Notes under the pieces: model-generated | Told to the model about the DNA's origin: nothing | What the model saw: the letters and a program-made list of their open reading frames with translations, nothing else | Database searches by the model: none | DNA from: Candidatus Eiseniibacteriota bacterium | GTDB taxonomy: Bacteria > Joyebacterota > Joyebacteria > Joyebacterales > Joyebacteraceae | NCBI GenBank assembly: GCA_030622115.1 | Contig: JAUXGN010000022.1 | Location: 1-42,723 of the forward strand | Direction of reading: 5' to 3' | Length of the DNA stretch: 42,723 bases | In this document: in pieces, positions 1-42,723 of the stretch | How the letters are laid out: each line of letters opens with the position of its first letter | Numbering within the stretch: the stretch's first letter is position 1 | Program-made: the position numbers and the translations under genes

Positions 1-150
1 GGAAGACCGGAAACAGCAGAGGAAGCAAAGAGCAGGGACATGCGTCGATTAACACACGTGTTCGTCAGAGACACACTTGTTAGGCTTCTCAGGGTCTTCT
101 CCAAGAGCATCGGGAAAACCTCCTCGCAAGCACGCCACGTATCCGCAAGA
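1..150. other. left edge, no confident gene
   Basis: No open frame here has convincing coding character. One plus-strand frame entering from the left edge ends at a TAA at 50-52 after a short basic, Gln-rich stretch, which could be the C-terminal tail of a gene lying outside the window. The plus-oriented terminator-like hairpin at 151-180 would suit such a gene. This is only a weak inference because almost nothing of that gene is visible. Confidence 0.2.
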
Positions 151-180
151 CACCCCGCACAGAAGCGCGGGGTGCCTTTT
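151..180 (+). terminator. rho-independent terminator-like hairpin
   Basis: CACCCCGC (151-158) pairs perfectly with GCGGGGTG (167-174) across an 8-nt loop and is followed by CCTTTT. The T-run is on the plus strand, so it would stop transcription coming from the left edge. It also lies about 75 nt beyond the 3' end of the minus-strand gene at 253-2307, where it lacks a good U-tract but could still act as a hairpin. Confidence 0.55.
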
Positions 181-252
181 CCATATAGACCAGGTCGACT
201 CGCGCGCTCGCTTCAACCACCGCGCAGTCACCTCAGAATCCCACCACCACCC

Positions 253-2307
253 CTACCGCCACGACCCCTCGCCCACCGCGGCCTGTGCCTGCGCTCGCTT
301 CTCGGCCTGCCTGGCCTTCTGCTCTGCATTCGCTGCAGTAGCAGCCGCCCTCGCGGCCTCGACCTCCGCGTTGTAGGTCGTGCTCATCGTCGCGGGAAGC
401 CCATGCTCCTCAGGATGCAGGTAGCGGCCCAGCTCATAGCCGGTCTTCGGCGCCTCGACCACGATCCTGTGCTCCTCTGCGTACTTGTCCTGCCGGATGC
501 CCGTGACCATCCACGAGACCTTCATCCCCGGATCACCTCCCGCCACGCGGAAGCTGTTACCCGTGATCTCCTCCGCAACATAGACGGGCGCGAACCCGCC
601 GATGCACGTAAGCTGGTAGCGGAAATCACGGTTCAGGGCATCGAAGTAGTCCGGCAGCACGACCGTAGCCTCACCCGCACCGTTCAGAATGACGTTTCCG
701 TTGTAGACGTTCATCATGTCGGGACTCTCGACGAACGAGTGAGAGAGGTACATGCCCGCCGGGTCCAGCGGGTGGTCGATCTTGAACGACCCCGCCGCTT
801 TCGTCAGCGTGCCGTTCACGTGCGTGTCACCGCTGAAATAGCCGGCGTAGACCGTCCCGGCGCCGGTCGGCTCGGAACCGTATATGCTGTAGCACGTCGC
901 GGCACTGGTACCGTTGTCACAGTCGCCGTACACGCCGTAGAGCCAACCGAGGGTGTTGCTGGAGTGTGCTTCGCCTATCACACCGTACCCATCGCCGTGG
1001 AATTCGCCACCCGTTGTCCACACATCTTCCTGTCTGGCGTCACCATACACAGCGACCGCATTGCTGTTGGAGCCGTAGTACTCCGCGTGCACGACGTGCG
1101 GGGTTCCGTAGTCCTGCGCCGAGTAGATCGCGGCGCCGTAGTCCCCGATGTCGTCGCCATCGACGGTGAAGTAACCCGGGGGCTCGCCGCCAAGGATAAG
1201 ATAGGGTGACACTGCGAACTTCGAGCTGTCGGTCAGCGCGACACTGGGCCAGTCGTTGGTACCCATCCAGATCCAACTACCTTCTTCGGCGTTCATGATC
1301 CACAGAGCATCAGCACTGTCCGTCATGCCCACATACGATCCCTCGCCCGACCGGTCCCCACGAGCCTCGCCCTTGGCGGGGACATTGGGCACGAAGTGGA
1401 TCAGATTATCGTCGCCGTACGCAGGCGGGCAAATCGTGAGCAACTCATCCGGCCACCAAGTGCCGATGCCCACCGTATCGTAGGTCGCGATACCGTTGCC
1501 GACGAAGGCCCAGTCGCCGTCACTGACGCCGGTTCCGGGTTCCCAGGAACCATTACCCGAAGCATCCGACATGAGTATGTAGCCATCGTTGGCCCCGGTC
1601 GGCATGGAGAAGCCCTCCATCTCGACGTCGCCGTCGAAGAGGCCGGCCAGACCGGAGCCCGCGGCATGGCCTCTGACGGCAGCGCCGCTTCCGGTCGACC
1701 AACCGATTACGGCCGAACCGGTCCCGTCGGTATTGCCGTAGAGCGCCGCGGCACTGCTCGCCACGTTGTTCACTTTGAAGTACCCGCCGATACCCGTACC
1801 GGTGTTGGTCACACTCATCGCCCTGTCGCTGGAGCTGACGGTACCGGCGTATGGCAGTGTCAGCCCGTCGGCCTCACCAGCCCGGAGTGACGACGGTACG
1901 CTCGCCAGCTTGAGCCGCGGGGCCAGTATCTCGCCGTTGATCGTAAGATCAACGTAATACGGCGGCGTGTCGAAGTCAGGCAGAGGTGACAAGATCGAGC
2001 CAAGCTCTATGTTGAACCACCCCTGGGTGATGATCACGGAGCTGTGCGTCTCCGGCCCCCAGAGCGGCGTGCCACCGGCCTCAGCGGCGTAGATGCGCGC
2101 GTCAATATCGTGCGTTGCGCTCACGGGATCGCCCGCGGGGTAGTCAGCGAGGTAACCCTGGAACCACACGGTCTCCGCAACGTCTCTCACGGGCGACGTC
2201 TCGTCGAAGTCCACCAAGCGCGCCGATGTAGCGCTTGTGACAGCCAATCCCGCCACCAGGACCGCGGCAAGAAACACCCATCCAAAATATCGCTTTATCA
2301 TCAACAT
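253..2307 (-). CDS. large secreted protein with conserved C-terminal domain
   Basis: A 684-residue exported protein of unknown function. An N-terminal signal peptide (hydrophobic FLAAVLVAGLAVTSATSA, about residues 12-29) is followed by a domain with WFQGYLAD and INGEILAPR motifs. This N-terminal type is common in secreted proteins of FCB-group candidate phyla. The middle (about 150-480) holds Gly/Ser-rich repeats of the type ALYGNTDGTGSAVIGWS, which resemble fibre or beta-helix stalks. A C-terminal domain (about 525-640) carries FKIDHPLDP and SHSFVESPDMMNVYNGNV and is seen in many large secreted proteins. The last 30 residues are an Ala/Glu/Lys-rich probable helix. An AAAGGGG ribosome site precedes the ATG; a second ATG two codons on is also possible. 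The gene is alone on its strand here, diverging from mscS. Confidence 0.85.
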   Translation of the reverse strand: MLMIKRYFGWVFLAAVLVAGLAVTSATSARLVDFDETSPVRDVAETVWFQGYLADYPAGDPVSATHDIDARIYAAEAGGTPLWGPETHSSVIITQGWFNIELGSILSPLPDFDTPPYYVDLTINGEILAPRLKLASVPSSLRAGEADGLTLPYAGTVSSSDRAMSVTNTGTGIGGYFKVNNVASSAAALYGNTDGTGSAVIGWSTGSGAAVRGHAAGSGLAGLFDGDVEMEGFSMPTGANDGYILMSDASGNGSWEPGTGVSDGDWAFVGNGIATYDTVGIGTWWPDELLTICPPAYGDDNLIHFVPNVPAKGEARGDRSGEGSYVGMTDSADALWIMNAEEGSWIWMGTNDWPSVALTDSSKFAVSPYLILGGEPPGYFTVDGDDIGDYGAAIYSAQDYGTPHVVHAEYYGSNSNAVAVYGDARQEDVWTTGGEFHGDGYGVIGEAHSSNTLGWLYGVYGDCDNGTSAATCYSIYGSEPTGAGTVYAGYFSGDTHVNGTLTKAAGSFKIDHPLDPAGMYLSHSFVESPDMMNVYNGNVILNGAGEATVVLPDYFDALNRDFRYQLTCIGGFAPVYVAEEITGNSFRVAGGDPGMKVSWMVTGIRQDKYAEEHRIVVEAPKTGYELGRYLHPEEHGLPATMSTTYNAEVEAARAAATAANAEQKARQAEKRAQAQAAVGEGSWR

Positions 2308-2373
2308 CCCCTTTCAGGAAACCCCGACTGCGCCGTCTCTTCCCTTTCTGTGCACCATGAGTACAACTCTCAC

Positions 2374-2397
2374 GCGAGCCCTGTCAAGAGCAAGCTG
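2374..2397 (+). repeat. 24-bp direct repeat, left copy
   Basis: This 24-bp sequence recurs at 3326-3349 in the same orientation with a single mismatch (23/24). The pair brackets the mscS gene. Both copies centre on CCTGTCAAGAGCAAGCTG. The left copy ends just before the possible -35 box of the mscS promoter. Confidence 0.7.
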
Positions 2398-2398
2398 A

Positions 2399-2427
2399 TT
2401 GACCTGCCGCTCTGCATCATCTAGGCT
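2399..2427 (+). promoter_or_regulatory. possible sigma-70-type promoter of mscS
   Basis: TTGACC (2399-2404) is separated by 17 nt from TAGGCT (2422-2427), about 80 nt before the mscS ATG. The -35 box is good but the -10 box is weak, so this is a tentative assignment. Confidence 0.3.
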
Positions 2428-2505
2428 GATAGAAACGTGTCCAATTTGGGCAGCCTATTACGCGCATGCAGACATCGCTTGGTTCCCTCTTCAAGGAGCA
2501 GACTG

Positions 2506-3309
2506 ATGAACCTGGACGCGACGCTACCCCACACCAGTGTTACTCTAATGCAGACGATCACGGCGATCGGGGCGCTCGTCCTCGGCATGATCGCGGCCCG
2601 CATCGTCCTCACAATTTTCAAGCGCCAGCTCCGGAAGAGCAAGCTCTCGGACGTGCTTGTCGAGTTTCTTGCGCGGTTCTTCGGGGCGCTCCTCTACGTC
2701 ATCGTCATCCTCGTCGTCCTGAGTACGATTGGCTTGAACGTGGGATCGATCCTTCTCAGCCTGTCTGCCATGGTCGGACTCATTCTCGGTTTCGGTATGC
2801 AGGAGACGTTCAACAACGTCGCCGCAGGCACCTGGATCGCGGCCCTGAGGCCTCTCGATATCGGCGAGGTCGTCACGATCAACGGCATGACAGGGAAGGT
2901 CCACTCAGTCGGCGTCCTCGCGACCGAACTTCTGACGCCCGACAACACCCACATCACGATCCCGAACGGGCAAGTCTGGGGCTCCCCCATCGTGAACGCG
3001 ACACGCATGCCCACGCGGCGCGTGGACGTGTCGGTCGGGATCGCATACGGTAGTAGCGTTGACAGTGCCGTTTCGGTCGCCATGGAACTCATGCGATCAC
3101 ACGAACACGTGCTCGCAGACCCGGAACCCACGGTGGTTCTCACAGAGCTGGCCGACTCATCGCTGAACCTCCAGCTCCGCCCATGGGCGAACACGGAAGA
3201 TTACTGGACCGTCAAGGGCAACCTGACGCAGGGCATCTACGAGGCTCTCGGAAAGGCCAACATTGAAATCCCGTTCCCGCAGCTCGATGTGCACATGGAC
3301 AAGCCCTAG
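2506..3309 (+). CDS. mscS: small-conductance mechanosensitive channel, MscS family
   Basis: A 267-residue MscS/YggB-type channel that would open under membrane tension to release solutes during hypo-osmotic shock. After two N-terminal membrane segments (about 15-35 and 55-78), the pore helix and first beta strands show the family hallmark LSLSAMVGLILGFGMQETF followed by RPLDIGEVV and ITIPNGQVW (about 85-165). The C-terminal alpha/beta domain is complete, ending in IPFPQLDVHM. The length is typical of the minimal class. The chosen ATG has AAGGAG seven bases upstream; an in-frame GTG 69 bases earlier has no such site. The gene stands alone between two 24-bp direct repeats, and what follows on the other strand is the AbiE pair. 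Confidence 0.93.
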   Translation: MNLDATLPHTSVTLMQTITAIGALVLGMIAARIVLTIFKRQLRKSKLSDVLVEFLARFFGALLYVIVILVVLSTIGLNVGSILLSLSAMVGLILGFGMQETFNNVAAGTWIAALRPLDIGEVVTINGMTGKVHSVGVLATELLTPDNTHITIPNGQVWGSPIVNATRMPTRRVDVSVGIAYGSSVDSAVSVAMELMRSHEHVLADPEPTVVLTELADSSLNLQLRPWANTEDYWTVKGNLTQGIYEALGKANIEIPFPQLDVHMDKP

Positions 3310-3325
3310 CATGTGCGCAGCAACT

Positions 3326-3349
3326 GCGAGTCCTGTCAAGAGCAAGCTG
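3326..3349 (+). repeat. 24-bp direct repeat, right copy
   Basis: This is the second copy of the repeat at 2374-2397, 16 nt after the mscS stop codon and 36 nt beyond the 3' end of the AbiEii toxin gene on the opposite strand. No further copy was noticed elsewhere in the window. Confidence 0.7.
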
Positions 3350-3385
3350 GCAGGCGATCCAGGTTCTCGTGATGGCTCCGGATCC

Positions 3386-4309
3386 TCACCGCCTCCTCTT
3401 GAGCGCCCAGGGGCCGGGAGCCACCCAGGTTGCGTCGAACTGCCCACCTTCCGACAGTGTGACGGCGACAGGTCCCACGAACAACACAACGCCTGCCATC
3501 ACATCCACAAACAAGTCTGGGGCATCGGACAGCGCGGCCTTTTCAACAAACGCCGCCCACTGGATCTGCTTATCGCTGTCGGTAGCAAACGCCGCAGTGA
3601 ACAGCGAGGCCGCAGGCGACACGGTGGTCGTCCTCTGAGCGAAGGTGTTCGCAATCGCCTGAGCCAAGATCAGCCCCTCGAAATCGTGTGCTCTCGACAG
3701 CACCAAGACGTCGTAGAAATCCTTCATGCGACTGTTCGCGATCCCGAGCTTCACCATCGCCTGCAGCTTCTCTGCGATCGTGCTCTCCATCGTGTAGCCG
3801 CGAATGTGCGGAGCCGGGAAGTCGAGAATCGTCGGATACTCGACCTGCTGCGGTGCTGGAGTGATCACATCCCCAACACCGACATCCACCTGGATCGAAA
3901 CGCGCGACTTGCCGAGGCTTCCCATCAGACGGACACGGACGCCGACATACTCGGCCCCCCTGGTGATCTCCTTCGCAATCACGGAGCCCGCATCGAACGA
4001 CAGGCCATCCGGCTCCACCGAGGTCTCGCACACGTCCGCGAATACGGCAGCGACCACATCGACATCGTTGTTGGTCTCTCCCAGGAGATCGATGTCCCGC
4101 GTGGGCCGCGACACCGGCCCTCCCCAAACAACGAACATGAGCGCACCCTTGAGCACGAACGTCTTGGCGTGTGGGCTTTGCGACAACCTGTAGACAAACC
4201 GCTCAATCGCGAAGAGCTGGAGGAGTTCCTGAAATGGACGCCCGGACTCCTTGGCGCGGTTGAGCAGACGCTGGTGTACAGACGCAGCCAGATTCTGTGC
4301 GGCGCCCAC
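3386..4309 (-). CDS. abiEii: AbiEii/AbiGii-type nucleotidyltransferase toxin
   Basis: The toxin of a type IV toxin-antitoxin pair: a nucleotidyltransferase-fold protein (DUF1814/PF08843) of about 307 residues. The fold signature is visible as KTFVLKGALMF, then TRDIDLLG (metal-binding Asp pair), SIQVDVGVGD, and IAEKLQAM..RMKDFYDV in the second half. It ends with WVAPGPWALKRR, resembling the Trp/Pro-rich tail usual in the family. Some relatives (MenT, AbiEii) transfer nucleotides to tRNA or bind GTP; the substrate here is unknown. The start is taken as a GTG at 4309 whose G is shared with the antitoxin TAG stop (TAGTG), giving translational coupling. A longer upstream frame only mirrors the antitoxin gene. 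The 3' end of this gene has a decayed duplicate at about 10296-10410. Confidence 0.9.
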   Translation of the reverse strand: MGAAQNLAASVHQRLLNRAKESGRPFQELLQLFAIERFVYRLSQSPHAKTFVLKGALMFVVWGGPVSRPTRDIDLLGETNNDVDVVAAVFADVCETSVEPDGLSFDAGSVIAKEITRGAEYVGVRVRLMGSLGKSRVSIQVDVGVGDVITPAPQQVEYPTILDFPAPHIRGYTMESTIAEKLQAMVKLGIANSRMKDFYDVLVLSRAHDFEGLILAQAIANTFAQRTTTVSPAASLFTAAFATDSDKQIQWAAFVEKAALSDAPDLFVDVMAGVVLFVGPVAVTLSEGGQFDATWVAPGPWALKRRR

Positions 4310-4917
4310 TACAGCACGGCCTCGATGTACGGCCGCATGACCTTCTCGACGCGGCAAACCGAGGCGAGGCGCAGCAGTCCATCCAAGTCGACCTTGCCTT
4401 GTTCCAGGTAGAATCGGAGCGCCTCGACGGCCGTGTCGAGCCCGATCTTGTTGCGGAACTTGAAGCAATCCGCCACTGTTTTCTCGCGACCGTAGATTCG
4501 GACCTTCACACCATCCAAGTCGTGCGTCTCAATCCCCTCTGTGAACGCCCCGCCGCTGAACCTGAACGTTCGGATCGGTGGGTAGCTTAGGCGCGGCTCC
4601 TCAGCCCCCTTTGGAAGCGCCACATACACCTCGTGCGGTATCTGCGTCGTGAGTTCATGGAACGATAGCGCGGAGATGAGGCATATCACACCGCTCGGAA
4701 TTCGGGCAGCCACGGTTACTAGATCGGGATTCCCCAGCGGCATTCCCTCAGCGAGGCGGTACACCCCGCGGCTCACTTGCTCCAGGATCCCTCTGTCCCG
4801 CATCGCGTAGAGCGTGCCGGGGTGAACGCCGGCTTCGAGCGCCTCGGCGGTGCGAAGGACTCCTCCACGCCTGCGGAATACGGTGATTGCCCGTTCGTAT
4901 CGGTCCTGTCGATCCAT
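4309..4917 (-). CDS. abiEi: AbiEi-type antitoxin, winged-helix transcriptional repressor
   Basis: A 202-residue antitoxin of the AbiEi family (type IV TA antitoxin). The N-terminal winged helix (about 5-60) reads as VLRTAEALEAGVHPGTLYAM followed by LEQVSRGVYRL. The C-terminal AbiEi domain contains SGVICLISALSFHELT, VYVALPKG, REKTVADCFKFRNKIG and EALRFYL. In studied homologues it represses its own operon by binding inverted repeats and counteracts the toxin without forming a stable complex with it. It is the first gene of the pair and overlaps the toxin start by one base. The ATG at 4917 is preceded by a purine-rich AGAGAGTGAG; a GTG four codons earlier is an alternative. Confidence 0.9.
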   Translation of the reverse strand: MDRQDRYERAITVFRRRGGVLRTAEALEAGVHPGTLYAMRDRGILEQVSRGVYRLAEGMPLGNPDLVTVAARIPSGVICLISALSFHELTTQIPHEVYVALPKGAEEPRLSYPPIRTFRFSGGAFTEGIETHDLDGVKVRIYGREKTVADCFKFRNKIGLDTAVEALRFYLEQGKVDLDGLLRLASVCRVEKVMRPYIEAVL

Positions 4918-4945
4918 GGCGTTTCTCACTCTCTTGTGATAGAAT

Positions 4946-4973
4946 TACCTATACATACGAACATCTATAGGTA
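4946..4973. promoter_or_regulatory. inverted-repeat operator of the AbiE operon
   Basis: TACCTATA (4946-4953) and TATAGGTA (4966-4973) form a perfect inverted repeat with a 12-nt spacer. It lies 29 nt upstream of the antitoxin ATG and directly downstream of the predicted -10 box, where a bound repressor would block initiation. Autoregulation through inverted repeats is established for AbiEi antitoxins, so this is the likely binding site. Binding itself is an inference. Confidence 0.65.
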
Positions 4974-5001
4974 TCTTTATCACGATCCGCTTCAGTGTCA
5001 A
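4973..5001 (-). promoter_or_regulatory. sigma-70-type promoter of the AbiE operon
   Basis: On the minus strand a perfect TTGACA (-35, 5001-4996) is followed after 16 nt by TAAAGA, or after 17 nt by AAAGAT (-10, about 4979-4973). Transcription would start within or next to the inverted repeat at 4946-4973. Confidence 0.55.
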
Positions 5002-5127
5002 GATGATTTCCCTGCATAGGCAGCGAAGTCAAACACATTGCTCTGACTTCCCGAAAACAAAGGAATCCCATTGACTCCGACTCCCGATGTACAGGCCCAC
5101 AACATCAGGGCGCTGCTCAGGCAACGC

Positions 5128-6462
5128 ATGAAGACGATCATCCTCATAGCTGCGCTTCTCGCCGCGGCGACACTTGCCTTCGCGCAAGACCCGTGGCCGG
5201 CCGAGCCCCTCCCCTCCGCGGTCAACCTCACGGAGATCGAGGGGTCAGGCGTCAACGACTTCTACTATGACTTGAGCGGCGCCGTATGGAATCCCGTCAC
5301 CAGGACTCTATGGATCTGCCGGAACGGACCGGGCGGAGACAACTCGAAGCTCTGGGCCGTCGTCGAGAACGACGGCGGCAGCTTTGAGATCGACTACCGC
5401 GAAGGAAACCGCGGCGAGTGGACGGGCTTCGGTGACCTCGAGGGTGTCACGCAGGCCGACTTCGACGAGGACGTCGTCTACACGATCATCGAGGGCGAGG
5501 AGCGCATCAAGGCATACGATGTCTCCACCTACGGCACGGCATCCCTCCTGAACGACTGGGATACGAGCGCCTACCTGCCGCGCTCCGGAGGCGCGGGCGC
5601 CGAGGGGATCACGTTCATCCCGGATTCCTTCCTCGCGGAGGCCGGGTTCGTCGACTCAAGCGGCGTCCCGTGCGCAAGCGCGGGCGGCATGGACGGACTC
5701 ATGTTCGTCGGCCATCAGAACGGCGGTGGTGTCTTTGTGTTCGACCTCGACCGCACGACAGACGCATTCACATTCATCGGCGAGTACCAATCGGGCTACT
5801 CCGAACTCGCCGGACTCGAGTTCGATCGTTCCACCGGTGAACTCTACGCCTGGCACGACTCGGGGTTCGACATCCTGTCCGTCTTCGATCTGACATCGGA
5901 GGAGGTTCCCGGCGAGGACTACAGAAGCCTGAACGCCCTCCGGAGATACCTCGGGCCGAGCAGCGAGAACAACGAGGGAATCGCCGTCATGTCCTCGGAC
6001 GACTGCCTCGAAGGCGAACGCTCGTTCTTCATGACGGTCGACGACGGTGGCGCGACGTCGCTTCTCTGGTATCGCGAGTTCGAAGACGGATGCCCGACGT
6101 GGGTCTCTGTGCCGGACGAAACCTCGGCCACGGCCTCCGGGATTCACATCGCCGCCCACCCGAACCCGTCGAGAGACACGACGATGGTCTCGTATCAGCT
6201 CGCGGCCATATCGGATGTGTGTCTCAGGGTCTTCGATGTTGCCGGGCGAGAGATACGCACCTTGCATCTGCCAAACCGGCCTGCCGGCGAGCACGTCGTC
6301 ACCTGGGATGGTCGAAACCAGAAGGGCGACATGGTCAGAAGCGGCGTCTACCTCCTGCGCCTGGAAGCGACCGATCCAGGCGTTGGACAAGGGACTACGA
6401 CCCCCCTCGGGCAAGGCAAGGCAACCGTCATCGGGCGGGGCAAGACGACCATCGTCAGGTAG
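5128..6462 (+). CDS. secreted beta-propeller (SdiA-regulated-like) with FlgD-type tail
   Basis: A 444-residue exported protein. The ATG at 5128 begins a clean signal peptide (MKTIILIAALLAAATLAFA); upstream codons in frame give no secretion signal. The body (about 30-340) resembles the SdiA-regulated/phytase-like beta-propeller, with LTEIEGSGVND, GDLEGVTQADFDEDVVYTI, ELAGLEFDRSTGEL and NNEGIAVM as the repeated blade motifs. The C-terminus (about 355-444) is a FlgD-like Ig domain with AAHPNPSRD, LRVFDVAGREIRTL, VTWDGRNQKGD and SGVYLLRL. Such tails accompany outer-membrane or type IX-like export in FCB bacteria. The last 25 residues are oddly drawn out into Gly-x-Gly-Lys repeats. The catalytic role, if any, is unknown. 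Confidence 0.85.
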   Translation: MKTIILIAALLAAATLAFAQDPWPAEPLPSAVNLTEIEGSGVNDFYYDLSGAVWNPVTRTLWICRNGPGGDNSKLWAVVENDGGSFEIDYREGNRGEWTGFGDLEGVTQADFDEDVVYTIIEGEERIKAYDVSTYGTASLLNDWDTSAYLPRSGGAGAEGITFIPDSFLAEAGFVDSSGVPCASAGGMDGLMFVGHQNGGGVFVFDLDRTTDAFTFIGEYQSGYSELAGLEFDRSTGELYAWHDSGFDILSVFDLTSEEVPGEDYRSLNALRRYLGPSSENNEGIAVMSSDDCLEGERSFFMTVDDGGATSLLWYREFEDGCPTWVSVPDETSATASGIHIAAHPNPSRDTTMVSYQLAAISDVCLRVFDVAGREIRTLHLPNRPAGEHVVTWDGRNQKGDMVRSGVYLLRLEATDPGVGQGTTTPLGQGKATVIGRGKTTIVR

Positions 6463-6503
6463 GATCACCAGGCGCCCGCCCAGCAACCACTCACACAAGA
6501 AGA

Positions 6504-6551
6504 CGGACAGAACCTGCCCCCGCCCGGGACCAGCCCTGTCCGCCTTTTCTG
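6504..6551. terminator. bidirectional terminator-like hairpin between convergent genes
   Basis: CGGACAG (6504-6510) pairs with CTGTCCG (6536-6542), enclosing a GC-rich 25-nt loop. CCTTTTCTG follows on the plus strand, and TCTTCTTG follows on the minus strand. It sits in the gap between the convergent genes ending at 6462 and 6571, so it can serve both. Confidence 0.5.
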
Positions 6552-6570
6552 AACTTCGATTCTGACGATC

Positions 6571-9135
6571 CTACTTGAGCAAGATCATCTTCCGCGAAGA
6601 TGTGAACGTCTCCGACGTAATCCGGTAGAAGTAGATTCCGCTTCCAGCGGGTTCGCCGCGGTCGTTCCTTCCATCCCACACGACCTCGTGCGGACCGGAC
6701 GATCTCCGCTCATCAACCAGCGTTCTCATCTTCTGCCCGGCGACATTGTAGATCTCGAGGAGAACGTCGCCCGGCTGCGCGATGCTGTAGGCGATCGTCG
6801 TCGTCGGATTGAACGGGTTCGGCCGGTTCTGCGACAGCGTGAAGCCGACGGCCGGGACCTCGTCCCCGGGATCGTCAATCCCCGTGGGTGTACCGAACCA
6901 ATCCACCGCATCCTGAATAAGCATCCTGATGTCGTCATCGTCTGTGAACTGCGACAGATCAAACGTCAGGTAGAACGATTTGTAGATCAGGTTGTCGAGC
7001 CAGAGACCGGCGCCCAGCTCGTACGCGTACGCGTACCCACTGAACGGGCCGTCCTGGAACAAGAAGGACGCCCACGACCAGATGTCCGGATTGCTGACCT
7101 CGTCCCAGTAGGATTCCGGGCAGCTGTCGTTCACGATCACATCCGGGCTGTCGGCGTACACGGGCAGCTCAACACCTTCATCGCCAATGGGAGAACCGAC
7201 GCATCCGATGATGCTGCCGTAATCGTACTCGTACGTGTAGGGACCGCCGATCCCGTCCGTTCCGGCGTGCGGCGGGACGCCAACGGTGCCGTCAGGAACG
7301 TACTGGGCTCTCAAGTATCCCCTGAAGAACTTCTTCATCGGCCTGAGGTATGAAATGGCGTGCTGCTTGTTCCCGAACTCGTCCGACGCGAGGAACAGGT
7401 TCTTGGGATCTCCTGTTGTGCCGCTGTTAAGGAAGTCGATGAGAGCGGCCGAGAGCGTGTCTGACTCGGCGCCCGAACCCATGCTGTTGCCGTAGACAAA
7501 GATCGCGCTGTAGGTCTCCGGGAAGGCGTACTCCTCGTACTCCTCCCAGTTGTAGGTGTCGTAGACCAGATCCGCGGCGTCCAGCGCCATGACGAACACC
7601 GGGAACTCGATGTTCTGATAATCCTGGTAGCCAGGAACCGTACCCGCATGGGCCAACAGCACCTCGACACCGTTGGTGGGAAGCATCCGGATGGAATAGT
7701 GCTCGCCCGGAGCATCTTCCGGTAGCGTCCCTCTGTTACTTATCGGGGCGCCGTCATTCGCGGCAAAGTAGTACCGCAGCTCCGTACTGATGGGAATCTC
7801 GGGCAGCACATAGTTGTACGTATTCGGCGCCTCGAAACTCGCGTGAGCCACGGCCTGCCAACCCTCACCGTAGTTGTAGTAAAGGGAGTCGGTAGCTACT
7901 CCCGATGCGTCGGTGATGGTTACCGACACCCCCGGCGTCGTGTCGAACGTGTTGCCGATCTCTTCGTAGACAAAGGCAGGAGGCTGCTCATCGACCTCTA
8001 TGAAGAAGCGGATCGCGAGCTCATCCTCAAGGAAGTTACCAGGCGGCTCGATGCCCCGGTACTGACCGCTCACGACGATCTCCCGCACGTAGCAGAGACC
8101 GATATCGGCAGTGTCGTTCTGAATGCCGACCGTCGAGCTGCGGCCTTCGTCGTGAGAAGCGTTCGTGCCTGTCTGTCCAAGCGTCACGTCCTGGTACTGG
8201 AAGATCATGTCGCCGTTCTCATGGAAGATGACCTCAAACGTGAGTGTCATCTCATCGACGGTGCCGTGACCGAACGTGAAATCGTGCCACTCGACGACGC
8301 AGTAGCGGTTGGGAGCATCTCCAAAGGTTTCGAAGTAGGTGTCGCCCGTTCCCTCGATCGCCTTCAGATCGTCCCAGAGAGGCGCCACGAGCGCTGGCAT
8401 CTGCGTGAATCCGGGGATGGGATAGACGTAGTTGAAGAAGAAACCGTCGCTGTCCCAACCAGAGTCCGGATAGGGCTCGTACCAACCGTTGTCAGCCAGC
8501 AGGATCTCACCGTTCGTGTCGACGTACATGTAGGTTCTATCGATCCCGTAGAACGGGAAGGTGAATCCGAACGGGATCGGTTCCGAGAAGTTCTCGTCGC
8601 CGGAGAAACTCGGGACGCCGTACATGATCGTGGATGTCCCGGTCTCGCTGATCTCGATCCAGTCGTACACCGGGCCTCCGGGCTCGCCGCTGTCGATCCA
8701 CTCGTATCCCATCTCATCGGGGCCGCCGGTCCCGTAGTGTTCGGCGATCTCGGTCTCGATCTCGTGCGCGTCGTTCCCGGGATTCGCATCACCGGCGAGC
8801 GCCGTTGTCATGGTGACCGCATAGGCGCCGAGCGCGGTCGGTAGCCACGTGTCGATGAACGTCACCACGTCGGTTGCACCAGGCGCGATCGTGCCCGAGT
8901 GAACCACCGTGCTGCTATAGACTGTCACCATCGACTCATCGACGATCTCGCACGTGACGTCGAAGCTCGCCGTCACGTCCGAGCCACCGAAATTCTGCAC
9001 GGTCCCCGACGGCGTCAGTACCCTGTCCACGACCTCGGACATGTCCGGCTCCTCGATCGAGAGCACACCGACGTCTGCCGGGGCCGATACAACCGCCAGA
9101 AACACCATCACTACTGCTACCACTGCCGCTCTCAT
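6571..9135 (-). CDS. large secreted protein with CARDB-like and FlgD-type C-terminal domain
   Basis: An 854-residue exported protein. The ATG at 9135 follows GGAGGG and starts a signal peptide (MRAAVVAVVMVFLAVVSAPA). An Ig-like CARDB region comes first (about 30-125: VQNFGGSDVTASFDVTCEIV). A region with PFGFTFPFYGIDRTYMYVDT and YCVVEWHDF follows (about 175-320) and resembles the nidogen-like all-beta domain found in many bacterial secreted proteins. A middle region (about 490-600) with LLAHAGTVPGYQDY and VYGNSMG looks like a Rossmann or gingipain-like alpha/beta fold, but without a recognisable catalytic dyad. The last about 90 residues are a FlgD-like tail (SQNRPNPFNPTTTIAYS, VVWDGRNDRGEPAGSG, MILLK). 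It lies downstream of the gene at 9260-9823 on the same strand. Function is unknown. Confidence 0.87.
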   Translation of the reverse strand: MRAAVVAVVMVFLAVVSAPADVGVLSIEEPDMSEVVDRVLTPSGTVQNFGGSDVTASFDVTCEIVDESMVTVYSSTVVHSGTIAPGATDVVTFIDTWLPTALGAYAVTMTTALAGDANPGNDAHEIETEIAEHYGTGGPDEMGYEWIDSGEPGGPVYDWIEISETGTSTIMYGVPSFSGDENFSEPIPFGFTFPFYGIDRTYMYVDTNGEILLADNGWYEPYPDSGWDSDGFFFNYVYPIPGFTQMPALVAPLWDDLKAIEGTGDTYFETFGDAPNRYCVVEWHDFTFGHGTVDEMTLTFEVIFHENGDMIFQYQDVTLGQTGTNASHDEGRSSTVGIQNDTADIGLCYVREIVVSGQYRGIEPPGNFLEDELAIRFFIEVDEQPPAFVYEEIGNTFDTTPGVSVTITDASGVATDSLYYNYGEGWQAVAHASFEAPNTYNYVLPEIPISTELRYYFAANDGAPISNRGTLPEDAPGEHYSIRMLPTNGVEVLLAHAGTVPGYQDYQNIEFPVFVMALDAADLVYDTYNWEEYEEYAFPETYSAIFVYGNSMGSGAESDTLSAALIDFLNSGTTGDPKNLFLASDEFGNKQHAISYLRPMKKFFRGYLRAQYVPDGTVGVPPHAGTDGIGGPYTYEYDYGSIIGCVGSPIGDEGVELPVYADSPDVIVNDSCPESYWDEVSNPDIWSWASFLFQDGPFSGYAYAYELGAGLWLDNLIYKSFYLTFDLSQFTDDDDIRMLIQDAVDWFGTPTGIDDPGDEVPAVGFTLSQNRPNPFNPTTTIAYSIAQPGDVLLEIYNVAGQKMRTLVDERRSSGPHEVVWDGRNDRGEPAGSGIYFYRITSETFTSSRKMILLK

Positions 9136-9195
9136 GCGTGTCCCTCCGCTTTTCTCCAAGCTACCGGCACCGGGAACGCCGCCACGGAGCCCTGA

Positions 9196-9219
9196 GAGGC
9201 AGCCGCATATGGCTGCCTC
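9196..9219. terminator. strong hairpin between two secreted-protein genes
   Basis: GAGGCAGCC (9196-9204) pairs perfectly with GGCTGCCTC (9211-9219) around a 6-nt loop. Outer GGAGCCC and GGGCTTCC can extend it. There is no T-run, so it may attenuate or stabilise transcripts between the gene ending at 9260 and the one starting at 9135. Confidence 0.4.
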
Positions 9220-9259
9220 CCGGGGGCTTCCGGCGTAGGTCGACGTAACCCTATTTCAT

Positions 9260-9823
9260 CTACCTGTATGTCGCCTTGATGGCCGTCCACGTGGCCGACT
9301 CGACGGGCGACGGCTCCTGACCAACCCTCACGTCGTCAACCAGCATGGCGTAGTCGTTGTTGAACCACACGATTGCGAGGTAGCAATTCTCACCGGCATA
9401 CGGCGTCAGGTCGTACTGATACTTGACGTACGATGAACCGACTGTGACGGCATCCAACTCTACGGTGAAATCCCCGGCCGCAGTGCCTGTCGTGGAGAGT
9501 CTCACCTCGAAGTCCTCGGTTCCGTACCAGGATCTCGCGTAGAATTCAAACATGTCGGCGGGACTGACGGTCACCTGCGGCGTGATCAGCCAGTCGTTGC
9601 CGGCGCCGGCGCTGGAGTAGTACGCCACGGCCGCCATCCAGTCACCGGTGTGGGCATAGCCGGAGTTGTTGTAGGCGAACCAGTCATCCGTGTCTCCACC
9701 GCTGATGATGGTCCAGCTAGCCGGAATCCCGCCACCCTCAAAGCCCTCGTCGACGGACCAGTCGGCAAGCGCCATCGGAGCGGATACGAGAACTATGGCC
9801 AGAAGCAATACGAAACCCTTCAT
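9260..9823 (-). CDS. secreted choice-of-anchor-J-like protein with TWxxIKAxYR tail
   Basis: A 187-residue exported protein. The ATG is preceded by GGAGATC and begins a signal peptide (MKGFVLLLAIVLVSAPMALA). The body (about 23-170) matches the cleaved-adhesin/choice-of-anchor J jelly-roll: EGFEGGGIPASWTI, GNDWLITPQVTV, FEFYARSWYGTEDFEVRLST and AIVWFNNDYAMLVDDVRVG. Proteins with this domain carry different C-terminal sorting signals in different lineages. Here the protein ends in ATWTAIKATYR immediately before the stop, the motif also found at the ends of three other secreted proteins in the window. The role is probably cell-surface or extracellular; the ligand is unknown. Confidence 0.85.
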   Translation of the reverse strand: MKGFVLLLAIVLVSAPMALADWSVDEGFEGGGIPASWTIISGGDTDDWFAYNNSGYAHTGDWMAAVAYYSSAGAGNDWLITPQVTVSPADMFEFYARSWYGTEDFEVRLSTTGTAAGDFTVELDAVTVGSSYVKYQYDLTPYAGENCYLAIVWFNNDYAMLVDDVRVGQEPSPVESATWTAIKATYR

Positions 9824-10295
9824 TTTCGATCTCCTTCCATCTTCTCCTGCATCAGTGCGTCTCGCTTCACACTCAAACCGTGCGCGGCATCGCTGTCTGC
9901 TACGCGGCCGGGTCGATGTACTCGAGGCGCGTCATGGCGATCGGACAAGCTCTGCCCGGGCCGCCGGATTCCTAGCGTGTCCGCTGGGACTCCCACCTCC
10001 CTTCTCCAGTGAGATGCTCGATGAGCGCAATCGCTCACCGGCGCCCTTGGGTCGCGGTAGGTCTTCATATGCCTGAGGAACTCAGGGGCGGCTGTGGAGT
10101 TCACGGAGAGAGGACGGTGTGGGCCGGCCCCCGAAAACCCGGCGAAGCGAACGATCCGACATGGTCGGAGATCGCCCGCGACCTCGGGTCGCGGCAGGGT
10201 GGCAGGATTGTTTAGCGCAAGCCTACGACAGCGATGATGCTAACGTCTTTCTCACTTCTTGGCAAGCACGTAGCACGGCACGCCAGGCGACGCAA
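9824..10295. other. intergenic stretch without recognisable gene
   Basis: About 470 bp separate the secreted-protein start at 9823 from the AbiEii fossil. Small open frames exist on both strands but none has a ribosome site with coding-like composition. The minus strand around 9950-10030 has GGTGGGAGTCCC and GGACACGC, faintly like the core of a cobalamin riboswitch, but the rest of that consensus is absent. The stretch presumably contains the promoter and a long leader of the downstream gene, possibly structured. Confidence 0.35.
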
Positions 10296-10410
10296 GCGCG
10301 CATCCTCACGCCTCTTCTTGAGCGCCCAGGATCCGGGAGCCACCCAGGTTCCATCGAACTGCCTGCCCGCCGACAGTGCGAGGGGCTCAGCAGGAACGAG
10401 TGATCCTGGG
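10296..10410 (-). pseudogene. decayed 3' end of an AbiEii toxin gene
   Basis: The minus strand encodes LALSAGRQFDGTWVAPGSWALKKRR, closely matching the last residues of the AbiEii toxin at 3386-4309 (VTLSEGGQFDATWVAPGPWA). The nucleotide match extends past the toxin stop codon, where one base is missing so the frame reads on. Nothing upstream of about 10410 resembles the toxin, so only the 3' terminal piece remains. The break in homology lies about 12 bp from the perfect palindrome at 10423. It is a relic of a second copy or of a rearrangement, not a functional gene. Confidence 0.7.
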
Positions 10411-10422
10411 GTTCGAGTCATG

Positions 10423-10468
10423 TGATGAAAGCGTTACCAGTTGTCGACAACTGGTAACGCTTTCATCA
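10423..10468. promoter_or_regulatory. perfect 46-bp palindrome containing two cre-like operators
   Basis: Positions 10423-10445 are the exact reverse complement of 10446-10468, with no unpaired loop and GTCGAC at the centre. Each arm contains a 14-bp sequence, TGAAAGCGTTACCA (10426-10439) and its reverse complement (10452-10465). This sequence fits every position of the LacI/CcpA-family cre consensus TGWAARCGYTWNCW. It lies 48 bp beyond the stop of the patatin gene, on that gene's 3' side, so it could be a double operator, a cruciform, or an mRNA 3' hairpin. No T-run follows on either strand. Confidence 0.6.
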
Positions 10469-10515
10469 GACCCTCTCACAAACGTCAATCAAGAATCCGA
10501 CCGCGCCCCGCCGTC

Positions 10516-12828
10516 CTATCCCGAGCCGAAAAGCCCTCCGAGCGAAAGGTAGACGGTGGCATTCCCTCTTTCGGCCCAACCGAACGCCACGCACAAAGGC
10601 CCAATCACGGAATCGGCACTGATGAAGACCGAGCCCGCAAATAGAGCATCCTCGATCGCCACATCATCGAGATCGCGCCAGACGTTTCCGGCCTCGAGCG
10701 AGACACCCAGATACACGCCGCCCCCTACCGGACCGGGAAGCTGGGAGATCTCGTTGAAGTAGATGAGATCCACGAGACAGAAATGCGACCCGCGAAGTTG
10801 ACCGGACTCGAATCCGGAGAGCGAAAGAAATCCGCCCAGCTCGAACTCCTCATAGAGAGGCATGCTCGAATCCAGAGATGATCCGGCGCTCCAGGCCGCC
10901 GCGAATGTGCTCCGCCCGAGAGTGAATGCCTGTCGGGCATCCGCCCGAACGCGGTGGAACGACTGCTCCGAACCGAAGCGCTCGCGGTGGAACACACCAT
11001 CAACGATCAGCACACCCCCCGATCGGGGAAATGACGGGTTGTCTACTTGGTCGAACGTCATCCGTGCGGTCCAACCACCCGTCCTGTGGTCGTCGTCATC
11101 CAGCTCCGATTGACCCAGACGGACGTGTGTCGTGACATGTCCCGTGAATGCCCCGACGCGCAGCTCACCGTACGTCCCGAACTGCATGCCCGCATGGAGC
11201 GAGGCTTCCCTCGTTCGAACGCGGCATCTGGATCGAGTCCCATCATCTCCGGACACCTCAACGTCACGCCGATCGAGCCGAAGCTGCGGGTTCACAAAGA
11301 GAACATCCCCGTAGTCGAGAGGCTGGTACACCTCCGTCCGAAGCTCGTTCTCGCTCCCGAAGCTCGCTCGCGTTCTCCACTCGGCTCCGAGTTTGTTGAT
11401 GCGTGCGGTTCGCAGATATGCGAGGAGGTTGTACTCGTTCTCGCCCCGAAAATCGGCGGCGAAGTTCAGTCCGATGCGTAGGAACGTGGGTCCCCATATC
11501 TTCTCTTTCGCATCGATGACGAGCACGGATCGCTCGCCCTCCTTCACGATGTCGAAGTCGACGGACTCGAAGTCTCCCAGTTCATAGATGCGTCCGAGAT
11601 CATCCCGCAGCACACTCACGTCAAGCGGAACACCGGTTTTCGTCTTCACGACACGCTCGATGATGTGATCGGAGACCCGATTCGCGCCGGTAACGCGTAT
11701 CTCGTCGATGACGAGCTCGTCCACGGCGGTCCCCGTGCCGCACCGTAGGTACTCAAGATACGTGTCGTACGCCTCACCGCTCACGGAGTACGCGGAAAGC
11801 CGGCCGGTGTGCTCACGCGTCTCCGTCTCCCCGATCGTGATCGCGTCGCCGGCGTCACTGAAGTCTGTTGACGATATCTCACCAAGTTCGGGTACGATGA
11901 GCACGTCATCATCTGTCAGGGTCTCCGTCTGCGCCATGACGTTCTGTGCGGTCATGATGGCGATGTTCCTGATGTAGACGGCTGGAATGGAGTCGTACGT
12001 CTGGTCGCTGGTGCTCGGCGAAACGTCCACGGCTATGACCACGTCGGCGCCCATCGCCCTGGCCACATCGATGGGGAGGTTCCGCACGACGCCACCGTCT
12101 ACCAGAAGCCGTCCGTCGAGTTCGACAGGAGAGAAGGCCCCTGCCACCGACGTGCTGGCGCGGATGGCGTCACCGACGTTACCCTCTGAGAGCACCACCA
12201 TCTCTCCCGCCTTCAGGTCACACGCAACGGAACGGAAGGGAAGCGGAAGGCCGTCGAAACCCTCCACCCCCGTGGTCCCGAGTGTGAGCGTCTTGAGGAA
12301 ATGTGTGATCTTTTGTCCCGAGACAAGACCGGAGGGAAGATGGAGGCCGTCGCGCCGCACTCCGAACTCGATGGCGAACAGGCGCTCCCGATCCTCCTCC
12401 TTGCGGCGAAACGGCATCGTTTCTCGTGCGGCAGCGTCGCTGAAGAAGTCGCCCCAATCCATCGTGCCGAGGATCCGTTCAATCTCCTCGGGTGGGATTC
12501 CGGACGCGTAGAGACCGCCGACGACAGATCCTATGCTCGTGCCGGCGACGTAGTCGACCGGCACCCGCATCTCCTCGAGCACCTTGAGCACACCGACGTG
12601 CGCCGCGCCTCGCGCGCCGCCTCCTCCAAGCACAAGTCCGATCTTCGGGCGTGCAATGCCGGGAAGTTCACCTGGCGAGCCATCCCGAGCCTCGTCGAGC
12701 GGCAAATCAGACACGGGGATGCCTTCGGCAGGATCAGACAGAGCCGGGGCGCGCGATGCGCCGACCGGAGACGCTCCAGCCAGGATCACCAGAAACAGAA
12801 ACCAGACCACCATCTTGCGGAACTCCAT
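10516..12828 (-). CDS. PlpD-like patatin phospholipase with POTRA and outer-membrane barrel
   Basis: A 770-residue protein resembling type Vd autotransporters (PlpD, FplA), which carry a lipase domain through their own barrel. After a signal peptide (about 1-25), the patatin domain (about 62-260) has the oxyanion loop GGGGARG (68-74), the nucleophile motif GTSIG with Ser98, and the DGG motif with catalytic Asp244. A POTRA-like segment (about 370-445, IDEIRVTGANRVSDHIIERV) precedes a 16-strand-type Omp85-like barrel (about 450-770; GWTARMTFDQVDNPSFPRSGG). All catalytic residues are present, so phospholipase A activity is likely. GAGG precedes the ATG. It follows the flavin reductase gene by 49 nt on the same strand and may share its transcript. 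Confidence 0.92.
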   Translation of the reverse strand: MEFRKMVVWFLFLVILAGASPVGASRAPALSDPAEGIPVSDLPLDEARDGSPGELPGIARPKIGLVLGGGGARGAAHVGVLKVLEEMRVPVDYVAGTSIGSVVGGLYASGIPPEEIERILGTMDWGDFFSDAAARETMPFRRKEEDRERLFAIEFGVRRDGLHLPSGLVSGQKITHFLKTLTLGTTGVEGFDGLPLPFRSVACDLKAGEMVVLSEGNVGDAIRASTSVAGAFSPVELDGRLLVDGGVVRNLPIDVARAMGADVVIAVDVSPSTSDQTYDSIPAVYIRNIAIMTAQNVMAQTETLTDDDVLIVPELGEISSTDFSDAGDAITIGETETREHTGRLSAYSVSGEAYDTYLEYLRCGTGTAVDELVIDEIRVTGANRVSDHIIERVVKTKTGVPLDVSVLRDDLGRIYELGDFESVDFDIVKEGERSVLVIDAKEKIWGPTFLRIGLNFAADFRGENEYNLLAYLRTARINKLGAEWRTRASFGSENELRTEVYQPLDYGDVLFVNPQLRLDRRDVEVSGDDGTRSRCRVRTREASLHAGMQFGTYGELRVGAFTGHVTTHVRLGQSELDDDDHRTGGWTARMTFDQVDNPSFPRSGGVLIVDGVFHRERFGSEQSFHRVRADARQAFTLGRSTFAAAWSAGSSLDSSMPLYEEFELGGFLSLSGFESGQLRGSHFCLVDLIYFNEISQLPGPVGGGVYLGVSLEAGNVWRDLDDVAIEDALFAGSVFISADSVIGPLCVAFGWAERGNATVYLSLGGLFGSG

Positions 12829-12877
12829 AATCGATCCTCGTCGAATCCCAGAGTGCCTCGAGAAGCGTCACTCATTC

Positions 12878-13399
12878 TCAAGCGGCGCCCTTCCCCATTG
12901 AAACGTAGTTCGGTGCGTTCTTCGGTGACTTCCCGCCCTTGACGGTGTGGTAGTAGGCGTACGTCATGGGAGTCTCGTCGGACAGAACATCTCCTCCTAC
13001 GACCTTTCCGGCAAACACGGTGTGGCTACCCAAGTCCATCTGGTCGATCAGCTCGCACTCCAGGAAAGCCACGGTGGAGTCGAGGACGATCGGGACGCCG
13101 TTCTGACCTTCCCTGAAGCTGATCCCCTCGAATTTGTCGAAATCCCGCCCGCTCCTGTACCCGAAGCCGGCGATGAGGCCTATCGGGGCGCTCTCCGACA
13201 GAATCGAAAGCGTGAAGACCCTGCTCTCCTCAATGAATTCGTGAGTCAGGTTATCGTGGCTGACGCACACCGTGATAGTCACCGGGTCTGCGGTTGTCTG
13301 CAGAACGGCATTCACGATCTGCCCGTTGAGCTTGCCACCTTTCCTCGATGTCAGTATGTACATCCCGTAGCTGATTCTCTCCAGTGCTTTCGGGTTCAT
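12878..13399 (-). CDS. flavin reductase-like FMN-binding split-barrel protein
   Basis: A 173-residue protein of the flavin reductase/flavoredoxin family (PF01613), which binds FMN in a split barrel. It resembles the flavin domain of high-molecular-weight rubredoxins. Visible features are ERISYGMYILTSRKGGKLNGQIVNAVLQ at the start (the flavin-binding strand region, given here as residues about 5-32), VTITVCVSHDNLTHEFI, FTLSILSE and FLECELIDQMDLGSHTVFAG. The start is an ATG at 13399 preceded by AAAGGGG. It is divergent from the BNR_4 gene, with a 68-bp shared promoter region. Its partner and electron donor are unknown; an electron-transfer or oxygen-protection role is possible. Confidence 0.88.
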   Translation of the reverse strand: MNPKALERISYGMYILTSRKGGKLNGQIVNAVLQTTADPVTITVCVSHDNLTHEFIEESRVFTLSILSESAPIGLIAGFGYRSGRDFDKFEGISFREGQNGVPIVLDSTVAFLECELIDQMDLGSHTVFAGKVVGGDVLSDETPMTYAYYHTVKGGKSPKNAPNYVSMGKGAA

Positions 13400-13467
13400 A
13401 GACTGCCCCTTTGCGTGTAGAATCCAGAGACTCGCGTATTTCGACACCCGGTGACTGGGAGAGTAGC

Positions 13468-14844
13468 ATGAACCGCCCGCCTGAGCGAACTGTCGTGCTC
13501 CTCGTCCTGGCTCTGATCATGGCCTCTGTCTGCGGTAGCGCGGGGGTACCGGCGGCTAGCCCCGAGTTCTCCCCCACACCACCGTGCGCCCCAGGCGACA
13601 CGTTCCTCGAACTCGCACCAATCGGCGCATGGAGCTGGTACGGCGACCCGAAAGCGATCACCTACGTCGGGGAGCACGCAAGAACCTACGCGGGCTGGGT
13701 CGATGACGGCGGGAGCATTGTCGTAGCTTCGTACGATCACGAGACCGGAGAGATCATCTCTACTGTCATTCGTGATTCGCTCGAACGTGATGATCACGAC
13801 AACCCATCGCTTCTCATAGAACCCGACGGCCGGATCACGGCCTTCTTTGCACCCCACGGCGGAGTCGGCGGACCGAAGACGCTCAGACGCCTCTACTACA
13901 CCGTCACCGAGAACCGGGAGGATGTCTCCAGTTGGCAGACCGAGACGGAACTCGAGACGAACACGGGCGGCAAGTGGGGCTTCACCTACCCAAACGCCTG
14001 CCGGCTCGCGGGCGAGGGCGGAAGGACCTACCTCTTCTGGCGAGGAGGAGACGGGAGACCAACTGTCTCGTTCTCGGACGACATGGTCGAGTGGAATCGG
14101 GCGGAGGCGTTGATCTGGAGCAACGGTGAGAGACCGTATCTCAAGATTGCCTCCGATGGAGATGAGATCATCCACCTCGGGTTCACCGACGGCCACCCAA
14201 GGGGCGAGCCGACGAACAGCATCTACTACGCGTACTATCATCAGGGCACGTTCCACAGAATCGACGGAACCGAGATCACAAGCATGACAGAGCTGCGCAC
14301 GGACCCTATCTTCCCGAAGGACGCCACGATCGTCCACGACGCACGCGCAGACAGCATCCCCGCGTGGATATGGGACATCGCCGTGGACTCGGACGGCTAC
14401 CCCGTCATCGCCTACGTCAACTTCCCCGAAACGACAGACCACAGGTATCGCTACGCCCGGTGGGACGGCCGATCCTGGCTCGATACCGAACTCTGCCCCG
14501 CGGGAGGGTGGACGGTCGACTTCTCCCCTGCCAGGAAGCCACTGCACAGGTTCGAACTCTGGTACTCGGGAGGGATCACGCTCGATCATGAGGATCCGTC
14601 GGTCGTCTATCTTTCACGACCTGTCGATGGTATCTTTGAGATCGAGAGATGGGTGACACCGGACGGCGGAAGGACATGGACAAGCGAGCCTGTTACGTGC
14701 GGATCCCGGAAGGACAACACCCGGCCATGTGTCCCGCGAGGACACGAGCCCGGTGGTCCTGATGTCATCTGGATGTACGGCGATTACATCCACTACCGCG
14801 ACTATGAAACCTCGATGAGGATGCGGGTAGAACCGAAACACTGA
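13468..14844 (+). CDS. secreted BNR_4 repeat protein, possible polysaccharide lyase
   Basis: A 458-residue exported beta-propeller protein. The start is the ATG at 13468 with GGGAGAG upstream, giving a signal peptide through about residue 31 (VVLLVLALIMASVCGSAG). The body matches BNR_4 (PF15892), with GAWSWYGDPKAITYVGEHA, TYAGWVDDGGSIVVASYD, DDHDNPSLLIEPDGRI and WGFTYPNACRLAGE. This fold is shared with PL24/PL25/PL28-type ulvan lyases and related rhamnogalacturonan-active enzymes, so a carbohydrate lyase or binding role is plausible, but no family-specific active site can be claimed. It ends 19 bp before the COG2248 gene on the same strand and probably shares its mRNA. Confidence 0.82.
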   Translation: MNRPPERTVVLLVLALIMASVCGSAGVPAASPEFSPTPPCAPGDTFLELAPIGAWSWYGDPKAITYVGEHARTYAGWVDDGGSIVVASYDHETGEIISTVIRDSLERDDHDNPSLLIEPDGRITAFFAPHGGVGGPKTLRRLYYTVTENREDVSSWQTETELETNTGGKWGFTYPNACRLAGEGGRTYLFWRGGDGRPTVSFSDDMVEWNRAEALIWSNGERPYLKIASDGDEIIHLGFTDGHPRGEPTNSIYYAYYHQGTFHRIDGTEITSMTELRTDPIFPKDATIVHDARADSIPAWIWDIAVDSDGYPVIAYVNFPETTDHRYRYARWDGRSWLDTELCPAGGWTVDFSPARKPLHRFELWYSGGITLDHEDPSVVYLSRPVDGIFEIERWVTPDGGRTWTSEPVTCGSRKDNTRPCVPRGHEPGGPDVIWMYGDYIHYRDYETSMRMRVEPKH

Positions 14845-14863
14845 AAACCGAGGCCCGAGAGCA

Positions 14864-15820
14864 ATGGATAGCATTCAGATTGTTGCCGCTGAGTCGCTCG
14901 GGGTGCGCGGATTGTGCTGTGCCGTGACCGTGGGCAGTCGTCGCATCGTCATCGATCCAGGACTTGCTCTTGGATCCTACCGCCACGGCCGCCGCCCTCA
15001 TCCCGTGCAGATAGCCGTGGGCCGGCATGTGCGCAGCAGCATTGTGGAGCTGCTGCGTGACGCCACCGATGTCGTGTTCAGCCATTTCCACGGTGACCAT
15101 GTCCCCCTCAAGGACGCCAATCCGTTCCAGCTCTCCTTTGACATGCTGCCGGAGCGCTTTTCGGAACTCCACAGCTGGAGCAAGAACGGCGACGAGTCCC
15201 ACCCTGACATGCGCCGCCGCTTTCAGGACCTGCAGGAACTCACGAGCGGCGGTCTGCGCGTTGTCGAAGGCCACACTGAAGGCCCACTGTTCTTTTCGCT
15301 GCCCGTGGTGCACGGCGAAGCGAGCGCTCATCTGGGAACGGTCATGATGACCCGCATCAAGTCGGAGAACGGGGTGTTCGTACACGCCTCGGATATCCAG
15401 CTACTCAACGGCGAAGCCGTGGATCAGATCATCCGGTGGCAACCCAATATCGTCCTCACAGGCGGCCCACCACTCTATCTCAACTCTCTGGGAACTCATT
15501 CATGGGAAAGCGCCTGGAAGAATGCCCTGCGTCTTGCGAACAGCGTGGACACACTCATCATCGATCACCATCTCATGCGCAGTGAAGCCGGCGCTCAGTG
15601 GTTGGAAGAGCTATCCCAGAGCGCCTGCGGGAAGGTCTGTTCTGCCGCCGATTTCATGGAGCGTCCCGCGCTCCTGCTCGAAGCACGGCGAGCCGAACTG
15701 TACGAAGCCATCCCCGTCCCGGATGGTTGGATGGATGACTACACTCAGGGTAAGGCAGAAGCGGAGCCATTTCTCACGATCGCCGTTGAACGGGGAGTGA
15801 TTCCCCCGGTCAGCGCCTGA
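14864..15820 (+). CDS. COG2248/UPF0282 metallo-beta-lactamase-fold hydrolase
   Basis: A 318-residue cytoplasmic hydrolase of the metallo-beta-lactamase superfamily, in the group called UPF0282/COG2248, best known from archaea. Family traits are the N-terminal AAESLGVRGLCCAVTVGSR and IDPGLALGSYRHGRRPHP, the metal-binding motif SHFHGDH (73-79), then VVHGE, HASDIQ and IIDHHLMRS. All metal-ligand positions appear present. The substrate is unknown. There is no signal peptide. It follows the BNR_4 gene by 19 bp and converges on the lipoprotein gene at 15833. Its codon use looks more CTG-rich than the CTC-rich neighbours, a hint but not proof of separate origin. Confidence 0.85.
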   Translation: MDSIQIVAAESLGVRGLCCAVTVGSRRIVIDPGLALGSYRHGRRPHPVQIAVGRHVRSSIVELLRDATDVVFSHFHGDHVPLKDANPFQLSFDMLPERFSELHSWSKNGDESHPDMRRRFQDLQELTSGGLRVVEGHTEGPLFFSLPVVHGEASAHLGTVMMTRIKSENGVFVHASDIQLLNGEAVDQIIRWQPNIVLTGGPPLYLNSLGTHSWESAWKNALRLANSVDTLIIDHHLMRSEAGAQWLEELSQSACGKVCSAADFMERPALLLEARRAELYEAIPVPDGWMDDYTQGKAEAEPFLTIAVERGVIPPVSA

Positions 15821-15832
15821 CGGGCACGCCCC

Positions 15833-17719
15833 CTACCATCTCTCCTCTCCGAACAGATCGAGGAGTTCGTGCACCATCTGCTCGGCCTGTGGTGTCTGCA
15901 GGTAGTAGAGCGGAAAACCACAGTAGCAGACATTGCCGTGATCATCACCCGATAGATACAGCAGCGCACACGGCTCCCCCTCGTACTCCATATTGAGGAA
16001 CGAGTCGATCGTGAGGAACTCCTGCGCTGTCCCCTGGAAGGAAGAGACCTTCTCCACGCCCGGCAGACCGCATCTCGTGTAGTTCGGGTTCGTACTAGTG
16101 TAAAGCCACCACTTCCCCGGCTCCGGCCACCCTCCCGGACCGACGCTGTCGATATACACAGGCTCGAATCCGCCTCCCCCGGCCGGAAGCGCACCGTAGA
16201 AGCAGTAGCCGTAATCCCAGGGAGCGTTCTTGTTGGCCACGTAGCCGCTGTTGTCGGCGTCGCCGACGTGCAGGATGTCGCGCACGAAGTCTGCGCCGTG
16301 CGTCGTGTCCGCCGCCGACACACTGACCGGGTAGTTCTCACTGAGGATCTGACCTAGCACCTCGTGCCCGCACAGTATCAGATTGCCGCCCACTCGAACG
16401 TACGCAGACAGCGGGTCGTAGAGAGGATGCGTATACGCATCAAAGAGATCTCCAAGCACCGTGTTGTCCCAATCGGCATACCAGACCACGGTCGACGCGC
16501 CTGCGAGGGCATCGACGTCAGGTGGCTGCGGCACACCACCTACCGTGTGGGCTGACGGCTCCCACTCGTACCGTTCGCCGTACGGGGCGACAAGGAGATC
16601 GTAGAAGTCCGTCCGGTCGGCGTCTGTTTCCCACGGGGGACACCCCTCGTGCGCATCATAGTCATCGACAATCAGGATGTAGTTATCCAGGCCGGCCTCG
16701 ACCACAGTGAAACGTATCCTCCCCCGAATCATTAACCCGTGCAGGTCCAGTACGCTCACATAGAGTGAGTGCGTTCCTGGTTCGGGAAGGACCTCGAAGT
16801 GGGTGTCGGATATCGACCACGCAGGCCAACTCGTGGTGTCGTCGTACGCATGGCGGTATCCGGCCAGGTCGACGTCGGAACTCCAGTCGAACGACAGAAC
16901 CTCTCCGGCCAGGATCTGTATCGGCATGCAGGATGAGTAGCTCTCTTCCCAATCCATGCCGCGGAAGATCATCGTACAGAAAACGTTGGATCGAATCCTG
17001 AGGTCTCCGGTCGGTCCGGAACAACAAGTGAATTCCAAGGCTGCCGGCGTTGGGTCCGACGCCCACTGATCGTCGCAGGCCCAGACCTCGAACCGGTGTG
17101 TTCCGGCGAGAGGGCCGAAGCCGGCGACAGTCTCGTCGGCTCCCAAGCTGTCCTCCGATGCCACCTCGACCCACTCGAAGTCGATTCGCTCGAAGAGCAC
17201 GTACCCGTAGCCCCTGATCTCGCCATCGCTGTCGGAGCCAAGCCACTCGATATCGACGAAGCTGCCCGTTATCCCTGCCGGTCCCTCTATGATCTCGGTC
17301 TCAGGGAGAACGTTGAAGGCCGAGAACGAGATCGTGGCCGGAGTCGGGTCGGCCTCCCCATCATTGTCAACCGCCTTCACGGAGAAGGTGTGGTATCCAT
17401 ACATGTGGAGGGAATCGACGGTGTCGACCTGGGCCGAGACGCAGAACGTGCTTTCCATACACACCGTGCTGATCCAGTCGAGACTGTCCCACATCACCAG
17501 GTAGTGAGTGACTTCGCCGTCTGGGTCCCAGCCGAACCAGTTCATGTAGACCCGGTAGCTCACAGTATCGCCTGCATCAGGCGACGAACTCAGAACCGTC
17601 TCCGGCGGAATATTGGGATCGATGCTTCCCGTGTCCTTCTTGCCGCAGCCGGCAAGAATCGAGACCCCGAGAATCACGAACAGCAGGAGGGCAGCCAAGT
17701 GCCGTTCACGTCCAGCCAT
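15833..17719 (-). CDS. large surface lipoprotein with Ig-like repeats
   Basis: A 628-residue lipoprotein. The ATG at 17719 is preceded by GGAG and starts a lipoprotein signal with lipobox ILAGC; an ATG four codons earlier lacks a good ribosome site. Fibronectin/Ig-like repeats follow (about 40-240), with the recurring motif GWDPDGEVTHYLVMWDS and GSDSDGEIRGYGY. A C-terminal alpha/beta region (about 345-628) opens with NYILIVDDYDAHEG and includes YVRVGGNLILCGHEVLGQ, recalling GATase/DUF4350-like folds of secreted proteins. There is no catalytic signature I can name. It lies 27 bp downstream of the small tagged protein at 17747-18337 on the same strand, so the two are likely cotranscribed. It has no C-terminal tag of its own. 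Confidence 0.83.
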   Translation of the reverse strand: MAGRERHLAALLLFVILGVSILAGCGKKDTGSIDPNIPPETVLSSSPDAGDTVSYRVYMNWFGWDPDGEVTHYLVMWDSLDWISTVCMESTFCVSAQVDTVDSLHMYGYHTFSVKAVDNDGEADPTPATISFSAFNVLPETEIIEGPAGITGSFVDIEWLGSDSDGEIRGYGYVLFERIDFEWVEVASEDSLGADETVAGFGPLAGTHRFEVWACDDQWASDPTPAALEFTCCSGPTGDLRIRSNVFCTMIFRGMDWEESYSSCMPIQILAGEVLSFDWSSDVDLAGYRHAYDDTTSWPAWSISDTHFEVLPEPGTHSLYVSVLDLHGLMIRGRIRFTVVEAGLDNYILIVDDYDAHEGCPPWETDADRTDFYDLLVAPYGERYEWEPSAHTVGGVPQPPDVDALAGASTVVWYADWDNTVLGDLFDAYTHPLYDPLSAYVRVGGNLILCGHEVLGQILSENYPVSVSAADTTHGADFVRDILHVGDADNSGYVANKNAPWDYGYCFYGALPAGGGGFEPVYIDSVGPGGWPEPGKWWLYTSTNPNYTRCGLPGVEKVSSFQGTAQEFLTIDSFLNMEYEGEPCALLYLSGDDHGNVCYCGFPLYYLQTPQAEQMVHELLDLFGEERW

Positions 17720-17746
17720 GATATGCTCCATGTTTGCAGGCGCCGT

Positions 17747-18337
17747 TCATCGATACAGTGCCTTCACAACACCCCATGACACGTCACCAACAGGCGTGCC
17801 GCCCAGACATCCTTCGGGCGGCTCCATCCCCACACCCACGGTGCCCCCTGTATTGAAATCTCCGTAGAGATACCAGGTGACATCTACATCGTCGCAATTG
17901 ACCATGGAGTTGCCCGCCGTCACGTGCGCGGCAGGCGTGATGGCGCCGGGCCCACCGAGATAGAGATACTCAACCGAGATGATGGGAATGAGGCCAAACT
18001 GGTTCGGTGTGGCGCACTCTCCCAGGGGCGTACTCAGAGTCAAGCCGGAGTCTTCGATATCACCGGACTCCGATCCGTACAACCAGCTCGTTTCTCCGAG
18101 CTTGATTCCCTCAAACGTGCGATCGAAGCGGAGAGAGATCTCCGTGATCCCGTCGTCGGTGAACAGCCCGAGGTCTCCGAGGTAGACAGTCACAGTAAAG
18201 GTCTCGTTCTCGAGCGGCCAGATGCAGTTCGCCCCACCACCGACGTCGAAGTACAGATAGTCCGTCGCGGGTCCCGGATTCGAGAAGGCGACTCCGGAAA
18301 CACACACGACTATGAGAGCAATCGCCACATAGCGCAT
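17747..18337 (-). CDS. small secreted protein with SWGVVKALYR tail
   Basis: A 196-residue exported protein of unknown function. GAGGAGGG precedes the ATG; the signal peptide is MRYVAIALIVVCVSGVAFS. The body is all-beta in character, with one segment recalling cohesin/dockerin-partner-like secreted folds (FTVTVYLGDLGLFTDDGITEISLRFDR), but the match is weak. The protein ends exactly in DVSWGVVKALYR, the same C-terminal motif as the genes ending at 9260, 19426 and 19524. It is the first gene of a probable pair with the lipoprotein at 15833-17719, and diverges from the tagged gene at 18554. Confidence 0.8.
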   Translation of the reverse strand: MRYVAIALIVVCVSGVAFSNPGPATDYLYFDVGGGANCIWPLENETFTVTVYLGDLGLFTDDGITEISLRFDRTFEGIKLGETSWLYGSESGDIEDSGLTLSTPLGECATPNQFGLIPIISVEYLYLGGPGAITPAAHVTAGNSMVNCDDVDVTWYLYGDFNTGGTVGVGMEPPEGCLGGTPVGDVSWGVVKALYR

Positions 18338-18441
18338 TTCGACCCTCCTCTCGTCTTACATCGGTCAGACCCAAGGGGAGCCCAGCCCTCATACCTCAGC
18401 ATTCGCACCCCAGTCACCTCTTGTCAACCCCGAACCTTGCA

Positions 18442-18470
18442 TTGACTCGATGGATCTCCGACCGTATCAT
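18442..18470 (+). promoter_or_regulatory. sigma-70-type promoter of the secreted gene at 18554
   Basis: TTGACT (18442-18447) and TATCAT (18465-18470) are separated by exactly 17 nt and lie 83 nt upstream of the start codon. Both boxes differ from consensus by one base, making this one of the best promoter matches in the window. Confidence 0.6.
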
Positions 18471-18553
18471 TGTGGTAAGTATGATTGGTATTCTAATGGT
18501 CGCAGGTAGTGCATGGAATGCCCCTGCCCTGCGGCACCAAAGGGAGGATGTTC

Positions 18554-19426
18554 ATGTCAAGAACAGTTATCGTGTTCGCCATCCTGGCACTCATCTGCGG
18601 AACGGCCGTGGCCGGAGGCGTGAGTGTTTGGAACGACGTCAGCTTCATCGGAACCGAGGGAGGTCTCTCGAGGGCGATCATCGACTCATTTCTCGCGCCC
18701 GGAGATACGCCCCTGGGTATCGACTGGGTCGAGGGAAACGGTGTTTTCTATCACGTCGACGAGTGGTCGTCGGACGTCTACTCCATCACGCCCGATGGAA
18801 CAGCGACGTTGCTCTTCAACGCATTGGAGCAGCTGGGATTCACGGAGTCCCACTGTCTGGCCGGTGGCGTGTGCTACGTGGAGACACCCACTCGTGAGGG
18901 GCATCTGTACATCACCGACAAGGACGGCCACCCCGAGGATCTTCTTACGGACCGCGTGTACCAGTTCACACTCGATGGGACGCTCGTCGATTCCTGGGAC
19001 ATCGAGTCCATCTGCGACGGCGTTATCGGGATATGCTTCGACGGGACGTACTTCTGGCTGTCCAGCTACACGAACGGCCAGATCGTCAAGTGCGACGCCG
19101 ATTTTCAACAGGTGGCGGTGTATCCCCACCCGATGGGCACCGGAGGATCCCTCGACTACGATCCGGAGACCGGGTACTACTACGTCACCGACTTCATGGC
19201 CGGGATGATCTACGTGTGTGACGCCGAGATGAACCAGATCGCCGCCTACAACGGTCCGACAACCGGCTTCATGATAACCTCGCTGGCCGTGGGCCGCACC
19301 ATCCGCGGGAGGACGCTCTGGTGCTCGGGTATCGTTACCGGCCCGTTCATCTTCGAGATCGATGACGACTACTACAACCCCGTTGAGGAAGCTACGTGGG
19401 GATCGATCAAGGCACAGTATCGATAG
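18554..19426 (+). CDS. secreted beta-propeller-like protein with TWGSIKAQYR tail
   Basis: A 290-residue exported protein. The ATG at 18554 lies six bases after AGGGAGG and starts a signal peptide (MSRTVIVFAILALICGTAVAG); an ATG two codons earlier would be too close to the ribosome site. The body has repeated propeller-blade-like motifs such as LGIDWVEGNGVFYHVDEW, VIGICFDGTYFWLSSY, and SLDYDPETGYYYVTD followed by GMIYVCDAEMNQ, suggesting NHL/YncE-like blades. It ends in EEATWGSIKAQYR directly before the stop codon. It faces the beta-helix gene at 19524-20762, which carries the same tail, across a strong hairpin. Function unknown, probably surface-associated. Confidence 0.83.
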   Translation: MSRTVIVFAILALICGTAVAGGVSVWNDVSFIGTEGGLSRAIIDSFLAPGDTPLGIDWVEGNGVFYHVDEWSSDVYSITPDGTATLLFNALEQLGFTESHCLAGGVCYVETPTREGHLYITDKDGHPEDLLTDRVYQFTLDGTLVDSWDIESICDGVIGICFDGTYFWLSSYTNGQIVKCDADFQQVAVYPHPMGTGGSLDYDPETGYYYVTDFMAGMIYVCDAEMNQIAAYNGPTTGFMITSLAVGRTIRGRTLWCSGIVTGPFIFEIDDDYYNPVEEATWGSIKAQYR

Positions 19427-19458
19427 TAGTGTGGAACAGCTGATGTTAGACCCAAACA

Positions 19459-19489
19459 ACGGGGCCCCGTGCACAGCACGGGGCCCCGT
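19459..19489. terminator. 14-bp-stem hairpin between convergent tagged genes
   Basis: ACGGGGCCCCGTGC (19459-19472) pairs perfectly with GCACGGGGCCCCGT (19476-19489) around an ACA loop. It lies between the 3' ends at 19426 and 19524. No T-run follows, so it may act as a hairpin-only bidirectional terminator. Confidence 0.55.
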
Positions 19490-19523
19490 CATGTGATCCA
19501 CTCTGTCTCGAATCGGTCCGCTC

Positions 19524-20762
19524 CTACCGGTACATCGCCTTGAGTACGCCCCACGTCGTGTTCTTCACCGGGCTGTCGCAGCCCTCGCCATTCACACCCA
19601 TGAGGACTCCGCAGTCGTTGTTCCCCGCGAGGCACGGTGATGCCGCATCAACGAAGTAGACGTCGTGCGGCTCCTCACAGAAGAGCGGGTCGACCGCGAT
19701 GTTTCCGCCCACGCCCGTCTGATCCGGAAGGTTCACGCCGTCGTAGTCACCGTCAGTGTGACCATAGACGTCACAGCAGGTGATGGTCGGGAAGTCCTCG
19801 ACCCGGTACGCCCCGATGCCCGGACCATTCTCATTGAAAGCAACAAGGCAGTTGGTTATCGACGGCGTCCCGTACTTCACGAAGATGCCGCTCCCACACC
19901 CCGCCCCTTGATTGTACGCCACGGTGCAGTTCAGAAGCCCGCCACCGGACGCGAGAACGCCGCCGCCATGTCCGCCTGCCAGCGTGGTATTCAGGACAAT
20001 GAGGCAGTCAGCTAGCGTAACAGACGTCAGGCGGACGCCTCCGCCGGAATAGGCCGAGTTCGAGATGAACGAACACCGCTCGATCGTCGCTCCGTAGGCG
20101 CTCTGGAGGTACATTCCCCCGCCCACGCTCCCCCCTGTGTTACCTGTTATGGAGCAATCGCGGATCGTTGGGGAAGCCATGTAGACGCTGATGCCGCCGC
20201 CGTAGGAGCTGGCCCCGCTGCACGAGGTGATGACACAGTCTTCGATGACCGGGGAAGCATCGTACACGATACTGATTCCCATGCCCATTGGAGTACCTTG
20301 ACTGAACGTGCAGTTCTCGATGCGACACCCACGGATGGTGGGGCTGGATCCGATGATCCGAATACCTCCACCTCCGTATTTCGTCGGTGAGGTATCGCAC
20401 ATGTGACCGTTCGTGATCGTCAGGTCCTCGATGAGCGAAGCAATAGTCTCCGCGGTCTGGAAGGTGAAGCCGCGGTGCGGATCGGTTGCTGAGCCACCGC
20501 AGTCGATGACGCACGTCGTGGGGTCTCCCGACTGGGAACGTACAGTGACGTCCTTGCCCGCGAAATCGATGTCGCGGTTGCCATCACCTGTAAAAGTCCC
20601 GTCCGCAAGCTCAATGATATCCCCGGCCACCACAGCCGTCACGGCCGCCTGGATCGTGGCGAAATCGCCGAGCCCGTCGGGGTGGACGACATACGTGGTC
20701 GCTCCGCACACAGTCACCAAGGAGAGCACGATGCCCAACACAAACACCATCACAGTCCTCAC
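19524..20762 (-). CDS. secreted right-handed beta-helix protein with TWGVLKAMYR tail
   Basis: A 412-residue exported parallel beta-helix protein (PF13229/pectate-lyase-like fold). The start is taken as GTG at 20762, six bases after AAGGAGG. It gives a signal peptide (RTVMVFVLGIVLSLVTVCGA), whereas the longer frame upstream has none. After YVVHPDGLGDFATIQAAVTAV (about residues 23-43, the usual N-cap), the helix is built of repeating coils such as SPTIRGCRIENCTF, SPVIEDCVITSCSG and GGGISVYMASPTIRDCSITG. The end is KNTTWGVLKAMYR, then stop. Such proteins often bind or cleave polysaccharides, but no catalytic residues can be assigned. A decayed tagged mini-gene lies just upstream. Confidence 0.87.
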   Translation of the reverse strand: MRTVMVFVLGIVLSLVTVCGATTYVVHPDGLGDFATIQAAVTAVVAGDIIELADGTFTGDGNRDIDFAGKDVTVRSQSGDPTTCVIDCGGSATDPHRGFTFQTAETIASLIEDLTITNGHMCDTSPTKYGGGGIRIIGSSPTIRGCRIENCTFSQGTPMGMGISIVYDASPVIEDCVITSCSGASSYGGGISVYMASPTIRDCSITGNTGGSVGGGMYLQSAYGATIERCSFISNSAYSGGGVRLTSVTLADCLIVLNTTLAGGHGGGVLASGGGLLNCTVAYNQGAGCGSGIFVKYGTPSITNCLVAFNENGPGIGAYRVEDFPTITCCDVYGHTDGDYDGVNLPDQTGVGGNIAVDPLFCEEPHDVYFVDAASPCLAGNNDCGVLMGVNGEGCDSPVKNTTWGVLKAMYR

Positions 20763-20826
20763 GAAACACCTCCTTCTCTCATTGTTCCCTTCTGCGACAA
20801 ATGATCGCAAGACCTTGACCGCGATA

Positions 20827-20993
20827 TTACTGCACCTCATCTCGCCGGTACAGTGCTTTGATCCTTCCCCAAGACCTTACCAGTGGTCGGCGAACGTGAA
20901 GGTCTGCACCACGAGCGAACAGACAACAGCAATGGCCTGATGGATCGGCCTGAGTCTCACAGCGGATGTTCTCCTTGCTCTCTGCGGGGCCAT
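20827..20993 (-). pseudogene. remnant of a tagged secreted-protein gene
   Basis: On the minus strand an ATG at 20993, six bases after AGGAGG, opens a 38-residue frame with a basic start and a hydrophobic core (AIAVVCSLVVQTFTFA), like a signal peptide, stopping at 20877. A different frame immediately after it reads RSWGRIKALYRRDEVQ and then stops at 20827, containing the ten-residue tail motif seen intact elsewhere. Together they look like the two ends of a tagged secreted protein whose body was lost and whose frame was shifted. A short functional peptide is less likely, since the tag is not at the exact end. It sits between the COG3014 lipoprotein and the beta-helix gene. Confidence 0.5.
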
Positions 20994-21003
20994 CCGCGTC
21001 CTC

Positions 21004-22485
21004 CTAGTCACATCGCACGGGGTGCGGACCGCCGAACACGCGCGCTGCGCGGAATACCTTGCCGCCTGACGAGACTGTGACGCGCCCCAGCGCGACCGGA
21101 GTACCCGTGCCTTCGGGTACGATAGTCACCTCGTACTCCCCCGGCAGAGCGGGAATCCTGGCTATCCACATCCCGGCGGGGAGCGTGATCCAGCTTCTCG
21201 TATCCGCCTGTTCGGTCTCGGCAACCGCGCGTGTGACGACATCCTCCACGACCGCCCTCAGAAACCACGCCCCAAAGCTGTCGTCCTTGTTGTCGTCCTT
21301 GGTCCGCTTCCCCTCGCGATCGTGCTTCGCCTTCGCGAGCGCGACCTGCTTGACAGTAGCGCGTAGCGTTGACCTCAGCTTGATCGCGCCGATCCTGCGC
21401 TCGAGCGTCCACCGCGCCAAGGCGTCGACATCCTGCGTGCGTTCAGCCCAGGCGTGCTCCACGCGATGCGAATACGCCGCGGGGCCGCCCGCTCCTGTAG
21501 CAGACTGTCCACCCGCGCCATCCTCTCCACCTACCAGAGCGCCGACTCTGGTCACCCCCACCCGAAACTCGTCCACCGTCCACGGCACGCTCTGGAAGAC
21601 CGGGTAGGCAATCTTGACGTAGGCGGCAAGATGCGAGCTGCCACGAAGGTCATTGGGAACGAGGCCCTTGTATATGGGGAATTCGATCGACTCCTCGAGT
21701 TTGTACGGCGCCCAGCCTGAATCAATGATGACCACGATCTCGCCCATTCCCGCAGGCACTGGGCTCAGCACACCAACGGTATCGACGAGCGCGCGCGTGT
21801 CATCCTCGCGGCCGAGCTGACGACCGAGCCCCACAAACGATTCTGCAAGCCCCTGAGGTATTCCCATCGATGCTCCGATACCGGACTCGCCTTCGTAGGC
21901 ACCCGCAGCCAACAAATAGTCGATGAACGCATCTTCCTGCTTCCCGATCGCCTCATGGATGAGCCCCGAAAGATATCGAATGAACCCATCATCCTGATAG
22001 CGGTCGGTGCCCTCTTCGTATCGCGCATCAAGCTTGCGGAAAACCTCATCAAGACGGCGGCACTCAACGAGTGCGCCTTCGAGATCGTCCAACATGAGGT
22101 AGTTCAGGGTCATGTAGTAGTGGAGGTAGGCGCGCTCGAAGTCCTCACCGGGATATGCCTTCACGGTCTCGTTCAAGGTGTAGTCTGCGACGGTCCCCGT
22201 AATGCTCACGGGCTCGAGCTCCCCGGCCGCTATGACCGCCAGCTCGAACTCGTGGTTGCTCTCCTCAAACTTTCCCGCCAGATGGAGCAGATGGCCGCGC
22301 TGCGCGCGGTAGAGAAATCGATCGTTCTCAGTGTCCGCGATAGCGGTCTTGTCGATGGCCTCGACTGCGGCCGTGAGATCGCCCGCGTAGGCCTTCTCGA
22401 GAGGTTCGCAGATGACGCGCGCGGCGGGCGTGCAGCCGGACAGGAGCCCGGCACACACGCACACTGCGACGATGCGCTTCACCAC
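21004..22485 (-). CDS. COG3014-type lipoprotein, partner of LpoB
   Basis: A 493-residue lipoprotein of the uncharacterised COG3014 group. The GTG start follows GAGGAG; the signal ends at lipobox LLSGC (Cys18). The N-terminal half looks like TPR-type helices (RFLYRAQRGHLLHLAGKFEES, HYYMTLNYLMLDDLEGALVECRRLDEVF; residues about 56-165). The C-terminal half has PSWAPYK-like IIDSGWAPYKLEE, and the beta-rich AYVKIAYPVFQSVPW. A Gly/Ala-rich, low-complexity linker (about 325-345) is visible. In many Gram-negative bacteria a COG3014 gene stands next to an LpoB gene, exactly as here (27-bp gap). This suggests a shared envelope role, perhaps in peptidoglycan synthase control, but its activity is not established. 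Confidence 0.82.
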   Translation of the reverse strand: MVKRIVAVCVCAGLLSGCTPAARVICEPLEKAYAGDLTAAVEAIDKTAIADTENDRFLYRAQRGHLLHLAGKFEESNHEFELAVIAAGELEPVSITGTVADYTLNETVKAYPGEDFERAYLHYYMTLNYLMLDDLEGALVECRRLDEVFRKLDARYEEGTDRYQDDGFIRYLSGLIHEAIGKQEDAFIDYLLAAGAYEGESGIGASMGIPQGLAESFVGLGRQLGREDDTRALVDTVGVLSPVPAGMGEIVVIIDSGWAPYKLEESIEFPIYKGLVPNDLRGSSHLAAYVKIAYPVFQSVPWTVDEFRVGVTRVGALVGGEDGAGGQSATGAGGPAAYSHRVEHAWAERTQDVDALARWTLERRIGAIKLRSTLRATVKQVALAKAKHDREGKRTKDDNKDDSFGAWFLRAVVEDVVTRAVAETEQADTRSWITLPAGMWIARIPALPGEYEVTIVPEGTGTPVALGRVTVSSGGKVFRAARVFGGPHPVRCD

Positions 22486-22512
22486 AGATCAACTCCTCAC
22501 GCTCAGCCGACT

Positions 22513-23142
22513 CTAGAACCTGGTCTTCGCACCCGACACAAGGTGTTTCCGCTTGGCGCTTCCGATCCAGACCTTCTCCCAATTCCTGAGATCGATGAGC
22601 GAGAGATCCACCTGGTAGAAAACGATTGCGTCACTGCCGGCCTGGTCAACGATCGAGCTTATGGTCCCCAGCATCATGAAGTCGGCGCCGGACACGCCGC
22701 TCGCCACATCGTCGGCGACGCCTCCGCCCTTGGCCATGCCCGACTGCCAGTCGACCTCCCTCATGAGATCAGCGCGGATGCCTTCGTCCGCCACGAAACG
22801 CACGAGACCTGAGTTGATGAGCACGCGCTGGAGTTCGTTCATGAACACATCCTTGTTGATGTGCTCACTCGTGTTGTTCGCGATATCGCCGATCACGATC
22901 CTGGGCCGCGCCTGATCGTGCGCCCCACGGAACTCGGGAAGCCATGGCTTCTCCAGACAATCCGGGATCAGCGTCTCGGCCGCAGCCTGCGCGTCGGAAT
23001 CGTTCCAGCGACCGCTCACGTACCCCTCGGTCGTCGGATCGACGTTATCGACCTTCGTTCCGCCACAACCTGCCGTCAGGAGCGCCGCGAGCGCCAGAGC
23101 GACTACTACTGCAATCGTTGACCGATTCCTTCTCGTGTCCAT
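22513..23142 (-). CDS. lpoB: LpoB-type penicillin-binding-protein activator lipoprotein
   Basis: A 209-residue outer-membrane lipoprotein of the LpoB/YcfM family (PF13036). In E. coli, LpoB reaches through the periplasm and stimulates the peptidoglycan synthase PBP1B. GGAGGAGGGG precedes the ATG; the lipobox is LLTAGC with Cys26. Family motifs visible are RPRIVIGDIANNTSEHINKD, then ELQRVLINSGLVRFV, SGADFMMLGTISSIVDQ and YQVDLSLIDLRNWEKVWIG. The linker before the folded domain is short. It is the first gene of a two-gene unit with the COG3014 lipoprotein. Its PBP partner is not in the window. The activator function is inferred from the family. Confidence 0.88.
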   Translation of the reverse strand: MDTRRNRSTIAVVVALALAALLTAGCGGTKVDNVDPTTEGYVSGRWNDSDAQAAAETLIPDCLEKPWLPEFRGAHDQARPRIVIGDIANNTSEHINKDVFMNELQRVLINSGLVRFVADEGIRADLMREVDWQSGMAKGGGVADDVASGVSGADFMMLGTISSIVDQAGSDAIVFYQVDLSLIDLRNWEKVWIGSAKRKHLVSGAKTRF

Positions 23143-23261
23143 TCAACCCCTCCTCCGGCTGGAGATCACTGCATTAAGCCAATCCAATGTTCGATTCGAC
23201 GCACGCTCAAGCAAACGATTCAGGTCGCGAACGTACAGCAGATCCACCCTGCGCACAACAA

Positions 23262-23291
23262 GAGAACCCCCTTCGCTAGAAGGGGGTTCTC
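23262..23291 (-). terminator. 13-bp-stem terminator-like hairpin
   Basis: GAGAACCCCCTTC (23262-23274) pairs perfectly with GAAGGGGGTTCTC (23279-23291) across a GCTA loop. On the minus strand TTGTTGTG follows. It would end transcription coming from the porin gene (stop at 23533) before the lpoB gene. Confidence 0.6.
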
Positions 23292-23532
23292 AGAGTCGAG
23301 TCGGCGTCGAAACCGTGGCGGAACCCTATTCATCATTATGAACAGTTTCTGGGTTCCAGGTTTCGCGGGAGTGACACCGTGCTCGCCCCGCAATTTATTC
23401 TGATGCACAGAACTGCGCGGAGGTTCACGAGATTCCCGAAAGCACTCCGGCACTGTTGAGAATACTTGCCAAATGGTACCACGCGCCGGGAATCCAGTCA
23501 AACATGCAAGGACATAATCGGCGCGCGTGCGT
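23292..23532. other. intergenic stretch with repeat-like 3' trailer
   Basis: Downstream of the porin gene there is no convincing gene. Around 23350-23385 the plus strand reads GGGTTCCAGGTTTCGCGGGA, resembling the short dispersed intergenic repeats of many GC-rich bacteria (CTGGATTCC-x-TTTCGCGGGA type). A weak inverted match, GCCGGGAATCCAG, lies near 23485-23497. Whether it is repeated elsewhere in this genome cannot be seen from the window. Confidence 0.3.
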
Positions 23533-24795
23533 CTAGAAAACGATCTGGAATCGCGTCATGAATGTGGCGCTCGTCCCCACGTCTTCGAGATCGGACATCA
23601 CGTAATTGAGCATCACCCGGCTATTCGCGCCCATGTACCAGTTCAATCCGATTGTCATGTCTGTGAGCTGCCGGGCGCTGTCATGCCCGTGCTCCGGATC
23701 AATGCAGGCTTCGGGATCGGAGAGATCTAGATTCGAGTACCGCACAGCCAATTCCAGCGCCCCCCAGCCGTCGTCCATGAACGTTGTCGCAGGTTTCACA
23801 CCGGCTACACATCCCGCCTTGAACGGACGGTGCTCGCCGGTGAGCATCCAACTGGCCTGAACATAGTAGCCTGTGAATGCAGCCTCTTCCGCGACATCGC
23901 GTGCCTCGCGGAGATCGAGAGAGTCCGGCTCCACCATGGGAGAAAGGTCAACGCCGACTTGCACATACTCGCCCTGCAAGTAGATGGAACCCATGACGGC
24001 CGCAACCTCGACCCCCAGCTGCGTGACTGACTCTGTACCTGTGTTCCCCGTGTCGATCAGAATCGGCGCCATGTGGTTCTCCGGAGCAGCCTTGTACCGC
24101 ACGCTTCCCCCATCCGGGTGCCTCAAGCTGACCGAGCCGCCTACATGGATCATCGTCCTGCCGCCATCCTGCCAGACGGGCGTCCCCGTAAGGCGCGCCG
24201 TGTAGCTCATCTCGTCGGCGCCGCTCCCCTGACCATACTTGTCGACGTCCCTGAAGGCGCCGGCGGCCCAGGTCATCCGACCATCGATGGCTGTGTTGTG
24301 AAGCATGAAGCCATTGTTGCGCCACGGGTTGAACGCAGCCGGGAGCGCAGATTCCATGAAGGTCACGTACTTGTTGCTGGTCAGACCTTCAAGCGTGAAC
24401 GGCTCGCGGATATGGCCGACGCGAACGTTCCCCACGGCGGGAATGCCGTGCACTTCCGCATACGCATCTTTGAGAGTCGCATCCCCTCCGGCGAAATCGT
24501 AGTCGACGAAGAAACGCAGGTGATCATGTATGTCACCCTTCATATGGATGCGCGCCGAGCGAAACTCCGTGGCGCCTACGAAGGCGTCCTCGCCGAATGC
24601 GTCTTCCATCTCACAATCGAAGCTCGTCCACTCCATCCAATCATTGAACAGTCTGCCACCGAATGTCACATCGCGAATGCCGAAGAGCCTCTTCACGATG
24701 ATCTCACCGGACCCCTCATCGGCCGACACGGGCGCCGCGACGCTCACGCAGAGCGCGACAGCCAGTACACCAACGACCACCAATCTTCCAAACAT
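23533..24795 (-). CDS. OprO/OprP-like outer-membrane porin
   Basis: A 420-residue beta-barrel porin of the phosphate-selective porin O/P family (PF07396). The ATG at 24795 follows GGAGGAGAG and begins a signal peptide (MFGRLVVVGVLAVALCVSVAAPVSA); codons further upstream belong to a tandem repeat. Family features are RSARIHMKGDIHDHLRFFVD, GNVRVGHIREPFTLEGLTSN, KYVTFMESALPAAFNPW, and a C-terminal strand ending in FMTRFQIVF with a terminal Phe, as needed for barrel assembly. Ion selectivity cannot be read from the sequence, and many members are not phosphate-specific. A decayed relative lies between phoR and pstS at about 33.8 kb. Confidence 0.88.
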   Translation of the reverse strand: MFGRLVVVGVLAVALCVSVAAPVSADEGSGEIIVKRLFGIRDVTFGGRLFNDWMEWTSFDCEMEDAFGEDAFVGATEFRSARIHMKGDIHDHLRFFVDYDFAGGDATLKDAYAEVHGIPAVGNVRVGHIREPFTLEGLTSNKYVTFMESALPAAFNPWRNNGFMLHNTAIDGRMTWAAGAFRDVDKYGQGSGADEMSYTARLTGTPVWQDGGRTMIHVGGSVSLRHPDGGSVRYKAAPENHMAPILIDTGNTGTESVTQLGVEVAAVMGSIYLQGEYVQVGVDLSPMVEPDSLDLREARDVAEEAAFTGYYVQASWMLTGEHRPFKAGCVAGVKPATTFMDDGWGALELAVRYSNLDLSDPEACIDPEHGHDSARQLTDMTIGLNWYMGANSRVMLNYVMSDLEDVGTSATFMTRFQIVF

Positions 24796-24831
24796 GATCT
24801 CTCCTCCACCGAAGCACATCGTCACCATCAG

Positions 24832-24916
24832 ATCCACAGAGACGCCGAGATCGCCAGTCGCCGTCCCATCCACAGAAACACCGAGATCGCTAGTCACCGT
24901 CCGATCCACGAACGCC
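24832..24916. repeat. 36-bp tandem repeat upstream of the porin gene
   Basis: Two full 36-bp units (24832-24867 and 24868-24903) and a 13-bp partial third copy begin with ATCCACAGA or ATCCACGAA. The full copies differ at a handful of positions. They lie 37 bp upstream of the porin start codon, in its presumed promoter/leader, and could be repeated regulator sites or simple slippage products. Confidence 0.7.
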
Positions 24917-24946
24917 TACAGCATAGCCGAGCCAAGCGCTGCCCCG

Positions 24947-24991
24947 CAATCAAAGAAGAAGGGCGCCGCCGGATGTTTCCGACAGGCGCCC
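24947..24991 (-). terminator. rho-independent terminator of the GGDEF gene
   Basis: On the minus strand GGGCGCC (24991-24985) pairs with GGCGCCC (24967-24961), with an inner CGGA/TCCG pairing, followed by TTCTTCTTTG. It lies about 50 nt after the diguanylate cyclase stop codon. Confidence 0.75.
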
Positions 24992-25042
24992 AGCTAGTGA
25001 TGGAGCCGCTTCGCCGACCGCGAAGCCCGCGTGCTTACAGCC

Positions 25043-25954
25043 CTACCTGTCGCGGATGCTTACCAGATTCTTCCCCGCGTCCTTGCTGCGGTAGAGCATC
25101 TGGTCGGCACGTTCGAGGATGGATTCTGCTGAATCGCCGGGTCGCGATATGACACCACCGGTGGAGATCGTGACCTGCACCTTCTCTCCCTTCCGGGTGA
25201 TGCTGGAGCTCTCTATGAGTATGCGGAAGCGCTCTGCGATGATGCGAAGCGTGCCCCGGTCGGCCTCACGGATGACGCCTACGAACTCGTCCCCTCCCCA
25301 ACGCCCGATCACATCAAGAGGCCTGCAATTGTGAACAAAGGTCCGTCCGACGACGCGCAGTACCTCATCCCCGGCTTCGTGACCGTACGAGTCATTGATA
25401 TCCTTGAGATCATCGATGTCCGCAAAGAGAACTCCGAAGCTCTCCCCAAGGCGCGACATCTCCACCAGTCTGCTGGTCAGCTCACGGACTACGTAGCGCC
25501 TGTTAGGAAGCCCGGTGAGATCATCGAGAAGGGCCAGTCCCTCCAGCTGCGCGATCCGCTGGCGCGCCGCCAGCGTCGGAGAGTTGTCACTGAAGACCTG
25601 AACGACACCCGTGATCTCCCCGCCATTCCCATCCTTACGCACCGGCGCTACTCTCACATGCACGGGAACAAGATGTCCCTCCTTGTGATGGAGGTAGGCC
25701 TCGATCTGGTGCATCCGTCCATCCTCCAGTGCCGCCACGATCGGGCAGTGATCGTGACAGAGCAGGATGCCCTTTTCATCGACGTGGGCAAGCAGGCCTC
25801 CCTTGCACGGCTTCCCCAGAGTCTCCTCGCGGCAGTATCCTGTCAGCTTCACAGCAGTGTCATTCCAATAAGTGATGATGCGATCACGATCGGTGAAATA
25901 GACTCCGTCCGTGAGGTTATCAAGCATAGTCTCGAAAATGTTGCGCTCAGACAT
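25043..25954 (-). CDS. PAS-GGDEF diguanylate cyclase
   Basis: A 303-residue cytoplasmic signalling protein predicted to make cyclic di-GMP from two GTP. The PAS sensor domain (about 1-125; LTDGVYFTDRDRIITYWND) has four cysteines in a GYCREETLGKPC and LLCHDHCP arrangement, a recurring variant in PAS-GGDEF proteins that might sense redox state or bind a cofactor. The GGDEF domain (about 140-303) is intact: LLDDLTGLPNRRY, FADIDDLKDINDSYGHEAGD and active-site GGDEF (210-214). An RPLD motif (201-204), five residues before GGDEF, is the product-inhibition I-site. It has its own terminator. There are no membrane segments. No c-di-GMP effector is visible nearby. Confidence 0.93.
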   Translation of the reverse strand: MSERNIFETMLDNLTDGVYFTDRDRIITYWNDTAVKLTGYCREETLGKPCKGGLLAHVDEKGILLCHDHCPIVAALEDGRMHQIEAYLHHKEGHLVPVHVRVAPVRKDGNGGEITGVVQVFSDNSPTLAARQRIAQLEGLALLDDLTGLPNRRYVVRELTSRLVEMSRLGESFGVLFADIDDLKDINDSYGHEAGDEVLRVVGRTFVHNCRPLDVIGRWGGDEFVGVIREADRGTLRIIAERFRILIESSSITRKGEKVQVTISTGGVISRPGDSAESILERADQMLYRSKDAGKNLVSIRDR

Positions 25955-26190
25955 CGACTACCCCCGCGAAATCTCTCTGTGTCGACGATTACCTGCCTCT
26001 CAGGCACGCATCTATCTGAGTATCGATGATGCAGGAACCATGCCATCCATTCGAAGTTGTGTGCCGGGCCCCGAAGATTGCGCTTGCCCCATTCCGGAGC
26101 CGGTAGTAGTCTCCCGTTCACACAGACAACAAGGTCACCGAGTAGGCGCCGACCCGATCAACCGGGCGGCAGATAGACAGGGGGGGAACC

Positions 26191-26406
26191 ATGAGCAAGT
26201 GGACACCCGTCGTAGTCCTCATTGTGCTCGCCGCTGCACTCGTCCTCGGATGCTCGCAGGAGCAGGCTGAGACAGAGGTCCCGCCGGCCGTCGAAGAGGC
26301 AGTAGATGCGACAGTCGAAGATGCAGCCGAGGCTACTGAAGAAACCGGCGAGGCAATCGAGGAAGCCGGAGAGGCTATCGAAGAAGCCATTCCAGACAGC
26401 GAATAG
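26191..26406 (+). CDS. small Glu/Ala-rich lipoprotein
   Basis: A 71-residue lipoprotein. A GGGGGGGA ribosome site precedes the ATG; the signal ends at lipobox LVLGC. The mature part is very acidic, with a heptad-like repetition EEAGEAIEEA and EDAAEATEETGEA that suggests a single amphipathic helix or coiled coil. Small acidic lipoproteins of this sort occur next to envelope or stress genes, but no function can be assigned. It is alone on its strand and ends at a shared terminator. The gene is real by ribosome site, lipobox and terminator. Confidence 0.75.
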   Translation: MSKWTPVVVLIVLAAALVLGCSQEQAETEVPPAVEEAVDATVEDAAEATEETGEAIEEAGEAIEEAIPDSE

Positions 26407-26438
26407 CTGTTCAAGCGACAAAGGCAGCACAACAAAAG

Positions 26439-26466
26439 CGACCGGGGCCAAGCCCCGGTCGTTTCT
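26439..26466. terminator. bidirectional rho-independent terminator
   Basis: CGACCGGGGC (26439-26448) pairs perfectly with GCCCCGGTCG (26452-26461) around a CAA loop. TTTCT follows on the plus strand and CTTTTG on the minus strand. It serves the small lipoprotein gene and the convergent acetyltransferase gene. Confidence 0.85.
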
Positions 26467-26499
26467 ATTCAGGATGTGATTCAGCGCACGGACCAACGC

Positions 26500-27084
26500 T
26501 CAGTCGACAGGCTGTTCCTTGAGCCCAGCCTGCCACTCGGGCGCGAGCAAGCTCATCATCACGAAATCGTGGAATACACCATCCAGAAGATAGCCGTCGC
26601 GGAGGACACCCTCCCTCTTGAATCCAAGTCCTTCCCAGTATGCGAGCGCGTCGTCGTGGAATCCGACGACACCGACTCCCACGCGGTGAAGGCCCAGGTA
26701 GTTGAACGCAAAATCGAGAAGCACCCGTCCGACCTCGCGGCCGTAGCCCTTCCCTCGCGCATCCTCCTCGGCGATGATCACCGTCATGTCCGTCGTACGC
26801 CACGGCTCAAAGATCCTGAGCAGCCCGGCCTCCCCGATCACACGGTCGCCGTCGACAGTGACGACCGCGTACCACGCTCTGTTCGCGTCGGTCTCCACAC
26901 CCCTGAACCACTCCCTACATTCCGACTCGGACAGGGCTGCAACCTGGCCGATCGCGACTCTCAGATCGGGATCCTCACTCCAACGCTTGATGTGAGGCAG
27001 ATCATCCTTCTTCAGCCATCTCAGATAGATGCTGTCGCCCATGATGAGCTTCGGACCACGCCTGCTTCCACCGCTGTTGCTCAC
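26500..27084 (-). CDS. GNAT-family acetyltransferase (RimJ/RimL-like)
   Basis: A 194-residue GCN5-related N-acetyltransferase using acetyl-CoA. The pattern is YLRWLKKDDLPHIKRW at the N-terminus, then IGEAGLLRI, the CoA pyrophosphate loop EDARGKGYGREVGRVLLDFAF (positions about 117-137) and GLHRVGVGVVGFHDDALAYWE, then GFKREG..RDGYLLDGVFHD. This is typical of the RimJ/RimL or spermidine-acetyltransferase-like branch. The start is taken as a GTG at 27084, five bases after GGAGGG and overlapping the upstream methyltransferase stop as GTGA; an internal ATG at 27042 is an alternative. The coupling indicates one operon. The substrate is unknown. Confidence 0.87.
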   Translation of the reverse strand: MSNSGGSRRGPKLIMGDSIYLRWLKKDDLPHIKRWSEDPDLRVAIGQVAALSESECREWFRGVETDANRAWYAVVTVDGDRVIGEAGLLRIFEPWRTTDMTVIIAEEDARGKGYGREVGRVLLDFAFNYLGLHRVGVGVVGFHDDALAYWEGLGFKREGVLRDGYLLDGVFHDFVMMSLLAPEWQAGLKEQPVD

Positions 27085-27728
27085 ACTTGCCCTCCACGTG
27101 GCTCTATCACATAGACCCCGCCACATATCGACACCTGGTGATAGTAGGCCTTGAGCCCCGCGTGATGGAAGGCCTCCCTGGCCTCATCGGCCGCCCAGTA
27201 GAACTCATCCGTGTCCCAGTGTTCGGCCCACTTGATGGAAGCATGTTCACGCACATATTCGCTCGGAAACGAAACATCTCCCACGATCATGCGCCCGTCC
27301 TCGACCAGATGGTGATCGGCCAGCGTGGAGACGAATCTTATCTTCGACTTGAGATCGAATTCGTGGAAGACATACGCGGACACGATACGATCAAACCGGC
27401 GGTCAGCCGGCAGCGGCCAGTGTCCCAGGAGATCGGCCTTGACGAGCTCTACCTGCGGGAGTTTCTCGCGGACCTTGGCAAGCATCCGTGCGGAGAAATC
27501 CATCCCCCAGACCTCGCAGCCGGCGTTGACGAACCGCTCGGCCAGACGCCCCGTGCCTATTCCGACATCGAGCACCGAGAGACCCGGCTCCGGGTGAGCC
27601 AGACGTGCGATCTCATCGAGCACCGCCTCGTAGCCCTCAAACGGGAAGCCCTGGGACCACTCGTGCACCGATTCGTCGTAGTGCTCCGCCCACTCATCGA
27701 AAAGGAGTTCGCGTTCGCTGTCTTGCAA
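27081..27728 (-). CDS. class I SAM-dependent methyltransferase, YrrT-like
   Basis: A 215-residue cytoplasmic methyltransferase with the Rossmann fold. Motif I is VLDVGIGTGRLAERF (about 52-66), the acidic residue after strand 2 is in EVWGMDFSARML, and motif post-I is VELVKADLLG. The N-terminal block FDEWAEHYDESVHEWSQGFP is characteristic of YrrT-type enzymes. In Bacillus that family lies beside methionine/cysteine recycling genes, but there is no such context here, so the substrate is open. The start is a TTG at 27728, with AGGAGG seven bases ahead. It overlaps the acetyltransferase start by four bases (GTGA). Confidence 0.87.
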   Translation of the reverse strand: MQDSERELLFDEWAEHYDESVHEWSQGFPFEGYEAVLDEIARLAHPEPGLSVLDVGIGTGRLAERFVNAGCEVWGMDFSARMLAKVREKLPQVELVKADLLGHWPLPADRRFDRIVSAYVFHEFDLKSKIRFVSTLADHHLVEDGRMIVGDVSFPSEYVREHASIKWAEHWDTDEFYWAADEAREAFHHAGLKAYYHQVSICGGVYVIEPRGGQV

Positions 27729-27851
27729 TGGACGCCTCCTGCTCGTGATTGCTCACTGTCTCATCTCACAGTCGACCACATTCGTACGCGCAATACAAGC
27801 AGGGAATCCCATTGCGCACTCACCGAGCCGTGTGTATTCTGACGCGACTTG

Positions 27852-29297
27852 ATGTCACACAGTCCCGAGCCGTATGCGCGCCACCCGGACTCGACCGAGA
27901 GGAGGCCCGCGATCGACCGCATCGTCATTTCGTTCTGCTCTCTCAGTCTGCTTCTTCTCATCGGGCAGGCCATCCGCATCAGGTTCCAGTGGTGCCAGAA
28001 GCTGCTCCTTCCCGCCTCTGTCATAGGTGGTCTGGTCGGGCTCGCCGTCATTCAGATCCTCAAGCGAGTGCTTTCCGACGGCGCCTTCATTGCAACGGCA
28101 ACCGCCGGCTGGGGCAAGCTGCCTGGTTTTCTCATCAACATAGTGTTCGCGACTCTCTTCCTAGGCGCCGCCATCCCGTCACTCAAGAAGGTGTGGCGCA
28201 TGTCGGGACCGCAGCTGGCGTACGGTCAGATCGTTGCGTGGGGACAGTATGCGGTCGGACTCGGTGTCACATTCCTGATCCTCACGCGGTTCTTCGACAT
28301 ACCTCCCATGTTCGGCGCACTCATCCCGGTCGGCTTCGAGGGAGGCCACGGGACGGCGGCCGGACTGGCTCCAATCTTCGCCGAGAAAGGCTGGGCCGAA
28401 GGCGCCGATCTTGCGCTCGGTTCGGCGACGATAGGCGTGGTCAGCGGCGTTGTGATCGGCATGGCGCTCATCAACTGGGCCGCTCGGCGTCGGCACTGTC
28501 GTACTGCGGAGGGAAGCCGAGGCGCTCAAGCCTCCTTCGGAACCGGCATCGTCCCGAAGGAAGAACGCTCGCCCGCCGGGCTTCTGACCTTCCAGACGGA
28601 GTCGGTCGAGACGCTCGCCATCCACCTCGCGGTTGTGGCTGTCGCCATCCTGATCGGATATGGATTCAAGACGGGGCTCGCCGGACTGGAGACGCTCTGG
28701 CTGACCGACCCCAAGAACGCGATCCTCGGGAGTTTTCCCCTCTTCCCTCTCGCGATGCTCGGGGGTGTCATCGTTCAGAAACTCTTCGACCGGGCGGACA
28801 GGCACGACGTTCTCGACCGCGGTCTGATGCAGCGGCTGCAGGGACTCTCGCTCGACTACCTGGTTATCGCCGCTCTCGCAACCCTGCGAATCGAGGCGAT
28901 CGTGGCAAATATCGGACCGTTTGTCATTCTGATGGTCGTGGGGCTCGCCTGGAATATCTGGTGCGTGATGTGGCTGGCCAAACGCATGCTGCCCGACTAC
29001 TGGTTCGAGCGAAGCATCGCTGAATTCGGGCAGTCGACGGGTGTAACGGCAACGGGGCTTCTTCTTCTCAGGGTCGCGGATCCGAAGCTCGAAACGACGG
29101 CGCCCGACGCGTTCGGCTACAAGCAACTTCTGCACGAGCCGTTCATGGGCGGAGGCCTGTGGACGAGCACTGTGATCCCGCTTCTGTACATCTTCCGCGC
29201 GAACCCGTGGCCCATCTGGTTCATCACGATCGGGGCGATCGCACTCTGGCTTTTCGTGCGATTCGTGCTCTTCAGGAAGAGCTGGGCGCCGAGGTAG
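27852..29297 (+). CDS. gltS: sodium/glutamate symporter (GltS family)
   Basis: A 481-residue integral membrane carrier of the glutamate:Na+ symporter (ESS/GltS) family. About ten to eleven hydrophobic helices are visible (LLLIGQAIRI; LLLPASVIGGLVGLAVIQIL; FLINIVFATLFLGAAI and so on). The two inverted-repeat re-entrant loops that line the transport site are recognisable as GFEGGHGTAAGLAP (about 160-173) and FGQSTGVTATGLLLLRVADP (about 394-413). A hydrophilic loop of about 40 residues in the middle separates the halves. The ATG at 27852 is preceded by a TTG codon in frame and has no strong ribosome site, so the exact start is uncertain. Substrate specificity for glutamate is inferred. It ends 6 bp from convergent phoU. 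Confidence 0.88.
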   Translation: MSHSPEPYARHPDSTERRPAIDRIVISFCSLSLLLLIGQAIRIRFQWCQKLLLPASVIGGLVGLAVIQILKRVLSDGAFIATATAGWGKLPGFLINIVFATLFLGAAIPSLKKVWRMSGPQLAYGQIVAWGQYAVGLGVTFLILTRFFDIPPMFGALIPVGFEGGHGTAAGLAPIFAEKGWAEGADLALGSATIGVVSGVVIGMALINWAARRRHCRTAEGSRGAQASFGTGIVPKEERSPAGLLTFQTESVETLAIHLAVVAVAILIGYGFKTGLAGLETLWLTDPKNAILGSFPLFPLAMLGGVIVQKLFDRADRHDVLDRGLMQRLQGLSLDYLVIAALATLRIEAIVANIGPFVILMVVGLAWNIWCVMWLAKRMLPDYWFERSIAEFGQSTGVTATGLLLLRVADPKLETTAPDAFGYKQLLHEPFMGGGLWTSTVIPLLYIFRANPWPIWFITIGAIALWLFVRFVLFRKSWAPR

Positions 29298-29303
29298 GCT
29301 CTG

Positions 29304-29963
29304 CTATTCGTCCTTCTGATGCCGGACGATCTCACCGTTGATCATGTATATGACATCCTCGGCGATGTTCGTGGCGTGGTCCGCAATGCGCTCCAGATAG
29401 TGCGACACCCTGAGGATCATGATGAGCTGTTCCATCTCCTGCGGATGTTCGCGAATGGCGGTCCGTATGACTCCGTAGTTCTCGCGGTTGACCTCGTCCA
29501 CCTCATCATCAGCCATCAGCACCCTTCTCGCCAGCTCACTATCTCGACCCATGAGAGCATCGAGGCTGCCGGTCAGCATCCCCCGGACCGTCTCCACGAG
29601 CGCGCGGAGGTCGTACGGAATCTCGATGCTATCGCGGTCGGCAAGCCTGATCGCAACCTCCGCCATGTTGACAGCGAGGTCGCTGATGCGTTCGAGATCG
29701 TTGTTGACCTTGAGCGTCGCCACGATGTAGCGGAGATCGTTTGCAACCGGCTGGTGAAGCGCCAGGATCTTCAGACACTCCTCCTCCACCTCGATCTCCC
29801 TCCCATCCACCTCCTCATCACGCTTGACGACCCTTTTCCCCAACTCGGCATCCCGGTCATCAATGGCGGTCGCTGCCATCTGTACGTTCTCTTCAACGTA
29901 TGCTGAGAGCGAGCAGATCATCTTCTTGAGACCGTCGATCTCGCGTCTGAGAATAATCGTCAT
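29304..29963 (-). CDS. phoU: phosphate regulon protein PhoU
   Basis: A 219-residue cytoplasmic regulator that links PstSCAB transport with PhoR and keeps the Pho response off when phosphate is plentiful. It consists of two similar three-helix bundles, each with the metal-binding E-R-x-x-D signature: DLERISDLAVNMAEVA (about 89-104) and YLERIADHATNIAEDV (about 189-204). GGGAGGGG precedes the ATG. It is the last gene of the pst operon, 12 bp after pstB, and ends almost against convergent gltS. Length and motifs are standard. Confidence 0.95.
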   Translation of the reverse strand: MTIILRREIDGLKKMICSLSAYVEENVQMAATAIDDRDAELGKRVVKRDEEVDGREIEVEEECLKILALHQPVANDLRYIVATLKVNNDLERISDLAVNMAEVAIRLADRDSIEIPYDLRALVETVRGMLTGSLDALMGRDSELARRVLMADDEVDEVNRENYGVIRTAIREHPQEMEQLIMILRVSHYLERIADHATNIAEDVIYMINGEIVRHQKDE

Positions 29964-29975
29964 GATTGCCCCTCC

Positions 29976-30821
29976 CTAGCCGAAACGGCCCGTGATGTAG
30001 TCCTCAGTCTGCCCGCTGTCCGGGTTGGTGAATATCTTCTTCGTGGCCCCGAACTCGACTATCCGGCCCTTGTAGAAGAATGCCGTGAAGTCTGAGACGC
30101 GTGCCGCCTGCTGCATGTTGTGCGTGACCAACACAACGGTGTAGTTGTCGCGGAGTGTCTCAATGAGATCTTCGATCTTTGAGGTCGCAACCGGGTCAAT
30201 GGCCGAACACGGTTCATCCATGAGAATGAGTTCCGGCTCGACTGCGATGGCGCGCGCGATGCAGAGCCGCTGCTGCTGACCGCCCGAGAGAGCTGTCGCC
30301 GGCTCGCCAAGCTTGTCCTTCACCTCATCCCAGAGCGCTCCCCGCTTGAGCGCATCCTCCACGCGATCTGCGATCTCACCACGGCTTGCGCGGTAGTGGA
30401 GCTTCACACCATAGGCAACATTATTGAAGATGCTCATCGGGAACGGAGTCGGTCGCTGGAAGATCATGCCGACCTTCTTCCTGAGCTTCAGGATATCGGT
30501 CGCCGGCGACAAGACGTTCTCCCCATCGATCTCCACGGTTCCCTTCGCCTTGTGCGACCGGTAGATCTCGAAAATGCGATTGTAGACGCGGATGTGCGTC
30601 GATTTTCCACAGCCCGACGGACCGATGATGGCCGTCACGCGGGATGCCGGGATGTCGATGCTGTTGTCGAAGAGCGCCTGGTGCCCGCCGTAGTGGAAGT
30701 TGAGGTTTCGGACCTTCACCTTGACGGGAAGCCAGGACGCATCCTCTATCTCGCCCGGACGCTGCTTCGCCACTTCCGACGGCGGCTTGACGAGCACTCT
30801 CTCCTCTGTTGCCATTATCAT
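29976..30821 (-). CDS. pstB: phosphate ABC transporter ATP-binding protein PstB
   Basis: A 281-residue ATPase that powers phosphate uptake by PstSCAB. Walker A is GPSGCGKST (67-75), the Q-loop MIFQRPTPFPMSIF, the signature LSGGQQQR (168-175), Walker B LILMDEP (188-194), and the switch His in LVTHNMQQAARVSD. An unusual detail is a His in place of the usual Phe/Leu just after Walker A (STHIR). About 30 extra residues precede the ATPase domain. The start is the ATG at 30821, which overlaps the pstA stop as ATGA; the longer frame is non-coding upstream. It is the fourth gene of the pst operon. Confidence 0.96.
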   Translation of the reverse strand: MIMATEERVLVKPPSEVAKQRPGEIEDASWLPVKVKVRNLNFHYGGHQALFDNSIDIPASRVTAIIGPSGCGKSTHIRVYNRIFEIYRSHKAKGTVEIDGENVLSPATDILKLRKKVGMIFQRPTPFPMSIFNNVAYGVKLHYRASRGEIADRVEDALKRGALWDEVKDKLGEPATALSGGQQQRLCIARAIAVEPELILMDEPCSAIDPVATSKIEDLIETLRDNYTVVLVTHNMQQAARVSDFTAFFYKGRIVEFGATKKIFTNPDSGQTEDYITGRFG

Positions 30822-31669
30822 GCCCTTTTCCTCTTGTCCCTGATCACGAACCGCGCGAGCACAGTGACAGCAAGCACACTCACGGTAATGAGAAGCGAGG
30901 CGCCCCATGCCTTTGCCTGCCAGTCACTGTAGGGCGACATCGCGTAGTTGAAGATCGTCACCGTCATGTTCGCTGTCGGCTGACTGAGAGAGCCCGGCCA
31001 GTAGAAGCTGTTGAGCGCAGTGAAGAGAAGCGGGGCCGTCTCCCCACTCACGCGGGCAACTGCCAGGAGAACGCCCGTAACGAGACCCGTCCTTGCTGCT
31101 CTGAAGATGATCCCGAGCGTCACTCTCCAGCGGGGGGCTCCCAGGGCGAGCCCCGACTCCCTCAGTTCATCCGGGACCAGGTTCAGCATGTCCTCGGTCG
31201 TTCTCATCACGACCGGCAGGATCAGGATGGCGAGTGCCACTGCTCCCGCCCAACCCGAGAAACGCCCGAACGGTAGAACCAGAACCGAGTAGACGAAGAT
31301 GCCGATGATGATGGACGGGGTGCCCATCAGGAGATTCGTGGTGAACCGTACGACGGTAGCGATCCGGCTCGATGGTCCAAATTCGCAGAGAAACACGCCC
31401 GCCAGGAGTCCTATCGGCGTCCCCAGAAGCGCGGCGAGAAACGTCATGAGCAGAGTCCCCAGGATCGCGTTGCCAAGCCCACCGCCCTCCATGCCTGGAG
31501 GTGTCGGAAGCTCGGTGAAGAATGCCGGCGTGAGCGCACCGATGCCCCGCGCGATGACCTCCCAGAGAATCCACGCGAGTACCGCGATGCCGATGAGCGC
31601 GGCTGGGACCATCGCCACGCGCATCGCCGTATCGGCTGCTCGTCTCTCTGTTCTCGAGCGCGGTCTCAT
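30818..31669 (-). CDS. pstA: phosphate ABC transporter permease PstA
   Basis: A 283-residue inner-membrane permease of the PstA family. Six hydrophobic segments are visible (MVPAALIGIAVLAWILWEV at the start; LLMTFLAALLGTPIGLLAGV; LMGTPSIIIGIFVYSVLVL), and the EAA coupling loop appears as GLVTGVLLAVARVSGETAPL. The ATG overlaps the pstC stop by one base (TGATG), and its own stop overlaps pstB. Translation is therefore coupled along pstC-pstA-pstB, as is common for this transporter. Confidence 0.95.
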   Translation of the reverse strand: MRPRSRTERRAADTAMRVAMVPAALIGIAVLAWILWEVIARGIGALTPAFFTELPTPPGMEGGGLGNAILGTLLMTFLAALLGTPIGLLAGVFLCEFGPSSRIATVVRFTTNLLMGTPSIIIGIFVYSVLVLPFGRFSGWAGAVALAILILPVVMRTTEDMLNLVPDELRESGLALGAPRWRVTLGIIFRAARTGLVTGVLLAVARVSGETAPLLFTALNSFYWPGSLSQPTANMTVTIFNYAMSPYSDWQAKAWGASLLITVSVLAVTVLARFVIRDKRKRA

Positions 31670-32637
31670 CAGCGGTCCCCCGCTTCGAGCCGCTGCATCC
31701 GCGTCACCCAGTAGTGCGCGATCGTTTGGAACGCCAACATGATGCAGAACAGCACGAGCGCCAGAGCGAAGAGTGAACTGAGGTAGATGGGCTCGGAGGC
31801 CTCGTTGAACTCATTAGCCAAGCTTGATGCGATGGTATTGCCTGCCGAGAAGAGGGAAGGCGAGATCCTGTGGCTGTTGCCTATCACAAAGGTCACGGCC
31901 ATCGTCTCCCCCAGTGCTCTCCCGAACCCAAGGAAGACCGCGCCTACGATGCCGCGCCGACCGTACTTGAGACTGACGAACCGTACGGCCTCCCACATCG
32001 TCGAACCGACACCGTAGGCCGACTCCTTGAGAACCGGCGGGACCATCATCAGTACGTCCCGCGTAATCGCTGTGATGAAAGGCAGCACCATGAATGCGAG
32101 GATCAGCCCGGCCGTGAGCATGCCTATGCCCATCGGCGGCCCCTGAAAGAGCGGAAGCGCACCCAGGTGTTTACCGAGAAACGGCTGCACGTGCGTCTGC
32201 ATGAGGGCCGCGAATACGAAGAGGCCCCACATGCCGTAGATGATCGAGGGTATCGCCGCCAGGAGTTCGACTGCTCCGCCGATGAATCTGCTCACCCTCG
32301 GCTGTGCCACTTCCACGAGATAGACCGCGATGATTATCGACAACGGGATCGCGATGATCATCGCGATCCCGGTCGATACGAGCGTACCGTAGATGCTGCT
32401 GGCCGCGCCGAACTCGCCCTTGATCGGGTTCCAGCTGTCCGTCGTGAGAAAGCTGAATCCGAACTCACGAAACGCCATCCCGGAGTTCCGCACGAGTTCG
32501 AAGAATATGCCGGCCATGATGACGATGACGACCAGTGAACACGCGGCTGTCAGCCACTTGAAGACGGCGTCCGGTCGGCTCTGGTCATGCACGGCGCCGG
32601 GAGAAGCGCTCGGTCTCTCTACGGTGCTCTCTCTCAT
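31669..32637 (-). CDS. pstC: phosphate ABC transporter permease PstC
   Basis: A 322-residue inner-membrane permease partner of PstA. Family features are FLTTDSWNPIKGEFGAASSI in the periplasmic loop, IPLSIIIAVYLVEVA, ELLAAIPSIIYGMWGLFV, PFITAITRDVLMMVP, and the EAA loop AVFLGFGRALGETMAVTFVI. AGGGACAG lies before the ATG. It starts 26 bp after pstS and ends one base inside the pstA start. Confidence 0.95.
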   Translation of the reverse strand: MRESTVERPSASPGAVHDQSRPDAVFKWLTAACSLVVIVIMAGIFFELVRNSGMAFREFGFSFLTTDSWNPIKGEFGAASSIYGTLVSTGIAMIIAIPLSIIIAVYLVEVAQPRVSRFIGGAVELLAAIPSIIYGMWGLFVFAALMQTHVQPFLGKHLGALPLFQGPPMGIGMLTAGLILAFMVLPFITAITRDVLMMVPPVLKESAYGVGSTMWEAVRFVSLKYGRRGIVGAVFLGFGRALGETMAVTFVIGNSHRISPSLFSAGNTIASSLANEFNEASEPIYLSSLFALALVLFCIMLAFQTIAHYWVTRMQRLEAGDR

Positions 32638-32663
32638 CTGTCCCTATCCCGCTCGGGGGCCCG

Positions 32664-33713
32664 CTACTTCCAGACAGCTGTTCCATCCACCCGAATCTCG
32701 TCGGCCCAAGTTTGCCGGACCATATCAGCCACGTTCTTCGGGATCGGAACATAGTCTTTCTCAACCGCCATCTCTGCGCCATGCTTGTAGCACCAGTCGA
32801 AGAACTTGAGCATCTCTTCGGCCTTCCCGGCGTCGCTCTGATCCGCGTGGACAAGAATGAACGTCGCACCTACGATGGGCCAGCTTTCGTCGCCCGGCTG
32901 GTCGGTAAGGACGAGGTAGTAGCCGTCGGCGCTCGCCCAGTCGGCGTTGGCCGCCGCCGCCTTGAACGATGCAATGCTCGGCTGAACGTACTCACCGGCC
33001 TGGTTCTCAAGCGAAACATGCGGGACGTTGTTCTGAACCGCGTACGCGTACTCGACATACCCGATCGAGCCATTCACGCGCTGGACGTAGTTGGCTACAC
33101 CGGGGTTGCCCTTGGCGCCGACTCCGACCGGCCACGGCACGACCTTGCCCGTCCCGATGCTCTCGTGCCACGAGGGCGAGACCTTATCCAGGTAGTTGGT
33201 GAAGATCCACGTCGTACCCGAGCCTTCAGCGCGGTGAACGACCGTGATCGGCTCGTTCGGAAGCGCGAGCCCGGGGTTGAGTGATGTGATGGCTTCCTCG
33301 TTCCAGTAGTTGATCTCGCCGGAGAAAACGCCCGCAAGCACTTCGGGTGTGAGCTTGAGCTGACCGGCCTCGAGTCCCTGAACGTTGCAGACCGGAACGA
33401 CACCACCGACAACCATCGGGAACTGGATGAGACCAGCCTCGCGGACCTTAGGACCCTTCATCGGGGCGTCCGAGCCGCCAAAGTCAACAGTCCCCGCCTT
33501 GATCTGACGGATGCCGCCGCTTGAACCAATGCCCTGGTAATCGACGCGCACCCCGGTGAGCTGGTTGTATTTGTACATCCACACGGCATAGATCGGCTCC
33601 GGGAACGTCGCGCCCGCGCCGCTCAGGCTCGTCGCCGCCAACGTCGGAATGGACGTCGCCGCGATCGCGGCCGCGATAGTGAGAATGACTGCGATCTTGA
33701 TGAACTTCTGCAT
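32664..33713 (-). CDS. pstS: periplasmic phosphate-binding protein PstS
   Basis: A 349-residue periplasmic binding protein delivering phosphate to PstCA. The signal peptide runs to about residue 27 (KIAVILTIAAAIAATSIPTLAA). Phosphate-binding motifs are SGAGATFPEPIYAVWMYKY, YQGIGSSGGIRQIKAGTVDF followed by GGSDAPM, and AEGSGTTWIFTNYL. The ATG at 33713 lies seven bases after AGGAGG; a GTG just before it is an alternative. It opens the transporter operon and is separated from phoR by a decayed porin remnant. Confidence 0.96.
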   Translation of the reverse strand: MQKFIKIAVILTIAAAIAATSIPTLAATSLSGAGATFPEPIYAVWMYKYNQLTGVRVDYQGIGSSGGIRQIKAGTVDFGGSDAPMKGPKVREAGLIQFPMVVGGVVPVCNVQGLEAGQLKLTPEVLAGVFSGEINYWNEEAITSLNPGLALPNEPITVVHRAEGSGTTWIFTNYLDKVSPSWHESIGTGKVVPWPVGVGAKGNPGVANYVQRVNGSIGYVEYAYAVQNNVPHVSLENQAGEYVQPSIASFKAAAANADWASADGYYLVLTDQPGDESWPIVGATFILVHADQSDAGKAEEMLKFFDWCYKHGAEMAVEKDYVPIPKNVADMVRQTWADEIRVDGTAVWK

Positions 33714-33800
33714 CACGCTTCCTCCTGATTGGTTGAACTGGCCGCCACGATGCGCCGCCGGGGAGGGGGTTGACCCGGCGACGCGCCACAATATCGAGAG

Positions 33801-33935
33801 CTAGAAGTCGAACTGGAACCGTGTGATAAGCGCGCTCGCAGTCCCCACTTCACGTTGACGGATGCACGTTCGAGGAAAGAGATGTACTTGGAACTCGTGA
33901 GTTCATTCCTCCGCGTCAGTAGTATGGAGGACGAG
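33801..33935 (-). pseudogene. decayed OprP-like porin gene remnant
   Basis: On the minus strand one frame reads ELTSSKYISFLERASV, matching the GLTSNKYVTFMESALP block of the intact porin at 23533-24795. A shifted frame just after it reads VGTASALITRFQFDF and stops, matching the porin C-terminus VGTSATFMTRFQIVF. About two thirds of the barrel between these blocks is missing, and the N-terminus is absent. The remnant lies between phoR and pstS, the place where many genomes keep a Pho-regulated porin. Confidence 0.7.
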
Positions 33936-33951
33936 GGTTCATTGATCATCA

Positions 33952-34035
33952 GCGGCAAGTGAGGATTGCGTTAGGGAAAGCAGGGATCTGCCGGCGGCAA
34001 GCGCGGATCGCGTTGGGAAGAGCAGGAGTTCGCCT
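33952..34035. repeat. 42-bp imperfect tandem duplication
   Basis: Two adjacent 42-bp copies (from 33952 and 33994) both start with GCGGCAAG and share about three quarters of their positions. They lie between the phoR stop and the porin remnant and are probably part of the eroded region. Confidence 0.5.
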
Positions 34036-34043
34036 GTGACAGG

Positions 34044-35816
34044 CTACGTTCGTGGCAGGATGATCGTGAAGGCACTGCCCTTGCCGGGAGTGCTCTCCAC
34101 ACCGATGCTTCCACCGTGAGCCTGAACGATGTGCTTCGCTATGGCGAGACCGAGGCCGGTCCCGCCGAGTTCACGGCTCCGCGCCTTATCAACGCGGTAG
34201 AAGCGCTCGAACAACCTGGGGAGATGTTCCGGAGCGATCCCTACGCCGTAGTCTCGCACGCGGATGAGAATATCCGTCTTCTCTTCCTCCACATCAATCT
34301 CGATGGAGGAACCGCGCTTGCTGTACTTGACCGCGTTGTCCAGAAGATTGACGACAGCGTGCTCCAGAAGCTGGGAATTGACCCGTGTGAGCGAATCGCC
34401 CGCCGTTGTGAGATCGATGCGCACGTCCTTCTCCCCGGCCCGCGACCGGCAGATATCGATCGCCGTCTCCACGACGCCTGCAACCGGCGTCCTGTCAAAC
34501 GCGATGCGCGAGTCTCCGGCATCCTGTTCGATGCGCGACAGATACAGGAGATCCTCGATGATCGCTTTCAGCCGATCGGAGTGACGGTGGATGATGTGCA
34601 GGAACCTGCGCGACTCATCCGCGTCATCGATCGCCCCATCGAGCAGGGTTTCGACGAATCCTTGGATCAGCGTGACCGGAGTCCTAAGCTCATGCGATAC
34701 GTTGGCAACGAAGTCGCTCCGGACCTTCTCGAGCTGATGCATGCGCGTGATGTCGTTGAGAACTATGACTGCGCCGAGCTTCTGGCCCTTCCTGTCCCGG
34801 AGCGCTGCCCCATGCGCGTGCAGGAGCCGGCGCGTGTCGGCCAGGAGCTCAAATTCCCCCTCGATCGGCCCCGAGCTCAGGAGTGCGCGTGACGCGAACG
34901 CATGGATGTCGGTGTTCCGGATTGCCTCCTGGATGCTCCGACCCGCTGACGCCGCCGGTTCGACCGAGAAGAGCTCGCCGGCTGCGCGGTTCATCGTGAG
35001 AAGCCGTTCATCCATATCGACCGCGATGACGCTCTCTTCCATGCTGCAGAAGACGGCATCCTGCTCGGCACGTTGCCGACGGATTGTGCTGATCTGACGG
35101 TCCAGCTCGCCCGCCATGTGGTTCAGCGTCTCGGACAGGCTCGCCAACTCGAGCGACCCTGGTACCGGCAGTCGGTACCCGAACTCGCCCTGAGCGTAGC
35201 GCAGCGCACCGCGACGCATCTCCACGAGCGGCCGTGTAATGCGACGAGTCACCGGGAAGCTCACGACCGCAGCGATGATAACCATCACGAGCGCAGCGAT
35301 GCCAATCCGCTGTCGGACGCGCAGAAACTCATCATCAATGGCTGTCGTTGAAAGCGAGACACGGACGGCGCCGCAGATCTCGCCGCCACTGTTGACCGGG
35401 ACCGCCACATACATGCGATTCATACCGAGCGTGTGACTGTACCGGACAGCGCTCCCCACATTGCCGCGCAGGGCCTCGACGATCTCCGGGCGGTCGGCAT
35501 GGTTCTCCATGACGGCGGGATCCTCGTCCGTATCGGCAACGACAAGGCCCCGAGGCAGGACGATGGTGATGCGACTGTCGGTCGCTTGGCCGAGCTCGAC
35601 CGCAAGCGCCTGGAGAGACCCAGTGTCTCCCTTGCCGAGTTCACCGCCCAACCGCTCTTCAAGAAGCAGCGCTCTCGCGCGCAGGTCGTCTTCCGCGCGC
35701 TCATAGAAAAGCGACTGCAGTGCAGTGGAGCCGTACCAGCTCACTGCGACTACAGCAAGGACGGTGATGATGAGGTAGGTTGGGAAGATATGCCAGAAGA
35801 GACCGTGTCTACGCAT
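34044..35816 (-). CDS. phoR: phosphate-regulon sensor histidine kinase PhoR
   Basis: A 590-residue membrane histidine kinase. Order: TM1 (about 10-29), a periplasmic sensor of about 140 residues, TM2 (about 171-188), HAMP (to about 245), a PAS domain (about 255-360), then HisKA with phospho-His375 in NVSHELRTPVTLIQGF. The ATPase domain has LEHAVVNLLDNAVKYS (N box), RVRDYGVGI (G1) and GGTGLGLAIAKHI (G2). Unlike E. coli PhoR it has a large periplasmic domain, as in Gram-positive and many FCB homologues. GAGG precedes the ATG at 35816. It follows phoB by 64 bp in the same direction. Confidence 0.94.
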   Translation of the reverse strand: MRRHGLFWHIFPTYLIITVLAVVAVSWYGSTALQSLFYERAEDDLRARALLLEERLGGELGKGDTGSLQALAVELGQATDSRITIVLPRGLVVADTDEDPAVMENHADRPEIVEALRGNVGSAVRYSHTLGMNRMYVAVPVNSGGEICGAVRVSLSTTAIDDEFLRVRQRIGIAALVMVIIAAVVSFPVTRRITRPLVEMRRGALRYAQGEFGYRLPVPGSLELASLSETLNHMAGELDRQISTIRRQRAEQDAVFCSMEESVIAVDMDERLLTMNRAAGELFSVEPAASAGRSIQEAIRNTDIHAFASRALLSSGPIEGEFELLADTRRLLHAHGAALRDRKGQKLGAVIVLNDITRMHQLEKVRSDFVANVSHELRTPVTLIQGFVETLLDGAIDDADESRRFLHIIHRHSDRLKAIIEDLLYLSRIEQDAGDSRIAFDRTPVAGVVETAIDICRSRAGEKDVRIDLTTAGDSLTRVNSQLLEHAVVNLLDNAVKYSKRGSSIEIDVEEEKTDILIRVRDYGVGIAPEHLPRLFERFYRVDKARSRELGGTGLGLAIAKHIVQAHGGSIGVESTPGKGSAFTIILPRT

Positions 35817-35880
35817 TCGTACCTCTACCGGTCCAGTGGTGGCGCTCCGCCCTACAGCGTATCTCGGGTGCGCCGGTCGC

Positions 35881-36573
35881 CTAATCGTCGTCTCGGAACC
35901 GGTATCCGACGCCGCGAACCGTTTCGATGTACTCCCCCGCGTCTCCGAGCTTGCGTCTGAGACCAACGATCTGCACATCGACGGCCCGCTCCGTCACAGG
36001 GTAGTGCTCACCGTGAACGCGATCAACGATCTGATAGCGCGTAAAGACCCACCCGGGTCGGCGCGCCAACACATGCAGGAGCTTGAACTCGGTGTTCGTG
36101 AGCTCGATGCGCTCATTCTTGTAGACGACCTCACGGCGCCCCGGGTGAATGGCGAGATCGAGCACCTCAAGAGTGTCCTCTTCTTTCGGAATCTGACGCG
36201 CCCTGCGTCTCAGTACTGCACGCACGCGGGCCACGAGCACCTTCGGGCTGAACGGCTTCGTGATGTAGTCATCGGCGCCGAGTTCGAGCCCCGTCACGAT
36301 GTCGGCCTCCTCACCCTTCGCGGACACAATGACGATCGGCACGTGCGCAGTCTTCTCGCTCTTCTTCAGTCGCCTGCACACCTCGAAGCCGTCGATGCCG
36401 GGAAGCATCAGGTCGAGCACTATCAGATCGGGGGCCTCCCTCGACACAGTTTCGAGCCCCTCCTCACCCGATTCTGCACCGGACGGCTCGAACCCGTCCC
36501 TTGACAGGTTGTACTCCATCAGCTCTCGGATGTCCTTGTCGTCTTCGATGATCAGGATTCTGTTCCTGCCCAT
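35881..36573 (-). CDS. phoB: phosphate-regulon response regulator PhoB
   Basis: A 230-residue OmpR/PhoB-family response regulator. The receiver domain has the acidic pocket EDD (10-12), phospho-acceptor Asp54 in LIVLDLMLPG, Ser84 in the T/S position and Lys106 in ITKPF. The C-terminal winged helix (about 130-228) has ELTNTEFKLLHVLARRPGWV and a recognition helix in RAVDVQIVGLRRKLG, ending GVGYRF. AAGGAG lies ahead of the ATG. It is the first gene of the Pho locus and is probably autoregulated through the repeats upstream. Confidence 0.95.
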   Translation of the reverse strand: MGRNRILIIEDDKDIRELMEYNLSRDGFEPSGAESGEEGLETVSREAPDLIVLDLMLPGIDGFEVCRRLKKSEKTAHVPIVIVSAKGEEADIVTGLELGADDYITKPFSPKVLVARVRAVLRRRARQIPKEEDTLEVLDLAIHPGRREVVYKNERIELTNTEFKLLHVLARRPGWVFTRYQIVDRVHGEHYPVTERAVDVQIVGLRRKLGDAGEYIETVRGVGYRFRDDD

Positions 36574-36617
36574 CCTGCGGACTCCTTCTTCCCTGGTGAT
36601 CCTGACTTCACATCTCC

Positions 36618-36648
36618 ATTATGACACGCGTCTGTTAGGACAGTGTTA
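36618..36648 (-). promoter_or_regulatory. candidate PhoB-box promoter of phoB
   Basis: On the minus strand TAACA (36648-36644), TAACA (36637-36633) and TGTCA (36626-36622) recur with an exact 11-bp period, and a CATAAT -10-like box (36623-36618) follows directly. No TTGACA-like -35 box is present. PhoB-type regulators bind direct repeats with 11-bp period that replace the -35 element, so autoactivation of phoB is likely. No comparable site was seen before pstS. Confidence 0.5.
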
Positions 36649-36677
36649 CGAAGCTGATAGAAGATAAAGAGCGCGGG

Positions 36678-36722
36678 GTGAAGCCGGCAGACAGCCCCGT
36701 CGGGGCTATCTGCCGGCTTCAC
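36678..36722 (-). terminator. 45-bp near-perfect hairpin upstream of phoB
   Basis: GTGAAGCCGGCAGA (36678-36691) pairs with TCTGCCGGCTTCAC (36709-36722). After one mismatch AGCCCCG (36693-36699) pairs with CGGGGCT (36701-36707) around a single T. On the minus strand CCCCGCGCTCTTTATCTTC follows. It lies 23 nt after the stop of the gene at 36746, so it probably terminates that transcript before the phoB promoter. Confidence 0.65.
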
Positions 36723-36745
36723 GACATAGCTCTGAACTCGTGCTC

Positions 36746-37342
36746 TCAATCGGAGCTTGCGACCGGAAGGGATTCGTCCACTCCGTTCTCTCTAACGACC
36801 ACGCTGGAGGGAAGCTCAAACCGAGCCCACCACGCGTTGTGTTCCATGAACTCACCCATCTGCTCAATGGACCCGAGCGGAAACGATACTGCAACGAGAT
36901 TCGCGCCACTGCCAACGCGCCCGTACAATCCACCCTCACGTCTGAGAGAGATGCCGTCCGAGCCAAGGAACACTTTCAGCTCAAGCGGACTGTCGGCGAG
37001 CAGGAGTTCATCGCTCTCGATCCGCCGACCATCCTCGAATTCCAGGACGAAGACGGTATCACCGTTCCAGTAGGCGCCTTCCTCCGGCGCCAGCACATCG
37101 AACAAGAGCCAGTCGGCTTCATGCTCCCTCATGTACCGGATCATTTGCATGCCGCCCAGATCGGCCGCCTTGCACTCCGCCGGCGAGTACATCGAAGGCC
37201 AGTACTCAACCTCGTCGAGCATTCCGCGACACTCCACGTGAACACCAGACTCTGTGGTTGATTCGAGTGTGCGGGACGAGAAACCGAATGCCGCGCACAC
37301 CAAGAAGACCAGGGCCACAAGTACGACGCATGGTCGTGTCAC
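36746..37342 (-). CDS. exported hypothetical protein
   Basis: A 198-residue protein with a GTG start (GGAGAGGG ahead) and a signal peptide (VVLVALVFLVCAAFG). The mature part has no recognised domain; segments such as MIRYMREHEADWLLFDVLAPEE (about 67-88), FVLEFEDGRRIESDELLL and NLVAVSFPLGSIEQ suggest a mainly beta periplasmic domain with a short helix. It lies 42 bp downstream of the 66-residue membrane protein gene on the same strand, so the two may be cotranscribed. Proximity to the Pho locus is not evidence of function because a hairpin separates them. Confidence 0.7.
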   Translation of the reverse strand: MTRPCVVLVALVFLVCAAFGFSSRTLESTTESGVHVECRGMLDEVEYWPSMYSPAECKAADLGGMQMIRYMREHEADWLLFDVLAPEEGAYWNGDTVFVLEFEDGRRIESDELLLADSPLELKVFLGSDGISLRREGGLYGRVGSGANLVAVSFPLGSIEQMGEFMEHNAWWARFELPSSVVVRENGVDESLPVASSD

Positions 37343-37384
37343 AGGTCCCTCTCCTCCGGTTCGCCCGCGTCGACAGGACGGATG

Positions 37385-37585
37385 TTAGTTCCAGTGACCA
37401 CCGCTGTCCCTCACGAATTGGAGGATCATCCAAGTCAACGCCTGCCAGAACGGTGATAGCTGTTCATCGTCGTCTCTGGCGTAAGCAACATCATCTGCCG
37501 CACCGGGAAGAATTGCAACAAGTGAGCCGAGTATCGGAGTTGCAAGCAGGACTACCACGATAAGGAACACCACGAGCATCTTCAT
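37385..37585 (-). CDS. small single-pass membrane or exported protein
   Basis: A 66-residue protein. The ATG at 37585 is preceded by GGAGGTG and opens a strongly hydrophobic segment (MLVVFLIVVVLLATPILGSL), followed by an acidic stretch (ARDDDEQ) and a C-terminal part rich in aromatic residues (FWQALTWMILQFVRD). It could be an uncleaved membrane anchor or a secreted peptide. No family is recognised. The coding case rests on the ribosome site and the hydrophobic pattern. Confidence 0.6.
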   Translation of the reverse strand: MKMLVVFLIVVVLLATPILGSLVAILPGAADDVAYARDDDEQLSPFWQALTWMILQFVRDSGGHWN

Positions 37586-37857
37586 TATGCCACCTCCGCA
37601 CGAATAGCGTAAGCAATGAAGCCGACGCGCCCTTGCCGCGCACTCTCCTCCTTTCTTCTCATATGAATGATGACCGAGTGGGGCTGTCCGATTCGTGGGG
37701 GCGTCCGGTCTGAGATGCATCATCATCAAGCCGCACTGCACCTATTATGATGCAAGGCCGTCCGTCAGTCAAGACATAACCGCTCTAAGTCGCACAATGC
37801 AGGGATCGTGGGCCATGCCTCGCGCCCCGCCGGCGCACTTCACACCCGGCCCGGCCC

Positions 37858-38889
37858 CTATGCTCGGAGAAGCCCGTTCTCCCGAACGATCTCGCCGCAG
37901 AAATCGGTGTGCATGATCTCGCGCACTGCGTCGACAGAGTCGGCGCGCTTGAGGGCCCACATGAGCTTCGTCACGATGCTCTCGGTGCTCATGTCGTATC
38001 CCTGAATGGTGCCAAGGTCGAGGAGCCTCCTTCCGAGATCGTAGAGGTGCATCATCGTCGCGCCCTGTTGGCACTGGGTGGTCACGACGATCGGGATCCC
38101 GAGTTCCGCCGCACGCGCGATGGCATCCTGATACTCATACGCGACGTTACCGGTTCCGAAACCTCGAAGCACAAGCCCTTTGATACCGCTCTCAACGATG
38201 CACGTAAGAACGTCCGGCGGCATCCCGGGGACGAGCGTGACAATGACCACGTTCGCTTCGAACCCCTTCTGAAGATCCAGGCGACTGTCTGTGCGTCGCG
38301 GATGATCTGCGGCGACCCTCACATCCACGCGTATGTCACCTACGATCCCGCGATTGACGGGCACGAACGCATCGAGCTTCGACTCGGAGGACTTGGTCGC
38401 GCGTGCGCCCAGAATGATCTTCTTGTCGAAAACGATGAAGACGCCCGAGAGATCCATCGTCGCCACGCGCACGGCGTTGACGAAGTTCCTGCGAGCGTCC
38501 GATTCGATTCTCGTACCGGGGATCTGCGAACCCGTCAGCACGACAGGCTTGCCCAACCCCTGGAGCACGAACGACAACGCACTCGCCGTATAGGCCATGG
38601 TGTCGGTGCCGTGTGTCACCACGAATCCGTCGTAGTCGTCGTACTTCTCTCCGATGACGTCGGCCACGTGGTCCCAGTGCTCAGGCCGGATATTGCTGCT
38701 GTCGATATTGTCGATGTACGCAACCTCGAGATCGGCCAGTTCATCAAGCCGCTCCTCCATACTGAGGAGATTCTTGATGGCCCTGTCGAGCGTAGGCGTA
38801 AGGAGGCTCCCCCGCTCATCCTTCTCCATGACAAGCGTTCCGCCGCAGAAGAGAACGAGGATCCTTTGGTTCGGTGTCGTCATGCTCAT
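37858..38889 (-). CDS. ansA: type I L-asparaginase
   Basis: A 343-residue cytoplasmic asparaginase that hydrolyses asparagine to aspartate and ammonia. The two catalytic threonine motifs are intact: FCGGTLVM (Thr18) and VTHGTDTMAY (Thr95, Asp96). The substrate-binding Ser lies in NIDSSNIRPEHW, and PVVLTGSQIP follows. The C-terminal domain includes GLVLRGFGTGNV and VTTQCQQGATMM. There is no signal peptide, consistent with the type I enzyme rather than the periplasmic type II. The ATG follows AGAGGATGG; a second ATG two codons later is possible. It stands alone, divergent from the glycosidase-like lipoprotein. Confidence 0.95.
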   Translation of the reverse strand: MSMTTPNQRILVLFCGGTLVMEKDERGSLLTPTLDRAIKNLLSMEERLDELADLEVAYIDNIDSSNIRPEHWDHVADVIGEKYDDYDGFVVTHGTDTMAYTASALSFVLQGLGKPVVLTGSQIPGTRIESDARRNFVNAVRVATMDLSGVFIVFDKKIILGARATKSSESKLDAFVPVNRGIVGDIRVDVRVAADHPRRTDSRLDLQKGFEANVVIVTLVPGMPPDVLTCIVESGIKGLVLRGFGTGNVAYEYQDAIARAAELGIPIVVTTQCQQGATMMHLYDLGRRLLDLGTIQGYDMSTESIVTKLMWALKRADSVDAVREIMHTDFCGEIVRENGLLRA

Positions 38890-38989
38890 CCATCCTCTTA
38901 TTCAGGAAGTACGCCACTTGATTTCCTTCACCCACTTGACGCACAATGAGTGTAGCCGTGACAGGCGCCTCTGACAAGGTGGTCGATCA

Positions 38990-40084
38990 ATGAAACAACT
39001 CTTCGTCTTGATGATCTCTCTGCTTCCATTCCTGACATCCTGCGGCGACATAGTCGGAGGCGGAGCGGGCTCGCGCCCATACGTAATGGGATTCACGGCG
39101 TTCCCGCATGCAAAGACGGACGCCGCCGTCCTGGAGGCATGGGACGCCATCGCGGTCAGCGCGGATCTGGCGGTCATACATGAGGATGGCGGGATTCCCT
39201 GGCAGGAGGCTCTCGACGGAACCCCGTACGACGCTTCCTACGCCTGGTGGCTCGACTACGTCCAGAGCCTGATCCCCTCGGGGCACGCCGTCTACCTGGC
39301 GGTCACTCCCATATCATCCTCCCGCGACGGTCTCGCGCTCTACCGGGGCGCGGATTCAGATGAACCGCTCCCCCCGCCCTGGAACACGTACACATTCGAT
39401 GAGCCGGATGTCATGGAGGCGTTTGCGAATCACTGTCTCAATATGATAGACATCTATGACCCTGACTACTTCGCGTTCGCGATCGAGGCCAACATGCTGG
39501 CCGATCTCTCCCCGGGCGAGTGGCAGGCCTTCATGACCCTCACCCACGAGGTCTGCGCCGACATCAGGAACGTGCACCCGTTCCTGTCCATCTTCGCCAC
39601 CATCCAGGCCGACTACTACCACAATGATGTCGGCAGCCAGATCGTGCCCGTCTCGGAACTTCTTTTCTACTGCGACATCGTCGCCGTCAGCTCGTACGCG
39701 TACTCCCGATTCAACGGCGATCCAAGCGCCATCCCGGCTGACTACCTGACGGCGCTCGCGGACCTATCGCCCGGACAACCCTTTGCTGTTGCGGAGACGG
39801 CCTGGCCCGCAGAGCCGGTCGACCTTCCCTATCCCGTCTACATCCCCGCGTCCGAAGCCACGCAGAAGGAGTACGTGGAGCGACTGCTCGCCGACTGCGA
39901 CGAACTCTCAGCCGCCTTCATCTGCTGGTTCCTCACAAGGGACTTCGATGACTACTGGGAGAGCGATTTCCAGTACTTCCCGAATGCGGACATCATCCGG
40001 TTCTGGAAGGATTGCGGACTGTACGATGGAGACGGTGTCGGACGACCGGCGCTCACGAGCTGGATGCAGGCTCTCGAAAGCTAG
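38990..40084 (+). CDS. lipoprotein with glycoside-hydrolase-like TIM barrel
   Basis: A 364-residue lipoprotein; AAGGTGG precedes the ATG and the lipobox is FLTSC (Cys18). The mature part looks like a (beta/alpha)8 barrel of the clan GH-A type: YVMGFTAFPHAK at strand 1, YFAFAIEANML with Glu166 at the strand-4 position of an acid/base, and PFAVAETAWP with Glu269 at the strand-7 position of a nucleophile. This arrangement recalls GH53-like and similar families, but no specific family can be assigned without a profile search. It would act outside the inner membrane on an unknown glycan. It converges on the GH57-like gene with a 38-bp gap. Confidence 0.7.
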   Translation: MKQLFVLMISLLPFLTSCGDIVGGGAGSRPYVMGFTAFPHAKTDAAVLEAWDAIAVSADLAVIHEDGGIPWQEALDGTPYDASYAWWLDYVQSLIPSGHAVYLAVTPISSSRDGLALYRGADSDEPLPPPWNTYTFDEPDVMEAFANHCLNMIDIYDPDYFAFAIEANMLADLSPGEWQAFMTLTHEVCADIRNVHPFLSIFATIQADYYHNDVGSQIVPVSELLFYCDIVAVSSYAYSRFNGDPSAIPADYLTALADLSPGQPFAVAETAWPAEPVDLPYPVYIPASEATQKEYVERLLADCDELSAAFICWFLTRDFDDYWESDFQYFPNADIIRFWKDCGLYDGDGVGRPALTSWMQALES

Positions 40085-40122
40085 AGTCCTGCAGCCTTCA
40101 GGATGTGTTTTCCCGCGCGCGC

Positions 40123-42723
40123 CTAACGCAGCAATACAAGCTTGGCTTCCGCGCTCGTTCCACCAGCAACCAGTCTTACGAAGTAGATGCCCGATGGCAG
40201 AGGGCGTCCGCCTTCGCCAGTGCCGTTCCACAGAACTTCGTGGTCACCGGCCGCGAGTTCCCCGCTGAAGGCGCGGGCTATAAGTCGGCCGCTCACATCG
40301 TAGACGCTCACGTCTACGCCCCCACGCTCCGGCAGTGAGAACGCGATGCGCGTCTCCCCGACCGCCGGGTTCGGCATCATAGGATGAAGCATAAGGCGGG
40401 AGACGGATGGACCTTCGCCCACTCCGGTATCGGTCAGAAGCTGCACGTAGTACTCATCGCGTTCGATGTGGGCGTCGCCATCGCCTGCAGGGATCTGAAG
40501 CATGATCGATCCGCCGTCGTGTGTCTGATAGTGACAGGCTGTAACGAGGACCGAATCCGGGATCACACCGAAGAGCGCAGCCAGATCGAGCGCGCCCTCG
40601 AGCCACGAGCCGGCGAACTTCTGGGCGCTCGATGACTCGTACACCTGCTCCGACGAATCGAACCACCCGACCCAACCATTTGATTCCTCGTTGGCGAGAA
40701 AGAACTCCCACCCGGCCACCGTCCCCGACTTGCCCCACGGCGCGTCTCTGTATCCGGACGGATCTCTGTCCACCAGGATGAAGTGATCGCGTCCCGACGT
40801 GCTTCCGACACCCTGCGTGGCCACGTAGAGCCACGTGCCGTCGAAGGCCGTGTAGAGGTCGCTTCCCCCGTTACTCGCCGCGAGTTCCGCCTCAGGATCG
40901 AGCGCGCCATCCATGATGAATCCGGAAGGTCCGCTACCACCGGTGACAACCACGCTCCAGTCGGAACCTCCGTTGTTGTCCCAGTTGCCCGCTCCGTCAT
41001 TGAAGACAAACTCGACCGATGACGCAGCGGTCGGAATCGCGTAGTCATAGCGCCAGGCTTCCTCACCGGCGTCCCACACCATCGACGGATCCGGACTCAG
41101 GACATCCTGCCATCCACTGTGCCCGATGTGGATGTAGACCGGGCTCGTTCCTCCTGGAAGAACGCTGCGGCAGTCGAGGTCATAGTAGACACTGACCGTG
41201 CCTTGAGCCTCCGGTTCATCGGGATCCCACCAGACACATGTGTCGGACGGCGCCCCGCCGCCGCTTCCGACCCAGACGTGCTGGATGGGCGTGCGCTTGA
41301 TCAGACCGACGCTGTCGGTGGCCACAACGTAGTAGTCGAGAAGAACATCCTCAAAGCCCGTCATGTGAACGTAGTACTGGTCCGCAATGTAGTCAGGCAT
41401 CTCGCTGAAGTTGATCTCGGGCTGTCCGTAGACGTTGCCCGCAGGGAAGTTGCGCATGGTCATCGGAACCGTCTCCCAGGCCCCCACACCAGCTCCACCC
41501 TCATACGTCTCATTGACATCGGTCGAGAGTGGATTCGTTCCGTCTGCGTCCACGCGGTATTTGAGGTCTACACCCGCGAGTCCCGAGACGTCGTGCGCAA
41601 ACGTCCAGATATGGAAGTCCTGCGACATCACGGCCCCCGCTCCCCCCGGATATCCCCAGAGAGCGCCGCCGCCCATGCCGCCCGGATTCCACGGAAGTCG
41701 CTGCGGGATCCAGACCGTCGGCGCCACGACATCGCTCCCGGCCGCGATGATCGGGTCCGCGTGCGCCATCGCGTTGTTGCACGCAAGCGTTGCCTTGATC
41801 TCGAAATCGAGCGCGTTCCCGTAGTACATGTAGCCGCTCTCGTAGCCGGCCAGGAGGAAGTGCCACGCTTTCTCGATGTCGTTTGCGCCGAGTGTGGGGT
41901 CCTGGATCTTGACCGGATCGGCCGTCCCGGCGATGGCTTCCGCGGTCTCGACCCGGTTCTGCGCCGCAGTCAGCACGGCCCAGTTTCGCTCATCAAGCGC
42001 CCATCCCCCGGCGATATCGAACGATCCTCCCGAGTCGTAGAGCGGCCAGTTCCAGTTGATGAACTGTGGACTCCCGAAGTCGCCGTCCGCGTTAACCCAA
42101 CCGCCGTCCTCCACGTGAACGACATCCGCCGGGTCAACGGGATGGTCGGCCAGGTACTCCGCGATCACCGTCGGTTCGTAGCCCTGAGCCACCGCCGCGT
42201 GCGAGAAGCCGGTGACGTTCTCGTACCAGTACGAGTGTCCGCCGGACCAGGCGTTGTCTCCATCGTGCGCGAAAAGAAACAGCATCGGCTTATCCGGATC
42301 GTTGTACGATGCGATCGCATCTATCTCGCCGGTTCCGTAGAGTCCGTAACCTTCGTTCCAGGACATCGCGTTTGCCGCCGGGACGACCACTATCTTCGAC
42401 TCGGCGCCCGTCTCCGGATCAACGTATCTAGCGTAGTGAGGCGTGAACCCGAACGGAGGCGGGATCTTTACGGTCACACCGCGCGGTATGGTCTGGGAGT
42501 AGTAGTAGCCCTGTGCAGGATTCTGCTGGTCGGCCGGATTCGGCGGGTCGCAGTTGTCCTGGCCGGCATCATATGGATAGTCGGTGCACGCGCGCGATAT
42601 GTGAAGGTCCGCCACGATCGACCAGTCTATCCCCTCCTGAACAAGCACTGGAATGAGCCGCTCGGAGAAACACGTCTCCGCCGGGAAGAACCCGAGCGAG
42701 TAGTTCGAGTCGCCCCAGGCTCC
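40123..42723 (-). CDS. GH57-like secreted glycosidase with FlgD-type tail (5' end outside)
   Basis: The C-terminal 866 residues of a larger secreted enzyme; the start lies beyond the right edge. The first visible residues (LGFFPAETCFSERLIPVLV) match the GH57 alpha-amylase-like region around the catalytic Glu, and LFLFAHDGDNAWSGGHSYW corresponds to the region with the second catalytic acid. Later parts look like a starch-binding CBM25-type module (VSVYYDLDCRSV, VYIHIGHSGW, VEFVFNDGAGNWDNNGGSDW) and a DOMON/glucodextranase-F-like module (IMDGALDPEAELA, RDHFILVDRDPSG). The last about 90 residues are a FlgD-like tail (PMMPNPAVGETRIAFS, VLWNGTGEGGRPLPSG, KLVLLR). An alpha-glucan-degrading role is likely. 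Confidence 0.85.
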   Translation of the reverse strand, partial: GAWGDSNYSLGFFPAETCFSERLIPVLVQEGIDWSIVADLHISRACTDYPYDAGQDNCDPPNPADQQNPAQGYYYSQTIPRGVTVKIPPPFGFTPHYARYVDPETGAESKIVVVPAANAMSWNEGYGLYGTGEIDAIASYNDPDKPMLFLFAHDGDNAWSGGHSYWYENVTGFSHAAVAQGYEPTVIAEYLADHPVDPADVVHVEDGGWVNADGDFGSPQFINWNWPLYDSGGSFDIAGGWALDERNWAVLTAAQNRVETAEAIAGTADPVKIQDPTLGANDIEKAWHFLLAGYESGYMYYGNALDFEIKATLACNNAMAHADPIIAAGSDVVAPTVWIPQRLPWNPGGMGGGALWGYPGGAGAVMSQDFHIWTFAHDVSGLAGVDLKYRVDADGTNPLSTDVNETYEGGAGVGAWETVPMTMRNFPAGNVYGQPEINFSEMPDYIADQYYVHMTGFEDVLLDYYVVATDSVGLIKRTPIQHVWVGSGGGAPSDTCVWWDPDEPEAQGTVSVYYDLDCRSVLPGGTSPVYIHIGHSGWQDVLSPDPSMVWDAGEEAWRYDYAIPTAASSVEFVFNDGAGNWDNNGGSDWSVVVTGGSGPSGFIMDGALDPEAELAASNGGSDLYTAFDGTWLYVATQGVGSTSGRDHFILVDRDPSGYRDAPWGKSGTVAGWEFFLANEESNGWVGWFDSSEQVYESSSAQKFAGSWLEGALDLAALFGVIPDSVLVTACHYQTHDGGSIMLQIPAGDGDAHIERDEYYVQLLTDTGVGEGPSVSRLMLHPMMPNPAVGETRIAFSLPERGGVDVSVYDVSGRLIARAFSGELAAGDHEVLWNGTGEGGRPLPSGIYFVRLVAGGTSAEAKLVLLR

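Follow-up and report, generated by a model that had tools for sequence, protein, structure and literature searches.

A Short Interval Combining a Signal Peptide and a C-Terminal Tag Is Very Probably a Chimeric Scar of Two Genes in a Candidatus Eiseniibacteriota Genome

Introduction

Does an interval of 167 bases, in which a signal-peptide-like frame and a short C-terminal tag lie only a few bases apart, represent one small gene, the two ends of one decayed gene, or the ends of two different genes? This question is raised by positions 20827–20993 of a 42,723-nucleotide stretch of DNA from a Candidatus Eiseniibacteriota bacterium (the whole stretch analysed, hereafter the window). The first-pass annotation described the interval as the fossil of a single tagged gene whose body is missing. 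We find it very probable that it is a chimeric scar, composed of the start of an untagged PNGase F-like gene and the end of another, tagged gene.

Chimeric pseudogenes and other gene remnants left by deletions are a known kind. The scar resembles them in that two gene ends stand side by side and out of frame, the gene bodies are lost and the remnants in sister species differ. Unlike ordinary chimeric pseudogenes, it has a lineage-specific C-terminal tag as one of its ends, which gives it a gene-like look.

Below, G000 is the genome of the window, a draft of 2.63 Mb in 98 contigs, and G001, G002, G003, and G004 are its sister genomes.

Results and Discussion

Genomic Context of the Interval

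On the minus strand, the interval is bounded by the end of a lipoprotein gene (21004) and the GTG start of a beta-helix gene (20762). The relevant features of the window are:

21004..22485, minus: lipoprotein gene (COG3014 according to the first-pass annotation), used as the anchor for comparing the interval
20877..20993, minus: open frame from ATG 20993 to TAA 20879–20877, opening with MAPQRARRTSAVRLRPIHQAIAVVCSLVVQTFTFADHW (sequence)
20886..20960, minus: 5' remnant of a PNGase F-like gene, with GTG, signal peptide, in-frame loss of about 19 codons, and VQTFTFAD (tblastn, blastn)
20875..20885, minus: junction of the two remnants (sequence and alignment)
20845..20874, minus: SWGRIKALYR, probably the 3' remnant of another, tagged gene, with one mismatch to the genome-wide tag pattern
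20827..20844, minus: RDEVQ and TAA (20829–20827) behind the tag (sequence)
19524..20762, minus: adjacent beta-helix gene, which is intact and carries a tag of its own, KNTTWGVLKAMYR (Beta_helix, 2e-20); the G003 and G001 orthologs retain the tag
18509..19426, plus: tagged gene (EEATWGSIKAQYR), tag site at 19397 on the plus strand
17747..18337, minus: tagged gene (DVSWGVVKALYR), tag site at 17751
9260..9823, minus: tagged gene (VESATWTAIKATYR) with a Cleaved_Adhesin domain, tag site at 9264

The elements that had been reported are indeed there: a signal-peptide-like frame between the lipoprotein and beta-helix genes, a shifted frame behind it (20874–20827) that encodes SWGRIKALYR and five further residues, and, with it, a fifth example of the tag in the window. 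The other four tag sites lie at 9264, 17751, and 19528 on the minus strand and at 19397 on the plus strand. The lipoprotein gene was matched in 12 of 41 genomes, with 82–83% identity in G001, G002, and G003; no Pfam or NCBIfam model matched it.

The Tag Half

The tag was searched for at the DNA level with the pattern W-G-x-I-K-A-(L/M/I)-Y-R, allowing up to three mismatches, and the reversed pattern served as control. This revealed 70 sites in the 2.63 Mb of G000 and none for the reversed pattern; therefore, the match at 20874 is not a chance similarity, a possibility that the first-pass annotation had raised. When three is taken as the upper bound for a count of zero, the chance of one such site in the 167-base interval is about 2e-4. 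The complete core W-G-x-I-K-A-x-Y-R is found at 20871–20845, with one DNA mismatch to the pattern. One row retained among the 70 (L223, WVAIVALYS inside a frame) is probably a chance match.

Fifty-three of these sites end exactly at the tag, 13 (the scar included) continue for 1–12 further residues and four lie deeper inside a frame. At the scar, the tag is close to the C-terminus, being followed by five residues and a stop. Since 12 other tag sites have tails of 1–12 residues, this tail is by itself no sign of decay. Judging from the letters, the CGA codon that follows YR may have arisen from a TGA stop by mutation. In the 53 exact-end tags, W and K are invariant, Y occurs in 52 and R in 49, and the preceding positions are also well conserved (V at -5 in 50, P at -6 in 46, and E at -4 in 44). 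At the scar, no P-V-E is found at positions -6 to -4 before W, which is preceded by R-P-L-V-R-S, and the signal peptide and the tag are in different frames.

The Signal Peptide Half

When the scar stretch (241 bases) was compared with 20 genomes by blastn, matches with E below 1e-3, other than to itself, were found only on one G004 contig (best 3e-5). The start of this G004 gene in turn matched the window at 20960–20886 by tblastn (E 5.9e-4 in a small database). In G004, the match falls at the beginning of an open frame, MKLNPIHQVASVLCLLVVLTPWLPRAACADPGDTLAVQTFTFSDIETRRATFDF... (the first codon, GTG, being read as M), which reaches the contig end after 89 codons, and this protein piece matched longer, PNGase F-like genes in related genera. 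The G016 copy has 907 residues and contains Laminin_G_3 and N-glycanase_C domains (N-glycanase_C 58.4 bits, cut-off 25, E 8.7e-16). N-glycanase_C (PF09113) is above its cut-off in the G013 copy as well, and N-glycanase_N is below cut-off in both of the proteins scanned (13.5 bits against 22.4 in G013, no match in G016). Intact relatives of the 5' half thus pass the Pfam cut-off, whereas the window retains the signal-peptide end only: the 907-residue protein matched nothing in G000 and gave only marginal matches in the window.

The 5' homology of the scar covers a short stretch of about 25 codons, interrupted by a gap. The stump reads VRLRPIHQAIAVVCSLV-VQTFTFAD, which is a G004-like start minus about 19 codons, and homology ends with the GAC codon whose last base is 20886; the start of the tag core is at 20874. 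In G004, the piece missing from the stump is flanked by the similar stretches CTCGTCGT and CTCGCGGT, an arrangement that would suit a slippage deletion.

The frame had been thought to start at ATG 20993 behind a well-placed ribosome site. A frame from this ATG does exist; however, the homologs begin further downstream. Both G001 and G004 align from GTG 20960, and most of the preceding 33 bases, including the ATG, have no counterpart in G001. We therefore take GTG 20960 as the start of the signal-peptide frame. The AGGAGG before ATG 20993 lies immediately next to the lipoprotein stop, and G002 and G003 share it without having this frame. The frame could be translated into 28–39 residues, and nothing suggests that such a product is used.

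None of the six full-length PNGase F-like copies, all from related genera (G006, G007, G010, G013, G016, and G018), has the tag; they end with ...RFFVGDPH or a variant of it. The G012 copy, which is split over two contigs and whose 3' piece (L282) could be aligned up to residue 906, was left out of the six.

The Same Interval in Sister Genomes

In G001, the lipoprotein gene is followed immediately by the first 43 codons of the PNGase F-like gene, broken at a different point, and then by genes with FlgD-type tails. G003 retains the final 98 codons of this PNGase F-like gene, ending without a tag, about 540 bases behind the lipoprotein gene. No PNGase F-like remnant is present at this interval in G002. 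Three species of the genus (G000, G001, and G003) therefore contain different debris of one PNGase F-like gene. The lipoprotein gene was not found in G004, and the intact 5' end of its PNGase F-like copy follows an unrelated gene where a contig ends; the ancestral place is thus deduced from G000, G001, and G003. In a tree of the lipoprotein and LpoB, G001 and G003 group together (support 93) and G000 is apart. Most likely, the PNGase F-like gene was present at this interval in an ancestor, and the breaks then fell at different points in different lines. A full tagged gene at the same interval, which the single-gene fossil would lead one to look for in relatives, is not seen in G001, G002, or G003 as far as their contigs reach.

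The comparison also bears on two other readings of the locus. It could be imagined that the interval encodes a real small protein of about 40–50 residues, in which frameshifting joins signal peptide and tag. In its favour, each of the two ends can be recognised, and a ribosome site and a start can be drawn for it. However, such a protein is not conserved at the interval in any of the three sister genomes, where G001 and G003 have different remnants and G002 has none; moreover, a single shift would leave few residues between the signal peptide and the tag. We regard this reading as hardly credible. The other is an assembly or sequencing artefact at the junction, near 20880, which the draft state of the 98-contig genome might invite. 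The left side, i.e., the lipoprotein gene and the signal-peptide stump, recurs in G001, and an indel alone would be unable to restore a gene body, which makes an artefact very improbable.

The rest of the interval has changed too. In G003, a FlgD-tailed gene fills the space before the beta-helix gene. The same gene is found at a contig end in G001, where the beta-helix gene is cut by the end of another contig. In G000, this FlgD-tailed gene is located elsewhere (C26:5201-7404, 82% identity), indicating that genes also enter and leave the interval and that plain deletion is not the only possible history. The FlgD-tailed gene has an in-frame TGA (CEYG-stop-FEPMDW) at the same place in three species (G000:C26:5201-7404, L291; L045 10598-10600; L046 8314-8316), beyond which the frame is conserved up to the tail. 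It may be either an old broken gene or a case of readthrough.

Origin of the Scar

As the PNGase F-like 3' remnant within the same genus is untagged, the tag piece most likely came from another gene. The alternative is that a PNGase F-like gene gained a tag in this lineage and that an internal deletion then left its two ends. In favour of such a history, only a few bases separate the signal peptide from the tag, and a signal peptide is usual in tagged proteins (a signal-peptide-like start was found in 46 of the 50 tagged frames with a closed 5' end, using a crude rule of our own). Against it, the six intact copies and the G003 remnant of the same genus are all untagged, and we consider this alternative very unlikely. 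Of the fossil proposed in the first-pass annotation, the decay stands and the single tagged gene with a missing body does not. No donor of the tag was found: in 20 genomes, the 241-base stretch gave no match that went beyond its tag or signal-peptide parts, and the tag piece together with the downstream 80 bases matched nothing.

For the chimeric scar, the origin of the 5' half, the untagged intact copies and the different fragments in sister species are shown by the comparisons above; how and in what order the deletions took place, and that a tagged gene was once present, we infer as follows. In an ancestor of the genus, the gene right behind the lipoprotein gene would have encoded an exported PNGase F-like protein with no tag. 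In the lineage of G000, a deletion may have removed most of this gene apart from its start codon, its signal peptide and a few residues, and the signal peptide might itself have lost about 19 codons, perhaps through a deletion between short imperfect repeats. The same or a later deletion would have placed the stump beside the last codons of an unrelated WGxIKAxYR-tagged gene that presumably stood before the beta-helix gene. The two halves are out of frame, and both gene bodies would be gone.

In our view, the scar is non-functional debris, consisting of two out-of-frame stumps that are not conserved. It is new as an example only and has no importance as a gene. What it does show is that an adjoining signal peptide and tag can pass for one gene, and that the site behind the lipoprotein gene is one where surface-protein genes are lost and moved.

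Inheritance and Relocation of the Tag

A further possibility is that the decaying PNGase F-like gene received the tag segment by copying or insertion; the tag would then be a movable cassette, and a second gene would never have stood at this place. Such mobility is suggested by three paralogs of G000 (C42:291 and C42:1719, both on L023, and C26:22943, on L004) that have, inside a domain, an in-frame stretch of about 32–36 residues with the tag; other homologs lack this stretch. The tag cores are retained (WGAIKTLYR, WGAIKARYR, and WGSIKASYR), and the paralogs are 42–58% alike. Since the tag is carried inside the sequence of these proteins, its relocation has happened, although the three cases may go back to one old event followed by duplication.

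At the scar itself, however, the surroundings of 20874 showed no element borders, and a search of G000 gave no near-identical copy of the tag piece. Moreover, the tag of the beta-helix family is inherited together with the body: it, or a close variant, is present in all ten homologs with a readable 3' end (the window's own gene not counted), three of which have an FE or YE end in place of YR. This count leaves out L246, which runs off its contig, and one weak further match (L240). Insertion of a cassette at the scar is accordingly very unlikely, and the suggestion in the first-pass annotation that tags are exchanged by recombination draws no support from 20827–20993.

A broader reading is that PVExxSWGxIKALYR, of about 16 residues, is an undescribed phylum-wide export label which acts beside a type IX secretion system (T9SS) and whose DNA can be moved as a cassette. 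We offer it as a rather doubtful speculation. If it were true, the scar would represent a tag cassette left behind in an untagged gene undergoing decay, in place of the chimeric remnant that we prefer, and the three paralogs with internal tags would be successful relocations.

Possible Role and Distribution of the Tag

The tag is of wider interest than the scar. In living genes, its most likely role is to label, at the C-terminus, proteins that a signal peptide has already exported. Should it prove to be an export label, one could look for the receptor and the machinery that serve it. It shares with PEP-CTERM, GlyGly-CTERM, and MYXO-CTERM the character of a short C-terminal sorting motif on many unrelated proteins per genome. 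These three have a membrane helix and a basic end, whereas the tag is too short for a membrane helix. Among the four tagged proteins of the window, no model of the tag was met in Pfam or NCBIfam, and none of them matched the T9SS tail models (TIGR04183/Por_Secre_tail). Two untagged window proteins match TIGR04183 above cut-off.

The window has two classes of tails, a T9SS type A/FlgD-like class (6571–9159 and 40123–42648) and the short-tag class (four genes: 9260–9823, 17747–18337, 18509–19426, and 19524–20762).

SprA_N, a domain of the T9SS translocon, was detected in 17 of 20 genomes of the phylum, including all 13 good ones, and in none of 14 control genomes. The tag resembles T9SS C-terminal signals in being a C-terminal label on proteins with a signal peptide (PMC11969387). 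It is shorter, at about 16 residues, than the short T9SS CTDs described in that study, which have 43–55 residues and several motifs (Open Biol. 2025, PMC11969387). For one Porphyromonas gingivalis signal, the last 22 residues are reported to be needed for surface delivery (PMC3120885); the tag would be shorter than this as well. It is at most a candidate T9SS signal.

Using the tag pattern followed by a stop codon with at most two mismatches, we found the tag in all 20 genomes of the phylum, with 25–76 hits each and none in any genome for the reversed control. Exact tag matches in named public genomes amount to at least 110 loci, most of them labelled Candidatus Eisenbacteria or plain "bacterium." Among the loci listed, four are assigned by title to Effluviviaceae, five to Krumholzibacteriia, and one to Gemmatimonadota; Candidatus Effluviviacota has been described as a phylum (PMC11323493). 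A literature search, with supplements and most subscription papers beyond its reach, returned no paper on the tag or its peptides.

The 53 exact-end tags are followed by TAG in 43 cases, TGA in 8, and TAA in 2. Among the 32 listed genes of the window, TAG is used by 23, TGA by 9, and TAA by none. The G+C content of the genome is about 60%, and a preference for TAG is unusual for such a composition. In two further tagged genes, the tag is intact but an in-frame stop codon precedes it, TGA in G000:C75:71203 (L225) and TAG in G000:C55:3967 (L196). In G007, a protein encoded at L274 7589-8476 (...VLNAFHCLSGADTPVESSSWGVIKTLYR) ends in the tag as if truncated by it, and the stretch directly before the tag resembles a serine protease histidine site.
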